Shown one piece after another: positions 1 through 64,000 of a stretch of 64,000 nt of DNA. Below the pieces are notes generated by a model that saw only the letters and a program-made list of their open reading frames with translations, was not told the origin of the DNA and did not search any database. Position 1 is the stretch's first letter, and each line of letters begins with the position of its first letter. Position numbers and translations under genes: made by a program. Origin of the DNA: Methanocalculus alkaliphilus (GTDB lineage: Archaea; Halobacteriota; Methanomicrobia; Methanomicrobiales; Methanocorpusculaceae); assembly GCF_024170505.1 (NCBI RefSeq), contig NZ_JALJYG010000009.1, positions 1-64,000 of the forward strand. Reading direction: 5' to 3'.

Positions 1-93
1 CGTGTCAGTTACTTGATACTGCTTTGACACGCATTATTTTATGCTTTACTAATATATTGATCTTTTGGCTCAACTAAAATTGTGCGTAAGTCC
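1..93. mobile_element. possible end of an insertion sequence cutting a binding-protein gene
   Basis: On the minus strand the binding-protein reading frame loses its similarity to its paralogues right after the GPPYQD segment, where the DNA becomes GGACTTACGCA (plus-strand 83-93). From memory, that string resembles terminal repeats of some prokaryotic insertion sequences. Positions 1-31 also hold a 7-bp inverted repeat (CGTGTCA/TGACACG). No transposase lies inside the window because the element would extend beyond base 1. The reading as an IS end is an inference; simple deletion would look the same here. Confidence 0.3.
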
Positions 94-649
94 TATCCTG
101 ATATGGCGGCCCCACCAGGATGACGAGCGGATATCCAAGGGATTCTATCGTATGAATGGTCTTCTGGAGGTTTTCATCGTCTCCCGCCCGGAATGCCCAT
201 GATCCCTGCCTGAGGAATATAACATCCGGATCAAGCGAGGCAAGGGTTTCATAGTTCATCCCGGTGCCCGTTCCCACGAGGACAGGAAGATCGGCGAGAT
301 GCGGTATGAGATACCTGACCGGATTCATACCATTTGTATATTCATATGATTCACCAGTGATTGAATCAAAAGAATAGGTATAATCCTTAATCCATTCGCC
401 GCCAATCCCGACGACCTTCTCATGCTCACCGAACCGGTACATGACACCTTCGACAAATCCGTCGTCGATACAGACAACCCGTTCTATGGTCGAGGGGATC
501 TCCACCGTCCGACCACGCATGTCAGTGATAATCCTGGTATCTGCGGAGTCAGAACCTTCCAAATCTGCTCCCTGTCCCGTGCATCCGGAGATGAACACTC
601 CAGCGATAAGTAGGGAGGCAACAATAAGAAGATATTGTAAACGCTTCAT
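74..649 (-). pseudogene. truncated ABC substrate-binding lipoprotein (fourth paralogue)
   Basis: This 191-residue protein matches the N-terminal half of the three binding proteins at 3719-7514, which run to about 410-416 residues. It has a lipoprotein signal with a cysteine in an ISGC lipobox, the VEIP..IERVV motif that opens these periplasmic-binding domains, a Y-NGMNPV segment and the LDPDVIFLR strand. It then stops about 200 residues early with a short unrelated tail (YAQF), so the second lobe is missing and it should not close on a ligand. It is transcribed away from the uptake cluster and shares its 270-bp upstream region. Truncation by a mobile element or deletion is likely. The ligand is unknown; family members bind ferric siderophores, haem or corrinoids. 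Confidence 0.75.
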
Positions 650-863
650 ACCTTATCTTTTGTTCCGTATTATTTATGCATGCCGAATTAACACATAATA
701 TCAATATTACAAATTTAAATATCATAAATAAGAGATGAAGTGCTTTTATATAACATATAATAAGCATGTATTGTATTTAACTATTATTTAAGAACAGATT
801 ATTAGGATTAATTACGATCTCGTATTCTCTTTTTTGAAAAATTATTGGATCAAATGTTATGAA

Positions 864-894
864 TTTATATCAATGTCATACTAAGCATAGTATG
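864..894 (+). promoter_or_regulatory. TATA box and operator-like palindrome before the uptake cluster
   Basis: An archaeal TATA-like element (TTTATAT, 864-870) is followed by CATACTA-AGCA-TAGTATG (877-894), a perfect 7-bp inverted repeat with a 4-base spacer. Its distance to the TATA box puts the palindrome over the expected transcription start, about 22 bases before the permease start codon. A repressor bound there would block initiation, so this is a good candidate site for metal- or cofactor-dependent control. The rest of the 650-916 gap is A+T-rich and shows no gene; the divergent truncated gene has its own TATA-like string (TTATATAAAA on the minus strand, near 744-753). Confidence 0.5.
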
Positions 895-916
895 CGTCCG
901 GGGGATTTCCTATCTT

Positions 917-1996
917 ATGACAGAATCAAAGAATTTACGACAGTTACTCATCAATCTCGGGTACGATCCTGTTGATGGTTTTAATGAAGGAAGAAAAATC
1001 GGCATTCTGATTCTACTTGCAGGTTTGCTCCTTCTTACGGCATGCATTGCAGTTGTCATGGGTGCATACAGCATCACAACAACCGATGTATACCGGGTAA
1101 TTCTCGTCCATCTCACATTCGGTGATGTCAGCACATTACCAAGGCTTCATAACACTATCGTCTGGGATATTCGTGTACCAAGGATCATTCTCGCGATCTC
1201 GGTCGGTGGTGCACTGGCCATTGCTGGTGCGGTATTCCAGGGCGTCTTTCGAAATCCGCTTGTTGAGCCCTATATCCTCGGGGTCTCATCAGGAGCGGCC
1301 TTTGGAGCGGCACTTGGGATTGTGTTCCCTCATATCTTCTTCTCGATCCAGATCTCTGCCTTCATCTTCGGGGCACTCGCAGTAACACTTGCCTATATGC
1401 TTGCCCGGGTACGGGGTGAGACCCCGATCGTCACCCTGATCCTTGCAGGTGTCATCATAGGTTCAATTTTCGCGGCATTTGTCTCACTTCTCAAATATAT
1501 CTCTGATGATACGGCACTCAGGGAGATCGTCTTCTGGCTGATGGGAGGGTTCTACTATGCAACGTGGAGTGATGTCTGGCTTCTGACACCGTTTGTCATC
1601 ATCTGCTTCATTATCCTCTGGGGGCTGGGCTGGAAACTGAACATTCTCTCGATGGGTGATGAGGAGGCTCGGACACTTGGTGTAAACCCTGAGCGCTACA
1701 AATTCATCGTTGTTGCCCTGGCAACAGCGGTGACCGCATTTGCGGTATCCCTTGTCGGAATCATCGCATGGGTCGGCCTGATGATGCCCCATGCGGCGAG
1801 GATGCTGCTGGGTCCTGATAACCGGTATGTCATACCGGCTGCACTGATGATGGGTGGAACGTACCTGATCATCTGTGATACGCTTGCACGAACACTGACG
1901 ACGGCCGAGATTCCTGTCGGGATTTTAGCTTCCATCCTTGGTGCTCCGTATCTCTGCTACCTGCTCCGCCATAAGGGGAGAGTTATCTTTGGGTGA
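917..1996 (+). CDS. FecCD/BtuC-family ABC transporter permease
   Basis: This 359-residue integral membrane protein has the usual length and pattern of the FecCD/BtuC family, with about ten membrane segments. Recognisable parts are RVPRIILA near residue 90, the GAVFQGVFRNPLVEPYILG region that contacts the ATPase, and the late GIIAWVGLMMPHAARML motif. Family members import ferric siderophores, haem, cobalamin or free metals in a two-permease, two-ATPase complex fed by a binding protein. The ATG is preceded by a purine-rich GGGGGA. The ATPase gene begins six bases after the stop, so the two are co-transcribed. The substrate cannot be read from the permease alone. Confidence 0.93.
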   Translation: MTESKNLRQLLINLGYDPVDGFNEGRKIGILILLAGLLLLTACIAVVMGAYSITTTDVYRVILVHLTFGDVSTLPRLHNTIVWDIRVPRIILAISVGGALAIAGAVFQGVFRNPLVEPYILGVSSGAAFGAALGIVFPHIFFSIQISAFIFGALAVTLAYMLARVRGETPIVTLILAGVIIGSIFAAFVSLLKYISDDTALREIVFWLMGGFYYATWSDVWLLTPFVIICFIILWGLGWKLNILSMGDEEARTLGVNPERYKFIVVALATAVTAFAVSLVGIIAWVGLMMPHAARMLLGPDNRYVIPAALMMGGTYLIICDTLARTLTTAEIPVGILASILGAPYLCYLLRHKGRVIFG

Positions 1997-2002
1997 TGAA
2001 CC

Positions 2003-2860
2003 ATGCTGGATGTAACAAATATCCATTTTAATTACGATGATTTCCCCGTTCTATCGGGTGTCTCGTTTTCAGTCGGAGAAGGAGAGCTCTGTGGTCTCTT
2101 TGGTCCAAACGGATCCGGAAAGACGACACTCTTCAAATGCTGCCTGCGCTTTCTCCAGGCACGAGATGGAACGGTGCGTATGTGCGGCGAGGATACATAT
2201 ACCCGTTCAATCGAGGAGATGGCACGGATGGTTGCCTATGTGCCACAGGAGCACAAGCCACCGTTCCCCTACCTTGTCCGTGAAGTTGTCCTGATGGGCA
2301 GGACACCTCATCTTGGAGGTTTCTTCGGGGTGAGGAGGCGTGACAAGGAGATCGCAATGGATGCCCTTGCAGAGCTTGGTATTACCGATCTTGCCGATCG
2401 TCCGTATAACCAGCTATCCGGAGGTCAGCGACAGATGGTCCTGATGGCCCGTGCACTCGCACAGCAGACACCGGTACTCTTCCTTGACGAGCCGACAAGT
2501 GCTCTTGATTTTCAAAATCAGATGCGTATCTGGAAGATTATGCGGGATATTGCGGAGGATGGGAAGACGATCCTTGCCTGCAGCCATGATCCCAACCATG
2601 TCGCCTGGTTCTGCGACCGGGTGGTTGTCGTAGGGGATGGGAAGATCGTGGCTGATGGAGCTCCAGCAGATGTCATCTCGGAAGATATTCTCTCACAGAT
2701 ATACCGTGACACCTGCTGTGTCCGGTCAGTCAATGGAGTGCAGATGGTGATGCCCCAGAGTGTCGCAGAACGATGCTGCTGCACAGGGCACCTGCATCAC
2801 GGAAATGGGCATGACCATCCCTTCCCACCAGACGGAATGAGAGTCGAAGACCAATCATAG
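2003..2860 (+). CDS. FepC/BtuD-family ABC ATPase with Cys/His-rich tail
   Basis: This is the ATP-hydrolysing subunit of the importer. It has Walker A GPNGSGKTT near residue 35, the LSGGQRQMVLMARAL signature near 140, Walker B VLFLDEPTSALD near 160 and a switch histidine in ACSHDPNH. The family is usually about 250-260 residues; this one has 285, and the surplus is a C-terminal tail containing CCC-GHLHHGNGHDH. Such a tail is not part of the family fold and could bind a transition metal, which would fit a metal-responsive gate. Its start ATG follows GGTGAT seven bases after the permease. No other oddity is seen. Confidence 0.92.
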   Translation: MLDVTNIHFNYDDFPVLSGVSFSVGEGELCGLFGPNGSGKTTLFKCCLRFLQARDGTVRMCGEDTYTRSIEEMARMVAYVPQEHKPPFPYLVREVVLMGRTPHLGGFFGVRRRDKEIAMDALAELGITDLADRPYNQLSGGQRQMVLMARALAQQTPVLFLDEPTSALDFQNQMRIWKIMRDIAEDGKTILACSHDPNHVAWFCDRVVVVGDGKIVADGAPADVISEDILSQIYRDTCCVRSVNGVQMVMPQSVAERCCCTGHLHHGNGHDHPFPPDGMRVEDQS

Positions 2861-2882
2861 AAACTGTGCACAGGAGACTACA

Positions 2883-3728
2883 ATGGAATATAATGAGATT
2901 GACTGGAATCAGATCTGGCAGAAGATGTATCAGGAAAACCTCAAATGCCGTGGAACAAATGATTGTGCCTCGATCTGGGTATCAAAAGAGAAGGCACAAT
3001 CCTTTATGAAGCAGTCCAGGGAGAACCCGGAGCGGATCAGGCACGTGATCGAAGGCCTCCCGATCCATTCGGGCTCCCGTGTGCTTGATATTGGAGCAGG
3101 TCCCGGGACGATGGCGGTGCCGATTGCAAAGGTTGCCGCTCACGTCACCGCTGTTGAGCCATCTCCCGGAATGACCTCGGTCCTTGCGGAGTATGCAGAG
3201 GAAGAAGGGGTCTCGAATATTCAGATAGTCCAAAAACGATGGGAGGATATTGATCTCTCATCTGATCTGGATGGACAGTATGATGTCGTCGTGGCATCGT
3301 ACTCGCTTGGGATGCCGGATATTAAAGAGGCAATTTCCGCGATGTACAGTGCCTCCTCTGGCTGGGTCTGCCTCTACTGGTTTGCCGATACGACAAGCTG
3401 GGAGCAGGCGATGATCGACCTCTGGCCGAAGCTTCATGGGAGGGAGTACCGATCCGGGCCAAAAGCGGATGTCATCTTTAATCTCCTCTACTCGATGGGT
3501 ATCTACCCCAATGTGGAGACTGCGGATATGGATCATGTCAGGAGATTCCCGGATATTGCAGCGGCTGTTGACGAGTTCCGGGATCAGTATGGCATACAGA
3601 CTCCGGAGCAGGAGGCGATCCTGCGGGAGTATCTGAAAGGAGTCCTTGTTCAGAAGGGGGATGAACTGATCCAGTCAGGGATGACGAAGCGGGTGAAGAT
3701 CTGGTGGAAGGTGAATGGATGCGTGTGA
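2883..3728 (+). CDS. class I SAM-dependent methyltransferase within the uptake cluster
   Basis: This 281-residue protein carries SAM-binding motif I VLDIGAGPGTMAVPIA near residue 66, an acidic end of strand 2 (AVEPSPGM) and a motif II-like YDVVVASYSLGM, so the fold is a class I methyltransferase. The acceptor is unknown. It sits between the importer core and the binding proteins, with a strong AGGAGA ribosome-binding site and a 10-bp overlap with the next gene, so it belongs to the operon. It may methylate or demethylate an imported chelator or corrinoid, or be a biosynthetic enzyme for a metal ligand; both are inferences from position. The N-terminal region has KCRGTNDCA with two cysteines. 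Confidence 0.85.
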   Translation: MEYNEIDWNQIWQKMYQENLKCRGTNDCASIWVSKEKAQSFMKQSRENPERIRHVIEGLPIHSGSRVLDIGAGPGTMAVPIAKVAAHVTAVEPSPGMTSVLAEYAEEEGVSNIQIVQKRWEDIDLSSDLDGQYDVVVASYSLGMPDIKEAISAMYSASSGWVCLYWFADTTSWEQAMIDLWPKLHGREYRSGPKADVIFNLLYSMGIYPNVETADMDHVRRFPDIAAAVDEFRDQYGIQTPEQEAILREYLKGVLVQKGDELIQSGMTKRVKIWWKVNGCV

Positions 3729-4954
3729 TTGGACCATATGCAGGATGGAGCTGTCTGCTCCTTGTCATCATCCTCCTGGTCCTCTCAGCAGGCTGCACTG
3801 ACCGGGGAGCGGAGCAGGGGAGTACGACAGTAGCCGGAGAAGATTACCGGACAGTCGTCGATTCCCGTGGCGTTGCGGTGCAGGTCCCGATGACTATCGA
3901 GCGTGTTGTCACGGTTTCAGATGGTCTCATAGAAGGGACGATGACATCACTTGGGGTTCAGGATACTATTGTTGGACTGGGCTCATCCTGCCTGCAGAGA
4001 AACTTTAATTATGAATTTCCAACAGTTCATGGCGAATCGTACTGGTATCGGGATGGTATGAACCCGGTGACATACCTGAACCGCTGGATGATGGATCTTC
4101 CTCTTGCCGCTCAGTCCGGAGCTGGAGCAAATTTTGAAACAATCGCTGCATTAGATCCCGATGTTATTATCCTACGCGTTGGATCATGTCCTATGCGTTC
4201 ACCGGACGATGAAGGAGTAATAATGACCATCCAGACGATAGAATCTCTTGGGTATCCACTCATTGTTATCTATGGTCCGCCTGCATTTGACAACCCGGAT
4301 CTCACAAAAGTATCTGAGGAAATAAAAATTATTGGAGAGGTCTTTGGGAAGGAAGCAGAAGCAGAAGTACTTGCAAACTATCTGGAATCTCAGACACATA
4401 TTGTTTATGATCGGACAAAAAATATTCCCGATGCTGAAAAACCAACTGTTCTTGCCTTTGGAGCGTCTCCAAATGCAAGGAATGCTGGTGGGGCAGGGAA
4501 TGTAAAAGGAACCAATACCTTTGAGTCATACTTTATTGAGGATATCGTACACGCAAAGAATGCATTCCAAAACCCGGGAAGTCCAACAATCTCTGCCGAA
4601 CAGTTACTTGCTCTTGATCCGGATGTGATTGTCCTGGGCACAGCAAACGGGTATCACCCACCGGAAGAGTTGTACTCTGCTCCGTATTATCAGAATGTGG
4701 CAGAGCTTCAGGCAGTGAAAAACCAGCGTGTGTATGCACTTCCCTGGACACCCTGTAATTGTGCAAAACGTCTTGAGTATCCGATTGATATAATGGTATT
4801 TGCAAAAGCGGCATATCCTGATCTATTTGAGGATATCATTCTTTCAGAATGGCTGCTCGACTTCTACAAGAATGTGTATGGCGTGGATCATGATACGGCA
4901 ATTGCGCTTCGTTCAGCCCAGTGGATGGACTGGTGTGTAGAGGATGGAATATAG
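3719..4954 (+). CDS. ABC substrate-binding lipoprotein, paralogue 1
   Basis: This binding protein of the iron/corrinoid type should be anchored outside the membrane through the cysteine of LSAGC. The ATG at 3719 gives a clean signal peptide; a GTG 15 bases upstream would add a charged leader and is less likely. Two alpha/beta lobes are visible, each beginning with an LDPDVI-type strand (near residues 145 and 305), joined by the long helix typical of this class. Cysteines cluster in SSCLQRNF, GSCPMRS and PWTPCNCAKR. The first gene of a tandem of three, its start overlaps the methyltransferase stop. It ends with an NVYGVDHDTAIAL motif shared by all three paralogues, which is unusual for generic siderophore receptors. 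Confidence 0.9.
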   Translation: MRVIGPYAGWSCLLLVIILLVLSAGCTDRGAEQGSTTVAGEDYRTVVDSRGVAVQVPMTIERVVTVSDGLIEGTMTSLGVQDTIVGLGSSCLQRNFNYEFPTVHGESYWYRDGMNPVTYLNRWMMDLPLAAQSGAGANFETIAALDPDVIILRVGSCPMRSPDDEGVIMTIQTIESLGYPLIVIYGPPAFDNPDLTKVSEEIKIIGEVFGKEAEAEVLANYLESQTHIVYDRTKNIPDAEKPTVLAFGASPNARNAGGAGNVKGTNTFESYFIEDIVHAKNAFQNPGSPTISAEQLLALDPDVIVLGTANGYHPPEELYSAPYYQNVAELQAVKNQRVYALPWTPCNCAKRLEYPIDIMVFAKAAYPDLFEDIILSEWLLDFYKNVYGVDHDTAIALRSAQWMDWCVEDGI

Positions 4955-5177
4955 TATGCGGACATGGCATGTTGAGCAAAAGCGAAAAATTGGTGGGATT
5001 TATGAGAAATAAATTATTACTACCAGGATCGATCATTCTGATCGCTCTCCTCCTCTCCACAGGATGTGTCGGATCAACCGATGGCGACCAGTCACAGCAA
5101 TCTTCGGGTGCAGAGTATCGTACTGTTGTCGATTCCCGTGGCGTTGCGGTACAGGTCCCGGTGAATATCGAGCGTGT
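4853..5177 (+). repeat. direct repeat copy A spanning a gene junction
   Basis: About 325 bases covering the end of binding protein 1, the intergenic spacer and the start of binding protein 2 recur at 6130-6454 with only about seven differences by eye. Weaker similarity continues upstream to about 4718. The offset between copies is exactly 1277 bases, about one gene length, as expected from unequal crossing-over or recent gene conversion. Confidence 0.9.
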
Positions 5178-6231
5178 TGTTGGTGTCTCTGATGGTTTCA
5201 TAGAAGGGACAATGACGGTTTTTGGCGTTCAGGATACAATAGTGGGTGTAGGCTCAAAATGTCTTCAGAGGGGGTATGATTATACCTTTCCAACAGTTTC
5301 AGGCGATTCATACGAATATACAGGTGGTATGAACCCGGTTACTAATCTTAACCCATGGATCAAAGACCTCCCTCTTGTTGCAGAATGGGGAGGTGCCATG
5401 AATTATGAGACACTCGTCTCCCTCGAACCAGATATCGTTATTCTCCGAGTAGGAAGCGGAAGCCTGTTGAGTAAGGATGATGAGAGAACACAAAAGACCA
5501 TTGATGTCATCGAGTCCCTTGATGTCCCCTTGATTGTCCTTTATAGTCCAAACTGCTATGATTATTCTGAACTGAGGCGTATTTCCGATGAAATACTAAT
5601 CCTGGGGAAGGTTTTTGGTAAGGATGCAGAAGCCGTTCAGCTTGCACGCTACCTTGAGTCCCAGGTGGATCTCGTGCAGAAAAGGACAGCTGGAATCCCC
5701 GAATCGGAGCGTCCGACAGCACTGATCTTCGGACTTTCCCCCAAGCATCGTTCAGAAGGTGCATCGGGCACAGCTCATGGGCTGAAGACAACTGACTCCT
5801 ATATGCTCGAAGGAATAGTGAATGCAAAGAATGCATTCCAATCTGAAACCGGTATATTTCAGATATTGAGTACGGAACAGGTTCTGGCTCTTGATCCCGA
5901 TATCATCCTCCTCTGCACTGCATGGGGGTATCATCCGCCAAAGGAGTTGTACACAGCTCCATACTACCTGAATCTTCAGGAATTAACAGCTGTGAAAAAC
6001 CAGCGTGTGTATGCACTTCCCTGGACGCCCTGTAATAGCGATAAGCGTCTTGAGTATCCAATCGACGTGATGGTCATGGCAAAAGCGGCATATCCTGAGC
6101 TCTTTGAGGACATTGTTCTTTCAGAATGGCTGCTTGACTTCTACAAGAATGTGTATGGCGTGGATCATGATACAGCAATTGCGCTTCGTTCAGCCCAGTG
6201 GATGGACTGGTGTGTAGAGGATGGAATATAG
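5002..6231 (+). CDS. ABC substrate-binding lipoprotein, paralogue 2
   Basis: This is the second tandem receptor, 409 residues from the ATG at 5002, which follows GGTGGG and begins a proper lipoprotein signal ending LLSTGC. Upstream in-frame ATGs would precede the signal peptide with polar sequence. The architecture matches its neighbours, but several binding-region residues differ: it has SKCLQRGYDY, YEYTGGMNPVTNL and PWTPCNSDKR, so one of the paired cysteines seen in paralogues 1 and 3 is replaced by serine. This suggests a different or relaxed ligand preference. Its 5' end is nearly identical to that of paralogue 3 and its 3' end to that of paralogue 1, showing recent exchange. Confidence 0.9.
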   Translation: MRNKLLLPGSIILIALLLSTGCVGSTDGDQSQQSSGAEYRTVVDSRGVAVQVPVNIERVVGVSDGFIEGTMTVFGVQDTIVGVGSKCLQRGYDYTFPTVSGDSYEYTGGMNPVTNLNPWIKDLPLVAEWGGAMNYETLVSLEPDIVILRVGSGSLLSKDDERTQKTIDVIESLDVPLIVLYSPNCYDYSELRRISDEILILGKVFGKDAEAVQLARYLESQVDLVQKRTAGIPESERPTALIFGLSPKHRSEGASGTAHGLKTTDSYMLEGIVNAKNAFQSETGIFQILSTEQVLALDPDIILLCTAWGYHPPKELYTAPYYLNLQELTAVKNQRVYALPWTPCNSDKRLEYPIDVMVMAKAAYPELFEDIVLSEWLLDFYKNVYGVDHDTAIALRSAQWMDWCVEDGI

Positions 6232-6454
6232 TATGCGGACATGGCATGTTGGACAAAAGCGAAAAATTGGTGCGATTTATGAGAAATAAATTATTACTAT
6301 CAGGATCGATCATTCTGATCGCCCTCCTCCTCTCCACAGGATGTGTCGGATCAACCGATGGCGACCAGTCACAGCAATCTTCGGGTGCAGAGTATCGTAC
6401 TGTTGTCGATTCCCGTGGCGTTGCGGTACAGGTCCCGGTGAATATCGAGCGTGT
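6130..6454 (+). repeat. direct repeat copy B spanning a gene junction
   Basis: This is the second copy of the junction repeat, covering the end of binding protein 2 and the start of binding protein 3. The differences from copy A include single substitutions at the ribosome-binding site (GGTGGG becomes GGTGCG), which may weaken translation of paralogue 3. Confidence 0.9.
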
Positions 6455-7514
6455 CGTTACTGTTTCTGATGGCATGATCGAGGGGACAATGACCTATATC
6501 GATAAGCAGGATCTGATCGTCGGGCTTGGATCATCCTGTCTTCAACGGAACTTCAACTATGAATTTCCGACGATCCATGGGGAGACATACTGGTATCGGG
6601 ATGGTATGAATCCTGTTACATACCTCAACCGCTGGATCATGGATCTCCCGCTCGTTGCCCAGTCGGGATCTGCACTCAACTATGAGTCTCTTGTCTCGCT
6701 TGACCCTGATGTTGTGATCATGCGGATCGGTTCCTGCACAGTCAGGCATATTGGTGACGAATCGGTGATAAAGACGATCAGCACGATAGAGTCCCTTGGT
6801 ATTCCTCTTGTCGTCATCTATGGACCGCCTGCATTTGATGATCCCGATCTCTCAAAGATGTCCGATGAAATAAGAATCATCGGGCAGGTCTTTGGAGAAG
6901 AGATGAAGGCTATGGAGATTGCTGATTACCTTGAGGAACAGGTCAGCTTCATTTATGAAAGGACGAAGGATATTCCAATGGAAGAACGGCCGACCGTCCT
7001 TGTTCTTGGACTGTCGTCACGGGCACGGGATGCCGGGGGCTCCGGGCAGGTCTTTGGGCTTGACACCATCGAGTCCTACTTCATCGAGGAGATCGCTCAT
7101 GCAAGGAACGCTTATGCCGAACCAGGATACTTCAGGACGGTCTCTGCAGAGCAGCTTCTGAGTATCAACCCCGATGTAATTATCCTCTGTACAGCCAACG
7201 GCTACCACCCGCCGGAAGAGCTGTACTCCGCTCCGTATTACCAAAACCTGCAGGAACTTGATGCAGTGAAGAACAGAAATGTCGTCGCATGGCCGTGGAC
7301 ACCCTGCAACTGTGCAAAACGCCTGGAGTATCCGATTGATGTGATGGTTATCGCAAAAGCGGCATATCCGGAGTTATTTGCGGACATCGAACTCTCAGAA
7401 TGGCTTCTTGATTTCTACAAGAATGTCTATGGGGTGGATCATCAAACGGCGATTGGACTTCGCTCTACCCAGTGGATGGACTGGACTGTTGAGGAGTGCC
7501 CTGGCTGCGGGTGA
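6279..7514 (+). CDS. ABC substrate-binding lipoprotein, paralogue 3
   Basis: The third tandem receptor has 411 residues from the ATG at 6279, with the same lipoprotein signal (LLSTGC) as paralogue 2. Its body resembles paralogue 1 more closely: SSCLQRNFNYEF, YWYRDGMNPVTYL and PWTPCNCAKR are shared. It differs at the extreme C-terminus, which ends EECPGCG, adding two cysteines. Three receptors plus a truncated fourth serve a single permease/ATPase pair, so the system probably captures several related ligands. The gene closes the operon; a G-rich/C-rich pair (GGGGAGGG and ACCCCC) lies in the following 100 bases and could form a weak terminator. Confidence 0.9.
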   Translation: MRNKLLLSGSIILIALLLSTGCVGSTDGDQSQQSSGAEYRTVVDSRGVAVQVPVNIERVVTVSDGMIEGTMTYIDKQDLIVGLGSSCLQRNFNYEFPTIHGETYWYRDGMNPVTYLNRWIMDLPLVAQSGSALNYESLVSLDPDVVIMRIGSCTVRHIGDESVIKTISTIESLGIPLVVIYGPPAFDDPDLSKMSDEIRIIGQVFGEEMKAMEIADYLEEQVSFIYERTKDIPMEERPTVLVLGLSSRARDAGGSGQVFGLDTIESYFIEEIAHARNAYAEPGYFRTVSAEQLLSINPDVIILCTANGYHPPEELYSAPYYQNLQELDAVKNRNVVAWPWTPCNCAKRLEYPIDVMVIAKAAYPELFADIELSEWLLDFYKNVYGVDHQTAIGLRSTQWMDWTVEECPGCG

Positions 7515-7616
7515 TACTCAGAAACAGTAATATGACTGAATTGAAGGGGAGGGAAGAGGCGTAATCTTTACCCCCTGGTGCCCTTCCATATTTTCCAAAG
7601 AGAGTTCAGTATCACA

Positions 7617-8837
7617 ATGAGATCCTTTTTTTCGATTCTGTGTATTATTGTCATTCTCCTCTTCAGTGGAACCACTGTTGTCTCAGGTTTGGAAGAAAAC
7701 CGGGATCAGCAATCCCTCTCCACTGAGGAAGGTGATGAAAGGATACAAGCGTCCTTTTTTTACAGCCTGACCTGCGCAAACTGCAACCGTGTGCGACCAC
7801 TAATTGAAGAGCTTGAACAGGTATATCCCTGTATTGACGTGAATTATCGTGAGATCGCCCATAGCAGGACGAACCGTGATTATTTCTTTGCCATCTCTGA
7901 AAGCTACCAGATAGAAAATCCGCTGATACCTCTCTTTGTGATCGGGGGAGCGGTGATGGTCGGAGAAGAACAGACGAACTCAGGTCTCCGGAGACTTCTG
8001 GAAGCAGCAGAGACTGAACCGGTGACCAAAGGGGATACCGACAGAAGAGGTCTTGTACTCCAGGTTATCAATTCGTTTCACGACGGGACGGCTGTGTGCA
8101 GGGGGGATGACCTGCCATCCCCCGCCCCTGAGGCCATTTTCCCTGGTGGCAAACCTTCTCACGCCACACAGGTGACAGTGGCGGCTGTTCTCATCGGAGC
8201 AGCAGTTGACAGTATCAATCCCTGTGCATTTGCGGTCCTCTTCGTCCTTCTTGCATATCTCTCCAGTCTCAATGACAGAAGACGGATGCTTCAGGTTGGA
8301 TTGGTCTACATCGGGACGGTATTTATGGTTTATCTTCTTGCAGGGCTTGCTCTCCTTGGCTTTGTCCATTCCCTTGACATATCGAGTCCTTTTTTCTCGC
8401 TTGCCGCAATCATCGTCATACTCGCAGGTCTGATCCAGATTGTCGAGGTTCTCAGGCAGAACCATGCCTTCTCACTTTCGATCCCCGAACAGTTCAAAGA
8501 GAGAATCGGAAGCTATATCAGGCGTGCCACGATCCCCTCTGCACTTCTTCTCGGTGCGCTTGTCAGCATCGTTGAACTGCCCTGCACCGGAGGGATATAT
8601 CTGGCCATACTTGCTCTTCTTGCCGACCGGATGACCATGATGGAAGGGCTGCCATATCTCATTCTGTACAACCTCATCTTCGTGCTCCCCCTTCTGATCG
8701 TCCTTGCCATTGTATACCGGGGGTCAGCACCTGGGCAGATGGATACATGGAGACAAAAGTACAATCGCCCTGTCCGGCTCGGCATGGGAGTATGTATGAT
8801 CGTGATCGGGATGATGATGCTTGCCGGTATTGTGTAG
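7617..8837 (+). CDS. thioredoxin-like domain fused to CcdA/DsbD-type membrane protein
   Basis: From the ATG at 7617 this protein starts with a signal/anchor helix and then a thioredoxin-like domain with a CANC redox motif near residue 55, in an extracytoplasmic position. After residue 180 come about six membrane segments of the CcdA/DsbD family with the conserved pairs VDSINPCAFAV and VELPCTGGIYLA. Such proteins carry electrons across the membrane to keep outside thiols reduced. Fusion of both halves means it could relay electrons to the outside without a partner. It follows the uptake operon by about 100 bases, so a role in keeping the cysteine-rich receptors reduced is possible but inferred. 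An upstream GTG (7578) would add 13 polar residues. Confidence 0.85.
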   Translation: MRSFFSILCIIVILLFSGTTVVSGLEENRDQQSLSTEEGDERIQASFFYSLTCANCNRVRPLIEELEQVYPCIDVNYREIAHSRTNRDYFFAISESYQIENPLIPLFVIGGAVMVGEEQTNSGLRRLLEAAETEPVTKGDTDRRGLVLQVINSFHDGTAVCRGDDLPSPAPEAIFPGGKPSHATQVTVAAVLIGAAVDSINPCAFAVLFVLLAYLSSLNDRRRMLQVGLVYIGTVFMVYLLAGLALLGFVHSLDISSPFFSLAAIIVILAGLIQIVEVLRQNHAFSLSIPEQFKERIGSYIRRATIPSALLLGALVSIVELPCTGGIYLAILALLADRMTMMEGLPYLILYNLIFVLPLLIVLAIVYRGSAPGQMDTWRQKYNRPVRLGMGVCMIVIGMMMLAGIV

Positions 8838-8925
8838 AGCACGGGTATCCGGGGTGCTGGTAGGGGTGATCTGAGGATGAGATGGTTGAGCTTAATGAAT
8901 ACTATGCCGCATCGATAATGAACCC

Positions 8926-10593
8926 CTATTCCAGAAGCTGTTCGATCAAATCTCCACGTCTAAACGTTGCTGCCAACTGCTGGAGTGAAACTTCCCGTGT
9001 TCCGTACAGCTTGTGTAGTGCAGAATCAATAGCTACTATAGCACGTTCAAGATAGTCCTCTCCTCTTTCCCTGATGAGCATCTCAGCTTTATTTAGATGT
9101 ACATGACCAAGATCTTCAAGGACCAGTTTCATATCCTCAAGAAGGTAGTGTCCCATCTGCATTGCAAGAAAACAGGATGCATATCTTATAAATGGTGGAT
9201 CATTATCTTTTGGTCTTTTACGACGATTCTCAGTTATTCGATATATGAGGGTTGCAATGATAACCTGAGCTCCGGTCAGATCTTCTGAGAAAATATGGTC
9301 ATAAAGCTTCCCAAAATGTTCTCGGGAGAAGAATTTTGCCTGATGTGGCTTCTGCCTCCAGACCGATAAAACCGCTTCTGCTGCAACTCCTGAGGTGATA
9401 TCTACGGGTTTAATCGTTGAATCAGTTCTTTTTCTCCGATATGAATAACCGAGTTGTTCGATATCGACCTCAAGGCGTTTCTGGAGTTCGTCATTTGCCC
9501 GGAGATCCTTGAGATCAACAGGATTCTGGCTGTTTGTTGCATAGGTTATCTGCCGAATGAGATGATCATTGTCACGAGGAAGTTGGTAGAGGCGAAGAAG
9601 TATATATGCATCTGAGGGTGGCTCGAACATATGGTCTTTGAGTGTTTTGTATATTGTCATACAGGTTTGTCCACCATTGATTATCTGAAGATTTTCAACA
9701 TTCACCTGATAATCCCCTCGCTGTAAAGCGTTATAATCAAACTTCTCACAAACGAGTGTTATACCATTGTTATAGAAATAGAAATTATTACTTTCCTTAG
9801 ATAAAAGAGTGTCACGAATCGCTTCATTTACCCGGTTACCTTGCAGTCCAAGATAGCGGCGGATATTTCTGTCGAGTAATCGTTCTCCATGTCTATGCAT
9901 TAGAGAATATATTCCTTTAATATGTATTCTTCCAATTAAAACACGGCTGAAGTTGAAATCCTCGATTATTGCTGAACCTGTGAGATGAAGGGTGTCATTG
10001 ATGGGTTTTGTTGATTGAAGAATTGAAACCAGACGATCATGGTTGAGATACTCCCATGTAACTTGATTGTTAAAACCTGCCTGTTTGATCAGAATGTCTG
10101 CTGCTTCATTCCAGTGCAGGCCGTTATTGCATAGTACTGCTCTGACCTGAGGTATATATCCATCACGAATCAGAGAGCGAACCTCTTCTACACGGGAGAG
10201 AAGACGGGGATTAATTGGCTGAAGTTGGGCTTGTGGATCGAAGAGAACCTGTATGGCACGAATCAATGAGCTAACTCCACTCTCAGGAAATGTTGAGTTC
10301 CCATCAAGATTCTTATGTTTATACTTTCCCTGAAAAAGAGTTACTACGAATTCCCCATCGAACTCTTCTGAAATCTGCATGGCATCAACTCCGAAATCCT
10401 GTGTGCCTTCAGTGAGACAGTCAAATGCCTCATCAGGGGAAATGTCCAGTAGAGTTTGTACAGAGAGGTGGACAAAGGCAAGGGATTTTAATCGAGTAGG
10501 ATCGGTGATCGATAATTCATCCTGTGCTCGTTGCGCAATAGATGCAGAAACTGCAGAAAGCCTCTGATCAATAATTGATGCGTTAATATTCAT
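8926..10593 (-). CDS. AIPR-family abortive infection phage-resistance protein
   Basis: The product (555 residues) matches the AIPR family, named for plasmid-borne abortive infection proteins. The hallmark is the central NNGITLVCEKFD...LQIINGGQTCMTIYK region near residues 265-320, preceded by an N-terminal part resembling restriction-type nuclease folds (GVDAMQIS, VTLFQGKYK), in which D and QGK could be catalytic. The ATG at 10593 has GGAGAG upstream; an ATG 21 bases further up has none. The gene is richer in A+T than the core genes around it, consistent with transfer. It lies downstream of the adenine methylase in the same direction, so the two may form a defence module. The mechanism is not established by sequence. 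Confidence 0.8.
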   Translation of the reverse strand: MNINASIIDQRLSAVSASIAQRAQDELSITDPTRLKSLAFVHLSVQTLLDISPDEAFDCLTEGTQDFGVDAMQISEEFDGEFVVTLFQGKYKHKNLDGNSTFPESGVSSLIRAIQVLFDPQAQLQPINPRLLSRVEEVRSLIRDGYIPQVRAVLCNNGLHWNEAADILIKQAGFNNQVTWEYLNHDRLVSILQSTKPINDTLHLTGSAIIEDFNFSRVLIGRIHIKGIYSLMHRHGERLLDRNIRRYLGLQGNRVNEAIRDTLLSKESNNFYFYNNGITLVCEKFDYNALQRGDYQVNVENLQIINGGQTCMTIYKTLKDHMFEPPSDAYILLRLYQLPRDNDHLIRQITYATNSQNPVDLKDLRANDELQKRLEVDIEQLGYSYRRKRTDSTIKPVDITSGVAAEAVLSVWRQKPHQAKFFSREHFGKLYDHIFSEDLTGAQVIIATLIYRITENRRKRPKDNDPPFIRYASCFLAMQMGHYLLEDMKLVLEDLGHVHLNKAEMLIRERGEDYLERAIVAIDSALHKLYGTREVSLQQLAATFRRGDLIEQLLE

Positions 10594-10620
10594 CCTATTC
10601 TCTCCGATATACATTGGATG

Positions 10621-10632
10621 TTACTTATAACC
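10621..10632 (-). promoter_or_regulatory. TATA box for the AIPR gene
   Basis: On the minus strand GGTTATAAGTAA lies about 30 bases before the AIPR start codon. That spacing predicts transcription starting only a few bases before the ATG, so the gene should have its own promoter and a very short leader rather than depending on the methylase. Confidence 0.5.
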
Positions 10633-10704
10633 TGTTCTTTTTGTAAAAAATAAGTACATCCATATTCGATGCATTTAGTGGCCTTTCGGAATCATGGGTG
10701 TTTA

Positions 10705-10734
10705 AACTTCAAAAGGTTTTACCTTATTGAAGTT
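10705..10734. promoter_or_regulatory. strong hairpin between the methylase and AIPR genes
   Basis: AACTTCAA AAGGT TTT ACCTT A TTGAAGTT forms an 8-bp plus 5-bp stem with a three-base loop and a single bulged A. It lies in the 275-base A+T-rich gap after the methylase stop and upstream of the AIPR promoter. It could end methylase transcription, protect a transcript end or be a protein-binding site. No gene was found in the rest of the gap (10633-10868). Confidence 0.5.
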
Positions 10735-10868
10735 GCCAAATGATTTTTTAGTATTGAAAATAAAATATATTATTTATCAGACCGTTTATTTTACATCCAT
10801 CTTCCCATCAGATATCTCTGCTGCCCCTGAGCGTATCATAAGCGTCTGCTCTGGATCTCCGGGATGCC

Positions 10869-11816
10869 TTACCTCTCCGATGACCGGTAATTCGTGATGA
10901 TCAGCTCGTTGATCGCCCCTCTTCCCGCACCATTTGCATTGATCATCCGTGTTGCAGGCACCCGTTCGATGGTGAAGCCGGAGTAGAGATCATCAAAGAA
11001 GCAGTCATCGGGATCGGTGTTTTTGGGATCCGAGTTGGAGAGCATGACTTTTGCTCCCTTCCGGTCAAGCTCCCGGAAGAATTCGGCGAGCCGGATCTGG
11101 TCCGCTTCGTCAAACCCGTCCTTTGCATATGAGGTGAAGACGGCGGTCTTCTCGTTGAGGGGGCGGTAGGGGGGATCGAAATAGACAAACGTCTTCTCAT
11201 CCACGACATCCCGGCAGCCCGTGAAGTCCCCCTGCCTGATGGTCGTCCCCGCAAGGAGTTTTGCGACATTGCGCAGGTTCTCTGCATTCAGGATATCGGG
11301 GTTTTTGTACTTTCCAAAGGGAACATTGAACCCGCCACTCCGGTTCACCCGGAAGAGTCCGTTGAAACAGGTCCGGTTCAGGAAGATGATCCAGGCCGCA
11401 CGGGTGATCCAGTCCGGGTTGTATCCTTCAAACGATATTTCGGAGAGCTGCCTGTTGAAGCTGTCACGGATCTCGTAATAGAAGGCTTTCCTCTCCTCCT
11501 CGTCACACTGGTAATACGCCGATTTCAGGTGATCCAGTCTCTCGATCAGCGCCTCTGTATCCTTCTGGATGACGGAATAACAGAGGGTGAGCTCGCAGTT
11601 GACGTCAGAGAGATACGACTCTTGTATAGTGTGATGCTCATGCAGGGCAAAGAAGAGCGCCCCTCCCCCGATGAACGGCTCGACATATCTGGTGATCTCC
11701 CCGCTGGCAATCCCTGGCGGGAGGCGGGAGATGAGGTCGGGCAGAAGCTGCGTTTTGCCGCCCGCCCATTTGAGGAACGGGTGGGCCTGTCCGGGGGTTC
11801 GTTTTGGTCGTGGCAT
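10869..11816 (-). CDS. dam: Dam-type DNA adenine-N6 methyltransferase (D12 class)
   Basis: This 315-residue protein has the alpha-group amino-methyltransferase layout: SAM motif FLKWAGGKTQLLPDL near residue 13, a second SAM segment YVEPFIGGGALFFAL near 48, and the catalytic DPPYRPL near 195. This class methylates adenine, very often in GATC, with SAM as donor. No restriction endonuclease gene lies beside it; the downstream neighbour is the AIPR gene, so it is either an orphan epigenetic methylase or the self-marking half of a defence pair. The group II intron remnant lies in its upstream region. Target specificity was not derived from the sequence. Confidence 0.9.
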   Translation of the reverse strand: MPRPKRTPGQAHPFLKWAGGKTQLLPDLISRLPPGIASGEITRYVEPFIGGGALFFALHEHHTIQESYLSDVNCELTLCYSVIQKDTEALIERLDHLKSAYYQCDEEERKAFYYEIRDSFNRQLSEISFEGYNPDWITRAAWIIFLNRTCFNGLFRVNRSGGFNVPFGKYKNPDILNAENLRNVAKLLAGTTIRQGDFTGCRDVVDEKTFVYFDPPYRPLNEKTAVFTSYAKDGFDEADQIRLAEFFRELDRKGAKVMLSNSDPKNTDPDDCFFDDLYSGFTIERVPATRMINANGAGRGAINELIITNYRSSER

Positions 11817-11950
11817 GGTTTGTATTTCCGGGGGAGAGGATCTGGTCTCTTTGGTATCTATGTGTCAGGAGAACAAAAAAAGTCACCAGATTGAGATCCG
11901 ATTGCCAGCTTCCCGGCTGATTGAATACGGCTTCTGATGGAGGAATGCGC

Positions 11951-12025
11951 GAGCCTACTGCGGTGAAAGTCGCAAGGTGGGTTCCTGGAAGACGGTGTGG
12001 GAGTAATCCCACCTTGTTATTCGAC
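11951..12025 (+). ncRNA. 3' end of a group II intron (domains V and VI), solo remnant
   Basis: Positions 11951-11984 match the 34-nt group II intron domain V: a lower helix opening GAGCC and closing GGUUC-like (GGGTTC), an upper helix GCGGT-GAAA-GTCGC with the GAAA tetraloop, and a two-base bulge (AA) on the 3' side. All pairs close by hand, counting G-U. Downstream, GTGGGA-GTAA-TCCCAC (11996-12011) plus the TTATTCGAC tail has the form of domain VI and an intron 3' end. There is no reverse transcriptase and no room for domains I-IV, because the methylase gene begins 135 bases upstream on the other strand. It is therefore a truncated remnant and could not splice alone. Confidence 0.75.
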
Positions 12026-12073
12026 TACAGGCAGAAAGCAGATGGCACAAAAAAAGGAAGGGACCTCTCCCCC

Positions 12074-15000
12074 TCACTCCCGCCGCCTGTATGCAAAGAC
12101 AAGAAGGGCGGCAGCAACCAGACCAAACGGAGCATACATGATTGGCGCCGGGGTTGGCTCAGGCACCTCTGCGGATGGCAGTTGTGTCGTCTCAACACCA
12201 ATCTGCTCACCCTCAATGCCGGGCTCTATCTCAATGCTTTCGGTTCCATTCCGCGGCTCTGTACTCTCCACAGGAACCGGTGTTGGGTCAGGGATAGCGA
12301 CTACAGCCCCATTCTTCTCAAGCACGATGGCAAAGATCGAAAAACCGGGTGTGGTCGCCCTGTATTGTGCCATATCCCCGTCCATACCGATGAAGACCGT
12401 CGGCAGTTGTACCCAGGTGCCATCAACAAAATGCATCAGTGCAACATCGGTCATCTTCATCCCGTTTGCGGTCAGATAGCCGACAGGGATATGGAATGTA
12501 ATCTCTGCCCCCTCCGGGATATGCTCTTTCGTATTGCGGCTCGGGGTGATCATCAGATACCTGTATACTTCCGGCCCCGGCTGAGGGGTGCCATCCGGAA
12601 GGAAGCTGATCTGATAAACGGTGATGAGCGCAGTAGCGAGATCTGCATCGGTCGTAAACGCAATCGATCTGATCGGAAGACCGGAGTATGTCAGGACTGT
12701 GCCAACACCTGACAGAACACCTGAGGCAACAGCAGTATTATCATGACCGCCTGAGCCATCAGAGGGTTTTGGTGGAGCCGGAGTCTGCTGGAATGAATAC
12801 CCGGAGAGTGTTGTGAAGACACGTTCAGGCGTTCCTGCTCCGATCTCCCACCAGATGTGGCCATCTTCAGGAACATTCATCCTGAGCGTCGCGGTCCCGT
12901 CTGCCCTGGTGGTTTTGATATCCACACCCCCGTAATCTGAGAATTGATCGACGTCGGATACGATATAGGGATTAACACTGGAATAGGTCAGGTAGACGGG
13001 AACACCCGCTTCTCCATCGGTCATTCTGACCCGCACATCTACCGTACCTGCACGTGTGATACGCTCAGGAGGTGGAGTCTCAACAACGAGCGGAGTCGCG
13101 CCAATCACCTTGTAGTATGACCACCAGTTCCCCTGACTGTATGCCCCTCGGTAGAAGTAATCCTTCAGACTAACAGTGGTCTGATAGGAGCCATGTGGCA
13201 GATCAGCCATATATCCGGATGAGCCGGTGATATGCTCCGAGAGAAGAGTGGCTGATTGTGCCAGATACTCGATTCGGAGACCACTATGACTGTAAATATC
13301 CTGCCGTGAAACTTCCAGGATTGCAGGCCATGTTGTCTCTTCCGGCCCAAGAATCGAGACACTGCTCGTCAGGAGTCCTCCCGATTCCTGGTTGGTATAC
13401 GCACCGCTTAAGATCACACGTTCATACGGGGGATATACAGATGCATAGTCATAGGAGTCTCCCGAAAGCCCGACGATCTGGATTTCATTCTTCTTCCATG
13501 CATCCTCAAACCGGATCGAGACCGGGAGCGTCGCATACCCGTACCCATCAGACCCGGTCATCACAACAGCAGACTGATCAGCGGTATACAGGTACACCTG
13601 CCCCTGTACCGGCAAACCTGTCAGTGGGTCCTCAAGATAACAGGTGACATGCACCCGTTCTCCGGGGACGATACTCCGCAGCTCTGGTGAGTAACTCCCC
13701 TGCCATTCAGCACTGAGAGAGAGGAAGCGGGCTGGTTCGGAGGAGGGAGCGATCCCATGATATAAAAATGGCCAGAGATCGACGACGATGTATGTACCAC
13801 TCTCACCATACAGGGCAACCCCCATATATGCACCAGCAGGTACCGGCAGATCTACCTTTCCGATACCATTCCTCAGCTCAAAAGGAACAACGGTGATATC
13901 CAGGTCCATACTCTCAATCTCAGCACTGAGCTCATGATATTTTGGCATCGTCCGTCTGTTGTCACCACTCATAATCCGGGCCATCTCGTCTGGGAACTTG
14001 GTCGAGAGGGACTGGACCTCTGCTTCAGAAATCCAGATAACCAGAAGCTCGCGAACCCCGTCCTGAGCTGGTATGGCATTCAGGAAGGAATATTCTTTCA
14101 CAAGAAGCGTTGCATTGCCCCCTGAAACTGCTCTTGTTATACCAGGGCTCATCACCCTGATGGTGTGATCAGAGTCATAGAGCTCAAGGCGACCTGCAGA
14201 GAGAACCTGGGATTCGTCAGCAACTGGTGATATCTCGATTACGCCCTGGCGTGAGGTGATGGTTGATCCATCGATACCAAGCTGAATCATTCCATTGACC
14301 GGAGTGAGAACCTCATTTATATACTCCTCATCATCGTGGCGAATAACAACCCGCAGATCACCAGAATAGGGTTCCATAGTCTCTGGATTGACGATGGTAT
14401 AGCTGATCGGAATAACCGAATCTGCTACTGCCTCGTATACCTTCTCTGGCGTATCGATCAGGAGGGTCCGAACGGGATCCAATGCTTCAGCAGTTATCCG
14501 TCCGGAGACTGAGTTGCCATGGGCATCAGTCACCTGGTACAGATATCCTGAAATATCCGGAACAAACGACGCTGTCGCCATACCTGAGGCATCTGTCAGA
14601 ACGGTTGTGTTGAGATACTCCACTTCCTCATTCCAGATAACGAAGTGAACCGGTTCCCCGGAAGAGGGCATACCATCCCATGAGATTGCTGTGATGGTAT
14701 TGGGCTCACCAATCTTCAGGATTTCATACCCAAACCCGGCATGAAGACGTGGGCCTTCATAGACAGGGGGATCAAGCGGAACAACCGCATTCACTGCTGC
14801 CCATGCACTCACCCGGCCGTGCCCATACGTCACATCAGGGCCGTCATCACCGAGATCAACGGCTGTCGTCGTCAGGATGGATCGGATCTCATCGGGGGTA
14901 AGATCAGGGTTCACCTGAAGCAACAACGCCACAATCCCCGAAACATGTGGACACGCCATGGAGGTCCCCGACAACGTCCTATACAATTCGCCGTCCCGTG

Positions 15001-16876
15001 TGGAGGCAGAAAGGATATATGATCCTGGTGCAACAACGTCAGGTTTAATCCGCATGCCCTCACCCCAGCCTGAGGGGCCCCGACTGCTGTATTCGGCAAT
15101 ATAATCTGCTGAACGATCTGTCGCGCCAACAGCAATCACTTTTTCAGCAGCCGCCGGACCACCGATTGTCCGAAGGCCAGACGCCCCCTTGTTCCCTGCA
15201 GACGCTACAAATGTGGTTCCACCACCAACAACAATCTCATTCGCTACTTGGGAAGGAAGACTGGAACCATTATCAGCATAGAAGATGATCCATTCGACCG
15301 ATACTGGTCGCTCCTCCTGATTCCGGGTCCACCCATCTTCCGGATCAGCTATCCACCCGAGATCTTCTGAAGCATCATCATAAAAGCCAATCTCCGGGAT
15401 TGCCATCCAGTCGATATACCATCCCTGCTCCACAACTGAATCATCGGTCTCATATCGGAGCCTGAGATCCAGGAATGCCTGATCTTCGGTGGTACGGTTA
15501 ATGTACTCCATCAGATCGGCAGAGTAGTTCCCCTCACCAACACCGGTAAATTGGAGTACCTGAACCCACTGATCCTCTTCATCTGACCAGACCTCGACAA
15601 AACCATAGTCCCAGTCATCCTCGATCTCATATATGGTGTAGAACTCAAACGTAAGACTGTCCAGGGTATCTATCTGATCGGTCAGGTTGAACCTCTGGTG
15701 GAGAGTGTTATTGAGATTATTGCCTCTCCCCGAATGCCAGACCAGATTGCTCTCGTTGACAGGGGTACCGGTAAGATGCAGGGTCCATTCACCGTCTGCT
15801 AACGGCTCATCTCCAATGTATTTGAGCGTTACTATGTCAGAAGGCAGGAAGAAAACATTCCCGCCAAAACTGACACCAGGATAGACGGATCCATCCGGTT
15901 TTTTCATGGTGATTGTGAGATCTTCATCCGATCGCGTATCTGCCCTTAGCAGAATAAATGAGGGATCGAAACCGTCCCCTTCAATATTTATATGGAAGGG
16001 TATGTCCATCTCACCCGTGCTGTTGAGGGAACCAGACCACGTATGAAGGTCATACTCTAGCGATCCGCCGCTGAACGAGATAACATCGGCACCAAGCTGA
16101 AGAGCGGTTTCAAATCCTTGAATGACGGTGGACATGTGCGCTGACCCGTACTGATTGAATACCTTGATGCCGATCAGATCTGCCCCCGGCGCAACCCCGG
16201 TGAGTGTACCCCCGACACCAGTACCGGCAATCGTCCCGGCACAATGAGTGCCGTGCCCGTTGTCATCATAGGGATCTTCCAGCCCGTTGACGAGATCGGC
16301 CCAGCCGACGATCTTCCCGGCAAGATCCGGGTGGTTTGGATCAATACCGGTATCTACAACAGCCACCGTCACCCCGGTACCATTAATCCCATTTGACCAG
16401 ACTGCTGGCGCTTCGATCCAGGAGACACCCCATGCAATATCCTCTGTAACATGGCCAGAGGGATCTATCGAATCAACCGTACTCGAGAATGGTGTAAAAA
16501 ACCGCGTCATCCCTTTCATCGTCCCGGGGTCAGGTGCCCGATCAAGTGTGATGATTCTATCCCGTACCACTCGTGCAACATCATCCCGTGCAGCAACCTG
16601 CTGCTGTTGTTCCGGGGTAAGAGTCGTTGCCAGTGCATTCACAGACCAGAGTGGGGTCACCTCTTCAGCGCCCATGCTTTTGAGAGAATAAACGAGATCT
16701 TCTTCTGATGCGACTGCAAATAGAACGATGTCTGATGCTGCCTTCATTGAAGGGGGCTGCTCCTTCATAATAATAATTACATGCTGCGATTCGGAATCAA
16801 GCGGTGCAGCAGCCCCAATTCCCACAATAAGCAAAAGAGAGAGGAGAAGAAAACATATTATAATTCGTATGGACAT
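12074..16876 (-). CDS. very large surface-anchored subtilisin-like protease (S8)
   Basis: This 1600-residue protein begins with a signal peptide and an inhibitor-like propeptide (to about residue 110). The catalytic triad is readable: Asp in VAVVDTGIDPNHPDL (about 175), His in NGHGTHCAGT (about 210) and Ser in GTSMACPHVSG (about 640), with the oxyanion Asn in ASAGNKG. About 280 residues are inserted inside the catalytic domain, including a beta-sandwich ending GWYIDWMAIPE, reminiscent of immune-inhibitor-A domains. A long beta-rich stalk follows, then a PGF-pre-PGF-like TTPGFSIFAI segment and a C-terminal proline-rich stretch, membrane helix and RRRE tail, as in archaeosortase substrates. It should be displayed on the cell surface. 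Its targets are unknown. Confidence 0.88.
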   Translation of the reverse strand: MSIRIIICFLLLSLLLIVGIGAAAPLDSESQHVIIIMKEQPPSMKAASDIVLFAVASEEDLVYSLKSMGAEEVTPLWSVNALATTLTPEQQQQVAARDDVARVVRDRIITLDRAPDPGTMKGMTRFFTPFSSTVDSIDPSGHVTEDIAWGVSWIEAPAVWSNGINGTGVTVAVVDTGIDPNHPDLAGKIVGWADLVNGLEDPYDDNGHGTHCAGTIAGTGVGGTLTGVAPGADLIGIKVFNQYGSAHMSTVIQGFETALQLGADVISFSGGSLEYDLHTWSGSLNSTGEMDIPFHINIEGDGFDPSFILLRADTRSDEDLTITMKKPDGSVYPGVSFGGNVFFLPSDIVTLKYIGDEPLADGEWTLHLTGTPVNESNLVWHSGRGNNLNNTLHQRFNLTDQIDTLDSLTFEFYTIYEIEDDWDYGFVEVWSDEEDQWVQVLQFTGVGEGNYSADLMEYINRTTEDQAFLDLRLRYETDDSVVEQGWYIDWMAIPEIGFYDDASEDLGWIADPEDGWTRNQEERPVSVEWIIFYADNGSSLPSQVANEIVVGGGTTFVASAGNKGASGLRTIGGPAAAEKVIAVGATDRSADYIAEYSSRGPSGWGEGMRIKPDVVAPGSYILSASTRDGELYRTLSGTSMACPHVSGIVALLLQVNPDLTPDEIRSILTTTAVDLGDDGPDVTYGHGRVSAWAAVNAVVPLDPPVYEGPRLHAGFGYEILKIGEPNTITAISWDGMPSSGEPVHFVIWNEEVEYLNTTVLTDASGMATASFVPDISGYLYQVTDAHGNSVSGRITAEALDPVRTLLIDTPEKVYEAVADSVIPISYTIVNPETMEPYSGDLRVVIRHDDEEYINEVLTPVNGMIQLGIDGSTITSRQGVIEISPVADESQVLSAGRLELYDSDHTIRVMSPGITRAVSGGNATLLVKEYSFLNAIPAQDGVRELLVIWISEAEVQSLSTKFPDEMARIMSGDNRRTMPKYHELSAEIESMDLDITVVPFELRNGIGKVDLPVPAGAYMGVALYGESGTYIVVDLWPFLYHGIAPSSEPARFLSLSAEWQGSYSPELRSIVPGERVHVTCYLEDPLTGLPVQGQVYLYTADQSAVVMTGSDGYGYATLPVSIRFEDAWKKNEIQIVGLSGDSYDYASVYPPYERVILSGAYTNQESGGLLTSSVSILGPEETTWPAILEVSRQDIYSHSGLRIEYLAQSATLLSEHITGSSGYMADLPHGSYQTTVSLKDYFYRGAYSQGNWWSYYKVIGATPLVVETPPPERITRAGTVDVRVRMTDGEAGVPVYLTYSSVNPYIVSDVDQFSDYGGVDIKTTRADGTATLRMNVPEDGHIWWEIGAGTPERVFTTLSGYSFQQTPAPPKPSDGSGGHDNTAVASGVLSGVGTVLTYSGLPIRSIAFTTDADLATALITVYQISFLPDGTPQPGPEVYRYLMITPSRNTKEHIPEGAEITFHIPVGYLTANGMKMTDVALMHFVDGTWVQLPTVFIGMDGDMAQYRATTPGFSIFAIVLEKNGAVVAIPDPTPVPVESTEPRNGTESIEIEPGIEGEQIGVETTQLPSAEVPEPTPAPIMYAPFGLVAAALLVFAYRRRE

Positions 16877-16903
16877 AGAGATCAGATCCCTATAGTATGA
16901 TAG

Positions 16904-16911
16904 TTTTATAA
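16904..16911 (-). promoter_or_regulatory. TATA box for the subtilase gene
   Basis: TTATAAAA on the minus strand lies about 30 bases before the start codon, so the transcript should begin close to the ATG. The 16912-17067 stretch upstream is A+T-rich and holds no gene that can be seen. Confidence 0.5.
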
Positions 16912-17067
16912 GTATCTATACCTTTCAGTCAGGTTAGCGTTTATCTTGAATAAAGCAATTAAATAGCAATAGAATGGAGAAAAGCTATGAGAGTGACATA
17001 TTATAGCAATATTAAGAAGAAAATTTTATATAAATTATCAACAATCAATAATCTCTCCTTTTTTGCA

Positions 17068-17136
17068 TTCTATACTAAAATTATTTTACCTTCTATACTA
17101 AAATTATTTTACCTTCTATACTAAAATTATTTTACC
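17068..17136 (-). repeat. three perfect 23-bp tandem repeats over the end of a gene
   Basis: TTCTATACTAAAATTATTTTACC occurs three times head to tail (17068-17090, 17091-17113, 17114-17136; here given in two parts only by position). Read on the minus strand each unit encodes the last residues EGKIILV and the TAG stop of the cation-efflux gene, so the 3' end of that gene has been copied twice behind itself. Because 23 is not a multiple of three, each copy is in a different frame. Confidence 0.95.
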
Positions 17137-18099
17137 TTCAGGAATCATTTTCAGTGACAGATGGGGATGATCTTTTTGTAGGATACGAACAATTTCATTT
17201 CTCGTGTCAATAATATCTTTCCTGAGATAACCAGGCTCATTGGTTGTAATATATATCATAATACTATAGTGACTGCCATTTTTACTTATGAATATATCCT
17301 GAATTATCAGGTCTTTTGGCATAGTTGAATAAATGACATCTTCAAACAATTTGCGTTTATCTTTATCCTGCAAAGTCCCACCAGCCATCTCGATTATTGC
17401 CTCCCTGATAATTGAAACAGCCTCGCTAATCAGCAGAGATGAAAGAATCAGTACAAATATTGAATCTGCTAAATACAGAACAAAATCGCCGCCACGTTCT
17501 GCTCCTCCCATTATTAAGAATATGGCTATTACAACAACGCCCAGAGACAAAGTTCCGTCAACGAAAGAAGACTTTTGCTCTGTGCGTAAAAGTATACTCA
17601 TATTGCCAATTGACAGGTTTTGTTTCCTGTAAAAATAAACAAGACCATAACTAAGAACGGTGCAAACCACGGCGTAATAGAGAATTGGCTCAAATATAAG
17701 CATAGGAATTTCTTCTTTGCGGCCTGTGAAGAACATGGCAATACGGATGAGAGCAGTCGCCATGGACATTAACAGAATTCCGAGTATCATCAAGCCTTTA
17801 ATGAAGCTGTAGAGTGATTCGTAGAAAAACTTTCCATGTGGAAATGTTTCAGTTGTATGAGTCTTTACTACTGAAATTTTCAGTGCCACTAATATACCCA
17901 GAAATATGATAAAGCTATAATTTCCATCTAAAAAAACTGCCTCAGAATTAGAATAATAGTACGCAATCCATGCAACTGCGGCCATGATGAAGTTGGCTGC
18001 TGCCCCAAAAAGCAAAGCATGTTTTTCCTTTTTATCTAATTCAGATATTCTTTGAACTCTTTCTTCTCGCTCTTCTTCTCGTTTTGTTGTAGTAACCAT
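17116..18099 (-). CDS. cation diffusion facilitator (CDF) family transporter
   Basis: This is a 327-residue inner-membrane protein with about six helices and a C-terminal cytoplasmic domain, the pattern of CDF metal exporters. The likely metal ligands are the aspartates in FLDGNYS (helix 2) and SFVDGTLS (helix 5). HGKFFYESLYSFIKG between helices also fits the family. Such proteins export Zn2+, Fe2+, Mn2+ or similar ions using the proton gradient; the ion cannot be named because the usual HxxxD pattern is altered. The gene is strongly A+T-rich compared with its neighbours, suggesting transfer. A perfect 18-bp palindrome precedes it and 23-bp repeats cover its end. Confidence 0.78.
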   Translation of the reverse strand: MVTTTKREEEREERVQRISELDKKEKHALLFGAAANFIMAAVAWIAYYYSNSEAVFLDGNYSFIIFLGILVALKISVVKTHTTETFPHGKFFYESLYSFIKGLMILGILLMSMATALIRIAMFFTGRKEEIPMLIFEPILYYAVVCTVLSYGLVYFYRKQNLSIGNMSILLRTEQKSSFVDGTLSLGVVVIAIFLIMGGAERGGDFVLYLADSIFVLILSSLLISEAVSIIREAIIEMAGGTLQDKDKRKLFEDVIYSTMPKDLIIQDIFISKNGSHYSIMIYITTNEPGYLRKDIIDTRNEIVRILQKDHPHLSLKMIPEGKIILV

Positions 18100-18145
18100 T
18101 GTTGTACCTTCAACTATTGCTCAAAACCTGTACGTTTCTTCAAAC

Positions 18146-18163
18146 CCAAATTTTAAAATTTGG
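18146..18163. promoter_or_regulatory. perfect 18-bp palindrome before the cation-efflux gene
   Basis: CCAAATTTTAAAATTTGG is fully self-complementary and lies 47-64 bases before the start codon, overlapping the only TATA-like sequence (TTTTAAAATT). A regulator bound there would compete with the transcription machinery. No regulator gene is adjacent. Confidence 0.45.
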
Positions 18164-18232
18164 TTAATTCTTTGCTTAATGTATTGAATTCTTAGTGCCA
18201 GTAGATCAGTCACAATCTGGTTTCCAGAACCC

Positions 18233-20335
18233 TTATGGAGATGGTGGGGGATGTACACCTTCTATCCCAAGATACCTGTACAGCGGCTCGATCCCCGGCT
18301 CTTCTCCGAGGAAGTTGGTCAGGAGTACCATGCCGTCTGCCATATTGCCTTGTTCAAGGATCGCGGTTCTGTATGCCATTCCGGTCGTCCGGTTGGTCAT
18401 ACCGTCTTCCTCGAAACGGTCGACGATGTTCATCGCATAGACCTTGGACCAGAGATAGCTGTAGTACCCGGCGTCGTATCCGCCCATCAGGTGGGAGAAA
18501 CTTGCCGGCTGTTGTGTTCCCTCTGGTGCAGGTATGCCCCGGAACTCTTCATACAGCTCCCGGTAGATCCGGACGGTGTCAACGGGGCCGTCTGTAGTGT
18601 GGTAGATCATATCCTGGAGAGAACCGAGGAGGAGTGAGGAGTATGCATATCCTTTTCCAAAATCCTGCGAGGCGATGACCTGGTCCCGAAGTTCAGGCGG
18701 GATCACCTGGTGTGGATCTGTATAATGGCCGGAGATCGACTCCATGATGACTGGATCGTATATCCACTCTTCGAATGCCTGGGATGGGGTTTCCACAAAG
18801 TCCCACTCGACATAGAATCCTGAGAGTGTGCCATATGGTGCACGGGTGAGGAGGTTATGCGTGGCATGCCCCATCTCGTGGAATAAGATCCAGACTTCAT
18901 CTGTTGTTAACAGGGCAGGCTTCCCCTCCTGCGGGGGGTTGAAGTTTCCGATGATCGCCGCAGATGGTTCTGCATACCCTTCTTCAGTCATCCGTCCGCC
19001 TGTGAGGCCAAAAATGATGAAGTGATTGTACTTCCCCTCACGCGGATAGAGATCAAGATAGAGGTGGCCGATTGTGGTATCATTCACCTCATCGCTGATC
19101 CGGAAGAGCCGGACATCGGGATGCCATGCCATCGGATCATGCATCTCCTCAATGGTTATTCCATAGAGGAATTCACAGATCCCAAACATCCCATCAAGCA
19201 CCCGGTCAAGGGGGAAGTACTCTTTCACCTCATCATTGCTGTACCCGTACTCCTCGGTTCTGTAGATCTCGGTGAGGTAGGTGATATCCCATGGATCGAG
19301 TGATTCTGCGCCGGGATCAGTCCGCTGTTTGATGGCAAGAAGGGTGGTAGATTCAGCCTCTCTCTTCTCCTGGAGGGGTTCCCTGAGATCATTGAGGAAC
19401 ACCATCACCGATTCCGCATCTCCTGCCATCCGCCCGTCGATCTGGTAGTCTGCCCAGGTAGCATAACCGAGGTCACGGGCAACCTTCTGGCGAAGCTGGA
19501 TGGCTTCTTCAAGAAGCGGGATATTGTTCTCTCCCTGTATGGTATGGTCTGCAACAAGCATCCGCCTGCGTGTCTCACTCTCATCTGCATACCTCATGAC
19601 TGCGATATAATCGGGATAGCTTGTCGTGACGATGTAGTCTCCTGTTTCTGTCCGGCCAAAACCCGCCAGTGCAGATGGGGGGAGGCCGCGGAGTTCTTCC
19701 TCTGAGAAGAGAAGGGTTGTGTCATCACTGTTGAGGTTAGCGTTGTACTCTGCCTCGAGTGCAGCAATCCTGTTTTTCATCCCGATGACCCGCTCAAGCC
19801 GATCATTGTCGAGGTGGAGCCCCTGCTTCTCGAATCTTCTCACAATAACATCCTGCAGACGTCTCTCATCTGCGGTGCGGGGCACCTGATCTGCTAAAGC
19901 AACATAGAGATCCCGCCGTGCATAGGTCTCTGTTGTGAATATCGATGAGGCTTCATCGATGGCCATCCCCTCTTCCCGGACGGTTGCATCGGGATGGACA
20001 TATCCCATCACTGACATGGGGTATACTGCATCCGTATAATCGGTGATGATGGTATCGAATGCAAGGAAGGTATTCTCAAATGTTCGCTCATCATGTGGGA
20101 TCCCTGCGATTGCATCGAGCCCGGATCGTGCAGCCGCCTCTGCCTCTGCATAGAGGAGGGGTATCTCATCCGGAGCATAATCAGCCTTCATCGGCTCTTC
20201 TGTATGGGTGGCTGGGATCCGGGGCTGCTCATCACTAAGGCATCCCGCTGATCCCACAAATGCACAAAGGAACAGGAGGAGAGAGATCATGAAGATGAGT
20301 TTTCCCATGGATCGTCCCGGGTGTATGGGATTCAT
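18233..20335 (-). CDS. M3-family zinc metallopeptidase, lipoprotein
   Basis: This is about 700 residues with the M3 (thimet oligopeptidase/oligoendopeptidase) zinc motif HEMGHATHNLL near residue 490 and the third ligand region VETPSQAFEEW some 25 residues later. A signal peptide ending VGSAGC should lipidate it on the outside of the membrane, where it would cleave peptides of limited length. Two starts are possible, ATG 20335 (chosen) and ATG 20308; both keep the lipobox, and a start further upstream would place 27 polar residues before it. It stands alone between unrelated genes. Most M3 enzymes are cytoplasmic, so secretion is a noteworthy feature also seen in some methanogens. Confidence 0.87.
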   Translation of the reverse strand: MNPIHPGRSMGKLIFMISLLLFLCAFVGSAGCLSDEQPRIPATHTEEPMKADYAPDEIPLLYAEAEAAARSGLDAIAGIPHDERTFENTFLAFDTIITDYTDAVYPMSVMGYVHPDATVREEGMAIDEASSIFTTETYARRDLYVALADQVPRTADERRLQDVIVRRFEKQGLHLDNDRLERVIGMKNRIAALEAEYNANLNSDDTTLLFSEEELRGLPPSALAGFGRTETGDYIVTTSYPDYIAVMRYADESETRRRMLVADHTIQGENNIPLLEEAIQLRQKVARDLGYATWADYQIDGRMAGDAESVMVFLNDLREPLQEKREAESTTLLAIKQRTDPGAESLDPWDITYLTEIYRTEEYGYSNDEVKEYFPLDRVLDGMFGICEFLYGITIEEMHDPMAWHPDVRLFRISDEVNDTTIGHLYLDLYPREGKYNHFIIFGLTGGRMTEEGYAEPSAAIIGNFNPPQEGKPALLTTDEVWILFHEMGHATHNLLTRAPYGTLSGFYVEWDFVETPSQAFEEWIYDPVIMESISGHYTDPHQVIPPELRDQVIASQDFGKGYAYSSLLLGSLQDMIYHTTDGPVDTVRIYRELYEEFRGIPAPEGTQQPASFSHLMGGYDAGYYSYLWSKVYAMNIVDRFEEDGMTNRTTGMAYRTAILEQGNMADGMVLLTNFLGEEPGIEPLYRYLGIEGVHPPPSP

Positions 20336-20511
20336 TGAATAATCATCAGCCCTGAAGATACTTAACTGTAGATCTGAGAACCCTCTCCCTCGTATCCCCG
20401 CCCTCTGTATCTTCACCTTCTCAGTCGGTCGGCAGGGGAATCCGAAGAAGATTGACAGGCAGGCATGATCCTGATGAGAAACCCTATCTTCTGCGAAACC
20501 AATATTTCTTA

Positions 20512-21132
20512 ATGCTTAATCGTATCTCCATCCGCGAGCGGAAGGAGCTTGGCATCGCCTGGTTCGCCCTCGCAATCGCCTTCTCCATCGCACTCGTCGG
20601 AGGCATCTCAGGTGGACGGGTGGACCTCGGGACGGCGGCACTCCTCATCCTCCTCTCGATGCTCACCGTCGGGGTCGGCTTCGTCCTCCATGAACTGGCC
20701 CATAAGTTCACCGCCATCCACTATGGCCACTGGGCAGAGTTTCGCAAAGACAACCAGATGCTCCTCGTCGCCGTCGCCCTCGCCGCCCTCGTCGGCGTCG
20801 TCTTCGCGGCCCCCGGTGCAACGATGATCTACGGCCCCGGCCTCTCGAAGAAGGAGAACGGGATCATCTCGGCGGCCGGCCCGATCACCAACCTCCTCCT
20901 CGCCATACCCTTTGGAATCATCGCCCTTGCAAGCATCACATTCGGCCTCTCCCCGTTCCTCGCCCTCCTCGGCGCAGTCGGGGTCAAGATCAACGGGATG
21001 CTCGCCGCCTTCAATATGCTCCCCGTCGGCCCGCTCGATGGGAAGAAGGTCCTTGCATGGAACAAAGGCATCTTCCTGCTCCTGATCGGCCTGTCGTTTG
21101 CGCTGCTGATCGGGGCGATGGTGTATCTGTAA
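20512..21132 (+). CDS. M50-type site-2 protease-like membrane metalloprotease
   Basis: From ATG 20512 the protein has 206 residues and four to six membrane segments. The zinc motif LHELAHKFTA is in the second segment and the paired AAGPITNLLLA motif lies about 65 residues later; NMLPVGPLDGKKVL supplies the third ligand aspartate. These are all marks of the compact archaeal S2P group, which cut proteins inside the membrane. Substrates are unknown. An upstream in-frame start would add 20 polar residues (MTGRHDP..), which does not fit. A T-rich run (21171-21180) after the stop may end transcription. The gene lies divergent from the M3 peptidase. Confidence 0.85.
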   Translation: MLNRISIRERKELGIAWFALAIAFSIALVGGISGGRVDLGTAALLILLSMLTVGVGFVLHELAHKFTAIHYGHWAEFRKDNQMLLVAVALAALVGVVFAAPGATMIYGPGLSKKENGIISAAGPITNLLLAIPFGIIALASITFGLSPFLALLGAVGVKINGMLAAFNMLPVGPLDGKKVLAWNKGIFLLLIGLSFALLIGAMVYL

Positions 21133-21163
21133 ATTGTGGGGGGACAAGGACGGTGAGCGTTTC

Positions 21164-21253
21164 TCACCCATCATTTTTTTGTTGAATCACTGAAAGCCGG
21201 CTTTTTATATCCCCAATCTCATGGGTGACAACATCCCATACAATAATCAGGTT
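21164..21253 (-). pseudogene. C-terminal scar of a HEPN (DUF86-like) toxin gene
   Basis: Directly after the nucleotidyltransferase gene and in the same frame, 29 codons encode NLIIVWDVVTHEIGDIK... before a TGA. That segment looks like the C-terminal helix of DUF86/HEPN RNases, which usually ends with an EIVW-IV---LP-LK pattern. The catalytic RxxxxH part and the rest of the domain are missing, and the codons between the MNT stop and this segment are not HEPN-like. The simplest explanation is an internal deletion of the toxin. The similarity is by eye only. Confidence 0.5.
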
Positions 21254-21289
21254 TATTGAAAAACAGATGGAACATAAAAGGCATCTGTC

Positions 21290-21616
21290 TTATATCCAGA
21301 TAACCTCATCAATGACACCCGGCCGGATTGCGGGATCGAGTGCATGTTCTGCTATCAGCTCGACGTTCTTGCCGAAAATATCCTCAAGATAAAAAATGCA
21401 TTGCATAAATGTACGAAACCGCTCTTTCTCCCCTTCAAAAGAGACCAGAAGATCGATATCACTCATCTCACCAGCTTCGTTCCGTGCATATGATCCAAAC
21501 AATCCAATCTTTTTGATACCAAATAATCTCTGAAGTCTCGGCATCTCCTGTTTCAGCCTGTCAATAATCTCCTTTTGACGGAGGGGGCGTCTACCCCCCT
21601 CTTCGATTTCATGCAT
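21290..21616 (-). CDS. MNT-type minimal nucleotidyltransferase (antitoxin-like)
   Basis: The product (about 108 residues) has the pol-beta nucleotidyltransferase motif GLFGSYARNEAGEMSDIDLLV with both metal-binding aspartates, and a later third acidic residue in KNVELI. In MNT-HEPN toxin-antitoxin systems this protein adds AMP to the HEPN RNase and silences it. Here only a scrap of the HEPN partner remains downstream, so the antitoxin has outlived its toxin or acts on another one. ATG 21616 was chosen because GAGG precedes it; a GTG 15 bases upstream is also open. Confidence 0.8.
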   Translation of the reverse strand: MHEIEEGGRRPLRQKEIIDRLKQEMPRLQRLFGIKKIGLFGSYARNEAGEMSDIDLLVSFEGEKERFRTFMQCIFYLEDIFGKNVELIAEHALDPAIRPGVIDEVIWI

Positions 21617-21655
21617 CGCCTCAATTCCCACGATGAAGAGATGCGTATTTCACAG

Positions 21656-22423
21656 TTAAAAAATCTTCTTCCGGTGAATCGTCACAATGAAGAGGCCCCT
21701 CTCCCCGTCATCCAGAAGATCAATATCCGGCCATTCCTGCAGGGCACGCCTGAACCCTGAACCGGGCCCCCGATAGGGAAGCAGCCCCTTAGCAACGAAT
21801 GATACAAGAATTGGGTTTCTCATGACAGAGTTCCCTGACCGGATTTTTGGAACAGTCAGGTTATTAGGCAGATTGCCGGGACTGACGATCTCAATTCGAT
21901 TATCAAAGACGAAGAGGCGTATCGGCGCATTGATCAGGTAATCCCGGTGAACGAGAGCGTTTACCAGCAGTTCCTCAAAGACAACCTGCGGAATCTCGGG
22001 CACTCCGAGGGCATTGACACTCTGGCCGGCCTGAATTTTATAGAGGCTTCGCATAATGAAGAGGAGTGACCCCCGAAAGATCTCCGGAAGAGGTCCGATA
22101 AAATCCTCTGAATCATAAAAGGAACTTTCATGAAAGATCTCCCCGGGATACCGGATTGCTTTTACAATGAATTGCGGTTTGATCCACTCCGGCCGTTCCG
22201 TAAAGAACAGAAGACCGGCAAGGGTCAGCATACCGTCCTCCGTCGCCAGGTTCATGTTCCGGAGCAGCCGCAGGAGATCATCATCCGTCTCCGGATACGG
22301 GAGATCATAGACACGCTGCAGAAAGGGGCGAAACCGGAGCTTATCAAGGTGATCAATACCTGCCTTCGTCGGCAGCTCATCAGTATGAACCTGGCTGGCA
22401 CTCTCAAAAATCAAACTGCACAC
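21656..22423 (-). pseudogene. N-terminally truncated AlbA_2/HATPase_c_4 family ATP-binding protein
   Basis: The 255 residues match the C-terminal part of the widespread putative ATP-binding/regulator family (often misnamed RecG-like helicases). Recognisable are VFEELLVNALVHRDY, VFDNRIEIVSPGNLPN and GPGSGFRRAL, which form the GHKL-type ATP site. The N-terminal AlbA_2 domain of about 150-200 residues that should precede the SASQVHTDELP segment is absent, and the upstream sequence is closed by stops. The present start is a GTG with no convincing ribosome-binding site. It is probably a broken gene, although a short functional product cannot be excluded. It points the same way as the MNT gene, 25 bases away. 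Confidence 0.6.
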
Positions 22424-22479
22424 CCAAATCCTCCATAACGATACAGCGGGAATATTCCCGCTTCATCTCCCGGATCCCC

Positions 22480-22806
22480 CTACTTCTTCCGGATCGTCAC
22501 CGCGGTCCCAAACGCCACAATCTCTGCCGCACCCGGCATCGTCTCGGCGGTCGTGAACCGGGATGCGACGACGGCATCGGCACCAACCCTGCGGGCCTCC
22601 GCAACCATCCGGGAGAGCGCCTCGGCCCTGGCTTCAGCGAGCATCTCGGTATAGGCCCCGATCTCGCCGCCGACGAGGCTTTTGAGACCTGCAAAGATGT
22701 CCTTTCCGATATGCTTTGCCCGGACGGTATTGCCAAAGACAACCCCGATTACTTCAACCTCATATCCTGGTATCTCATCGGTCGTGGTGACCAGTATCTC
22801 AGTCAT
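22480..22806 (-). CDS. YbjQ/UPF0145 family protein
   Basis: This 108-residue protein belongs to the YbjQ family (putative heavy-metal-binding domain), which forms pentamers. Family features seen are the VTTTDEIPGYEV opening, GVVFGNTVRAKHIG, and the AEARRVGADAVVASRF helix-strand pair in the second half. Length is normal. The cellular function is not established, and the metal-binding name comes from a structural suggestion rather than a proven activity. It is transcribed in the same direction as the flavoproteins upstream, with a 44-base gap. Confidence 0.88.
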   Translation of the reverse strand: MTEILVTTTDEIPGYEVEVIGVVFGNTVRAKHIGKDIFAGLKSLVGGEIGAYTEMLAEARAEALSRMVAEARRVGADAVVASRFTTAETMPGAAEIVAFGTAVTIRKK

Positions 22807-22850
22807 ACCAGAATATGGACGTATCAGAAAGTAATACCTCCGTTATCAGA

Positions 22851-23444
22851 TCAGGAGAGCTTCGCAAGCTCGGCAGCGATTGCTGCCCCGGCCTTCCGTG
22901 CATCCGCAAGGGCTGTCGGGTGGCCGTGTATCCCTTTGAATTCATCCATATTGCCTGCGATGATATTATCCCGGTACTCAAACCCGATATCATTGAAGAA
23001 GGCCGTCATCACCGGGTAGGCCGCAGAAAAGACATGATCCCAGTTCTGCCCTGCGGTCGATACGAAGAAGCCCTTATGCCTCCGGGTATGCTCATCATCG
23101 AAGGAGAGGTCCTTCTGGATGAACGTCCTCGCCCAGAAGACCTGCCCCCGGTCGATGAACGCTTTCATCTCTGCCGTCACACTCATCGAGTAGATCGGGG
23201 AGGCGAGGGCGAGGATATCCAGCGAGAGGATCTCCTCAAAGATTGCGGTCAGATCATCCTCCAGCACACAGACCCCGGTCTTATGGCAGGCATTGCAGCC
23301 TTTGCATGATGAAAATTCGAGATCACGGAGGACGATCTTCTCGGTCTCCGCCCCCCCTTCACCGGCACCCTCAAGAAACGCATCAAGGAGCGTCTCGGTG
23401 TTGCCGCCCCGCCGGGGGGAGCCTGAGATCCCAAGTGCCTTCAT
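22851..23444 (-). CDS. iron-sulfur flavoprotein (NAD(P)H-dependent FMN reductase-like), copy 1
   Basis: This 197-residue protein opens with the FMN-phosphate loop GISGSPRRGGNTETLL and continues with the compact cysteine motif SSCKGCNACHKTGVC, which in methanogen iron-sulfur flavoproteins holds a 4Fe-4S cluster beside FMN. ASPIYSMSVTAEMKAF is the second flavin-binding loop. Such proteins pass electrons between ferredoxin and acceptors such as oxygen or hydrogen peroxide in some methanogens. Its start overlaps the stop of copy 2 by four bases (ATGA), so both are made together. The electron partner is unknown. Confidence 0.9.
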   Translation of the reverse strand: MKALGISGSPRRGGNTETLLDAFLEGAGEGGAETEKIVLRDLEFSSCKGCNACHKTGVCVLEDDLTAIFEEILSLDILALASPIYSMSVTAEMKAFIDRGQVFWARTFIQKDLSFDDEHTRRHKGFFVSTAGQNWDHVFSAAYPVMTAFFNDIGFEYRDNIIAGNMDEFKGIHGHPTALADARKAGAAIAAELAKLS

Positions 23445-24055
23445 ACCCCTTTCATCTCCCGCATCGTCGTGATGACCTCATCTGCAAGGGCGACGGCATC
23501 CTTTTCTGCATCCGGGTGATCATGGATCGCCCCCTTCTCATCGACATTATTGACCATCAGATACCGGATATCCTTATTCTTCACATCGATCACATTGAAG
23601 AGGCATTTCACCGATGGTATCGCGGCATCAAAGACATAATCCCAGTCCTGGCCGGCGGTTGCAAGGAAGATCCCGATCCGCTTCCCCTTCCGTTCAGGTG
23701 GCACAACCGGGAGCTTCAGGACGTACTTCCGGGACCGGAAGACCTGGGCCCGGTCGATGAGGGCTTTTGGCTGTGCGGCAATTCCCATGCAGAAGATCGG
23801 TGCCGAAAGGATGATGATATCGGCATTGATGATCTTTCCCTCCACCCAGACGAGATCATCCTTCTGGACGCAGGTGTTGAGCTTCTCGCAGGCGTTACAT
23901 CCTTTGCAGGGAGCGATGGTGATCTCGTCCAGGGGATACTTCTCCACCTCGACATCAGATTCAGCCCTCATCGCATCGAGGACCCAGTCGAGGAGGATCT
24001 CTGAATTGCCATGCCGCCGTGGCGAGCCGGCAAACGCAAGCACCTTGATACCCAT
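23441..24055 (-). CDS. iron-sulfur flavoprotein (NAD(P)H-dependent FMN reductase-like), copy 2
   Basis: This 204-residue paralogue of the next gene has AFAGSPRRHGNSEILL for the flavin phosphate, APCKGCNACEKLNTC for the iron-sulfur cluster and SAPIFCMGIAAQPKA as the second flavin loop. Sequence identity with copy 1 is moderate, so the duplication is old. The two may form a heterodimer, because this family is dimeric with the cluster of one chain near the flavin of the other; that is inference from family knowledge. A single upstream promoter should serve both copies. Confidence 0.9.
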   Translation of the reverse strand: MGIKVLAFAGSPRRHGNSEILLDWVLDAMRAESDVEVEKYPLDEITIAPCKGCNACEKLNTCVQKDDLVWVEGKIINADIIILSAPIFCMGIAAQPKALIDRAQVFRSRKYVLKLPVVPPERKGKRIGIFLATAGQDWDYVFDAAIPSVKCLFNVIDVKNKDIRYLMVNNVDEKGAIHDHPDAEKDAVALADEVITTMREMKGV

Positions 24056-24157
24056 ACCAGATGGTCATCCTGTACACTGATAAAGACTCGGGATCGCCCT
24101 GCCCACCAGGCAGGTAGCCACGAAAAAGAAAAAGGACAGGGTGGAGGTGATCTGGCC

Positions 24158-26353
24158 TTATGCGAGGTAGTCGTTTGGCGTTGGGATCTGTTCCTTCAGT
24201 CCCTTCCGCTTCCGGATACCGATGACGACGTCATTAACGAGGGATGCGGGAACCAGCTGGAACCCGGCAAACTCGGTACTCCACATTGCCCGGCCCTCGG
24301 TCGCGGACCTGAGGTCGCCTGCGAACCCGAAGAGTTCGGCAACCGGTGCCACACCGTTGACGACGATCTGGTCGCCTTCGGATTCGGTGGTGGTGAGCTG
24401 GCCACGGCGTCCCTGGATCTGGGAGATGGCTGCGCCCATCTGATCCTGGGGGACCGTGATCTGGATCTTCTGGGCCGGCTCAAGGAGCTGGTCATTTGCC
24501 ATCAGGATACCGGCCTTCACAGCTGCCCTGACCGCCGGGATGACCTGTGCGGGACCACGGTGGATAGCATCCTCGTGGAGCTTGACATCCATCAGACGGA
24601 TCTTGACGTTCTGAACCTGCTCATCTGCGAGCGGGCCGCCATCAAGTGCCTCATGGAGACCATCAAGGATCAGCTCCATGGTCTCGTTGAGGTACTGGAT
24701 ACCCTTTGTCATGTCAATGAACATGTTCGAGTTGTACATGTCCTTGACGTTCTTTGCCTCATCCTTCTCCATGCCAAGAGCAACAAGAGCATCACGCCGT
24801 TCGATGGCGTTCATCGTCATCGAGACGGTACCGGTCTTGATTGCATCGACAATAGTATCCTCAAGAGGCTCAAGTTCGATATAGAACCGGTTGTGACGGT
24901 TGGGCGACTTCCCTTCGACAGGCCCTGCCTTCTTCGTGACCGTCTCCCTGTAGACGACGATCGGCTCGGAGGTGACGATATCGACGTTCTTGTCACGGCG
25001 GATACGACCGGTGGAGACCTCAAGGTGAAGCTCTCCCATACCGGCGATCAGGTGTTCGCCGGTCTCTTCATTGATATTGACGCGGATCGTCGGATCCTCT
25101 TTCGCAACCTGCCGGAGAACCTCGACGAGTTTTGGAAGATCCTTCATATTCTTCGCCTCGACGGCGACGGTCATGACAGGCTCGGAGTAGTGCTTCAGCG
25201 ACTCAAATGGTACGATATCCTGATTGGAGGTGACGGTTGAGCCGACGAAGGCATCTTTCAGACCGGTGACTGCGGCGATATTGCCACCGACGATCTGCTC
25301 CACCTCAACACGGGTCGGACCCATGAAGATACCGACCTGCTGGAGGCGGTTGGGCTTTCCGGCAGTCCCGACAACATAGAGTTCCATTCCACGGCTTATC
25401 TTTCCTGAGAAGAGACGGCCTGTTGCCACCTCACCGGCATGAGGGTCAAACGAGATGTCAGTGACCATCATGGTGACCGCACCCTTGTGATCGCAGGAGA
25501 GCATCGCCTTGCCTTCAGGGGATTCCTTGTCACCATGCCAGATGATCGGGATACGCCGCTTCTGGGCATCGACAGGGTTGGGAAGGTGCTTGACGACGAT
25601 GTCAAGGACGACTTCATGGAGCGGGCTTGACTTTGCAAGACCTTTCATATCTCCGGCATTGCACTTGTCAATGACTTCCTTGAAGGAGATACCGCTCTTC
25701 TGCATGTACGGGATCGAGACAGCCCAGTTGTAGAGAGCAGATCCGAAGGCGACGGTGCCATTTGCGGCATCCAGTTTCCAGCCACCCTCGTTGTACATCG
25801 TCTCGTTCATCCCTTTGATGAGCTTGTTCACCTTGTCAATGACTTTTCCAAGGCGGATCATCATCTGCTGCGGGTCAACCTTCAGCTCGTTGATGAGACG
25901 GTCAACCTTGTTGATGAAGAGGATCGGGCGGACACCCTCCTTCAGCGCCTGGCGAAGAACAGTCTCGGTCTGGGGCATCGGCCCTTCAACCGCATCGACA
26001 AGGACGATGGCACCATCAACCGCACGCATTGCACGGGTGACATCCCCACCGAAGTCGACGTGGCCAGGGGTATCGATCATGTTGATCAGGTACTCCGTGC
26101 CATTGTATTCATGCACCATCGAGACGTTCGATGCATCGATGGTGATACCACGTGCCTGCTCCTCTGCATCGGAATCCATGAAGAGCTGTTTACCGGAGAG
26201 CTCCTCTGAGATCATCCCTGCCCCTGAGAGGAGGTTGTCGGAGAAGGTCGTCTTTCCGTGGTCAATATGTGCAACAATACCGATGTTCCGGATGAACTCT
26301 GGTTTGTCCATCAGTTCCGAAACTTTCTCTACCATCTTTTTGCCGCGTGACAT
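24158..26353 (-). CDS. fusA: translation elongation factor aEF-2
   Basis: The 731-residue GTPase drives ribosome translocation. Domain I carries AHIDHGKTT (P loop), the switch [18 protein letters not shown] and NKVD. Domain IV near residue 595 has the [12 protein letters not shown] loop, whose second histidine is the diphthamide site in archaea and eukaryotes. Length and order are normal. The ATG follows AGGTGATCT, a near-perfect archaeal ribosome-binding site. It is the last gene of an rps12-rps7-fusA operon; the elongation factor 1-alpha gene that often follows in archaea is not present in the window. Confidence 0.98.
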
Positions 26354-26376
26354 AGATCACCTAAAAAAGGTATGGA

Positions 26377-26991
26377 TTAGCGGGCGGACTTTGCGATCCG
26401 CTCAACCTCTTCTTTCTTTCCGACAGAGAAGCACTTTGAGTCGCCCTTTGCCGCTGCAATAAGCTCATCGGCGAGAACCTGTGATGCAGACCGCTTCGTC
26501 TTGTGCGAGCCTCTCCAGACGCCGGTTGCGATATACTTCAGCGCAGTGTTCACCCTGCGGATCGGTGCGGTATCGACCGACTTGGGGACATTGATACCAC
26601 CGTACTTCAGCCTGACCGTCTCCTCACGGGGTCCGGTGTTGCCGATTGCATCGACGAGAACCTGAATCGGGTTCTGCTTCGTCTTCTGGTTGATGATATC
26701 GAAGGCCTCCATGACGGTCCGCGTGCAGAGCTGCTTCTTGCCGGAGTTGTGCTCTACCTGCATCAGCCTGTTGATGAGCCGCTCGACGATCGCCATCGAG
26801 GACTTGGTAAACTGCTGCTGGGTGAGCCGGCCGCAGGAGTGCGGAACTGCCGTTGAGGTGATGGTGACGTACCGCTCAAGGCCCGGGTCCTTAATGACGA
26901 CTTCTGATGGATCCCACTTGTTGAAGAGGAGGATGGAGTTTGCAACAACCTGCTGCTCTTCTTCCTGTACCATGACTTCTTCTGTCACCAT
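26377..26991 (-). CDS. rps7: ribosomal protein uS7
   Basis: This small-subunit head protein binds the 3' major domain of 16S rRNA near the exit site. [15 protein letters not shown] and the final [25 protein letters not shown] are characteristic of archaeal uS7. The ATG at 26991 is preferred over the GTG six bases upstream because AGGTGATC directly precedes it and in fact contains the stop codon of rps12, giving tight translational coupling. About 204 residues, normal for archaea. Confidence 0.97.
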
Positions 26992-26993
26992 GA

Positions 26994-27422
26994 TCACCTG
27001 CGCGCCTTCTCCTTGCGTCCCATAACAAGTTCATTGAGTGAGACGTTGTTCACTGCGGTGACGACGAACCGGACACCGGGAATATCTCCCATGGAACGGC
27101 CCATACGACCGCCGATTCCCTCTACTGTGACCTCATCGTGTTCATCGATGAAGTTAATCGCACCGTCGCCGACCGCAAAGGCGGTCACCTGACGACCGTT
27201 CTTGATGAGCTGAACACGCACACACTTCCTGATAGCCGAGTTTGGCTGTTTTGCCTCGACACCGACCTTCTCAAGGACGATACCGCGTCCCTGTGGCGAT
27301 CCCTTCAGCGGATCGGCCTTCAGTTTGAGTTCAAGTGCACGGCGTGCGTATTTCGGATCACTCCAGCGGAACTTCTTTGAGTCGCGCTGAAGCTTTCTCG
27401 CTGCAAATTTTCCCTGTCCCAT
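26994..27422 (-). CDS. rps12: ribosomal protein uS12
   Basis: At 142 residues this is the decoding-centre protein of the small subunit. [19 protein letters not shown] and [14 protein letters not shown] are its conserved loops, and the first half has the archaeal/eukaryotic form ([17 protein letters not shown]). It heads the operon with rps7 and fusA. The ATG has GAGGT nine bases upstream and a TATA box about 70 bases upstream. Confidence 0.97.
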
Positions 27423-27491
27423 GTATATACCTCGATATGCTGGTTTTTGATCCGGTGGAGGTTCCAGAATCTGGAATACTTATTGCGCGGA

Positions 27492-27508
27492 GGTGTTTTA
27501 TATACTAT
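27492..27508 (-). promoter_or_regulatory. TATA box of the rps12-rps7-fusA operon
   Basis: Minus-strand ATAGTATATAAAACACC is a strong archaeal TATA element, about 70 bases before the rps12 start, predicting a leader of roughly 45 bases. On the other strand CTTATACAT (about 27553-27561) lies some 30 bases before queD and suggests a leaderless or nearly leaderless transcript for the preQ0 operon. Confidence 0.55.
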
Positions 27509-27587
27509 CCGCAGACCACACGTTCCTACATTCATGAGTGGTCTTCAATAATAACCTTATACATCCTCTCCGCCAACTGATAACCAC

Positions 27588-27992
27588 ATGTCCACCCGCA
27601 TCTACAAAGAGGTCCACTTCGATGCAAGCCACCGTCTGCTCCATTACGACGGGAAATGCGCCCGATTACACGGACACCGATGGCGCACCGAGGTCTGGCT
27701 CGAGGGGACTGTGGATCCACGGACGCAGATCCTCATTGATTACAATTGCATAAAAAAACTTGTTGAGATCTATGATCATCAGGTGATCCTCAATGCAGAG
27801 GACCCGATGGTCGCGTGCCTCTCGGAGTTCCAGGATGTCGTGGTAACAGACGGCGATCCGACGAGCGAGCTCCTGTGTGTCCTGATCGCCGATCAGATCG
27901 ATGAGGCATGCCGGATGATGGGCCTTGACTGCAGGATTACCACGGTCCGTGTATGGGAAGGGGCAACCTGCTACTCCGAGGTCTCCCGGTGA
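27588..27992 (+). CDS. queD: 6-carboxy-5,6,7,8-tetrahydropterin synthase
   Basis: This zinc enzyme turns dihydroneopterin triphosphate into 6-carboxytetrahydropterin, the second step towards preQ0. VHFDASHRLLHYDGKCARLHGHRW gives the three zinc histidines and the catalytic cysteine of the C-x3-HGH motif, written here as separate pieces in one continuous region near residues 8-30. With 134 residues it has normal length. It is followed by queE (overlapping by four bases) and queC, so the operon makes the base that archaea insert into tRNA as archaeosine. The transglycosylase is not in the window. Confidence 0.93.
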   Translation: MSTRIYKEVHFDASHRLLHYDGKCARLHGHRWRTEVWLEGTVDPRTQILIDYNCIKKLVEIYDHQVILNAEDPMVACLSEFQDVVVTDGDPTSELLCVLIADQIDEACRMMGLDCRITTVRVWEGATCYSEVSR

Positions 27993-28603
27993 GAGTCTCT
28001 GAGATCTTCGTCAGTTTCCAGGGAGAAGGGAGGGAGCAGGGGAAGCGCTGCACCTTCCTCCGGCTTGCGGGATGCAACCTCGCCTGCCGGTGGTGCGACA
28101 CCCCGGCGACGCAGGACCCCGCAGGTGGGGAGGAGCGCTCAGCAGATGCGATCCTCGATGAGATACGGTCACCGGGAGTCCGGCGGATCTGCATCACCGG
28201 CGGCGAGCCGCTCCTCCAGGCAGATGAACTCCTCCCCCTTCTCATGGACCTGGCAGGCGAGGGGTACAAAATCGATATCGAGACGAACGGCACGGTGCCG
28301 TTTGGTCCGGTGCTCCCCTGGGCGACGATCTGTATGGATATCAAGTGTCCGTCATCAGGAGAGGAGAGCGATCTCTCCCTCCTCCCCCTCATCCGGCCGG
28401 CTGATACCGTCAAGTTCGTCGTCGCTGATCAGGGAGATCTCGATTATGCCGCCGGGATACTCAGGGAGCACCCGATCGCCGGAGAGGTGATCATCTCCCC
28501 GGTTCATGGCGCAGACTACCATGCCGTGGCACAGGAGATCATCGGATGGACCCATGATATCCGGCTTCAGCTCCAGCTTCACAAACAGATAGGGATGCGA
28601 TAA
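27989..28603 (+). CDS. queE: 7-carboxy-7-deazaguanine synthase (radical SAM)
   Basis: This radical-SAM enzyme contracts the ring of 6-carboxytetrahydropterin to 7-carboxy-7-deazaguanine. The cluster motif is CNLACRWC (CX3CX2C), preceded by EIFVSFQGEGREQGK, which is diagnostic of the family, and followed by TGGEPLLQ. The GTG at 27989 was chosen because it overlaps the queD stop (GTGA) and gives the expected VRVSEIF start; the longer open frame adds 12 unlikely residues. About 204 residues, normal for the family. Confidence 0.94.
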   Translation: MRVSEIFVSFQGEGREQGKRCTFLRLAGCNLACRWCDTPATQDPAGGEERSADAILDEIRSPGVRRICITGGEPLLQADELLPLLMDLAGEGYKIDIETNGTVPFGPVLPWATICMDIKCPSSGEESDLSLLPLIRPADTVKFVVADQGDLDYAAGILREHPIAGEVIISPVHGADYHAVAQEIIGWTHDIRLQLQLHKQIGMR

Positions 28604-28604
28604 G

Positions 28605-29276
28605 ATGAAAGCAGTATGTCTCCTCTCAGGAGGGATGGACTCGGCCACCCTCGCGTATTATGCACGGGATATGGGATATGCACTCCTCCCCCTCCACATC
28701 AGGTACGGCCAGAGGACAGAGTCAAAAGAGCTTGGATGCGCCCGGAGGCTCGCCGCACGCCTGGATGCGGAGCCCCCGGTCGTCATCTCCCTCGACTACT
28801 TCAGGGTATTTGGCGCAAGCAGCCTCACCGATCCGGAGATGGCCGTCGAGCGCCATGAGGATGCATCGCCACAGCATCCGACCACCTATGTACCCTTCCG
28901 GAATGCGAACCTCCTCGCCATCGCCACAAGCTTTGCCGAGGCACGCGGTGCAGAGGCGATCTTCATCGGTGTCCAGGCAGGCGACTATGCAGGATACCCG
29001 GACTGCCGGCCGGAGTTCATCGAGGCATTCCGGAAGGTCATCGATCTCGGGACGATGACGGATACCCCGATACGCCTCTTCGCCCCCTTCGTCGGGATGA
29101 ACAAGACAGAGATCCTCAGGACCGGTTTTGCCCTTGATGTCCCCTATGAAGAGACCTGGTCCTGTTACGGGGAGGAGGAGCTCGCCTGTGGAACCTGCTC
29201 CTCCTGCCACTACCGGCTGGAGGCATTTGCAGAAACCGGCCGGCCGGATCCCATACAGTACCAGGAGCGGCAATGA
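28605..29276 (+). CDS. queC: 7-cyano-7-deazaguanine synthase
   Basis: This enzyme uses ATP and ammonia to make preQ0 from 7-carboxy-7-deazaguanine. It has the PP-loop LLSGGMDSATLAYYA at the N-terminus and the zinc site near the C-terminus: SCYGEEELACGTCSSC, with four cysteines. 223 residues, normal. It begins one base after the queE stop, so it is co-translated. Confidence 0.95.
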   Translation: MKAVCLLSGGMDSATLAYYARDMGYALLPLHIRYGQRTESKELGCARRLAARLDAEPPVVISLDYFRVFGASSLTDPEMAVERHEDASPQHPTTYVPFRNANLLAIATSFAEARGAEAIFIGVQAGDYAGYPDCRPEFIEAFRKVIDLGTMTDTPIRLFAPFVGMNKTEILRTGFALDVPYEETWSCYGEEELACGTCSSCHYRLEAFAETGRPDPIQYQERQ

Positions 29277-29770
29277 CGACGATCTACCAGGGGAAGAGGC
29301 TCTCGGTCGAGCTGCGGAGGGTGGACCTTCCAAACGGGACCAGCAGGGAGACGATCATCATCCACCCCGGCGGCGCCGTGGTGATGCTCCCCCGTGACGG
29401 CGATGACTGCTATCTCATCAGGCAGTATCGCCCGGCACTCGGGGATTATATCTACGAGGCACCCGCCGGGACGATGGAGGATGGGGAACGCCCCGAGGAG
29501 ACGGCAGACCGGGAGATGGTCGAGGAGACACGGCTCCGGGCAGGCACCCTCATCCCCCGGGGTGTCATCAACACGACCCCCGGATACACCGATGAGGTCC
29601 TCCACCTCTATGAGGCACGCGATCTCACACCGGCTGATCATCACCATCCCGACGAGGATGAGGTGATAGAGGTCATCCGCCTCCCATTTGCCGAGGCTGA
29701 GGAGATGGCTCGGGACGGGCGGATCACTGACGCAAAGACGATCTGCCTCCTCTTCCGCTGCCGCGACTGA
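29273..29770 (+). CDS. Nudix hydrolase, ADP-ribose pyrophosphatase-like
   Basis: The 165 residues include the complete Nudix box: G-TMEDGE-RPEETADREMVEET, which binds the metal and positions the pyrophosphate. The preceding YEAPAGTMEDGE and later TTPGYTDEVLHLYEA are as in ADP-ribose pyrophosphatases. It overlaps queC by four bases, so it is the fourth gene of the preQ0 operon. Whether it acts in that pathway or merely shares the promoter is unknown; its substrate could also be another nucleoside diphosphate derivative. Confidence 0.88.
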   Translation: MTTIYQGKRLSVELRRVDLPNGTSRETIIIHPGGAVVMLPRDGDDCYLIRQYRPALGDYIYEAPAGTMEDGERPEETADREMVEETRLRAGTLIPRGVINTTPGYTDEVLHLYEARDLTPADHHHPDEDEVIEVIRLPFAEAEEMARDGRITDAKTICLLFRCRD

Positions 29771-29836
29771 GGAATACTCACCTTTATTGGATGAGAAAGA
29801 AAAATTATGAACAGTTTTTAATGGTGACTGACCCCC

Positions 29837-31114
29837 ATGGCTGAGACAGAACAGACAGGAAAGGATGAGGCACGGCGCCGGTATGAGTTCAGGAAGATGC
29901 TTGAACGACTCCAGGAGAAGGAGGGGAGCGGAACTGAACTCATATCACTGTACATCCCCCCGGATAAACAGATATACGATGTGACGGCACAGCTCCGCGA
30001 CGAGTTTGGCCAGTGTGCGAACATCAAGAGCAAACAGACGAAGACGAATGTCCAGAGCGCCCTCTCCTCTATCCTCGCACGGTTAAAGAATGTCAAAAGC
30101 CCTCCACCACACGGGATGGCGGTATTCTCGGGTGCTGTCAATACCGGAGGGGACAAGAGCACGTTTGAGACGATCATCGTCGACCCCCCCGAGCCGCTTG
30201 GTACCTATCTGTACCGGTGCAGCTCAAGCTTCGAGCTTGAGCCTCTCAGGCAGATGCTGGAGGAGAAGTTCGTCTATGGCCTCCTCGTCCTGGATCGGCG
30301 GGAGTCGTACTGGGGGTTCCTCCGTGGAAACAGGATCGAGCCGATCAGCGGAACGACCTCCACGGTTCCGGGGAAACAGCGGAAAGGTGGTCAGTCGGCG
30401 GCCCGTTTCGAGCGGCTCCGTCTCATCGCCATCAATGAATACTATAAGAAGGTCGGAGAGCGTGCAAGCGAGACCTTCCTTGCGGAGAAGGACTTCTTTG
30501 AACGGTTCAAAGGAGTGCTCATCGGGGGGCCGACACCGACGAAGGAGGAGTTTGCCGCCGGCGACTATCTCCATCATGAGGTGAAGAAGAAGATGCTCGG
30601 CCTCTTCGATGTGGCATATACCAATGAGAGCGGCCTTGCCGAACTCGTCGATGCCGCCGGGGAGGCCCTCAAGGGTGTCGACCTGATGCGGGAGAAGGCG
30701 ATCATGTCGAAGTTCTTCAAGGAGCTGACGAAGGACAATGGTGTCGCCGCATATGGTGAGGAGAGCATCAGGAAGAACCTGGAAGCGGGAGCGGTCGATA
30801 TCCTCCTCCTCTCGACAAAGCTCCGTGAGTCACGCCTTGAGATACGGTGCGGAGCCTGTGGATATACGGAAGAGCGGACCATCCGGATGGAGCCGGGGAA
30901 GAAGGTCTCTGATATCGACTTTGGGAACTGCCCGAAATGCACATCGCCGCTCATCCTTGATGCCGAGACCGATATTATCGAGGAGCTGACGAACCTTGCC
31001 GATCAGAGCAGCACCACCGTTGAGATCATCTCCGACGACTTTGAGGAGGGGGCGATGCTCGTCAACGCATTCGGTGGAATCGCCGCGATACTACGATACA
31101 GGACGGGATTATAG
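29837..31114 (+). CDS. prf1: peptide chain release factor aRF1
   Basis: This is the archaeal class I release factor, reading all three stop codons. Seen in order: the N-terminal decoding domain with the NIKS-like element ANIKSKQTKTNVQSAL, the GGQ motif as KGGQSAARFERLR near residue 185 (peptidyl-tRNA hydrolysis), and a C-terminal domain with a zinc-ribbon-like CGACGY...CPKC insertion. 425 residues, normal. GGTGACT precedes the ATG. The argS start follows directly, so the two are coupled. Confidence 0.97.
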   Translation: MAETEQTGKDEARRRYEFRKMLERLQEKEGSGTELISLYIPPDKQIYDVTAQLRDEFGQCANIKSKQTKTNVQSALSSILARLKNVKSPPPHGMAVFSGAVNTGGDKSTFETIIVDPPEPLGTYLYRCSSSFELEPLRQMLEEKFVYGLLVLDRRESYWGFLRGNRIEPISGTTSTVPGKQRKGGQSAARFERLRLIAINEYYKKVGERASETFLAEKDFFERFKGVLIGGPTPTKEEFAAGDYLHHEVKKKMLGLFDVAYTNESGLAELVDAAGEALKGVDLMREKAIMSKFFKELTKDNGVAAYGEESIRKNLEAGAVDILLLSTKLRESRLEIRCGACGYTEERTIRMEPGKKVSDIDFGNCPKCTSPLILDAETDIIEELTNLADQSSTTVEIISDDFEEGAMLVNAFGGIAAILRYRTGL

Positions 31115-32782
31115 ATGTACTTTGAGACAGTTGAACGGATCAGCCGGATACTGAAGGCATGCACCGGTGAGGACGAGCCGCTCCTCGTCGATGGAGGGGA
31201 CCATGCGGATATCGCATCGACGATCGCCTTCTCCCTTGCAAAGAAGCAGAAGAGGGCACCTGCACAGATAGCAGCCGACCTTGCAGAGAAGATACAGGCG
31301 ATGCCCGAGGCGGAGGGGATGGGGGTCCTCGCCGTCGGGCCGTACCTGAACTTCACCTTCGGGACGGACTATATCGCCGGATCGGTCGCCGCCGCCCAGA
31401 TTCCGGGGTATGGCAACCTCCAGAAGAAGCATGAGCGGGTGCTGATCGAGCATACAAGTGCCAATCCCAACGGCCCCCTGCATGTCGGCCATATCAGAAA
31501 CACCATCATCGGCGACTCGCTCGCCCGGGCGTTCCGCAAAGCCGGCTATCCGTCCGAGGTGCAGTACTATCTCAATGATATGGGCCGCCAGATCGCCATC
31601 GTCGTCTGGGGGCTGGAGAACCTTGGGATCGTTCGGAACGAAGGGGAGAAGCCGGATCATTACATCGCCCGCGTCTATATCCAGGCAAATCGTGCCATCG
31701 AGGCAGATCCATCGATCGGATCTGAGATTGAGCGATTGATGCGCGAGATCGAGCGGGGGGAGAAGAAGGCGGAGGAGAGCTTCCGCACGGCGGTCGATAC
31801 CTGTATGGAGGGGATCAGGGAGACGCTCCTTGCCCTCAATACCGTCCATGACCGGACCGTCAGGGAGAGTACATTTGTCAGGATCGGCGATATGGAACGG
31901 GCACTCGTCACCCTCTCCCGGCTGGATGAGGCCGAGAATGACGGTGAGCTCTTCTCCCTCAACCTGGCGGCATTCGGGTTTGAGAAGAAGTATGTCCTCC
32001 GGCGTGCGGATGGAACAAGCGTCTATGCAGCCCGTGATATCGCCTACCATATCTGGAAGGACAGAAACTATGACCGCGTCATCGATGTCCTCGGAGCCGA
32101 CCACAAACTGATCGGAGCACAGCTCTGCGCAGCCATGAAGCTGATGGGGGAGCGGCCACCCGAGATCCTCCACTTCGAGTTCGTCTCGCTCCCGGAGGGG
32201 TCGATGAGCACCCGTGCAGGGAAGTTCATCACCGCCGATGAGCTGATCGGTGAGGTGACCATCCGCGCCCTTGAAGAGGTGACGAAGCGGCGGCCGGAGC
32301 TATCAGAGGAGGAGCGTGCCGCGATTGCCCGGTCGGTCGCCATCGGTGCGATCCGGTATGATATCGTCCGGGTCTCGCCGGAGAAGAGCACCGTCTTTGA
32401 CTGGAAGGCTGCACTCGACTTCGAACGGCAGAGCGCCCCGTATATCCAGTATGCCCATGCACGGGCATCGTCCATCCTTGCAAAAGCCGGGGAGTTTGAG
32501 GAGGTGTACGAGTATGAGGAGCCGCATGAGATCGCCCTTGCAAAGGCGATTGCACGGTTCCCGGCGGTCCTCGATGCCGTCGTCACCGATCTCCGGCCCC
32601 ACCTTCTTGCAACCTATATCCGGGATCTCGCCGACCTCTTCAACACCTTCTACCGGTTTGTCCCTGTGCTGAAGGCAGAGGGCCGGAGCCGGGATGCACG
32701 GCTCTGCCTGGTGCGGGCGACGAAGAACACGCTGAAAGAGTCGCTTCTGACCCTCGGTATCGATGCACTCGAAAGCATGTGA
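31115..32782 (+). CDS. argS: arginyl-tRNA synthetase
   Basis: A class I synthetase of 555 residues, charging tRNA-Arg. The ATP site HIGH motif is in SANPNGPLHVGHIRN near residue 115, and the KMSKS loop is replaced by SMSTRAGKF near residue 360, as is common for ArgRS. The N-terminal additional domain and the C-terminal anticodon domain (EGRSRDARLCLVRATKNTL) are present. The ATG immediately follows the prf1 stop. The 3' end overlaps the next gene by 20 bases. Confidence 0.97.
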   Translation: MYFETVERISRILKACTGEDEPLLVDGGDHADIASTIAFSLAKKQKRAPAQIAADLAEKIQAMPEAEGMGVLAVGPYLNFTFGTDYIAGSVAAAQIPGYGNLQKKHERVLIEHTSANPNGPLHVGHIRNTIIGDSLARAFRKAGYPSEVQYYLNDMGRQIAIVVWGLENLGIVRNEGEKPDHYIARVYIQANRAIEADPSIGSEIERLMREIERGEKKAEESFRTAVDTCMEGIRETLLALNTVHDRTVRESTFVRIGDMERALVTLSRLDEAENDGELFSLNLAAFGFEKKYVLRRADGTSVYAARDIAYHIWKDRNYDRVIDVLGADHKLIGAQLCAAMKLMGERPPEILHFEFVSLPEGSMSTRAGKFITADELIGEVTIRALEEVTKRRPELSEEERAAIARSVAIGAIRYDIVRVSPEKSTVFDWKAALDFERQSAPYIQYAHARASSILAKAGEFEEVYEYEEPHEIALAKAIARFPAVLDAVVTDLRPHLLATYIRDLADLFNTFYRFVPVLKAEGRSRDARLCLVRATKNTLKESLLTLGIDALESM

Positions 32783-33659
32783 TGCCCTGCGCAGGCAGGG
32801 ATACAACTTCATCTCCCCCCTCTCTTCTGCCGCGGTCAAACCGTGTCTCTGGAGCAAGCGTGCCCTGGCCGGGGGAGATATGTGTTATAAACACCAGTTT
32901 TACGGTATCGAGAGCCACCGGTGCATCCAGATGACACCGACACTCCGGTGCAACCAGCGCTGCCTCTTCTGCTGGCGATCCCATGAGCTGCCGGCAGAGG
33001 AGGAGAAGGAGCTCCTGCCGGAGGAGATCGTCGCCAGTGTCAGAAAACTCCATAAAAAAGGGCTCTCAGGATACAAAACCCATGCCGGCACGACAGAGGA
33101 ACGATGGCAGGAGGCGACGGAGAGGCCAAACCAGGTCGCCATCTCGCTCTCGGGTGAGCCGACCTGCTACTCCCACCTCCCCCAGCTTGTTGATCAGTTC
33201 ATGGAGACGGGCCATACCGTCTTTGTCGTCTCAAACGGAACCCGTCCGTGGGTCATCCGGGATCTCCATCCCACCCAGCTCTATATCTCGCTCGATGCGC
33301 CGGACGAGGAGACCTACCGGCTGGTATGCCGGCCGATGGGCGATTATTGGGGGCGGATCCAGGAGAGCCTCTCGTATCTGGCTACCCGGCGATCCGCTCT
33401 CCGGGTGACGGTTGTCAAAGGGATCAACGATCACTCGCCGGAGAAGTACGGGCGGATCATCCGTGATGCCGCCCCGACGTTTGTCGAGATCAAAGGATAT
33501 ATGTATCTCGGATACAGTCGAAGCAGATTAGCAGCAGAGCAGATGCCCGACCATGCATATCTCCGATCCTTCGCCGAGGAGGTCGGCCGCCATGCCGGAT
33601 ACAGGATACGGGATGAGAGTCCCGTCTCCCGGGTCGTCTGCCTTGAGGAGGAACCATGA
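32763..33659 (+). CDS. taw1: tRNA 4-demethylwyosine synthase (TYW1/Taw1)
   Basis: This radical-SAM enzyme condenses a two-carbon unit of pyruvate onto N1-methylguanosine-37 of tRNA-Phe. The radical-SAM cysteines are in [11 protein letters not shown] (CX3CX2C) near residue 62, and further cysteines occur upstream (KPCLWSKRA and [12 protein letters not shown]) where TYW1 binds its second cluster. [18 protein letters not shown] and [12 protein letters not shown] are typical of TYW1. 298 residues, as in archaea, which lack the eukaryotic flavodoxin domain. Overlaps with both neighbours suggest one transcript with argS and sepS. Confidence 0.95.
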
Positions 33660-35242
33660 GATTTGATCCGGAAGAGTTCAGGAGACGCGGGAAAGAGGAT
33701 TTTGAAGGGGCATGGCATGCCGGGACGACGGTGCTCTCAAAGCCGCCGTCCGGCCGGAAGTACCCCCGGTACACCTATACCCGTGCAGAACCGCACCCGG
33801 TCTTTGATACCATCCAGAGACTGCGGCAGGCATATCTTTCGATGGGTTTTTCCGAGGCGATGAACCCGGTCATCGTGGAGGAGCAGGAGGTATACCGGCA
33901 GTTCGGACCCGAGGCGATGGCTGTTCTTGATCGCGTCTTCTATCTCGGCGGCCTGCCACGGCCGAATGTCGGGATAGCGCGGAAACAGATCGAGGAGATC
34001 GAGGCGATTGCCGGGATAGCCATCACTTCTGAGAAGGAAGAGGCGCTCCGGACAACCCTTCATGCCTACAAGAAGGGCGACTTCGATGGCGATGATCTCG
34101 CCCATGAGATGGCGGCGGTCCTTGCTATCGATGATGCGGTCGTCGTCCATATCCTCGATGCGGTCTTCCCCGAGTTCCGTGAGCTCGCCCCCGAGTCATC
34201 CCGGTCCACCCTCCGGTCGCATATGACGAGCGGCTGGTTCATGTCCCTTGAAGAGTGCTGGAACCGGATGCCCCATCCGATCCGCCTCTTCTCGATCGAC
34301 CGGTGCTTCCGGCGGGAGCAGGAGGAGGGGGCGACCCGCCTGATGAGCTACCACTCCGCATCCTGTATCGTCGCAGATCCGGATGTCACCATCGATGAGG
34401 GGATGGCGGTTGCCGAAGGGCTGTTATCCGCATTCGGGTTCACCGACTTTGAGTTCCGGCCCGATGAGAAGCGGTCGAAGTACTATATGCCGGGAACGCA
34501 GACCGAGGTCTATGCCCGCCACCCGGTCCATGACTGGGTGGAGGTGGCGACTTTTGGGATCTACTCCCCGTCCGCCCTCGGCGGATATGGTGTCGGCATC
34601 CCGGTGATGAACCTCGGCCTTGGTGTCGAGCGGCTTGCGATGATCATCCATAACGCCGATGATGTCCGCAAGCTCAGCTACGCCCAGTTCTATCCGCCGG
34701 TGCTCAGTGACCGGGATCTCGTCCGTGCCATCTCCGTCCGTGAGGAGCCGGCGACGGAGACGGGCCGGGTGCTTGCAGAGGCGATTGCGGCGGTTGCCAC
34801 CGAGCATGCGGCCGACCCGTCCCCCTGCTCATTCCCGGCGTGGTCGGGTGAGATCGCCGGAACCACCGTCGATGTCACGGTCACTGAGCCGGAGGAGAAC
34901 TCAAAGCTCCTTGGGCCGGCCTGCGGAAATGAGATCTTCATCCACGAGGGGGCGATCCTCGGGGTGCCGGATACCGAGAAATTTGCAAAGATCAGGGCGG
35001 ACGGCACCCCGACGGGCATCCGGTTCATCGATACAGTCGCACTCCTCGCCGCCGCCAGGATCGAAGAGGCGGCACGGTGCGGGGAAGGGACGACGGTGCA
35101 GGTGAAGATGGCAAAGCTCCCCTCGGATGTGAATATCCGGATCGCCGATCATGCGATGCGGTTTGCCACCGATAATCACAAGAAGATCGATCTCCGGGGT
35201 CCTATCTTTATGACGGTGGAGAGCCGGGTGCAGGGAGAATAG
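33656..35242 (+). CDS. sepS: O-phosphoseryl-tRNA synthetase (SepRS)
   Basis: SepRS attaches O-phosphoserine to tRNA-Cys; SepCysS then converts it to cysteine. This indirect route is largely confined to methanogens and relatives, so the gene is a strong lineage marker. The 528 residues begin [16 protein letters not shown] and contain [18 protein letters not shown], the class II motif 2 region [19 protein letters not shown] near residue 215 and motif 3 [11 protein letters not shown] near residue 320. The ATG overlaps the taw1 stop by four bases. SepCysS is not in the window. Confidence 0.97.
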
Positions 35243-35268
35243 GCAATATTTTTTATTTAAATAAAGAT

Positions 35269-35562
35269 CTACGCATAGATAACATCCCTCAGAATCGGCT
35301 CGCGGATGAGGGGCTTCAGTGCCGCTTCCGTTACGAGATCGACCTTCCGACCGAAGAGATCTTCAAGATAGAACTTGACACCCATGAAGTTGTCAAAGGT
35401 CTTCTTCCCCTCTTCAAATGAGACGAGTATGTCAATATCGCTCAGAGGCCGCTCCTCTCCGCGTGCAAAAGATCCAAAGATGCCGATCCTGGCAATACCA
35501 AAGCGCTCTTTCAGGAGAGGTTCGTGCCTGCGCAGGAGATCAAGGGCATTCATTTTCTTCAC
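35269..35562 (-). CDS. MNT-type minimal nucleotidyltransferase, orphan
   Basis: 97 residues with the motif IFGSFARGEERPLSDIDILV, including both catalytic aspartates, and a third acidic residue in RKVDLV. The family usually acts as antitoxin to a HEPN RNase, but no HEPN gene is next to it: sepS ends 26 bases downstream and a mobile-element remnant lies upstream. It is related to the MNT gene at 21290 but not a recent copy. Possible roles are an antitoxin without toxin or a stand-alone AMP transferase. Confidence 0.82.
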   Translation of the reverse strand: MKKMNALDLLRRHEPLLKERFGIARIGIFGSFARGEERPLSDIDILVSFEEGKKTFDNFMGVKFYLEDLFGRKVDLVTEAALKPLIREPILRDVIYA

Positions 35563-35576
35563 GATCTAACAGGCAG

Positions 35577-35790
35577 GAAGCCCACGACTTCAGTCGTGGG
35601 GGGAATGCCGTTAAATCTAAATATTCAATAGTCGATGCTAATGTGTGCAAGGCACTTCCTCTAGGGAGACAACGGTTATCATGCACATATCTACGGGCTG
35701 TCTATCAACCAGCCTATCGCACTCCGCTCTGTTCCAACCCGGATCAGAGAGATGGAAGGGCAAACCAACGACTTTAGTCGTTGGTAGTTG
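35577..35790. mobile_element. transposase-less IS200/IS605-like element with two related hairpins
   Basis: At one end CCCACGAC-TTCA-GTCGTGGG (35581-35600) and at the other CCAACGAC-TTTA-GTCGTTGG (35765-35784) form perfect 8-bp stems sharing the core ACGACTTNAGTCGT. Hairpins of this kind mark the ends of IS200/IS605/TnpB elements, which are recognised as single strands. About 165 bases lie between them with no transposase or tnpB reading frame. This is either a non-autonomous element (PATE/MITE) moved in trans, or an element whose gene was deleted. A guide-RNA-like remnant in the middle cannot be excluded. Confidence 0.6.
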
Positions 35791-35826
35791 ATAACAACGA
35801 CTCTTTGGTGGTTTTTGTAGTAAGAG

Positions 35827-36129
35827 CTATCCCGACTCTGGTTCTGAGGCGGATAGCAACTCCACTTCACCTCTCTGCTGCCTGACTGATATTACCTCGA
35901 TGATCAGGCGGTTGTGGAGAATAAAGAAGATGAGACGGTAGTTGCCGGAATGCATCCGGTACCGTGGAAGAACGACGCATGATTCCCTGAGTTTTCGGAC
36001 ATTATACCGATGGTAATCAAGGCCATCTGCAAACCCTTCCAGATCGTCAAGAACTGCTGATACAGACTCCGCTGGCATCTCCCCGATCTTTTGTTCCACA
36101 CGGTATGAGACATGGATTCTGTATTTCAT
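35827..36129 (-). CDS. RelE/ParE-superfamily toxin
   Basis: About 100 residues from the ATG at 36129, which has GGAGAC four bases before it. The C-terminal half, with RYRMHSGNYRLIFFI, RLIIEVISVRQQRGEV, is typical of RelE-type mRNA interferases; the arginines and the late basic residues could form the active site. It follows the ribbon-helix-helix gene by ten bases, the usual antitoxin-first order. RelE toxins cut mRNA at the ribosome; whether this one is active is not shown. A longer open frame upstream overlaps the antitoxin and is unlikely. Confidence 0.72.
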   Translation of the reverse strand: MKYRIHVSYRVEQKIGEMPAESVSAVLDDLEGFADGLDYHRYNVRKLRESCVVLPRYRMHSGNYRLIFFILHNRLIIEVISVRQQRGEVELLSASEPESG

Positions 36130-36139
36130 TGCGGTCTCC

Positions 36140-36403
36140 TCAGATCCCTCGCTCTCTGCGAAGCGCCTCAAGCGTCTTCACCCTGCCAGCCTCGATATCC
36201 GCAAGGCTCGCTCTCATATCCTCAATCTCCTCAGCCGAGAGAGGGTCGCCATCATGGGCCATTGTTGCCAGACGGGAGATGAGGTCATCATAGCTCTCCC
36301 GTGGATGCAGTTTCAGGGCATCCAGGATCGCTTTTGTCTCACGTGAGATCCTGATGGTCGTCGGGATGGGGGCGGCCATATATGTGTATACAGATGTAGA
36401 CAT
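36140..36403 (-). CDS. ribbon-helix-helix antitoxin
   Basis: About 87 residues from ATG 36403 (GAGGGT upstream), or 79 from ATG 36379. The region PIPTTIRISRETKAILDALK is a ribbon-helix-helix DNA-binding beta strand and helix; the remainder, with LSAEEIEDMRASLADIEAGR, would wrap the toxin. Such proteins both neutralise the toxin and repress their own promoter. The 5' flank contains GTATAC, a small palindrome that might be part of the operator. Confidence 0.72.
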   Translation of the reverse strand: MSTSVYTYMAAPIPTTIRISRETKAILDALKLHPRESYDDLISRLATMAHDGDPLSAEEIEDMRASLADIEAGRVKTLEALRRERGI

Positions 36404-36513
36404 TATCAGTTTTACCCTCATGGCACTCAGGCAGTGGGGGGTGCGGATTCGCTGAGAGGGGAGCCGGAGCCGGCCACCCATTGATCAGCATCTCCGGATA
36501 CTGCTCCGGGTTC

Positions 36514-37218
36514 TTATGCAATCGTCCTCACGATCCGCTCTTTTGAGAGACGGCCGGCCCACCGCCTCCCCACCAGAAGCAATACGATCCCCATGAGTCC
36601 GAAGAAGACCTCTGTCAGGATCGTGATCCCGCCTTCAGGGGAGATGAGCACCTGGAGCCCAAAGACCATGAAGATGAAGAGGAAGATGAAGCCCATCCCG
36701 AGGAACTGGTTCTCCCGCATCCCAAGATAGAGCTGTGCTGCTCCGATGACCCCTGCCGATGCGGCGGCATAGATCGGCAGAATGACGAATACATGCACGA
36801 GGAGGAGCAGGGGCAGGGTGATCCCGACAGGGGAGAGGAGGATGGCGACGGCGACGGTGATCAGGACTGAGAGGATGGTCATCCCATACGCGGCCATCGA
36901 GACACCGATGACCTTCCCCTCCCAGATCTGCCGGAGCGAGACCGGGGCGCAGAGGAAGGTCATGATCGTCCCGTCCTTCTTCTCGCGGAAGAAGGCATCA
37001 GAGGAGAAGAGATAGCCCATGAAGATCGCAAGGACCACCGAGAGGTTCGCAAGATGGCCGCCAAGAGCAGTGCCGGGATCGCCGGAGATGCCTGTTAGAA
37101 CCCCGAGGGTGGTGAAGACCGGGAACCAGATGGCGAAGATGAATGCGGCGACCATGACCCCTTTGTTTCTGATCGCCTGGAGGAACTCCTTCCGTGCGAT
37201 GACGAGCAGGAGTTTCAT
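36514..37218 (-). CDS. ABC-2 type transporter permease
   Basis: This 234-residue membrane protein has six helices in ABC-2 order: an N-terminal cytoplasmic start (LLVIARKEFLQAIRNKG), a first helix, a long periplasmic/loop segment and the amphipathic EKKDGTIMTFLCAPVSLRQIWEGK that contacts the ATPase. It would export a lipid, polysaccharide, drug or copper-related substrate, which cannot be read. The start overlaps the ATPase stop by four bases. Length is short for the family but complete in topology. Confidence 0.85.
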   Translation of the reverse strand: MKLLLVIARKEFLQAIRNKGVMVAAFIFAIWFPVFTTLGVLTGISGDPGTALGGHLANLSVVLAIFMGYLFSSDAFFREKKDGTIMTFLCAPVSLRQIWEGKVIGVSMAAYGMTILSVLITVAVAILLSPVGITLPLLLLVHVFVILPIYAAASAGVIGAAQLYLGMRENQFLGMGFIFLFIFMVFGLQVLISPEGGITILTEVFFGLMGIVLLLVGRRWAGRLSKERIVRTIA

Positions 37219-38141
37219 GATGCCTCCTCCGCAGAATGAACATACCGGAGATAGATCTCCTCAAGGCTCGCAGACCGCTTCTTCGCCTCCTCGATCCGGT
37301 ATCCTGCCGCAACCAGGGCGGAGATGAGATCAGCCGCCCGCCCTTCGCCTCCCAGGGTGCAGGCAACCCCACCATCCTCCCGCTCAGCGGCACGCACCAT
37401 CGGGAGGGACCGGAGAAAGAGGAACGCATCATCGGTTGCCTGCCCCTCCTCAAAGACAACTAGGACCGTCTGTTCCATCCCTGAGGCAGTGAGCCGGGCA
37501 ACAGAATCTTCAGCCCGGATACGGCCCCCTGCCAGGATCGCTACCCGGGTGCAGATCCGCTGCACCTCGTCGAGATGATGGGAGTTTATGAAGACCGTCA
37601 TCCCCCCGGACGCAGAGAGGGAGAGGATCAGATCACGGACCATCCGCTGTGCATCAGGATCAAGGCCGGATGAGGGTTCATCAAGGAAGAGGATATCGGG
37701 TGTATGGAGGATCGCCCGGGCGATCCCGAGCTTCCGTTTCATGCCGGTCGAGAACGTCCCGACGGGATCATCCTTCCGCTCGAGAAGATCGGTCATCACG
37801 AGGAGCTCCTCGATCCGGTCCCCGGGATCAGCAACCTCATAGAGATCGGCATAGAACCGGAGATTCTCAACAGCAGTCTGCCGTTCTGCAAAACCGTTAT
37901 TTTCAAGGAGGACACCCACCGAGCGGCGGGCTTCATCATCGGTGGCAAGATCGGACCCATTGACGAGGGCTCTCCCGGTATCCGGGGAGAGGAGGCCGAG
38001 GAAGAGGTTCATCGTCGTCGTCTTGCCTGCCCCGTTCGGGCCGAGGTACCCGAAGATCTCACCTTTCTCAACGGAGAATGAGACGTCGGAGAGGACATTT
38101 CGTCCATCAAAAGATTTGGTCAGGTTTTCTGCTCGTATCAT
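37215..38141 (-). CDS. ABC-2 type transporter ATP-binding protein
   Basis: 308 residues with Walker A GPNGAGKTTTM near residue 36, signature STGMKRKLGIARAI near 130, Walker B ILFLDEPSSGLDPDAQ and the H-loop NSHHLDEVQR. The C-terminal 90 residues are the extension often seen in drug/lipid exporter ATPases. It forms a two-gene exporter with the permease. Substrate unknown. Confidence 0.9.
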   Translation of the reverse strand: MIRAENLTKSFDGRNVLSDVSFSVEKGEIFGYLGPNGAGKTTTMNLFLGLLSPDTGRALVNGSDLATDDEARRSVGVLLENNGFAERQTAVENLRFYADLYEVADPGDRIEELLVMTDLLERKDDPVGTFSTGMKRKLGIARAILHTPDILFLDEPSSGLDPDAQRMVRDLILSLSASGGMTVFINSHHLDEVQRICTRVAILAGGRIRAEDSVARLTASGMEQTVLVVFEEGQATDDAFLFLRSLPMVRAAEREDGGVACTLGGEGRAADLISALVAAGYRIEEAKKRSASLEEIYLRYVHSAEEAS

Positions 38142-38174
38142 ACGCCGCTCCCGTCCAGATGAATGGAAGATACA

Positions 38175-40424
38175 TCATACATCCCCACCCGTATCAAACG
38201 AACGGAGCAGCACCGCCGATCCCCCTTTATCCAGGGGTTTGTTGTCGCTGCCGCACTTCGGGGAGAAGATGCAGGCCGGGCAGCCGTCATAACACCGGCA
38301 TTCCCCGACGATCGTCGCGGCGAGGTCCGCGATCTCCCTGGTGAGATGGTACGCTTTTGCAGCGAGCCCGGCACCCCCGGTATAGCCGTCATAGATGATG
38401 ATGGCAGGTCCGTCCGCCGCAGGGTGGTACCGGGTCGAGATGCCGCCGATATCGTTTCGATCACAGATGACGAGCCCCGGCATCGCGGCGATGAGGGCAT
38501 GCTCGGCGGCATGGAGGGTGCCGTCGGGATCGGCGATGCCGTGATCCTCAAGGAGGGAGGGATCAATTGCCAGCAGAAGTGCCTGTGTCGGGAAGGAGTT
38601 TGCCGGGAGATCGAGGGTCTCAGAGCCGATGATCCGGTCATACCGGACCATCTGGTACCCGGTGATCGCCTCGGTGACGGTCACCTCGGCAAAGGAGATG
38701 ACGAGTCCGGACTGGCTGCGGGACTCCAGAATCCGGTCGACCGAGACGGAGGTCGTGGTGAGGGGGCGGGTGAAGTAGTCGGCCTCGAAGAGATCAACCC
38801 GGATCACCCCGGCCTCCCCATCCACCGACCGGACAATATAGCTTGTATCCTGGTGGAGGAGGACCGCCCCCGGATACGCCTCCCGGTATGCCTGGGCCGC
38901 ATCCATCGTCTCGACGAGGCGGCCCTTCTCCATGATCCGGTATCCCCCCGATGCCGAGCCGGTGAGGGTGACGGCCTCGGCGGGGCGGCGGGCTCCGGCA
39001 TAGACATACCCTTTCCGGGTCCAGGCGAGGAGGCCTTCATCTGCGAGCTCCCGGAGGTGTTCCATCATCTCATCCCCGAAGTACGTGATATCCCCGTCAC
39101 CGAGCGGGATCTCGGCGGCCGCACAGAGGAGATGGCCGGAGAGGATGATCGGGTTTCGCATATCGACGGCGGCATGTTCGGCGGTGGCGGCGAAGAAGCG
39201 GTCGGGGTGGTGCATATAGTACTGATCGATGGGGTCATACCGGGCGACCATCGTCACAAGGCTCTCATCCCCGCTCCTGCCTGCCCGCCCCGCCTGCTGC
39301 CAGAAGGAGATGGTGGCACCGGGATAGCCGGCCATCAGGACCGCATCAAGGGTGCCGATATCGACACCGAGCTCGAGGGCGTTTGTGGATACCACCCCCC
39401 GGAGATGGCCGGCCTTCAGCCCGGCCTCGATCTCCCGCCGTTCGTCGGCAAGGTAGCCTGCCCGGTATGCACGGAGCCGGTCTGCGAGGGCGGGATCACC
39501 GGCAAGCTCCTCCCTGGTCCTCCGGGCGATCACCTCCGCGAGCCGCCGGGACGGGGAGAAGCAGATCGTCTGGTGGTGATGCCGCATATGGATCGCAAGG
39601 AGGCGGGAGACCTCGGAGGTGAGGGATGCCCCCGGATTTTGGAGATAAGGATTATAGAAGACGATATTCTTCCGGCTCTGCGGCGATCCGTCCTCTGCGA
39701 TGATGCGGACCCGCCGGCCGCAGAGCCGTTTTGCAAACTCTTCCGGGTTTCCAAGGGTGGCGGATGCGAGGATGAAGACCGGGGATGCGTCATAGTATGC
39801 GAGGACGCGGGTGAGCCTCCGCATCAGGAGGGCGATATGGGAGCCAAAGACCCCCCGGTACCGGTGTGCCTCGTCGATGACGACGAATGCGGTACCTGAG
39901 AAGAAATCCGCCCACTGTCGCCGCCATGAGAGGATATGATGGATCTCATGCATATTCGAGATGATGATCCGCGACCCCGACCGGATCCCCGGCCGGGCAT
40001 CCCGTGGCGTATCGCCGTCATAGACAGCCGGGGAGAGGCCGGCCCCGATGGCCCTGTCAATAGCCTGGAATGCGGCGAGCTGATCGCGGGCGAGGGCCTT
40101 CGTCGGATAGAGAAGAAGTGCCCGGCTATCGGGGTCGGAGAGGAGGCGGTCGATGATCGGGAGGGCGAACGCAAGGGTCTTTCCGGAAGCTGTCCGGGTC
40201 GCAAGGAGGATATCCTCACCGGCTGATGCCCGTTGATACGCCTCTGCCTGGTGGATATACGGCCGGATCCCTTCATCGATGAGCCAGGACCGGAGGCGGG
40301 GATGGAGACGGGCGGGGATCTCCGCATACCGTGCCTCCCTCCCGGAGATACCGTGGATGAAGAGGGCATCCTCGGGGGTGCCGCACTCCTCCCGTATTTT
40401 GGTGAGGATCGGAGGCTGCGTCAC
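38175..40424 (-). CDS. MrfA/Hrq1-type DEAD/DEAH helicase
   Basis: This superfamily 2 helicase of 749 residues has the Q-motif region, Walker A ATRTASGKTLAFALP near residue 90, DEAH in VVIDEAHRYRG near 195 and motif VI QQAGRAGRSGDESL near 375. The C-terminal DUF1998-like part ends with CRCYDGCPACIFSPKCG, a four-cysteine zinc or iron-sulfur site. Hrq1 and the bacterial MrfA (YprA) unwind DNA during crosslink and mitomycin damage repair. The start overlaps the stop of the exonuclease-like gene by four bases, mirroring the bacterial mrfA/mrfB gene pair, so a role in excising damaged DNA is likely. Confidence 0.9.
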   Translation of the reverse strand: MTQPPILTKIREECGTPEDALFIHGISGREARYAEIPARLHPRLRSWLIDEGIRPYIHQAEAYQRASAGEDILLATRTASGKTLAFALPIIDRLLSDPDSRALLLYPTKALARDQLAAFQAIDRAIGAGLSPAVYDGDTPRDARPGIRSGSRIIISNMHEIHHILSWRRQWADFFSGTAFVVIDEAHRYRGVFGSHIALLMRRLTRVLAYYDASPVFILASATLGNPEEFAKRLCGRRVRIIAEDGSPQSRKNIVFYNPYLQNPGASLTSEVSRLLAIHMRHHHQTICFSPSRRLAEVIARRTREELAGDPALADRLRAYRAGYLADERREIEAGLKAGHLRGVVSTNALELGVDIGTLDAVLMAGYPGATISFWQQAGRAGRSGDESLVTMVARYDPIDQYYMHHPDRFFAATAEHAAVDMRNPIILSGHLLCAAAEIPLGDGDITYFGDEMMEHLRELADEGLLAWTRKGYVYAGARRPAEAVTLTGSASGGYRIMEKGRLVETMDAAQAYREAYPGAVLLHQDTSYIVRSVDGEAGVIRVDLFEADYFTRPLTTTSVSVDRILESRSQSGLVISFAEVTVTEAITGYQMVRYDRIIGSETLDLPANSFPTQALLLAIDPSLLEDHGIADPDGTLHAAEHALIAAMPGLVICDRNDIGGISTRYHPAADGPAIIIYDGYTGGAGLAAKAYHLTREIADLAATIVGECRCYDGCPACIFSPKCGSDNKPLDKGGSAVLLRSFDTGGDV

Positions 40425-41497
40425 CGGTACATCTCCAGGTACCGGCGGTGGAGATCGACGAGGGAGAGGACATCCTGCCGGTTGTGCCGGATGATCGGGA
40501 TGAGGGGGCCGGGGTTTCTGGATCGCCGGTAGGTATCATACCATCCGGGCACCAGCGCACCCGGGAGATCAAAGCCCCTCGAAAGGCCGAGGACCGTCTC
40601 CTCGATGGTGGCGAGGCGGCAGTCGGAGAGATCCCGGCCGAGGGTCCGGCGGGTGATATGGAGGAGGTCGAGCTGGTGGGCACCAAAGGGATACTCCTCC
40701 CCGTAGTACGCACACCGGTCCGCGAGATAGGGGACATCGAAGCACCGGCCATTGTAGCTGAGGATGAGGGGATCGTCGGGGAGGCTCTCCTGCCATGCAA
40801 GGAGGGCGGGGAGCTCCTCGTCAATGTCGCGGGCGAGGAACTGCCGGAGACGGACGGAACCCCCTTCGACTGTTGCGGACCCGATGAGGAAGACCGGCCG
40901 GGAAAAGACCCCGAGGGTCTCGATATCAAGGAAGACGAGCCTGCCGGGATCGAAGAGGGCGGATGCCCGGATCACATCCGGGTGGGTCGGGGAGAGGCGT
41001 GATCGTGCCCATGCCATCACCGCCCCGGGATCGCCATCGGTGATGAGGGAGAGGGCTTCCCCGGCAGCAGGACGGTACCGCCGGATATGGAGGAGATCGC
41101 GGATCGTCCGGCACCCCTTCTGCTTCAGGCTCCGTTCAAGGGCAGGCCCGATCCCCGGCACCAGCCGGAGAGAGCGGAGGAGGTGGGCCCGGGCGGCATC
41201 CGGATCAAGGGGGAGGGGTGGGAAGGAGACCGACTCGGCAATCCCGAAGCATTCGCCCTCGGGGGTATCGATCGGATCGCCTGCGATGATCTCGCTGAGA
41301 TCCGATCCTGCATGGAGATCGCATAACCGCTCCTTCTCTTCCTCGAACCTGCTGTACTCCGAGGAGAAGATGCCGGTCCTCCCGATCCCCGCCCTGAACC
41401 GGTTATCATGCTCGATGACCCGGTACTCGTGCCGTGGATCGAGCCGCTCCCTCCAGAGTGAGCGTGCCGTCCTGAAGCCCCCCGCTGTCCCTGCCAT
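40421..41497 (-). CDS. MrfB/YprB-like DEDD exonuclease with helix-hairpin-helix
   Basis: About 358 residues from ATG 41497, which has GAGGTG six bases upstream; the GTG nine bases further up lies in that ribosome-binding site. A helix-hairpin-helix (LRLVPGIGPALERSLKQKG) near residue 130 is followed by the RNase H-like exonuclease domain: LVFLDIETLGVFS near 205 supplies DxE, ILSYNGRCFDVPYL near 255 the next aspartate and the RHNRQDVLSLVDL near 340 the late histidine/aspartate. The same pairing of a DEDD exonuclease with an MrfA helicase occurs in Bacillus, where the two act together in mitomycin repair. Confidence 0.82.
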   Translation of the reverse strand: MAGTAGGFRTARSLWRERLDPRHEYRVIEHDNRFRAGIGRTGIFSSEYSRFEEEKERLCDLHAGSDLSEIIAGDPIDTPEGECFGIAESVSFPPLPLDPDAARAHLLRSLRLVPGIGPALERSLKQKGCRTIRDLLHIRRYRPAAGEALSLITDGDPGAVMAWARSRLSPTHPDVIRASALFDPGRLVFLDIETLGVFSRPVFLIGSATVEGGSVRLRQFLARDIDEELPALLAWQESLPDDPLILSYNGRCFDVPYLADRCAYYGEEYPFGAHQLDLLHITRRTLGRDLSDCRLATIEETVLGLSRGFDLPGALVPGWYDTYRRSRNPGPLIPIIRHNRQDVLSLVDLHRRYLEMYR

Positions 41498-41625
41498 TAC
41501 GTACACCTCGCACGCCTTTACAATTAAACCCGGGGAGCGGGGGGTGAAAGTAAGAGGAGGTTTATGGGACCAGAACGAGAAGAGAGAATACTACTATTTC
41601 AGTATGCCATACGAGTGAGGAGACG

Positions 41626-42393
41626 ATGCAGATAGAGGCACTCATCATCGATATCGACGGCGTGGTTGCCATCGGGGGGGATCCGATCCCTGGTGCGGCG
41701 GAGGCCATCGGCTGGCTGGAGGAAGCGGGGGTCCCGTACCGGTTCCTCTCAAACTCGACACAGCGGAGCCGGGAGGGGATAGCGGAGAGGCTGAACCGAA
41801 ACGGCCTTTCGATACACCCGGAGCTGATCTCAACACCCATCGTCGCTGCCATCCGGCTGCTCAAAGAGAAGGGCATCTCATCGGCCAGAATGCTGGTGAC
41901 GGATGCAGCGAAGGAGGCGTTCCATACCGCAGGCATCAGCGATGGCGACGGTGCGGTCATCATCGGGGATGCCGGAGAGGCATTCACCTTTCAGAAGCTG
42001 AACGAGGCGTTCCGGCTGATCACCGATGGCGCACCGCTCATCGCGCTTGAACGGGACCGGTACTGGATGGCCGAAGACGGCCTCACCCTCTCGGCAGGGC
42101 CGTTTGTCGCGGCACTCGAATATGCAGCCGGGAGGGAGGCGGAGGTCCTTGGCAAACCCTCTCCGGACGCCTTCCTCTCGGCATGCTCCATCATGGGCGT
42201 CTCACCGGATGCCACCGCAATGATCGGCGATGACATCAGGAGTGATGTCGGGGGTGCACAGGCGGCCGGCCTCACCGGGGTCCTCGTCCGGACCGGGAAG
42301 TACTCGGCCGCGGCTGTACAGGAATCAGGGATCACCCCGGATCTGATCCTGGGATCGATTGCGGATATCCCGGAAATCTTCAGGCGACGATGA
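41626..42393 (+). CDS. HAD-IIA family phosphatase (NagD/HDHD2-like)
   Basis: This 255-residue hydrolase has the nucleophile pair in IIDIDGVVAIGG at residue 8, a second motif SNSTQRSREGIAERL typical of type IIA caps and the terminal acidic motif MIGDDIRSDVGGAQAAG. HDHD2-like archaeal members dephosphorylate small sugar or nucleotide phosphates or act on unknown substrates. GAGGAG precedes the ATG. Its end overlaps the stop of a possible small convergent gene. Confidence 0.88.
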   Translation: MQIEALIIDIDGVVAIGGDPIPGAAEAIGWLEEAGVPYRFLSNSTQRSREGIAERLNRNGLSIHPELISTPIVAAIRLLKEKGISSARMLVTDAAKEAFHTAGISDGDGAVIIGDAGEAFTFQKLNEAFRLITDGAPLIALERDRYWMAEDGLTLSAGPFVAALEYAAGREAEVLGKPSPDAFLSACSIMGVSPDATAMIGDDIRSDVGGAQAAGLTGVLVRTGKYSAAAVQESGITPDLILGSIADIPEIFRRR

Positions 42394-42562
42394 TCCGGTT
42401 CTCAGGGTGGCGGATCTCTGCTTCGGTCTGCCGCCCGCCGGACCGAACCCCTTCTGATCTCCGGTATCCATGCCGGATGGCGGTCCTGTACTCTTCTGCA
42501 CGCTCAACCAGATAGACGAAGGTCATCTTCTTCATACTCGTCTCAATCGCACCCGGGGCCAT
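42380..42562 (-). CDS. possible small protein, unknown
   Basis: A 60-residue reading frame from an ATG preceded by GAGG at six bases. The body, MKKMTFVYLVERAEEYRTA, looks like ordinary protein and ends in ENRIIVA, and no other gene occupies this 328-base gap between the HAD gene and sufC. It converges on and overlaps the last 14 bases of the HAD gene. No family is recognised, and it could be a chance frame. The rest of the gap (42563-42721) holds only the sufC promoter region (CTTTTTTACAT near 42682). Confidence 0.4.
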   Translation of the reverse strand: MAPGAIETSMKKMTFVYLVERAEEYRTAIRHGYRRSEGVRSGGRQTEAEIRHPENRIIVA

Positions 42563-42721
42563 ATCAATCCTCGGCGCGGAGGGTGAAAGTGAAATGCTAA
42601 TAGGAAAAGACCACCTGCCACCGTTTTTGGGAGATGGGCGTCCTGAGGGGGCAGGGGTATCTCCGGCCATCCTGAAACAATCCTTTTTTACATCCCCATG
42701 CGGAATAGATCATGATTTCGT

Positions 42722-43453
42722 ATGCTTGAGATAGAGGACCTCCATGTCGAGGTCGAAGGCAGAGAGGTACTTCATGATATCAATCTGACCATCCGGGAGG
42801 GTGAGACCCACGTCCTGATGGGGCCGAACGGGTCCGGGAAGACGACGCTCCTCCGTGCATTGATGGGATTTGGGAGCTCCCGCATCACCGACGGAACGAT
42901 CACCTTCAAAGGCCATGATATCACGAAGATGCCGATCCATGAGCGGGCACAGCTCGGTATCGGCCTCCTCTTCCAGCGGCCGCCGACGATCTCGGGGCTG
43001 AAACTCGGCAAACTGCTCAATGTCACCTCCCACGGGGATACCAGCCATGTTGAGGAGTACGCACGCAGGATGAATATGGATACCTTCCTCGAACGTGATG
43101 TCAACAAGGGCTTCTCAGGCGGTGAGATCAAGCGGAGCGAGGTGCTCCAGCTGATGATCCAGAAGCCGGACTTCGTGATGCTCGATGAACCTGAGAGCGG
43201 GGTCGATCTCGAGAATATGGCCCTCGTCGGCAATGCAATCGCCGGCCTCATCGAGAAAGACCAGCATATCATCAACCGGAAGAAGAGCGGGCTCATCATC
43301 ACCCATACCGGGTATATCCTCGACTACATCGATGCCGACTTCGGCCATGTGATGTGTGACGGGACCTTCAAGTGCCATGGCAATCCCCGTGAGATCCTCA
43401 GGAGCATCCAGAGCAAGGGATATAAGGAGTGTATCGAATGTCAGAGAATATGA
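42722..43453 (+). CDS. sufC: SufC-type ABC ATPase for iron-sulfur cluster assembly
   Basis: 243 residues with Walker A GPNGSGKTTLLRA near 36, the signature FSGGEIKRSEVLQLM near 135, Walker B VMLDEPESGVDLEN and the H-loop ITHTG. SufC drives the SufBC(D) scaffold that builds 4Fe-4S clusters. The gene is followed by a single SufB/D-like gene with a 16-base overlap, the minimal two-gene version found in many methanogens. Length and motifs are normal. Confidence 0.93.
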   Translation: MLEIEDLHVEVEGREVLHDINLTIREGETHVLMGPNGSGKTTLLRALMGFGSSRITDGTITFKGHDITKMPIHERAQLGIGLLFQRPPTISGLKLGKLLNVTSHGDTSHVEEYARRMNMDTFLERDVNKGFSGGEIKRSEVLQLMIQKPDFVMLDEPESGVDLENMALVGNAIAGLIEKDQHIINRKKSGLIITHTGYILDYIDADFGHVMCDGTFKCHGNPREILRSIQSKGYKECIECQRI

Positions 43454-44550
43454 AGGGATTTGCCGAGATCAGTGATGAGGACAGGAAACGGATCGAGATG
43501 ACCGGCCTTCAGACCGGAACCCTTGAGGGGCGATCCGGGAGTTTCCTCCAGGTCGATGAGCATATCCATCATGCAGCCACCGATGCAAAAGGGATCGAGA
43601 TCCTCCCGATAGCCGATGCCCTTGAACGCTATGCATGGCTTGAGGACTATTACTGGAAGGCGGTGCCCCGTGACAAGGATGAGATCACGAAGTACATCGC
43701 CGCCCGGGAACCGAAGGGATATGTCCTGATCGCACGGAAAGGAAGCCAGACCACCTTCCCGCTCCAGACCTGCCTCTTCCTGGCAAAAGAGGATATCCAG
43801 TATGTCCATAACATCATCATCGCAGAGGAGGGGGCAGAACTCCATCTCATCGCCGGCTGTGCAAGCTCGGCACAGAATAAGGACGGCAAACACTATGGCG
43901 TCACCGAGATCTATGTCGGGAAAGATGCAAAGGTCACCTCCACGATGATTCATACCTGGGGCGAGACGATTGAGGTCTATCCACGGAGTGTGACGATCAT
44001 CGAGGAACGGGGCGTCTTCCTCTCAAACTATGTCTGCATGGTCCCGGCAAAGAAGGTACAGATGTACCCGACCGCAGAACTCCGGGGAGAAGGGGCGGTT
44101 GCACGATTCTCAAGCATTATGCTTGCGACACCGGGATCCCATCTCGACACCGGATCCCGTGCCCTCCTCTCTGCCAAAGGGGCAACCGCAGAGTTGATCA
44201 CCCGGGCGATCACCACCGGCGGAACGATCATCTCCCGCGGCCATATCCTCGGATCGGTCAAGGATACCAAAGGCCATATCGAGTGCCGGGCGCTCATCCT
44301 CAAAGACGGTATCATCCATGCCATCCCTGAGATCGAAGGCCGGGTCGTCGATTGTGAACTCTCCCATGAAGCCGCCGTCGGAAAGATTGCCCAGGAGGAG
44401 ATCGAGTACCTGATGGCACGGGGCCTCTCCGAGGACGAGGCGACGGCGACGATCATCAGGGGCTTCCTTGATGTGAAGATCAGCGGCCTGCCGGAGAGCC
44501 TGCAGCGCCAGATCGATACCGCAATCGATGCGGCCGAAAAAGGATTCTGA
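43438..44550 (+). CDS. sufB: SufB/SufD-family iron-sulfur scaffold
   Basis: 370 residues from the ATG at 43438, which is preceded by AAGGAG. The beta-helix of SufB/D is recognisable in HTWGETIEVYPRSVTII and SSIMLATPGSHLDTGSR, with the C-terminal SHEAAVGKIAQEEIEYLMARGLSEDEA helix that binds SufC. It pairs with the upstream SufC to form a minimal iron-sulfur assembly complex. Because only one scaffold gene is present, it probably works as a homodimer; the choice between the names SufB and SufD is conventional. Confidence 0.9.
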   Translation: MSENMKGFAEISDEDRKRIEMTGLQTGTLEGRSGSFLQVDEHIHHAATDAKGIEILPIADALERYAWLEDYYWKAVPRDKDEITKYIAAREPKGYVLIARKGSQTTFPLQTCLFLAKEDIQYVHNIIIAEEGAELHLIAGCASSAQNKDGKHYGVTEIYVGKDAKVTSTMIHTWGETIEVYPRSVTIIEERGVFLSNYVCMVPAKKVQMYPTAELRGEGAVARFSSIMLATPGSHLDTGSRALLSAKGATAELITRAITTGGTIISRGHILGSVKDTKGHIECRALILKDGIIHAIPEIEGRVVDCELSHEAAVGKIAQEEIEYLMARGLSEDEATATIIRGFLDVKISGLPESLQRQIDTAIDAAEKGF

Positions 44551-44552
44551 GC

Positions 44553-45203
44553 ATGAACGACCCGTTTGAGACCCGGCGAAAGGCGATGGTCAATGACCAG
44601 ATCCGGCGGCGCGGGGTCTCAGACGAACGGGTCCTCAAAGCGATGGAGGAGGTGGCCCGGCATCTCTTCGTCCCCCAGGGCATGGAGGAGGAGGCGTACC
44701 AGGACCGGCCGCTCCCCATCGGATCAGGCCAGACGATTTCCCAGCCCTATATCGTCGCGGTGATGACCGCACTCCTCCGGCTCACCCCCTCTGATGCGGT
44801 CCTTGAGATCGGCTGCGGGAGCGGGTACCAGGCGGCGATCCTCAGCAGGATCGCAGCGAGTGTCATCTCAGTCGAGCGGATCGAAGACGTTGCAGAGCAT
44901 GCGAAAGAGAATTTTCGGAGAGCCGGGGTCACCGGGATCAGGATCATCATCGGCGACGGGACGGAAGGCTGTCCCGAGGGTGCACCCTATGATGCCATTC
45001 TGGTCACCGCAGCGGCTCCTTTTGTTCCTCAGCCCCTCCTCGACCAGCTTGCCGACGGGGGGAGGCTCGTCGCTCCGGTCGGGGATACCGATATCCAGCA
45101 CCTGACCAGGGTCACGAGGCGTGGATCGGAGTATATCCGGGAATCGTTTGAACCGGTCCGTTTCGTCCCGCTCCTCGGCCGATACGGATGGCCGGAGCGA
45201 TGA
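44553..45203 (+). CDS. pcm: protein-L-isoaspartate O-methyltransferase
   Basis: This repair enzyme methylates isoaspartyl residues in aged proteins with SAM. 216 residues. The family motif GSGQTISQPYIVAVM near residue 55 and SAM motif VLEIGCGSGYQAAIL near 78 are complete. It begins three bases after sufB, so it shares the operon. The next gene overlaps its stop by four bases. Confidence 0.95.
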   Translation: MNDPFETRRKAMVNDQIRRRGVSDERVLKAMEEVARHLFVPQGMEEEAYQDRPLPIGSGQTISQPYIVAVMTALLRLTPSDAVLEIGCGSGYQAAILSRIAASVISVERIEDVAEHAKENFRRAGVTGIRIIIGDGTEGCPEGAPYDAILVTAAAPFVPQPLLDQLADGGRLVAPVGDTDIQHLTRVTRRGSEYIRESFEPVRFVPLLGRYGWPER

Positions 45204-45793
45204 CGATCCACGATATCACCCGCCAACTCTCCCCGGAGACCTTTATCTGGCCCGGGGATCCGGCGGTCTCCTATTCTCAGAGGGTGCAGGACGGCTTTAC
45301 CATAACAGAGATCCGCATGGGGAGCCATAGCGGGACACATATCGATGCCCCGCTTCATGCGATTCCGGGTGGAGCAGGAATTGAGAAGGTGCCGCTTGAG
45401 GCATGCGTCGGCCCGGTCCTCCTCAAAGACATCCCTCCGGGGCCGGTTCCGGCCGGAGTAGTCGATACGATCAGCCTCCCCAGGGTGATCATCCGCTCGG
45501 GATGGTCGGCAGATGAGCCGGACCGTTATGGATACCTTCAGGCAGAGGATGCACGGGCCCTTGTTGAAGGGGGGATCGTTGCCATCGGGACCGATGCCCC
45601 GTCGATCGAGGCCCCGGACGGCGATGGGAGCGTCCACAGAATTCTGCTCGCCGCCGGGGTTGTCATCATCGAGCTGCTTGATCCCGGCGATCTCCCGGGG
45701 GGAGAATATATGATGGTTGCCCTCCCGATCTCATGCAGAGGTCTTGACGGGTCCCCTGCACGGGTGATCCTGATCGAGGATATGCTACCATGA
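45200..45793 (+). CDS. cyclase-family metal-dependent hydrolase (kynurenine formamidase-like)
   Basis: About 197 residues from ATG 45200 (ATGA overlap with pcm). The signature SHSGTHIDAPLHAIPGG near residue 47 binds metal, and AIGTDAPSIEAPDG near 125 and the late glutamate of IIELLDP complete the site. The family includes kynurenine formamidase and isatin hydrolase, but there is no tryptophan-degradation gene nearby, so the substrate in this organism is unknown. Confidence 0.87.
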   Translation: MTIHDITRQLSPETFIWPGDPAVSYSQRVQDGFTITEIRMGSHSGTHIDAPLHAIPGGAGIEKVPLEACVGPVLLKDIPPGPVPAGVVDTISLPRVIIRSGWSADEPDRYGYLQAEDARALVEGGIVAIGTDAPSIEAPDGDGSVHRILLAAGVVIIELLDPGDLPGGEYMMVALPISCRGLDGSPARVILIEDMLP

Positions 45794-46395
45794 CAATTAT
45801 ACACAGAGCAGTGCAGAAACTGAAGAGTTCCCTGGAGGGGAGCGGCTGCGACCATGGGGTCGTCTCCCTCTGGGTAAATAAGGATGTCCCGGTCTGCCAG
45901 TATCCGCGAGGTGTCTGCCTCGAAGGAGTCTATGGCGGCCGGACCGCAGAGATGGTCACCACAACGCCGCTTGAGGCGAAGACGAAACTCTCGTTCCTCT
46001 ATGATGCGGCGCTCAAAAAGCCGAAGACACGGGCGGCCGCGGTTGCGATCATCAATGTCATCACCGGCTTCACCTGCCAGTCCCGGAAACTCCACGCCTG
46101 CCCCCCCTCCTCCCATGCAGAATGCAGGGAGATGCTCGCAACATTGTATGACGGCGGGATGATCTACCCTGTCGGCAACCTGAAGGAGATTCCTGATATC
46201 TTCCGGGGGCGGATCGCGGAGAGCCCGGAGAAGGCGGATATTATCATCATCGCAGGAGACGGGCTGATCAGCGACGAGGGGATCGAGATTCAGGAGAAGT
46301 ACCAGGATACAAAAGAGATAATCTATCTTGGCCCCTCCACCGCAGGGGTTGCCACGCTCCTCGACCTGAAGCACTTCTGCCCCTTCGGCAGATGA
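45790..46395 (+). CDS. conserved-looking protein of unknown function, cysteine-rich
   Basis: 201 residues, not recognised. It overlaps the cyclase stop by four bases, so it is translated with it. It has nine cysteines, several in short motifs: GSGCDHGVV, VCQYPRGVC, GFTCQSRKLHAC and a final HFCPFGR. The second half (ADIIIIAGDGLISD, IIYLGPSTAGVATLLDL) has the look of an alpha/beta fold and vaguely recalls DUF364-like heavy-metal-chelation domains, but this is a weak impression. The cysteine pattern suggests a metal or iron-sulfur site, which would fit a location two genes after SufBC and pcm. Confidence 0.8.
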   Translation: MTIIHRAVQKLKSSLEGSGCDHGVVSLWVNKDVPVCQYPRGVCLEGVYGGRTAEMVTTTPLEAKTKLSFLYDAALKKPKTRAAAVAIINVITGFTCQSRKLHACPPSSHAECREMLATLYDGGMIYPVGNLKEIPDIFRGRIAESPEKADIIIIAGDGLISDEGIEIQEKYQDTKEIIYLGPSTAGVATLLDLKHFCPFGR

Positions 46396-46430
46396 GTAAG
46401 CATAATATCTTATCTCTCAAATAAATCCGT

Positions 46431-47687
46431 ATGCTCTTTGGCTCATCCGGTATCAGGATGCCATATGGAAGGACCCTCCTTGACCTCTCCCTCTCTGTCG
46501 GCGCATCTGTCGGTATGGACAGAAAGAGGGTGGTTATGGGGAGCGATACCCGCTCCACACGGCATATTCTGACAGAATCCATTACTGCCGGCCTCCTCTC
46601 CGCAGGTGCCGATGTCATCTCCGGCGGGGTGGCACCGACCCCGACCGTCGCCTATGCGGCGCGGAATGCAGATGCAGGCTGTATGGTGACCGCATCACAC
46701 AATCCCGAGGAGTATAACGGGATAAAACTTTTCAATCCGAACGGATCCCCCTATACCCTGGCAGAACAGTCCCGGATCGAGGAGACGGTACATAATCCCA
46801 TCTGGAATGGCTGGGATCAGGTCGGTACCCGGATCGATGCCGATATCATCACCCCGCACCGGGATGCCATCCTCTCCACCATCTCCCCAAAGAGCGGGAT
46901 GACGGTCGTCCTCGACTGCGGCGGGGGGGCAGGAACCGCGATCACCCCCGGACTCCTCGCCGAGGCCGGTGTAACAACGGTCACCCTGAACGGGGATCCG
47001 ACATCGACGTTTCCCCGCCCATCCGAGCCACTCCCCGGAAACCTCGCCTATATGCCCGCGATCATCCGGAAATCCGGGGCCTCAGGCGGGATCGCCCATG
47101 ATGGCGATGCCGATCGCTGTGTCGCCTTTGATAACAGAGGGAGGTTCATCGCCGGTGAACACCTCCTGATCCTCTTCTCAAAATACCTTGATCTGAACGA
47201 GGTGGTAACAACGGTCGATGCGTCAATGGCAATCGAAGAGGTGGCAACCGTCCACCGGACCCCTGTCGGCGACAGCTATGTCTCCGAAGAGCTCCTCGCC
47301 TGGGGCGGGATCGGGGGCGAACCATCCGGAAGCTGGATCTTTCCCTCCCACTCCCTCTGTGCGGACGGCATCTATGCAGCCGCCCTCTTCTGCGAGATCG
47401 CAGGGGAATGGGATGTCGCCGAGGAGATCGACGGGCTGCCACAGTACCCGATCCTCCGATCCTCCATCCCCACACCCCATGGCCAGGCCGCCCTCAGCCA
47501 TCTGGGTGCAGCAAAGCCGACCGACGGCCTCAGGGTTGCAATGGAAGACGGCTGGTACCTTATCCGGGCAAGCGGCACCGAGCCGAAGGTCCGGGTCACC
47601 GCTGAAGGAAGAACGAAGGAGACTGCCGCCGCCCTCCTCGCAGAAGGGGAGTCGCGACTGAAGGCGGCCATCCGGGAGGTCTCCTGA
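46431..47687 (+). CDS. glmM: phosphoglucosamine mutase / phosphomannomutase family
   Basis: This 418-residue alpha-D-phosphohexomutase has the phosphoserine loop VTASHNPEEYNG near residue 85, the metal loop DGDADRCV near 225, the sugar loop GEPSGSW near 305 and the phosphate loop IRASGTEPKVRV near 375. Because glmU- and glmS-like genes follow, its most likely reaction is glucosamine-6-P to glucosamine-1-P. TATA-like CATAATATC precedes it, so it should head a new transcript. One-base overlap with the next gene. Confidence 0.92.
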   Translation: MLFGSSGIRMPYGRTLLDLSLSVGASVGMDRKRVVMGSDTRSTRHILTESITAGLLSAGADVISGGVAPTPTVAYAARNADAGCMVTASHNPEEYNGIKLFNPNGSPYTLAEQSRIEETVHNPIWNGWDQVGTRIDADIITPHRDAILSTISPKSGMTVVLDCGGGAGTAITPGLLAEAGVTTVTLNGDPTSTFPRPSEPLPGNLAYMPAIIRKSGASGGIAHDGDADRCVAFDNRGRFIAGEHLLILFSKYLDLNEVVTTVDASMAIEEVATVHRTPVGDSYVSEELLAWGGIGGEPSGSWIFPSHSLCADGIYAAALFCEIAGEWDVAEEIDGLPQYPILRSSIPTPHGQAALSHLGAAKPTDGLRVAMEDGWYLIRASGTEPKVRVTAEGRTKETAAALLAEGESRLKAAIREVS

Positions 47688-48901
47688 TGGCACGACCAAC
47701 AGAGTGCGTCCTCCTCGCAGCCGGCGAGGGGAAGCGGATGCGGCCGCTCACCACCAACCGGCCGAAGGTGATGATCCCGCTTGCCAACCGTCCGATGCTT
47801 GAGCATCTCATCATCGCGGCACGGGATGCAGGGATCGAACGGTTCATCATCGTCGTCGGATATGGCGAGGAGGTCGTCAGGGAGTACTTCGGGGATGGAT
47901 CGGGGTTGTCTGTCACCATCGAGTATGTCGTCCAGAGGCACCAGCGGGGGACCGCCGATGCACTTGCCGCAGCCGAAGGGCTTGTGACCGGGGATTTCCT
48001 CCTGATGAACGGAGATATGATCCTGAGTCACGCTGAGATCGGTTCCTTCTGTGAGATGGAGGCTCCTGCCCTTGCTGTTGCGGAGGTTGAGAATCCCGCA
48101 GGCTACGGTGTTGTCGTCCTTGAGGGAGACCGGGTGGCGGGCCTTGAGGAGAAGTCACGGGCACCGAAGAGCAGGATGATCAATGCCGGGGCATACCTCT
48201 TTGCACCTGAGATCTTCGATCTCATCAGGAGGATCGGCATCTCCGGGAGAGGCGAGTATGAACTCACCGATGCCCTCAGCGGGTATATCGGGGAAAAAAG
48301 GCTTGGAGCCATGGCACTTGCGTCATGGAGGGATGTCGGGTATCCCTGGGACATCCTTGCTGCCAACGAATCCCTCCTCAGCACCACCAGCGGCACCCGG
48401 GAAGGGACGGTTGAAGAAGGGGTTGTTCTGAAAGGGCCGGTCACCATCGGGAAGGGGACGGTCATCCGATCCGGGAGCTACATCGAAGGGCCGGTCATCA
48501 TCGGCCGGGACTGTATCATCGGGCCCGGTGCGTATATCAGGCCGGGAACGGCGGTCGGGGACCGGTGCCACATCGGCCATGCCGTCGAGCTGAAGAACTC
48601 GGTCATCTTCAGCGGCACGAAGATTCCGCACTTCAACTATATCGGAGACAGTGTCATCGGTTCAGACTGCAACTTCGGTGCCGGGACGAAGATCGCAAAT
48701 CTCCGCCATGATCATGGGAATGTCGCCGTCGGGGGAGCCGATACCGGCAGGAAGAAATTTGGGGCGGTCATCGGGGATGATGTCCTCTTCGGGATAAACT
48801 GTTCGATCAATACCGGCTCATCCATCGGATCAGGAACCCGGGTTGCCCCTCATTCCTATGTCGAAGGGGTCTATGATGACGAGAGTGTCATAACGAGGTG
48901 A
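47687..48901 (+). CDS. glmU: bifunctional sugar-1-P nucleotidylyltransferase/acetyltransferase (GlmU-like) 1
   Basis: 404 residues: an N-terminal nucleotidyltransferase with LAAGEGKRMRPLTTNRPK and a C-terminal left-handed beta-helix of hexapeptide repeats (VVLKGPVTIGKGTVIRSG onwards), ending IGSGTRVAPHSYVEGVYDD. The pair would acetylate glucosamine-1-P and couple it to UTP, giving UDP-GlcNAc for N-glycans and surface polymers. Residues KFGAVIGDDVLFGIN form the acetyl-CoA region. It overlaps glmM by one base. Archaeal versions may use glucose-1-P instead, so the substrate is provisional. Confidence 0.9.
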   Translation: MARPTECVLLAAGEGKRMRPLTTNRPKVMIPLANRPMLEHLIIAARDAGIERFIIVVGYGEEVVREYFGDGSGLSVTIEYVVQRHQRGTADALAAAEGLVTGDFLLMNGDMILSHAEIGSFCEMEAPALAVAEVENPAGYGVVVLEGDRVAGLEEKSRAPKSRMINAGAYLFAPEIFDLIRRIGISGRGEYELTDALSGYIGEKRLGAMALASWRDVGYPWDILAANESLLSTTSGTREGTVEEGVVLKGPVTIGKGTVIRSGSYIEGPVIIGRDCIIGPGAYIRPGTAVGDRCHIGHAVELKNSVIFSGTKIPHFNYIGDSVIGSDCNFGAGTKIANLRHDHGNVAVGGADTGRKKFGAVIGDDVLFGINCSINTGSSIGSGTRVAPHSYVEGVYDDESVITR

Positions 48902-48908
48902 AGAAGAG

Positions 48909-50072
48909 ATGCAGGCAGTAATTCTGGCAGGCGGGGAGGGGTGGCGGCTCCGCCCCCTCACAAAGAACCGTCCAAAAGCACTGATACCGGTCGGCAACCG
49001 GCCGATCATCGATTACGTCATCGATGCCCTCCTTGAGGCAGGGGTCCGTGACATCACCGTCGTCGTCGGATACAGAAAGGAGCAGGTGATCCGGCATCTC
49101 AATACCCTTGACCATGAAGTAAACGTCGTCGTTCAGGAACGGCAGCTCGGCAGCGCCCATGCACTCGCCTGTGCCATGCCAAAGATACATGACACCACCC
49201 TCGTCCTCTCAGGTGACAACTACATCGATACCGCATCCGTCCTGATGATGCAGGGGAAGGAGAACGCCATCCGTGTCACCCCGTCCATCTCTCCTGTCCA
49301 TTACGGGGTCGTGACGGTCAATAACGGCCTTGTCACCTCATTTGTCGAGAAGCCGGAGGAGAAGGGGATCGCCCTTGTCAGCAGCGGCCTCTACCTCTTC
49401 ACCCCGGAGGTGATCAGATCCATCCAGGAACGTGAGCTCCCCGAGCTCCTCAACCGGCTCATTGCAGAGAAGGTGCCGATCCGGGCGATCGAAGGGGGAG
49501 AGTGGGGCGATGCGATCCATGCATGGGATCTCATCTCCCAGAACAACCATCTCCTCAGGCTCACCACACCGGGGAGGAGCGGGACGATCAGCCGTCTTGC
49601 CACCATCACCGGGAAGGTCTCCATCGGACCGCGGAGCAGCATCGGCCCCGGCACCGTCATCACCGGTCCGGTCAGGATAGGGGAGGATACGACCATCGGC
49701 CCCAATGTCGTCATCGGCCCGGATGTCAGTATCGGGGATCGCACCGTCATCGAGCCGTTCTCCTATCTGAAGAGCAGTATCATCATGGATGATGTCCGGA
49801 TCGGATCGCACAGCAGGATCGCCGATACCACCATCGGGGATGGCTGCAGTATCGGAGATCACCTCTCCACCATCACCGGTGAAGGGTACTTCGGCCTGGG
49901 TGAAGGCGAGGCAAAGGTCTTCCATCGGGGAAGGTTTGGTGCCATCCTCGGCGATAACGTCACCATCGGATCATCGGTCGTCCTCAATGCCTGTATCATC
50001 GGGAACAACAGCACCGTCCGGTCCGGCAGACGGCTCGACGGAGAGATCCCGGATGGGTCACGGGTGATATGA
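48909..50072 (+). CDS. sugar-1-P nucleotidylyltransferase with beta-helix, copy 2
   Basis: 387 residues with LAGGEGWRLRPLTKNRPK as the nucleotide-binding loop and a C-terminal hexapeptide beta-helix. It is a distant paralogue of the upstream gene, and both remain complete, so they probably have different sugars or nucleotides (for example one UDP-GlcNAc and one dTDP- or UDP-glucose). It lies seven bases after the first copy and is followed directly by glmS. AGGSDP-like acetyltransferase motifs are not clearly seen, so acetyl transfer is uncertain for this copy. Confidence 0.87.
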   Translation: MQAVILAGGEGWRLRPLTKNRPKALIPVGNRPIIDYVIDALLEAGVRDITVVVGYRKEQVIRHLNTLDHEVNVVVQERQLGSAHALACAMPKIHDTTLVLSGDNYIDTASVLMMQGKENAIRVTPSISPVHYGVVTVNNGLVTSFVEKPEEKGIALVSSGLYLFTPEVIRSIQERELPELLNRLIAEKVPIRAIEGGEWGDAIHAWDLISQNNHLLRLTTPGRSGTISRLATITGKVSIGPRSSIGPGTVITGPVRIGEDTTIGPNVVIGPDVSIGDRTVIEPFSYLKSSIIMDDVRIGSHSRIADTTIGDGCSIGDHLSTITGEGYFGLGEGEAKVFHRGRFGAILGDNVTIGSSVVLNACIIGNNSTVRSGRRLDGEIPDGSRVI

Positions 50073-51815
50073 ATGTGTGGAATCGTCGGATACATCGGCC
50101 GCCGTCCGGCAGAGGCTATCGTCACCGAAGGGCTCAAGCGCCTCGAGTACCGGGGATATGATTCGTTCGGGGTCGCCACACTGGATACGATGATCACCAT
50201 CGCCAAGAAGAGCGGCCGGATATCCGACGCAGGCAGATCACGTGTCAGCCTGAAGGGGAGTATCGGGATCGGCCATACCCGGTGGGCGACGCATGGAGAG
50301 CCCAGTGATCGCAACGCCCACCCCCACCTCGACTGTGCCGAACGGATCGCCGTCGTCCATAACGGGATCATCGAAAACTATGCGGAGCTTCGGCGTGAAC
50401 TGATCGACCGGGGCCATTCGTTCAGATCCGAGACCGATACCGAGGTGATCGCCCATCTTCTCGAGGAGCGGTACAATGGCGATCTTCTTACAACACTGGA
50501 GGAGATCCTCCCCCTCCTCACGGGATCCTTTGCCATCCTCCTTCTTGCCGAAGGGGAGGATCGGATCGTCGCCGCCCGGATGGCAAGCCCGCTCGTCATC
50601 GGGATTGGGGATCGCGAACTCCTCACCGCATCCGATGTCACCCCGCTCGTCGAGCATACACGGCGGGTCATCTACCTCGAAGACGGGGACTGCGTTGAAC
50701 TGACCAGGAGCGGGTACCGGATACGGAACGGTGGTATGCCGGTGGAGCGGGAGATCACCGAGGTGGACTGGGATATCGAGGATGCACGCCTCGGCGGCTT
50801 CCCCCATTACATGCAGAAGGAGATCTTCGAGCAGCCCCAGGTCTTCTACAACACCCTCCAGGCGGTCCGGGAGTCCCCGGATGCACTTGATCTCCTCAGA
50901 GGCCGGGACCGGCTCACCATCGTCGCCTGCGGATCCTCCTATCATGCGGGGCTCCTCTACAAGTACCTCCTTGAGATGTCCTGTGGCATGGCGGTGCGGG
51001 TGGAGCAGGGATCCGAGTTCAAGTACTATCCCCCACCCCTCTCGGGGACGGTCATCGGGATATCCCAGTCCGGGGAGACGGCAGACACACTCGCCGCCCT
51101 GAAGATGGCGCAGAGCAGGGGATGCAGAACGGTTGCCGTCACCAATGTCGTCGGATCAACGATAACACGGATGACGGATGCGACCATCCATCTCCGGGCA
51201 GGACCTGAGATGAGCGTCGCCGCAACGAAATCATTTATCGCCCAGCTCGCCGCCGGCCTCGGGATCACGGATGCCCTCACCGATGACAGCCACGCAGAAG
51301 AGAACAGACGGGTTAATGTCAGTATCGAGGAGATCCTGACGATCCCGATCACCGAAGCCGTTGAGCTCTGCAGATCGGCATCCTCGCTCTTCTACATCGG
51401 CCGGGGGCTCTTCTACCCGGCGGCACTTGAGGGTGCACTGAAGATGAAGGAGATCTCCTATATCCATGCCGAGGGGTATGCTGCCGGGGAGCTGAAGCAC
51501 GGCCCCTTTGCCCTCCTCTCCGGTGAGACCCCGGTCATCGCCATCGCCATCCCGGGTGCCGCGTACCCGGTGATGCTCTCAAATATCAAGGAGATCAAGG
51601 CGAGGGGTGCACCGGTGATCGCTGTTGGGATCGCCGGGGATATCGAGCTTGTGGAGCTTGCCGATATCTTCATCGGGCTTCCAAAGACCCCCGAACTGAC
51701 AGCCGTCGCCACCGTCTCGGTCCTCCTCCAGCGGCTCGCCTATGAGACCGCTGATGCACTCGGCCGCGATATCGACAAGCCACGAAACCTTGCAAAGAGT
51801 GTCACGGTAGAGTAG
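50073..51815 (+). CDS. glmS: glutamine-fructose-6-phosphate aminotransferase
   Basis: This 580-residue enzyme makes glucosamine-6-P. The N-terminal glutaminase begins MCGIVGYIG, with the catalytic cysteine at residue 2, and has HTRWATHGEPSDRNAHPH. Two SIS domains follow: ACGSSYHAGLLYKYLLE and SQSGETADTLAAL near 330, and IGRGLFYPAALEGALKMKEISYIHAEGYAAGELKHGP near 450 given here in its recognised parts. It ends KSVTVE as usual. It closes the glm gene set, so the operon can run from fructose-6-P to UDP-GlcNAc. The gene starts immediately after the previous stop. Confidence 0.96.
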   Translation: MCGIVGYIGRRPAEAIVTEGLKRLEYRGYDSFGVATLDTMITIAKKSGRISDAGRSRVSLKGSIGIGHTRWATHGEPSDRNAHPHLDCAERIAVVHNGIIENYAELRRELIDRGHSFRSETDTEVIAHLLEERYNGDLLTTLEEILPLLTGSFAILLLAEGEDRIVAARMASPLVIGIGDRELLTASDVTPLVEHTRRVIYLEDGDCVELTRSGYRIRNGGMPVEREITEVDWDIEDARLGGFPHYMQKEIFEQPQVFYNTLQAVRESPDALDLLRGRDRLTIVACGSSYHAGLLYKYLLEMSCGMAVRVEQGSEFKYYPPPLSGTVIGISQSGETADTLAALKMAQSRGCRTVAVTNVVGSTITRMTDATIHLRAGPEMSVAATKSFIAQLAAGLGITDALTDDSHAEENRRVNVSIEEILTIPITEAVELCRSASSLFYIGRGLFYPAALEGALKMKEISYIHAEGYAAGELKHGPFALLSGETPVIAIAIPGAAYPVMLSNIKEIKARGAPVIAVGIAGDIELVELADIFIGLPKTPELTAVATVSVLLQRLAYETADALGRDIDKPRNLAKSVTVE

Positions 51816-51825
51816 GTGAGGGAGA

Positions 51826-52803
51826 ATGTCCGGTGTCTGTGCCATCATGGGGGATATCTTCTCGCTCCATCATATCGAGAAGCACCCCGAGGCGGCACCC
51901 CGGCTCAGCAGGACCGGGGGGGGAATCCCGCCGGGGGTTGCCGTCTGCCAGCCGGTTGCTGCATCCGAAGAGGAGCTCCGGCTGATCCATACGCCCGAGC
52001 ATGTCCGGATGATCCGGCAGTTCTCGGAGTTTGGGGGTGTTAGGTTCATCGATCCCGATACCTATGTCACCTCACGCTCGTTTGAAGTCGCCTCATATGC
52101 CGCCGGATCATCAATCAATGCGGCAGAACGCGCCCTTGATGGGGAGCGGCCGTTTGCGCTCGTCCGGCCTCCGGGCCACCATGCCGAACCGGACAGGGCG
52201 ATGGGGTTCTGCCTCTTCAATAATGCCGCGATAGCCGCCGCCTCCATCCTGACGACGATGGACCGGGTCGCGATCCTCGACTGGGATGTCCATCATGGCA
52301 ACGGCACCCAGAAGGCCTTCTACCGGAGTGACCGTGCCCTCTTCCTCTCGATCCACCAGAGTAACAGCTTCCCCCGGACCGGGTGGATCGATGAGATCGG
52401 GGAGGGGCCGGGGCGGGGGTACACCCTCAATGCACCGATTCATCCGGGGGGGACGATCACCGATTTCCGTCACATCATCTCGGAGATCTTCATCCCTGCG
52501 ATTCAGCGGTTCCGGCCTGATGCCCTGATCATCTCGGCAGGCCAGGATGCACTTGACGATGATCCCCTCGCTGAGATGCATCTCGTTCCTGAGGATTACG
52601 GGGTGCTGACCCGTCTTGTGACCGATGCCCTCGACATCCCGACTGCCCTCATCCTCGAAGGGGGGTACGGGCCTTCGATGGGGAGATCCCTCGATGCCAT
52701 CTTCTCTGCGCTGAAGGGGGATCCCGTCAGGATTCCTGATATCGGAGAGGTGCGATCAAGTACCAGGCGGATAGGAGAACTTCTCAAACGGGTGCAGATG
52801 TAG
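51826..52803 (+). CDS. histone deacetylase family protein
   Basis: 325 residues of the arginase/deacetylase fold. RPPGHHAEPD near residue 115 holds the charge-relay histidines, DWDVHHGNGTQ near 155 two zinc ligands and SAGQDALDDDPLAEM near 240 the third; LILEGGYG is the last motif. The substrate in archaea could be acetyl-lysine in Alba or another protein, or acetylpolyamines. GGTGAGGGAGA precedes the ATG ten bases after glmS, so it is probably cotranscribed. Confidence 0.9.
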   Translation: MSGVCAIMGDIFSLHHIEKHPEAAPRLSRTGGGIPPGVAVCQPVAASEEELRLIHTPEHVRMIRQFSEFGGVRFIDPDTYVTSRSFEVASYAAGSSINAAERALDGERPFALVRPPGHHAEPDRAMGFCLFNNAAIAAASILTTMDRVAILDWDVHHGNGTQKAFYRSDRALFLSIHQSNSFPRTGWIDEIGEGPGRGYTLNAPIHPGGTITDFRHIISEIFIPAIQRFRPDALIISAGQDALDDDPLAEMHLVPEDYGVLTRLVTDALDIPTALILEGGYGPSMGRSLDAIFSALKGDPVRIPDIGEVRSSTRRIGELLKRVQM

Positions 52804-52839
52804 CAAAGGTTTATTGACTTTGGTACTAACAATGCGGGT

Positions 52840-53127
52840 ATGGCAGATGCTATCATGCCCGGCCAGGCGGTCCGGTACGGCCCGACCGGGACAGTCGGGA
52901 CGATCATCAGGATCGAAGAGATTGGTGGCCGGAAATTTGGCCTCATCGATACGACAGATCTCCTCTATCGTCTCGATCTCCTTGTCCCGGTCATAATAAG
53001 GGATGGAAAAGCGAAGAAAGCCCCCACCGACGCGCGAGAGGCGATCACTGAAGAGAGGATCCGCGAGAAGGTTGCCGCGGAGAGCGCCTGGCTCAATGTC
53101 GATGGGAGCTGTGAGGGAGGGGGATAA
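52840..53127 (+). CDS. DUF2098 family protein
   Basis: A 95-residue protein resembling the DUF2098 group found in methanogens. The conserved section is PGQAVRYGPTGTVGTIIRI, then GLIDTTDLLYRLDLLVPV; the C-terminal 30 residues are a charged helix. The fold suggests a small beta barrel. No activity is known to me. It stands between the deacetylase-like gene and convergent nikR, with a possible promoter in the 36-base gap (GTTTATTGAC). Confidence 0.82.
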   Translation: MADAIMPGQAVRYGPTGTVGTIIRIEEIGGRKFGLIDTTDLLYRLDLLVPVIIRDGKAKKAPTDAREAITEERIREKVAAESAWLNVDGSCEGGG

Positions 53128-53131
53128 CCCC

Positions 53132-53554
53132 TTACCTGTTTATCGGGATCGTCGTCAGTTTCACCGACTCAACCCCTTTCTGTGACATCAGGCGTTCTGC
53201 AACGGCTTTGATCTCTCCTGCATCCCCCCTGACCAGGATCACCTCAAGGCAGCGGTCATGGGTGACATGGGAATGGAGCGATGCCTGGATGAGGCTCATA
53301 TAGTCGTGCTGGATCTCGGTGAGTGTCTGGATGAGGCCACGGTGTTCGTGTTCATAGACGATGGTGATGACACCCTGCCGTTCACCCTTGACGTCACTCA
53401 TCCACTGGTAGTAGGTGATGTAGCTCCTGATGGCATCCCTGATCCCCTCGGACCGTGATGAGTACCCGCGTACACCGATGATGTCATCGAACCTGTCAAG
53501 GAGGTTCTTTGGAAGTGATATTCCAATACGTGATAATTCTGAATCTCCAGTCAT
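53132..53554 (-). CDS. nikR: NikR-family nickel-responsive regulator
   Basis: 140 residues with an N-terminal ribbon-helix-helix (LSRIGISLPKNLLDRFDDII) and the ACT-like metal domain. The nickel ligands of NikR are all present: H in IQHDY, and SLHSHVTHDRCLEVI with the two spaced histidines and the cysteine. It would repress genes such as nickel importers when nickel is abundant, important in methanogens because of methyl-CoM reductase cofactor F430 and hydrogenases. A palindrome lies 68-82 bases before its start, in the divergent gap to aIF2-gamma. No nickel transporter gene is adjacent. Confidence 0.9.
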   Translation of the reverse strand: MTGDSELSRIGISLPKNLLDRFDDIIGVRGYSSRSEGIRDAIRSYITYYQWMSDVKGERQGVITIVYEHEHRGLIQTLTEIQHDYMSLIQASLHSHVTHDRCLEVILVRGDAGEIKAVAERLMSQKGVESVKLTTIPINR

Positions 53555-53621
53555 AGACCTTCCTTAAAGTATCTACTGCCTGATGGGTTATTACAATTTC
53601 GGAAAAAACAGGGAGTATATG

Positions 53622-53636
53622 ACATACAATGTATGT
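53622..53636. promoter_or_regulatory. inverted repeat upstream of nikR, possible operator
   Basis: ACATAC-AAT-GTATGT is a perfect 6-bp inverted repeat in the 180-base region shared by nikR (leftward) and the aIF2-gamma operon (rightward). Known NikR sites (GTATGA-N16-TCATAC in E. coli) also contain GTAT/ATAC half-sites but with a longer spacer, so binding by NikR is a guess. The remainder of the gap holds a C-rich patch and TATA-like TTATATAGG near 53707. Confidence 0.35.
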
Positions 53637-53735
53637 AGTGGCAGACCGGTGGGCGGCATCCCTCCCCCCCGCGGACACACTGAGATATTATCTATGAGAA
53701 GAACGATTATATAGGCTAGGGAGGTTTGAATTTCT

Positions 53736-54971
53736 TTGCATGATCCAACAATACCAACGATAAATATAGGCGTCGTCGGCCACGTCGACCACGGAAAAAC
53801 GACGCTCGTCTCCGGGGTGACCGGCACATGGACCGATCGCCACAGTGAAGAGTTAAAACGGGGGATCTCGATCCGTCTCGGGTACGCCGATGCGACGTTT
53901 TATAAATGCGAGAACTGTGAAGGGCCGGAGATCTATTCGGCAGATGGCACCTGCCGCTCCTGCGGAGGAAAGGCAGAGCCGTTCCGGTCGATCTCGTTTG
54001 TGGATGCTCCGGGCCACGAGACCCTGATGGCAACGATGCTCTCGGGTTCTGCGATCATGGATGGTGCGATGCTCGTCATCGCGGCGAACGAGCCATGCCC
54101 GCAGCCCCAGACGAAAGAGCACCTGATGGCCCTTGAACTGACCGGGATCACCAGGATCATCATCGTCCAGAACAAGATCGATGTCGTCACCCAGCAGGCG
54201 GCACTTGAGAACTATAAGCAGATCAAGAAGTTCGTCAAGGGAACCGTTGCAGAGAATGCACCGATTGTTCCGGTCTCCGCCCAGAAGGGGATCAACTTCT
54301 CAGCCCTCATCGGTGCCCTCGATGAGACGATCCCGGAGATGGATCGTGACCCCGATGCATCGCCGCTTCTTCTCCTCGCGCGCTCGTTTGATATCAACAA
54401 GCCGGGTGTCGGGTGGAAGGATATCCGGGGCGGTGTCATCGGCGGGTCGCTCATCAGAGGTATCCTCCGCGATGGCGATGATATCGAGATCCGGCCCGGG
54501 CGACAGCATACCATCGAGAACAGGACCATCTGGGAGCCGATCCGCACCAGGATCACCTCGATGCATATGGGTGTGAAGAAGATCAGCGTCGCAACACCAG
54601 GCGGCCTGACCGGGATTGCAACCAAGCTCGATCCGGCGATCACAAAGAGCGATACCCTCGTCGGCCAGGTGGCAGGCCATCCGGATGCACTCCCCCCTGT
54701 CTGGGAGAAGATGAAGTTTAAGGTCACCCTGATGGAGCGGGTCGTCGGTGCCAGCTCCGAGCAGGTGATCGAGCCGCTGAAGCATAAGGAGCCGCTGATG
54801 CTCTCCGTCGGGACGGCGGTGACGGTCGGTATCGTCACCGGGGCGAAGAAGGATATCGTCGATGTCATCCTGAAGCGTCCCGTCTGTGCCGAGCTTGGAT
54901 CCCGTATCGCCATCTCGCGGCAGGTGGGTGGACGATGGCGACTGATCGGGATGGGAATCCTCACCGAGTAG
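53736..54971 (+). CDS. eif2g: translation initiation factor aIF2 gamma subunit
   Basis: This GTPase carries initiator methionyl-tRNA to the ribosome. 411 residues with P loop [13 protein letters not shown] near 17, switch [10 protein letters not shown], the four-cysteine zinc knuckle CENCEGPE...CRSCGG (residues 54-80), DAPGHE, and NKID. The only in-frame start that leaves the leading IPTINIG strand intact is TTG 53736, ten bases after GGGAGGT; the ATG four bases downstream is in another frame. It begins an operon of RNA and protein-processing genes that is widely conserved in euryarchaea. Confidence 0.96.
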
Positions 54972-55348
54972 TGATTCTGCTGGATACAAATGCACTCCTC
55001 ATCCCGTCGCGATCCGGTGTTGATATCTTCTCCGGCCTCCTTGAGATCGTCGGGGCATTTGAGCCGGTCGTTCCGGCCGAGGTGGTGAGTGAGCTGCACG
55101 GGCTTGCACAGGGAAGGGGGAAGTCGGCAGCGGCGGCACGTTTCGGCCTCACGCTCGCCTCCCGGTGCAGAATCCTCCCGAAACGGGATGAAGAGGTGCC
55201 GGCCGATGCGATCATCTCCCTCCATGCAGGAGAGCTCTCCTGCCCGGTACTGACAAACGACCGAGAGTTAAAGGAACGCCTCTTTGAAGAGGGGGTTCCT
55301 GTTATAGTATTACGAAACCAGAAACGATTGGAACTCATCAGAAAGTAG
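54935..55348 (+). CDS. PIN-domain RNase (Fcf1/Utp24-like)
   Basis: 137 residues with the PIN acidic tetrad: D in [15 protein letters not shown] in [11 protein letters not shown] in ADAIISLH and D in [12 protein letters not shown]. Archaeal versions of this gene in the same neighbourhood are related to Fcf1, a pre-rRNA cutting enzyme, so rRNA maturation is likely. The ATG at 54935 has GGTGG before it but overlaps eif2g by 37 bases; GTG 54971, overlapping the eif2g stop, is the alternative and gives a 125-residue protein. Confidence 0.87.
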
Positions 55349-55356
55349 GAGAGCCT

Positions 55357-55938
55357 ATGTATTACAAACTGAAACTGAACGATAAGGTTCGTGTTCCTGC
55401 CCACCGCCTGGGAGAGGATCTCAGGGTCGTCCTCCTTGATGTCCTTCAGGAGCAGCTCGAAGGGAGTATCGACAAGGATCTTGGGATCTTCATCGCCGTC
55501 ACCGCAATCGACCAGATCGGTGAGGGGGAGATCATCCCGGGTGACGGGTCCGTCTACTTTGATACAACCTTCGAGGCGATTGCGCTGCGGATCGCCCTCC
55601 AGGAGATCCTTGAGGGGCTCGTCGTCGAGACGACCGGGTTTGGCGCTTTTGTGAGCCTCGGCCCCATCGATGCGATGCTCCACGTCAGCCAGATCTCAGA
55701 TGACTATATCAGCCATGATGAGAAGAACTCCCGCCTCGTCTGCCAGCAGACGAACCGGACGATCGGTGTCGGCGACACCGTCAGGGCACGGATCGTCGCA
55801 TTATCCCTCAACGAGCGGGAGCCGCGTGAAAGTAAGATCGGCCTGACGATGCGGCAGGCAGGCCTTGGATCCGCGCAATGGCTTGAGGACGAACACCAGA
55901 AAGAGCTTTCGGAGAAGACAGACCATGGCCGCACGTAA
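55357..55938 (+). CDS. rpo7: RNA polymerase subunit Rpo7 (E')
   Basis: 193 residues: an N-terminal RNP-like domain (MYYKLKLNDKVRVPAHRLGEDL region in parts) and a C-terminal S1/OB domain, VETTGFGAFVSLGPIDAMLHVSQI. Rpo7 with Rpo4 forms the stalk of archaeal RNA polymerase and helps open the promoter and bind the transcript. GGAGAG precedes the ATG. The 3' end overlaps spt4 by 14 bases. Confidence 0.95.
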   Translation: MYYKLKLNDKVRVPAHRLGEDLRVVLLDVLQEQLEGSIDKDLGIFIAVTAIDQIGEGEIIPGDGSVYFDTTFEAIALRIALQEILEGLVVETTGFGAFVSLGPIDAMLHVSQISDDYISHDEKNSRLVCQQTNRTIGVGDTVRARIVALSLNEREPRESKIGLTMRQAGLGSAQWLEDEHQKELSEKTDHGRT

Positions 55939-56131
55939 GAAGGTCGATCATGTCTGCCGGAAGTGCCACCGGGTTCTTGACGCAGATAAGGAGGCATGCA
56001 TCATCTGTGGTGACAGCAGCCTCTCCACAGACTGGCAGGGATACCTGATCATCATCGACCCGAAGCGATCCGCGATCGCAGAGAGGATGAATATCGACCT
56101 TCCAGGAAGGTATGCATTGAAGGTTCGTTGA
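55925..56131 (+). CDS. spt4: transcription elongation factor Spt4 (Rpo E'')
   Basis: 68 residues from ATG 55925 with a four-cysteine zinc ribbon, HVCRKCHRVLD and ACIICGDSSLS, followed by WQGYLIIIDPKRSAIA, the part that contacts Spt5. With Spt5 it helps the polymerase stay on template. It overlaps rpo7 by 14 bases and the coenzyme A gene by one base. The much longer upstream open frame is only the shadow of rpo7. Confidence 0.94.
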   Translation: MAARKKVDHVCRKCHRVLDADKEACIICGDSSLSTDWQGYLIIIDPKRSAIAERMNIDLPGRYALKVR

Positions 56132-56634
56132 TGCTCAGGCTTCCCGATGAGTTCCGCGACCTCTTCAAGAGGCCTTTTGGAATACTTTTTGCAACCATCG
56201 ACGAGGTGATCCCCCACCTCTCCGGGCGAACAGTCTGCACCGTCGGGGATGTCGTCACCGACTCGCTCCTCTCGCGCGGCATCTACCCCGATATTGCGAT
56301 CATCGACGGGTACACGATGCGGTCACCGTTTCTGAAGACGCCGCTGTATGCAGGGGCGCGGACGATCAACGTCGCCAATCCTGCAGGAATGATCACAGAC
56401 GAGCTCATCTCCGGGCTTCAGGATGCCGTCTCTGATACACCGGCTCTCGTCTTCGTCGATGGTGAGGAGGATCTCGCCGTGATCCCCCTCGTCCTGGCTG
56501 CCTCCGATGGGACGGTCATCCTCTACGGCCAGCCGAATGAAGGGGTCGTCATGCGGGTCGTCGATGAAGAGGCCCGGATGGAGGCGAGGAAGCTCCTCAC
56601 CTTCTTCGTCGAGGTTAACGCCACTTTTAAATAA
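56131..56634 (+). CDS. GTP-dependent dephospho-CoA kinase (DUF359)
   Basis: 167 residues with LPDEFRDLFKRPFGILF at the start, VCTVGDVVTDSLLSRG near residue 38, IAIIDGYTMRSPF and VFVDGEEDLAVIPLVL. These match the archaeal family shown to make coenzyme A from dephospho-CoA with GTP. The ATG at 56131 overlaps the spt4 stop. The gene is regularly found at this place in the cluster in euryarchaea. Confidence 0.92.
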   Translation: MLRLPDEFRDLFKRPFGILFATIDEVIPHLSGRTVCTVGDVVTDSLLSRGIYPDIAIIDGYTMRSPFLKTPLYAGARTINVANPAGMITDELISGLQDAVSDTPALVFVDGEEDLAVIPLVLAASDGTVILYGQPNEGVVMRVVDEEARMEARKLLTFFVEVNATFK

Positions 56635-56662
56635 CTACCATGTCAATAGTTCTGGGATACCG

Positions 56663-56956
56663 ATGGAGATCACTATCACAAACGATACAAGGAACGAGCT
56701 CCTCTACCGCAAAGAAGTGGAGTTCACCATGACCTATGAGGGCGCAACCCCTTCAAGGAAACAGATCATCGGGAAGATTGCCGCACTTCTCAATGCAAAG
56801 GAAGAGACGATGGTCCTTGACCCCGTCAGAACACGGTTTGGATCCGGTGATGCAGCCGGGAATGCACGTATCTATGATACCGTCGAGGCACGTGACCGGA
56901 CCGAGCGTTCATATCTGATCAACCGTGGCCAGCCGAAGGCAGAAGCGGAGGAGTAA
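56663..56956 (+). CDS. rps24e: ribosomal protein eS24
   Basis: 97 residues: MEITITNDTRNELLYRK, then YEGATPSRKQIIGKIAALL and RTRFGSGDAAGNARIYD. This small-subunit protein is found in archaea and eukaryotes only. The start was set at ATG 56663 from the family's opening strand. The rps27ae gene follows three bases after the stop. Confidence 0.95.
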   Translation: MEITITNDTRNELLYRKEVEFTMTYEGATPSRKQIIGKIAALLNAKEETMVLDPVRTRFGSGDAAGNARIYDTVEARDRTERSYLINRGQPKAEAEE

Positions 56957-56959
56957 GGG

Positions 56960-57112
56960 ATGGTAGCACGTTACAAGCTCTACTCCATCGAAGGTGAGAA
57001 GGCAGTCGCAGGAAAGCGCCACTGCCCACGCTGCGGACCCGGCGTCTTCCTTGCCGAGCATGCCGACCGTCAGGCATGTGGAAAATGCGGTTTTACCGAA
57101 TTTAAGAAGTAA
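56960..57112 (+). CDS. rps27ae: ribosomal protein eS31 (S27ae)
   Basis: A 50-residue zinc-ribbon ribosomal protein: [16 protein letters not shown], then [14 protein letters not shown] and [12 protein letters not shown], giving four cysteines for zinc. In eukaryotes its homologue is fused to ubiquitin; here, as in other archaea, it stands alone. Start and stop are certain from the reading frame (ATG three bases after rps24e, TAA seven bases before kae1). It is too short for a 60-residue cutoff. Confidence 0.93.
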
Positions 57113-57118
57113 CAATAC

Positions 57119-58687
57119 ATGCCTCGCATCGGGCAGGTACTGGGGATTGAAGGGACAGCATGGAACCTCAGTGCCGCTGTTTTTGATGATGATCTTATCT
57201 CACTGAGATCATCTCCATATATTCCACCTCATGGCGGTATTCACCCCCGTGAGGCCGCGCAGCATCATGCATCGGTTATGAAGGAGGTCATCGCGGATGC
57301 CCTTGCCGATGCTGGTGAGATCACCGGGGTCGCCTTCTCACAGGGACCGGGGCTTGGCCCCTGTCTCAGGACGGTTGCGACCGCCGCCCGATCGCTCGCC
57401 CTCTCTCTGGATGTTCCGCTGATCGGCGTCAACCACTGTGTCGCGCATATCGAGATCGGGAGGTTTGCAACCGGCTATACCGATCCGATCGTCCTCTATG
57501 CAAGCGGCGCCAATACCCAGGTCCTCGGCTATCTCAACGGGAGGTACCGGATCTTTGGGGAGACGCTGGATATCGGGATCGGGAATGGCCTGGATAAGTT
57601 CGCACGGTATCACGACCTCCCCCACCCGGGAGGGCCGGCCATCGAGGAGTTTGCGAAGGAGGGGTCGTATATCCCCCTCCCCTATACCGTCAAAGGGATG
57701 GATCTGGCGTTTTCCGGTCTCATCTCTGCTGCAAAGGAGGCGGATGCCCCCCTCCCCGATGTCTGCTACAGCCTCCAGGAGACCTCGTTTGCGATGTGCG
57801 TCGAGGTGACGGAGCGTGCCCTTGCCCATACCGGCAAGGACGAGGTGATCCTCGTCGGCGGGGTCGGGGTCAATGCCAGGATGCAGGAGATGCTCGCCGC
57901 GATGTGCGAGGAGCGTGGAGCGGCCTTCGCCGTCCCCGAGCGGAAGTACATGGGCGACAACGGCGCGATGATCGCCTACACCGGGAGGGTGATGCTGGCA
58001 AGCGGCCAGACGATCCCGATCAGCGAGTCGCGGGTGAATCCCGGATTCCGGTCCGATCAGGTGGAAGTCGGGTGGCGCAGCGATACCGGATCGATCTTTG
58101 CCGGTGCACGGGACGGCGATACCGTCCGTGGAGCCGAGGCAGAGGTTGATCTCTCCGGGGACGATGTGGTGAAGCGGCGCCTGAAGAAGGGATACCGCCA
58201 CCCCCGTCTTGACGCGATGCTGATCCGGGAGCGTACCCGTGCCGAGGCGAGGATCCTCTCTGCTGCACGGCGTGCCGGGGTTGCGACCCCGGTGATCCGT
58301 GATCTGACGGCAGATTCGATCACCATGGAGAAGGTGATCGGATCAGAGCTGAAGTACGTCCTTGACCAGGCCACTGCAGAGAAGGCTGGAACGGCGGTCG
58401 GGAAGCTGCATACGGCAGGGATCGTCCACGGCGACCTGACGACGAGCAATATGATCCTCCGCGATGGGGAGATTGTGCTGATCGACTTTGGCCTTGGCCA
58501 GATCACCGGCGAGATCGAGGCACGCGGCGTTGATCTCCATGTCTTCTTCCAGACGCTTGAGAGCACGATGCCGGATGCCGAGGATCTGAAGGCAGCGTTC
58601 CTCAGTGGATACCGGGAGACATTCCCCCATGCCGATGATGTGGTGGAACGGGAGCATGAGATCGAGCTCCGGGGGCGGTACCTCTGA
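57119..58687 (+). CDS. kae1: Kae1-Bud32 fusion, tRNA threonylcarbamoyladenosine synthesis
   Basis: 522 residues joining the Kae1 ATPase (1 to about 320) and the Bud32 kinase-like protein (about 330-522). Kae1 carries HPREAAQHHASV and GVNHCVAHIEIG (metal histidines) and ASGANTQVLGYLNG; Bud32 has VHGDLTTSNMI and LIDFGLGQ as its catalytic loops. Both belong to the KEOPS complex that makes t6A at tRNA position 37. The fused form is typical of many euryarchaea. The stop overlaps the next gene's apparent CTG start. Confidence 0.95.
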   Translation: MPRIGQVLGIEGTAWNLSAAVFDDDLISLRSSPYIPPHGGIHPREAAQHHASVMKEVIADALADAGEITGVAFSQGPGLGPCLRTVATAARSLALSLDVPLIGVNHCVAHIEIGRFATGYTDPIVLYASGANTQVLGYLNGRYRIFGETLDIGIGNGLDKFARYHDLPHPGGPAIEEFAKEGSYIPLPYTVKGMDLAFSGLISAAKEADAPLPDVCYSLQETSFAMCVEVTERALAHTGKDEVILVGGVGVNARMQEMLAAMCEERGAAFAVPERKYMGDNGAMIAYTGRVMLASGQTIPISESRVNPGFRSDQVEVGWRSDTGSIFAGARDGDTVRGAEAEVDLSGDDVVKRRLKKGYRHPRLDAMLIRERTRAEARILSAARRAGVATPVIRDLTADSITMEKVIGSELKYVLDQATAEKAGTAVGKLHTAGIVHGDLTTSNMILRDGEIVLIDFGLGQITGEIEARGVDLHVFFQTLESTMPDAEDLKAAFLSGYRETFPHADDVVEREHEIELRGRYL

Positions 58688-59229
58688 AGATCACCGTCGT
58701 GACCGGCAACCGGCATAAGGTCGATGAGGTCGCCTCCTTCTTCTCCGGTATCGCTGAGATCGAACATCTCGATCGCGAACTCCCCGAGATCCGGGATGAG
58801 GATGTCGGAACGGTCGCCCGGCAGAAGGCAGAGGCAGCCTGGGATCTGATCGGCCGGCCCCTCATCGTTGATGATACCGGGTTCTTCATCGCCGCCCTCA
58901 ACGGGTTCCCCGGGGCGACGGCGGCGTATGTGATGAAGACGATCGGCAATCCCGGTATCCTGAAGCTGATGGAGGATCAGGTGGACCGATCCGCATATTT
59001 TGAGACGGCCATCGCCTATGCATCAGAGGAGGGGGTCCGGGTCTTCACCGGGAGGATCGATGGAACGGTCCTCGGGACACCCCGTGGAGAAGGCGGGTTT
59101 GGGTATGATCCCATCTTCTCCTATGATGGCCGGGCACTTGCCGAGATGCCGATGGCGGAGAAGAGCCTCGTCTCCCATCGCGGCCGGGCACTTGCGGCAT
59201 TTCGGGACTGGTTTGTATCAGGAATATAA
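58684..59229 (+). CDS. XTP/dITP diphosphatase (RdgB/HAM1 family)
   Basis: This housekeeping enzyme hydrolyses ITP and XTP to keep them out of nucleic acids. The family starts with a KI-VVTGN-HK strand-loop. In frame this strand is preceded by CTG 58684 only, since a TGA lies upstream at 58657 and no ATG, GTG or TTG lies between that stop and the strand; GTG 58699 would remove the first strand. CTG 58684 was therefore chosen; it overlaps the kae1 stop as CTGA. Other motifs: LIVDDTGFFIAALNGFPG and GEGGFGYDPIF. About 181 residues. Confidence 0.85.
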   Translation: MKITVVTGNRHKVDEVASFFSGIAEIEHLDRELPEIRDEDVGTVARQKAEAAWDLIGRPLIVDDTGFFIAALNGFPGATAAYVMKTIGNPGILKLMEDQVDRSAYFETAIAYASEEGVRVFTGRIDGTVLGTPRGEGGFGYDPIFSYDGRALAEMPMAEKSLVSHRGRALAAFRDWFVSGI

Positions 59230-59286
59230 CAATGGTTAAGACGTTTTGGCGTCCACTAATAAGAACGCAATCTCGTGGTGTTTACT

Positions 59287-59433
59287 ATGGCACGGTTTCC
59301 AGAAGCTGAAGCACGATTACTCAATGTCAAGGTCTGCATGAAATGCAGCTCACGGAACGCTATCCGGGCAACAACCTGCAGGAAATGCGGTTCCAACCAG
59401 CTTAGAACGAAGAACAAGGAACGGAAGGCATAA
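59287..59433 (+). CDS. rpl40e: ribosomal protein eL40
   Basis: 48 residues: [20 protein letters not shown], then [18 protein letters not shown]. It holds zinc through four cysteines (CMKC and CRKC) and sits in the large subunit. In eukaryotes it is fused to ubiquitin. ATG with GTGGTG eight bases before, stop TAA at 59431-59433. It is too short for a 60-residue cutoff. Probably the last gene of the long operon. Confidence 0.93.
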
Positions 59434-59449
59434 CCGACCGCTCACTCAA

Positions 59450-59457
59450 TTTTTTTT
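59450..59457 (+). terminator. T-run terminator after eL40
   Basis: Eight consecutive T bases follow the eL40 stop by about 16 bases. T-runs alone can end archaeal transcription. The run touches the stop codon of the convergent gene at 59456. Confidence 0.55.
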
Positions 59458-60100
59458 ACGCGTTATAATACGTGACCCTCTTCCCGACCGAGCTGTACTC
59501 TCCGGCGAAGGTCTCGATGTTCCGTTTATACCCGATCCGATCGGTGATCCCAAAGTCACGGACCTTCTCCCGCACCCGCATCACCTCGTCGGTATCTTCC
59601 CAGTTACTGGTATAGACATAGATGACGAGACGGTCATCGCGGGACTGGGGATTTGGCTTTGCGGTGCTGACCTTGGCGGAGATACCGAGATCCCCGACCC
59701 ATGTCGCATCCCGGATCTGCTCCCAGATGGGATCGGCCTGATCTTTTTCAAGGAAGATGAGCCATTTCCCGGCAGCTTCGGCATTGACCGCCTCGGGATG
59801 GCTGCCGGGCGCATCCTGGATGATCCAGTGCATCCTGACCGTACGTGACGGGAGGATTCCTTCGCCTTCACGGTAGAGGGCGGCGATGGCGTCTGCATCC
59901 CCGGGGTCGCTCCTGATCGCCTCTGCAAGCGGCGGGTATTCCCCCTCGAATGAGGCGAGTGCTTCTTCGCAGGCGGTTCTGAGATCATCGGGGCGGTGGA
60001 TGAGATCAAAGAGGGGAGTATTCTTCGCCTCCAGCCTCTTGCCAAAAAAGATGGTGAAGATGCCAAAGGCGATCCCGGCGAGTGATTCGGTCTCCTCCAT
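59456..60100 (-). CDS. Bles03/DUF1917-like protein
   Basis: 214 residues resembling the Bles03 family (sometimes named putative phosphothreonine lyase domain). KWLIFLEKDQADPIWEQI near residue 110 and the GDLGISAKVSTAK loop near 135 are the recognisable parts, along with RLVIYVYTSNWEDTDEVMRV. Catalytic function in archaea has not been shown; a phosphothreonine-lyase role would be inferred from fold only. It lies 11 bases downstream of thi4 and is read in the same direction. Confidence 0.7.
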   Translation of the reverse strand: MEETESLAGIAFGIFTIFFGKRLEAKNTPLFDLIHRPDDLRTACEEALASFEGEYPPLAEAIRSDPGDADAIAALYREGEGILPSRTVRMHWIIQDAPGSHPEAVNAEAAGKWLIFLEKDQADPIWEQIRDATWVGDLGISAKVSTAKPNPQSRDDRLVIYVYTSNWEDTDEVMRVREKVRDFGITDRIGYKRNIETFAGEYSSVGKRVTYYNA

Positions 60101-60111
60101 TGAACCACCTC

Positions 60112-60879
60112 TTAGATCGTGTTGAGCTGATCCTGTGCGATCTGTGCCGCCTTCTCACCCGAGAGGAGCATCCCGCCAAAGACCGCCCCCATCCGTGCTT
60201 CACCTGCGACGGCGTTTGCGGCCATACCACAGGCGATGACGCCGGGGAAGATCTCACGGGTGTGGTCGAGGATGTTCGTCTCCGCCCGCTCAGCCCACAT
60301 GAAGCTCTCGCCATGGATGGTGATCTCCCCTTTCTTCTTCTTGATGCAGTGGGCGACGACGGCGTCATGGCCGGTTGCGTCGATGGTCACCTTCGCCGAG
60401 AGGGTAAGGGGATCGACATGGAGGCCGGTCATCTCGACCGGGGTGGAGGTGATGACGAGGCCCGAGACCCTGCCGTCCCCCTTGATGACGACATCCTCAA
60501 CCGAGGTGAGATTGAAGAACTCTGCCCCGGCATCACAGGCTGCTGCTGTCAGTTTTGCAACGGACTCAACGGATGATGCGACATAATAGCCGGGCTCAAA
60601 AAGAGTCGATCGGATCCCGAAGTGATCGAGGAGCCGTTTGCCCTCCTCCTGGACGACGATCCGGGGGAAGGTCATGCCGCCGCCCCACATCCCGCCGCCG
60701 ACGGAGAGCTTCTTCTCGATGACGGCGACCTTCTTTCCTTCTCCTGCTGCCAGGGCGGCACAGACCAGGCCGGAGGGACCTCCCCCGACGATGGCGATAT
60801 CGAGATCCAGGTAGTCGGAGAAGATCGCTGCATGGGTCTGCAGGATCGCCCTGCTGATGGTCACTTCGTCAAGTTTCAT
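60112..60879 (-). CDS. thi4: thiazole synthase Thi4, sulfide-using archaeal type
   Basis: About 255 residues from ATG 60879, which has GGTGAGG six bases before it; GTG 60891 lies inside that site. The FAD/NAD-type dinucleotide loop AIVGGGPSGLVCAALA near residue 32 and GGMWGGGMTFPRIVV are typical. Yeast Thi4 gives up the sulfur of its own Cys205; the comparable place here reads GLHVDPLTL, with histidine, as in methanogen enzymes that use free sulfide with iron and are catalytic. It makes the thiazole part of thiamine from NAD and glycine. Confidence 0.93.
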   Translation of the reverse strand: MKLDEVTISRAILQTHAAIFSDYLDLDIAIVGGGPSGLVCAALAAGEGKKVAVIEKKLSVGGGMWGGGMTFPRIVVQEEGKRLLDHFGIRSTLFEPGYYVASSVESVAKLTAAACDAGAEFFNLTSVEDVVIKGDGRVSGLVITSTPVEMTGLHVDPLTLSAKVTIDATGHDAVVAHCIKKKKGEITIHGESFMWAERAETNILDHTREIFPGVIACGMAANAVAGEARMGAVFGGMLLSGEKAAQIAQDQLNTI

Positions 60880-60975
60880 CTGATTCCTCACCCGATATAG
60901 TGGTGTTTATCCTACTAATAGTATCGCGATCTTCGTTCGCAGGTATTATGAGTTCGAAAGAACAAAGATTAACGT

Positions 60976-61854
60976 ATGGAATGGAAGCGCGACTATGGCC
61001 TCACCACGAGGATAATGTTTACGTGGTTTCTGCTCCTCCTCGTCTACCTCGTCTTCCTTGCCGCACTTCAGGCGATTTTGGGATTTTCGTTCCACCTTCT
61101 GGTCGCCATCGCCTTTGTGATGGCGTTTGGCCAGTACTTCTTCTCCGCCAGACTGGTGCTGATGAGTACCGGTGCCCGTGTGGTGGAAGAGGATGAGTAC
61201 CCTGAGCTGCACCGGATGGTTGAACGGCTCTGTGCAATCGCAGACCTCCCCAAGCCGAGGATTGCGATTATGCAGTCCCCGGTTCCAAATGCCTTTGCAA
61301 CCGGGAGGAATCCAAAGGATGGTGTCGTCGCGGTCACCGACTCGATCATGCGGATCCTGACGAAGGAAGAGCTGGAGGGAGTTCTTGCTCATGAACTGGC
61401 ACATATCAAGAATCGGGATATGATGTCGATGACGATCGCAAGTTTCCTTGCGATGGCGGCAGCGTTGATTGTGCAGAACGCACTCTTTGCCTCCCTCTTT
61501 GACCGGCGGGAAGGCAATCCCTGGATGATCGCCTGGATCGTTGCGATCCTCGTCTATGTGGCGGCGACCCTCCTGATCCGGACACTTTCACGGTACCGTG
61601 AGTTCACAGCCGACCGGGGTGCAGCCTATATCACGAATAATCCACGGGCACTCCAGAGTGCGCTGATGAAGATCAGCAACCGGATGGATTCGGTGCCTGC
61701 GGAGAAGAAGCATGAGGTGGAGGGGGCAAACGCCTTCTTCATCATCCCTGCACTCACCGGCAAGTCACTGATGGAGCTCTTCTCGACCCATCCGCCCCTT
61801 GAGAAGCGGATCGCTGAGCTTGAGAAGGTCCAGGAAGAGATCCGGGGATACTAA
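60976..61854 (+). CDS. htpX: HtpX-type M48 membrane metalloprotease
   Basis: 292 residues with two N-terminal membrane helices, the zinc motif LAHELAHIKNRDMMS near residue 140, two further helices and the third ligand glutamate in RYREFTADRGAAY near 205. HtpX removes misfolded membrane proteins. PKPRIAIMQSPVPNAFATGRNPKDG and FSTHPPLEKRIAELEK, also family marks, are given here in parts. The gene is divergent from thi4 and monocistronic; tRNA-Gly follows. Confidence 0.93.
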   Translation: MEWKRDYGLTTRIMFTWFLLLLVYLVFLAALQAILGFSFHLLVAIAFVMAFGQYFFSARLVLMSTGARVVEEDEYPELHRMVERLCAIADLPKPRIAIMQSPVPNAFATGRNPKDGVVAVTDSIMRILTKEELEGVLAHELAHIKNRDMMSMTIASFLAMAAALIVQNALFASLFDRREGNPWMIAWIVAILVYVAATLLIRTLSRYREFTADRGAAYITNNPRALQSALMKISNRMDSVPAEKKHEVEGANAFFIIPALTGKSLMELFSTHPPLEKRIAELEKVQEEIRGY

Positions 61855-61886
61855 CCCCCCTTCTTTTCTGAAGCAGATTCGTAATC

Positions 61887-61894
61887 CTTAAATC
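61887..61894 (+). promoter_or_regulatory. TATA box of tRNA-Gly
   Basis: CTTAAATC lies about 30 bases before the mature 5' end of the tRNA, the expected distance for archaeal RNA polymerase starting just upstream of it. Confidence 0.5.
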
Positions 61895-61921
61895 TCTTCG
61901 GGGATAATAGTAAAGAGCATC

Positions 61922-61992
61922 GCATCGATGGTCTAGTGGTATGACTTTGGCCTTCCAAGCCAATAGCCCGGGTTCAATTCCCGGTCGATGCA
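61922..61992 (+). tRNA. tRNA-Gly (TCC)
   Basis: The acceptor GCATCGA pairs with TCGATGC, the anticodon arm TTGGC-CTTCCAA-GCCAA exposes TCC, and the T arm GGG-TTCAATTC-CC is regular. CCA is not encoded. No intron is seen. The tRNA reads GGA and GGG-type glycine codons. Confidence 0.93.
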
Positions 61993-62046
61993 TCTTCTTC
62001 TGAGCATTTCGATTGGTTTTTATCATCGCATAGTACAAATCTGCTG

Positions 62047-62973
62047 ATGAAATACTGGTGCTATGGTATCTGCCTTCTTCTGATCCTTGCCTGCGGGTGT
62101 GTCGCAGAGGAGGAGAGGGGGGAAGCCGGAGAACTTCGGGAGTATCTCCTTGCTGCCGCCTCCTATGCGGAGATGAACGGGAAGGATGCGGCTCTTGCCG
62201 AATTCGGGAGGCGGGATGGTGCGTTCACGTATGATGGACGGTATGTCTATGCCTATGATGACGACTGTATCCTCCTTGCCCACCCGTATGAGGAGGCGAG
62301 CGTCGGGCTGAATCGCTCCGGGTGGACGGACAGCCGGGGGCTCCCGGTGATCCGGATCGGATCTGATGTTGCACAGGCGGGAGGCGGCTATATCACGTAC
62401 CTTTATCCACGGCCAGGGGATGCCGGGATCGATGAGGCGGCCTTCTCAACCTATGAGCTGAAGCTCGGCTATGTCCTTTCCGCAGGCGAAGGATGGTGGA
62501 TCGGATCCGGGGTTGCTCTTGCCGATATCACCCAGGGCGAGGGCTATCCCCCGGTGATCCGGGATATGGTGGCACTGGTCGAGGACGGGGCCGCCTATGC
62601 TGAGCATGAAGGGACCGGGGCGGCCCGTGCGGCCATCTCTGATCCCGCCGGCCGGTTCGTAACAGGCGACGGCCACTACCTCTATGCCTACCAGTACGAT
62701 GGGACGCTGGTCGCCCACCCCCATCTGCCGGAGCTGATCGGGTCAAACCTCATCGACCGCGAGGACCAGTATGGGATGCGGATGATCGAGAGCCTTGCGA
62801 CGACGGCCCGGGATGGTGGCGGGTTCGTCGTCTTCATCTGGCCAAATCCTGAGGAAGGGAACCGCGATGAGCTGAAGATCGGGTATGTGATGGCGGTGGA
62901 TGATGACTGGTGGCTCGGGTCCGGGGTGTACCTGAGTGAGGTGACGGGGGAGTATACCCCGATTCCGGCATGA
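62047..62973 (+). CDS. lipoprotein with two tandem Cache sensor domains
   Basis: A signal peptide ending ILACGC gives a lipidated outer-face protein of about 290 mature residues. Two Cache-like halves repeat the same pattern: DGRYVYAYDDDCILLAHPYE with GGGYITYLYP and GYVLSAGEGWWIGSGV in the first, and DGHYLYAYQYDGTLVAHP, GGGFVVFIWP and GYVMAVDDDWWLGSGV in the second. Such single Cache domains bind small organic ligands in chemoreceptors and histidine kinases. Here there is no signalling domain and no partner gene nearby, so it may work as a stand-alone binding protein for an unknown receptor. Confidence 0.83.
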   Translation: MKYWCYGICLLLILACGCVAEEERGEAGELREYLLAAASYAEMNGKDAALAEFGRRDGAFTYDGRYVYAYDDDCILLAHPYEEASVGLNRSGWTDSRGLPVIRIGSDVAQAGGGYITYLYPRPGDAGIDEAAFSTYELKLGYVLSAGEGWWIGSGVALADITQGEGYPPVIRDMVALVEDGAAYAEHEGTGAARAAISDPAGRFVTGDGHYLYAYQYDGTLVAHPHLPELIGSNLIDREDQYGMRMIESLATTARDGGGFVVFIWPNPEEGNRDELKIGYVMAVDDDWWLGSGVYLSEVTGEYTPIPA

Positions 62974-63010
62974 TGGAAGGGAGGTATTCCCCCTTCTTTG
63001 TTTGAAAAGG

Positions 63011-63017
63011 GTTATAC
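63011..63017 (+). promoter_or_regulatory. TATA box of tRNA-Val
   Basis: GTTATAC lies about 30 bases before the mature 5' end of the tRNA. Confidence 0.45.
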
Positions 63018-63046
63018 GTCAGGGTGGAGAATAGATACAGGAAGAG

Positions 63047-63120
63047 GGACTCGTGGTCTAGCTGGTTATGACGCCGCCTTCACACGGCGGAGATCTCGTG
63101 TTCGAATCACGACGAGTCCA
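63047..63120 (+). tRNA. tRNA-Val (CAC)
   Basis: The acceptor GGACTCG pairs with CGAGTCC; the anticodon arm CCGCC-TTCACAC-GGCGG shows CAC, and the T arm is CTCGTG-TTCGAATC-CACGAC in form. CCA is not encoded. The 3' end coincides with the start of the degraded segment downstream, so this tRNA may have served as an integration site. Confidence 0.93.
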
Positions 63121-63348
63121 TGCCTTTTTGTCGTCCGTTTGTAAATTCGGGCTCATAATGTCGCTTATTAGTATCGTTTTCTTGTCGGATGTCGTTTTAA
63201 GGGCATATAGCGCGTGATCTAAGAATCGGGAAGCTTTAAAGCCTTTTTCCTTGATGAAAGCATGGTGATCTGGATCTATGGTGAGAGAGATCCTTTTTCT
63301 AATTCGTTCAGGAATAGGTTATTTTTGTTTTTTAGGCTTATTTGTCAT
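63058..63348 (-). pseudogene. decayed ribbon-helix-helix gene with an in-frame stop, running into tRNA-Val
   Basis: From ATG 63348 the frame encodes MTNKPKKQK and then TAA, and continues in the same frame with IRKRISLTIDPDHHAFIK and EKGFKASRFLDHALYAL, a clear ribbon-helix-helix strand plus two helices. It stays open until TAG at 63058, inside the tRNA, where the last 20 codons are simply antisense tRNA. No ATG, GTG or TTG lies between the TAA and the DNA-binding strand, so the protein cannot start there. This is a repressor gene inactivated by one nonsense change and lacking its original 3' end. Confidence 0.7.
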
Positions 63349-63363
63349 TCTCTTTCTCCTGTA

Positions 63364-63389
63364 CGTACATGAGCGTACATATACGTACA
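63364..63389. promoter_or_regulatory. three CGTACA boxes at exact 10-bp spacing
   Basis: CGTACA begins at 63364, 63374 and 63384, so the boxes recur on one face of the helix. They lie just upstream of the decayed ribbon-helix-helix gene and between it and the rightward remnant at 63415. Ribbon-helix-helix dimers typically bind such short, helically phased direct repeats, so this is probably the former autoregulatory operator. Confidence 0.6.
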
Positions 63390-63414
63390 CTAAGATAAGC
63401 GGCTCAGTGGACAA

Positions 63415-63911
63415 ATGACAGATGTCTCTAAGGTGGTGGAGAGGAGCAGGATCCGGCCGTGAAGGGCTGGTTCCTGTGGATCGATGCTGCATGTCGTCTG
63501 CTGATAGCGTGGATCCGGGTGAGGTGTATATTCCGGAGTGGGATCAGCTGGTTGCTCCTGATGAGATGGCCGATTGTGGGGGCTCCGGGGGGTGTGGGAT
63601 GCAGGCGTGATCGTTCCCTGTGAGGGTTCGGCTTTGCGGCTGGGGATAAGAGTCAGGTAAGGATCCATGTTCCTGGCCTGCCTCCGTCTTATCTGGACCT
63701 GGCTGATTACGGCCAGGCCAGGGATCTTCCGGTCTATCTGGACGAATATCAAAAAACGCTTATCCCTGTTGATCAAGCGGATCGGCGTGTGGGCGTGTGG
63801 TATATCTCCCGGTCTGAAAAGGCGATCCTGTTTGCTATCCGGGGGCGGCGGTTCGGGTTCTATCTGATAACTGCGTTTATCGGGCTTCGTAGATCTCTCC
63901 GGGAGATCTGA
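63415..63911 (+). pseudogene. broken rightward gene, C-terminal 95 codons readable
   Basis: The frame from 63624 to the TGA at 63909-63911 encodes a protein-like stretch: KSQVRIHVPGLPPSYLDL, YGQARDLPVYLDEYQKTLI, VDQADRRVGVWYISRSEKA and ILFAIRGRRFGFYLITA. It has no ATG, GTG or TTG in its first 55 codons and is closed on the left by TGA 63621. ATG 63415 (MTDVSKVVERSRIRP then stop) and ATG 63422 (62 codons to TGA) are in other frames and may be pieces of the same gene after frameshifts. The family is not recognised. Start of the whole feature is a guess. Confidence 0.5.
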
Positions 63912-64000
63912 TTTCTCCGGATTTACTCTTTCTTTTTCTCCTCTTCTCCCTATTTTCTCCTTTGACTTCTCCTTAAGTAGAATCCGGGCCGGTGCGGCGT
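63912..64000. other. non-coding pyrimidine-rich end of window
   Basis: These 89 bases are rich in C and T (repeated CTTTTTCTCCTCTTCTCC-like runs) and contain no reading frame or motif that can be supported. Confidence 0.5.

Follow-up and report, generated by a model that had tools for sequence, protein, structure and literature searches.

A FecBCD-class importer operon with a linked methyltransferase and tandem receptors in Methanocalculus alkaliphilus, a candidate route for nickel complexes

One permease-ATPase core, a class I methyltransferase and three tandem lipoprotein receptors are encoded together in Methanocalculus alkaliphilus, and the balance of evidence favours an ABC importer of the FecBCD class for nickel in organic complexes. 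The gene content, linkage and receptor types, the nickel-gene neighbourhoods of relatives and the disruption of a fourth receptor were observed directly. Methanogens depend heavily on nickel, and the gene family, flanked in relatives by regulator and chaperone genes, is a concrete and testable candidate for methanogen nickel supply. The linked methyltransferase suggests a small-molecule nickel chelator in anaerobes, which can be sought, and the receptor types provide a handle on ligand diversity.

The window analysed is the whole stretch of 64,000 nucleotides at positions 1-64000 of contig C9 in the 2.09-Mb genome (G000), and the operon is encoded on its plus strand. A FecCD-type permease (917-1996; PF01032, E 4.7e-94; closest NCBIfam model BtuC-like, under cut-off) is followed after 6 nt by a FecE-type ATPase (2003-2860; PF00005) with a Cys/His-rich C-terminal tail, RCCCTGHLHHGNGHDHP, and after another 22 nt by a class I SAM-dependent methyltransferase of an operon-linked clade (2883-3728; Methyltransf_25, E 2.9e-13), which overlaps receptor 1 (3719-4954). 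Receptor 2 (5002-6231) and receptor 3 (6279-7514) follow at intervals of 47 nt each, and all three receptors match PF01497 and carry a lipobox cysteine. The gene order given in a preliminary description of this DNA, a core, a methyltransferase and three lipid-anchored receptors with overlaps or short gaps, was confirmed, all genes being present and collinear. The permease, ATPase and Peripla_BP_2 receptors (PF01032, PF00005 and PF01497) score over the Pfam gathering thresholds, the split fourth receptor excepted. Next in order is a thioredoxin-like and DsbD/ArsG-type membrane protein (7617-8837, plus strand), identified by domain and profile matches and by neighbourhoods in relatives, which probably belongs to the operon; its counterpart adjoins the operon also in G002, G045 and L128, and in G004 sits beside a paralogous methyltransferase. 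A divergent promoter region recognised from the sequence (650-916) contains an inverted repeat, CATACTAAGCATAGTATG, at 877-894, just 5' of the permease gene, which was dropped as a candidate operator because the perfect repeat is not conserved in relatives. Beside the operon, the minus strand encodes an AIPR/AbiU-like protein and a D12-class adenine DNA methyltransferase (8926-10614 and 10869-11816), which are possibly defence genes.

An AlphaFold2 model of receptor 3 (pLDDT 91.8) has the two-lobed fold of solved FecBCD-class receptors. It was matched to 4ovk (TM 0.67/0.82) and nickel-bound CeuE (TM 0.60/0.79), and closely similar scores were obtained for 4ovk, the molybdate receptor HI1472 (second-best), TM0189, the iron-binding YiuA and the nickel-binding CeuE; HmuT and HtsA were matched as well. 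The preliminary description had named a match to a well-known ferric-siderophore protein as an outcome that would tell against it, and the predicted fold singles out no such protein. As modelled, the receptor is a FecBCD-class member without one best ligand analogue, and the matches of its fold to proteins for iron, haem and molybdate count against an assignment to nickel.

Sequence patterns and trees agree with the earlier suggestion that the receptors make up a definable subfamily, and the two motifs offered for it were found in part. Receptors 1 and 3 carry an exact WTPCNC and receptor 2 has WTPCNS; the shared C-terminal motif occurs exactly, as NVYGVDHDTAIAL, in receptors 1 and 2 and as NVYGVDHQTAIGL in receptor 3. 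The exact C-terminal motif was rejected as a subfamily marker because receptors 1 and 2 owe their identity at this end to recent homogenisation: a near-identical junction tract running from the end of receptor 1 to the start of receptor 2 (4715-5177, plus strand) has its copy at 5992-6454, and exact repeats of 35, 38, 77, 26 and 131 bp recur with a period of 1277. Between their conserved ends, windows of 80 bases show about 50-70% DNA identity among receptors 1-3. The wider receptor family retains looser patterns around W-x-P-x-N and YGVD.

Trees were compared for the centres and C-termini of the receptors. In the centre tree, receptor 3 (type A, the orthologous main receptor, with a C-terminal CPxCG) clusters with the G002, G046 and G056 main receptors, to which it is 75-80% identical, receptor 2 (type B) groups with a receptor of Methanoculleus sp. 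FWC-SCC1, receptor 1 (a type A/C mosaic) changes position between samplings, and the divergent fourth (D) type is represented by relatives in a starred clade of 14 rows. Receptors 1 and 2 are sisters (95) in the C-terminus tree. The receptor array is therefore a mosaic, in which the types, common to several genera, are older than the genus and the ends have been homogenised. Three Cys-bearing sites (GSSC, GSC and PCNC) mark the main type, and the replacement of Cys by Trp, Phe or Tyr at the last of them in the divergent type (WTP[FY]NW) suggests that the two types have different ligands. Capture of several chelate variants, as proposed earlier, fits the retention of receptor types across genera. 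The expectation of a single receptor did not hold as a rule in this family: at least two receptors occur at 16 of 29 archaeal loci, and the window operon has three intact receptors and one disrupted receptor for one permease-ATPase core.

The disrupted gene, a type D receptor, lies on the minus strand at 74-649 as its 5' part only, the reading frame stopping shortly after it enters foreign sequence. It had been described as divergent and truncated; it is divergent and its frame is short, but it is an intact gene type split by a mobile element, and its 3' part is found on contig C13 (G000:C13:81-767). The end of the insertion element (1-94) has the terminal repeat AGGACTTACGCA at 83-94 on the minus strand, next to an 8-bp target-site duplication at 95-102 (ATCAGGAT in gene sense), and at the beginning of contig C13 an identical copy of the duplication adjoins the terminal repeat, so that both flanks of the split gene bear the two elements. 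When the empty site was reconstructed with one copy of ATCAGGAT, an uninterrupted ORF of 406 aa was obtained; in the congener G002 the intact divergent receptor has the same length, and the two are 88% identical. The terminal repeats, the duplication and the intact empty-site frame show that the fourth receptor was split by a multicopy insertion element; the C9/C13 pairing is deduced from duplication, frame and homology rather than from reads. The terminal repeat has 13 genomic copies, near contig ends, and the identical 94 nt of the element end were found at six contig ends; the element breaks the assembly at many places. The element with AGGACTTACGCA was also noted in L041 (1-93) and at the ends of contigs C1, C6, C9, C12, C15, C19, C22, C23, C27 and C28.

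Consistent linkage of the methyltransferase to the receptors had been set beforehand as a point on which the preliminary description could fail, and it was borne out in the neighbourhoods of relatives. Across the 61 genomes searched for homologues, every homologue at least 55% identical follows FecCD-FecE, and each is followed by a family receptor, except in G007, where the contig ends inside the gene. An independent locus search with the receptor alignment as query found a methyltransferase at 25 of 29 archaeal loci with the core, 23 being members of this family and 2 of another, and at 6 of 18 bacterial loci, all six from Desulfobacterota; among 40 unrelated FecCD operons taken as the control, 6 carry a member of this methyltransferase family no more than about 9 kb away. 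On the tree, 8 changes account for the linked label vs 24.3 in shuffles, and the window methyltransferase, which contains the SAM-binding motif VLDIGAGPG, belongs to a starred clade whose 21 rows are all linked, a count biased upwards because many rows were fetched through the receptor. Its AlphaFold2 model (pLDDT 92.4) resembles small-molecule N-, S- and O-methyltransferases; as a means of naming the substrate the fold search was set aside, since it returned generic class I enzymes only (histamine, TmtA/GtmA and BioC) and was not diagnostic. Generic methyltransferase families alone were matched in Pfam, with no match to nicotianamine synthase (NAS).

A methyltransferase-like gene is also present inside a nikA-nikB-type operon of the same genome. 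On contig C1 (L045, 4532-10286), NikA-like, methyltransferase-like, NikB, NikC, NikD and NikE-like genes form one operon; this importer belongs to a second class, unrelated to the first, and has a methyltransferase embedded in it. NikABC-type operons in G043 and G060 contain both a methyltransferase and CooC. That two unrelated importer classes are associated with the same accessory genes argues most strongly for a place of the methyltransferase in metal-complex handling. Two further arrangements were observed: in G043 (L197, L198), methyltransferase paralogues alternate with receptors, CooC, a NikABC-type importer and pilin-like genes, and in L084 (1718-11993) and L085 an HgdC-like protein of 1358 aa, a TrmO-FmdE fusion and a different methyltransferase lie beside a family receptor operon.

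These data also bear on an alternative to which we give a minor but real share of probability, namely a metal importer whose methyltransferase is unrelated or protein-modifying and merely co-transcribed. It would account for the location of distant paralogues (below 50% identity) mostly elsewhere in the genomes, and for systems of Bacteroidota, Helicobacter and Acidobacteriota that are without the enzyme. However, the linkage spans methanogen orders and Desulfobacterota, the gene was duplicated together with receptors (in G058 a methyltransferase-receptor pair stands in tandem), other families (MT2, O-methyltransferase) stand in for it, and the NikABC-type operons, one of them in this genome, include methyltransferases too.

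The metal itself is suggested by genes around the receptor family in independent lineages. NikR adjoins FecCD-FecE-receptor in all three Acidobacteriota loci, NikR and CbiMNQ-type transporter genes flank a Methanocellaceae locus in which CooC is also present, and genes for a [NiFe]-hydrogenase large subunit and maturation protease adjoin all six Cyclobacteriaceae loci, which belong to related species and therefore probably represent one event. A CooC-like ATPase, with CooC (3kje) as its best solved match and a CxC motif in 16 of 16 aligned sequences, occurs at 14 of 54 family loci; this type was found in 5 of the 61 relatives' genomes, four of which carry the receptor family, and at high similarity none was found in the window's own genome. 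In the Methanothrix group, NikA-like importers share operons with the family, their NikA-like proteins scoring under the curated nickel cut-off. Any nickel marker was present at 27 of 54 family loci, and at 1 of the 40 FecCD loci that served as controls and belong to the same archaeal order (Fisher p about 1.5e-7, which is indicative only and overstates certainty because the queries came from family loci and the species are related), and at 18 of 35 family loci vs 1 of 40 controls when archaea only were counted. The NikR and hydrogenase evidence comes mostly from branches without the methyltransferase. None of the nickel markers adjoins the window's own operon, NikR lying 45 kb away, so the argument for nickel is drawn from relatives. 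A NikR homologue is encoded on the same contig at 53132-53554, minus strand.

Among the ligands first listed for this transporter class, the neighbourhoods favour a metal, namely nickel, over iron, haem and corrinoids. A ferric-siderophore or haem importer with receptors for different iron chelates is unlikely: the PF01497 and FecCD families, the fold matches to YiuA, HmuT and HtsA and a weak NCBIfam similarity to ferrichrome and ferrioxamine receptors are in its favour, but no curated iron model in NCBIfam reached its cut-off, the neighbourhoods read gave no support, and the excess of nickel genes over controls in those neighbourhoods runs against it. Slightly less likely again is uptake of a metal tetrapyrrole or corrinoid (a cobamide or F430-type nickel tetrapyrrole) whose ring would be the methyltransferase substrate. 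The permease and ATPase are closest, under cut-off, to corrinoid-type models (BtuC, PRK09536), the methyltransferase weakly resembles CpaM, BchM and CbiT, and a linked O-methyltransferase is similar to BchU; yet the class I similarities are generic and under cut-off, the neighbouring CooC, NikR and [NiFe]-hydrogenase genes are in keeping with nickel supply rather than corrinoid salvage, and no cobamide genes were noticed beside the family loci read. A molybdate/tungstate importer of the MolBCA kind has in its favour HI1472, the second-best fold match, and the FmdE-domain genes that adjoin some loci, but is very improbable: those genes are minority neighbours with none at the window operon, no molybdenum-cofactor genes were noticed, and the Cys triad of the main receptors would be unsuited to an oxyanion site.

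For import of nickel in organic complexes, the following mechanism is proposed. Diverged lipid-anchored receptors would each catch different nickel complexes outside the cell, and all would serve one shared permease-ATPase core. The methyltransferase would act on a small-molecule chelator, either making it or modifying the imported complex, and such modification would free nickel or let the chelator be recycled; in relatives, the adjoining CooC-like ATPase would hand nickel to enzyme assembly. Nickel as the substrate in this organism, its chelate form and the role of the methyltransferase are what we infer here. A broader and more tentative proposal, which we consider plausible but hold at less than even, is that methanogens and sulfate reducers share methyltransferase-coupled nickelophore import, each diverged receptor type having its own nickel complex, all of them serving one core, and the methyltransferase making or remodelling the chelator. 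If true, it would constitute a high-affinity nickel route not previously recognised, beside NikMNQO. No description of a methyltransferase-linked importer in methanogens, whether for nickel or of the FecBCD class, was found in the literature; the combination of methyltransferase and receptor types is undescribed in the literature searched, and FecBCD nickel import itself is already known.

Among known systems, the Helicobacter pylori importer NiuBDE carries Ni, Co and Bi and has two receptors, NiuB1 and NiuB2 (PMC5140060). It resembles the window system as a FecBCD-class nickel importer with more than one receptor per permease-ATPase core and in receptor fold (4ino/4ls3), but NiuB is not an orthologue by sequence (4ino against the receptor, E 9e-6 by sequence and 2.9e-9 by profile, behind other class members), no methyltransferase has been described there, and the window receptors are in tandem with Cys-rich motifs. 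By analogy, we infer that the window system operates as FecBCD nickel importers do, NiuBDE among them, without being orthologous to NiuBDE by receptor sequence. BtuFCD, for vitamin B12, is similar in its permease and ATPase models, but the window scores are far under the cut-offs (BtuC 279.7 vs 461) and its receptors are weakly BtuF-like (18.8-28.2 vs 234). In opine metallophore systems of the CntABCDF type, a SAM-using biosynthetic enzyme is likewise encoded beside a nickel-capable importer, but the importers there are of the Opp/Nik type, whereas the window core is of the FecCD type and its enzyme, by Pfam, is no homologue of nicotianamine synthase. In Desulfobacteraceae, the gene order FecCD-FecE-MT-receptor-MT2 of L133 is immediately followed by a gene for a TonB-dependent receptor of the PCPU motif type (NF049947), homologues of which are present in L127 and L130; this receptor would represent an outer-membrane stage, which is required only in Gram-negatives. 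The L133 gene (12067-13533, Desulfobacter latus) ends at a stop after which reading resumes downstream, and its product is possibly a selenoprotein. NikMNQO (ECF) is a nickel importer of methanogens (PMC10617489, PMC2667541); the proposed role, nickel supply to methanogens, is the same, its machinery is unrelated and without lipoprotein receptors, and one family locus (L157) adjoins an ECF Ni/Co importer.
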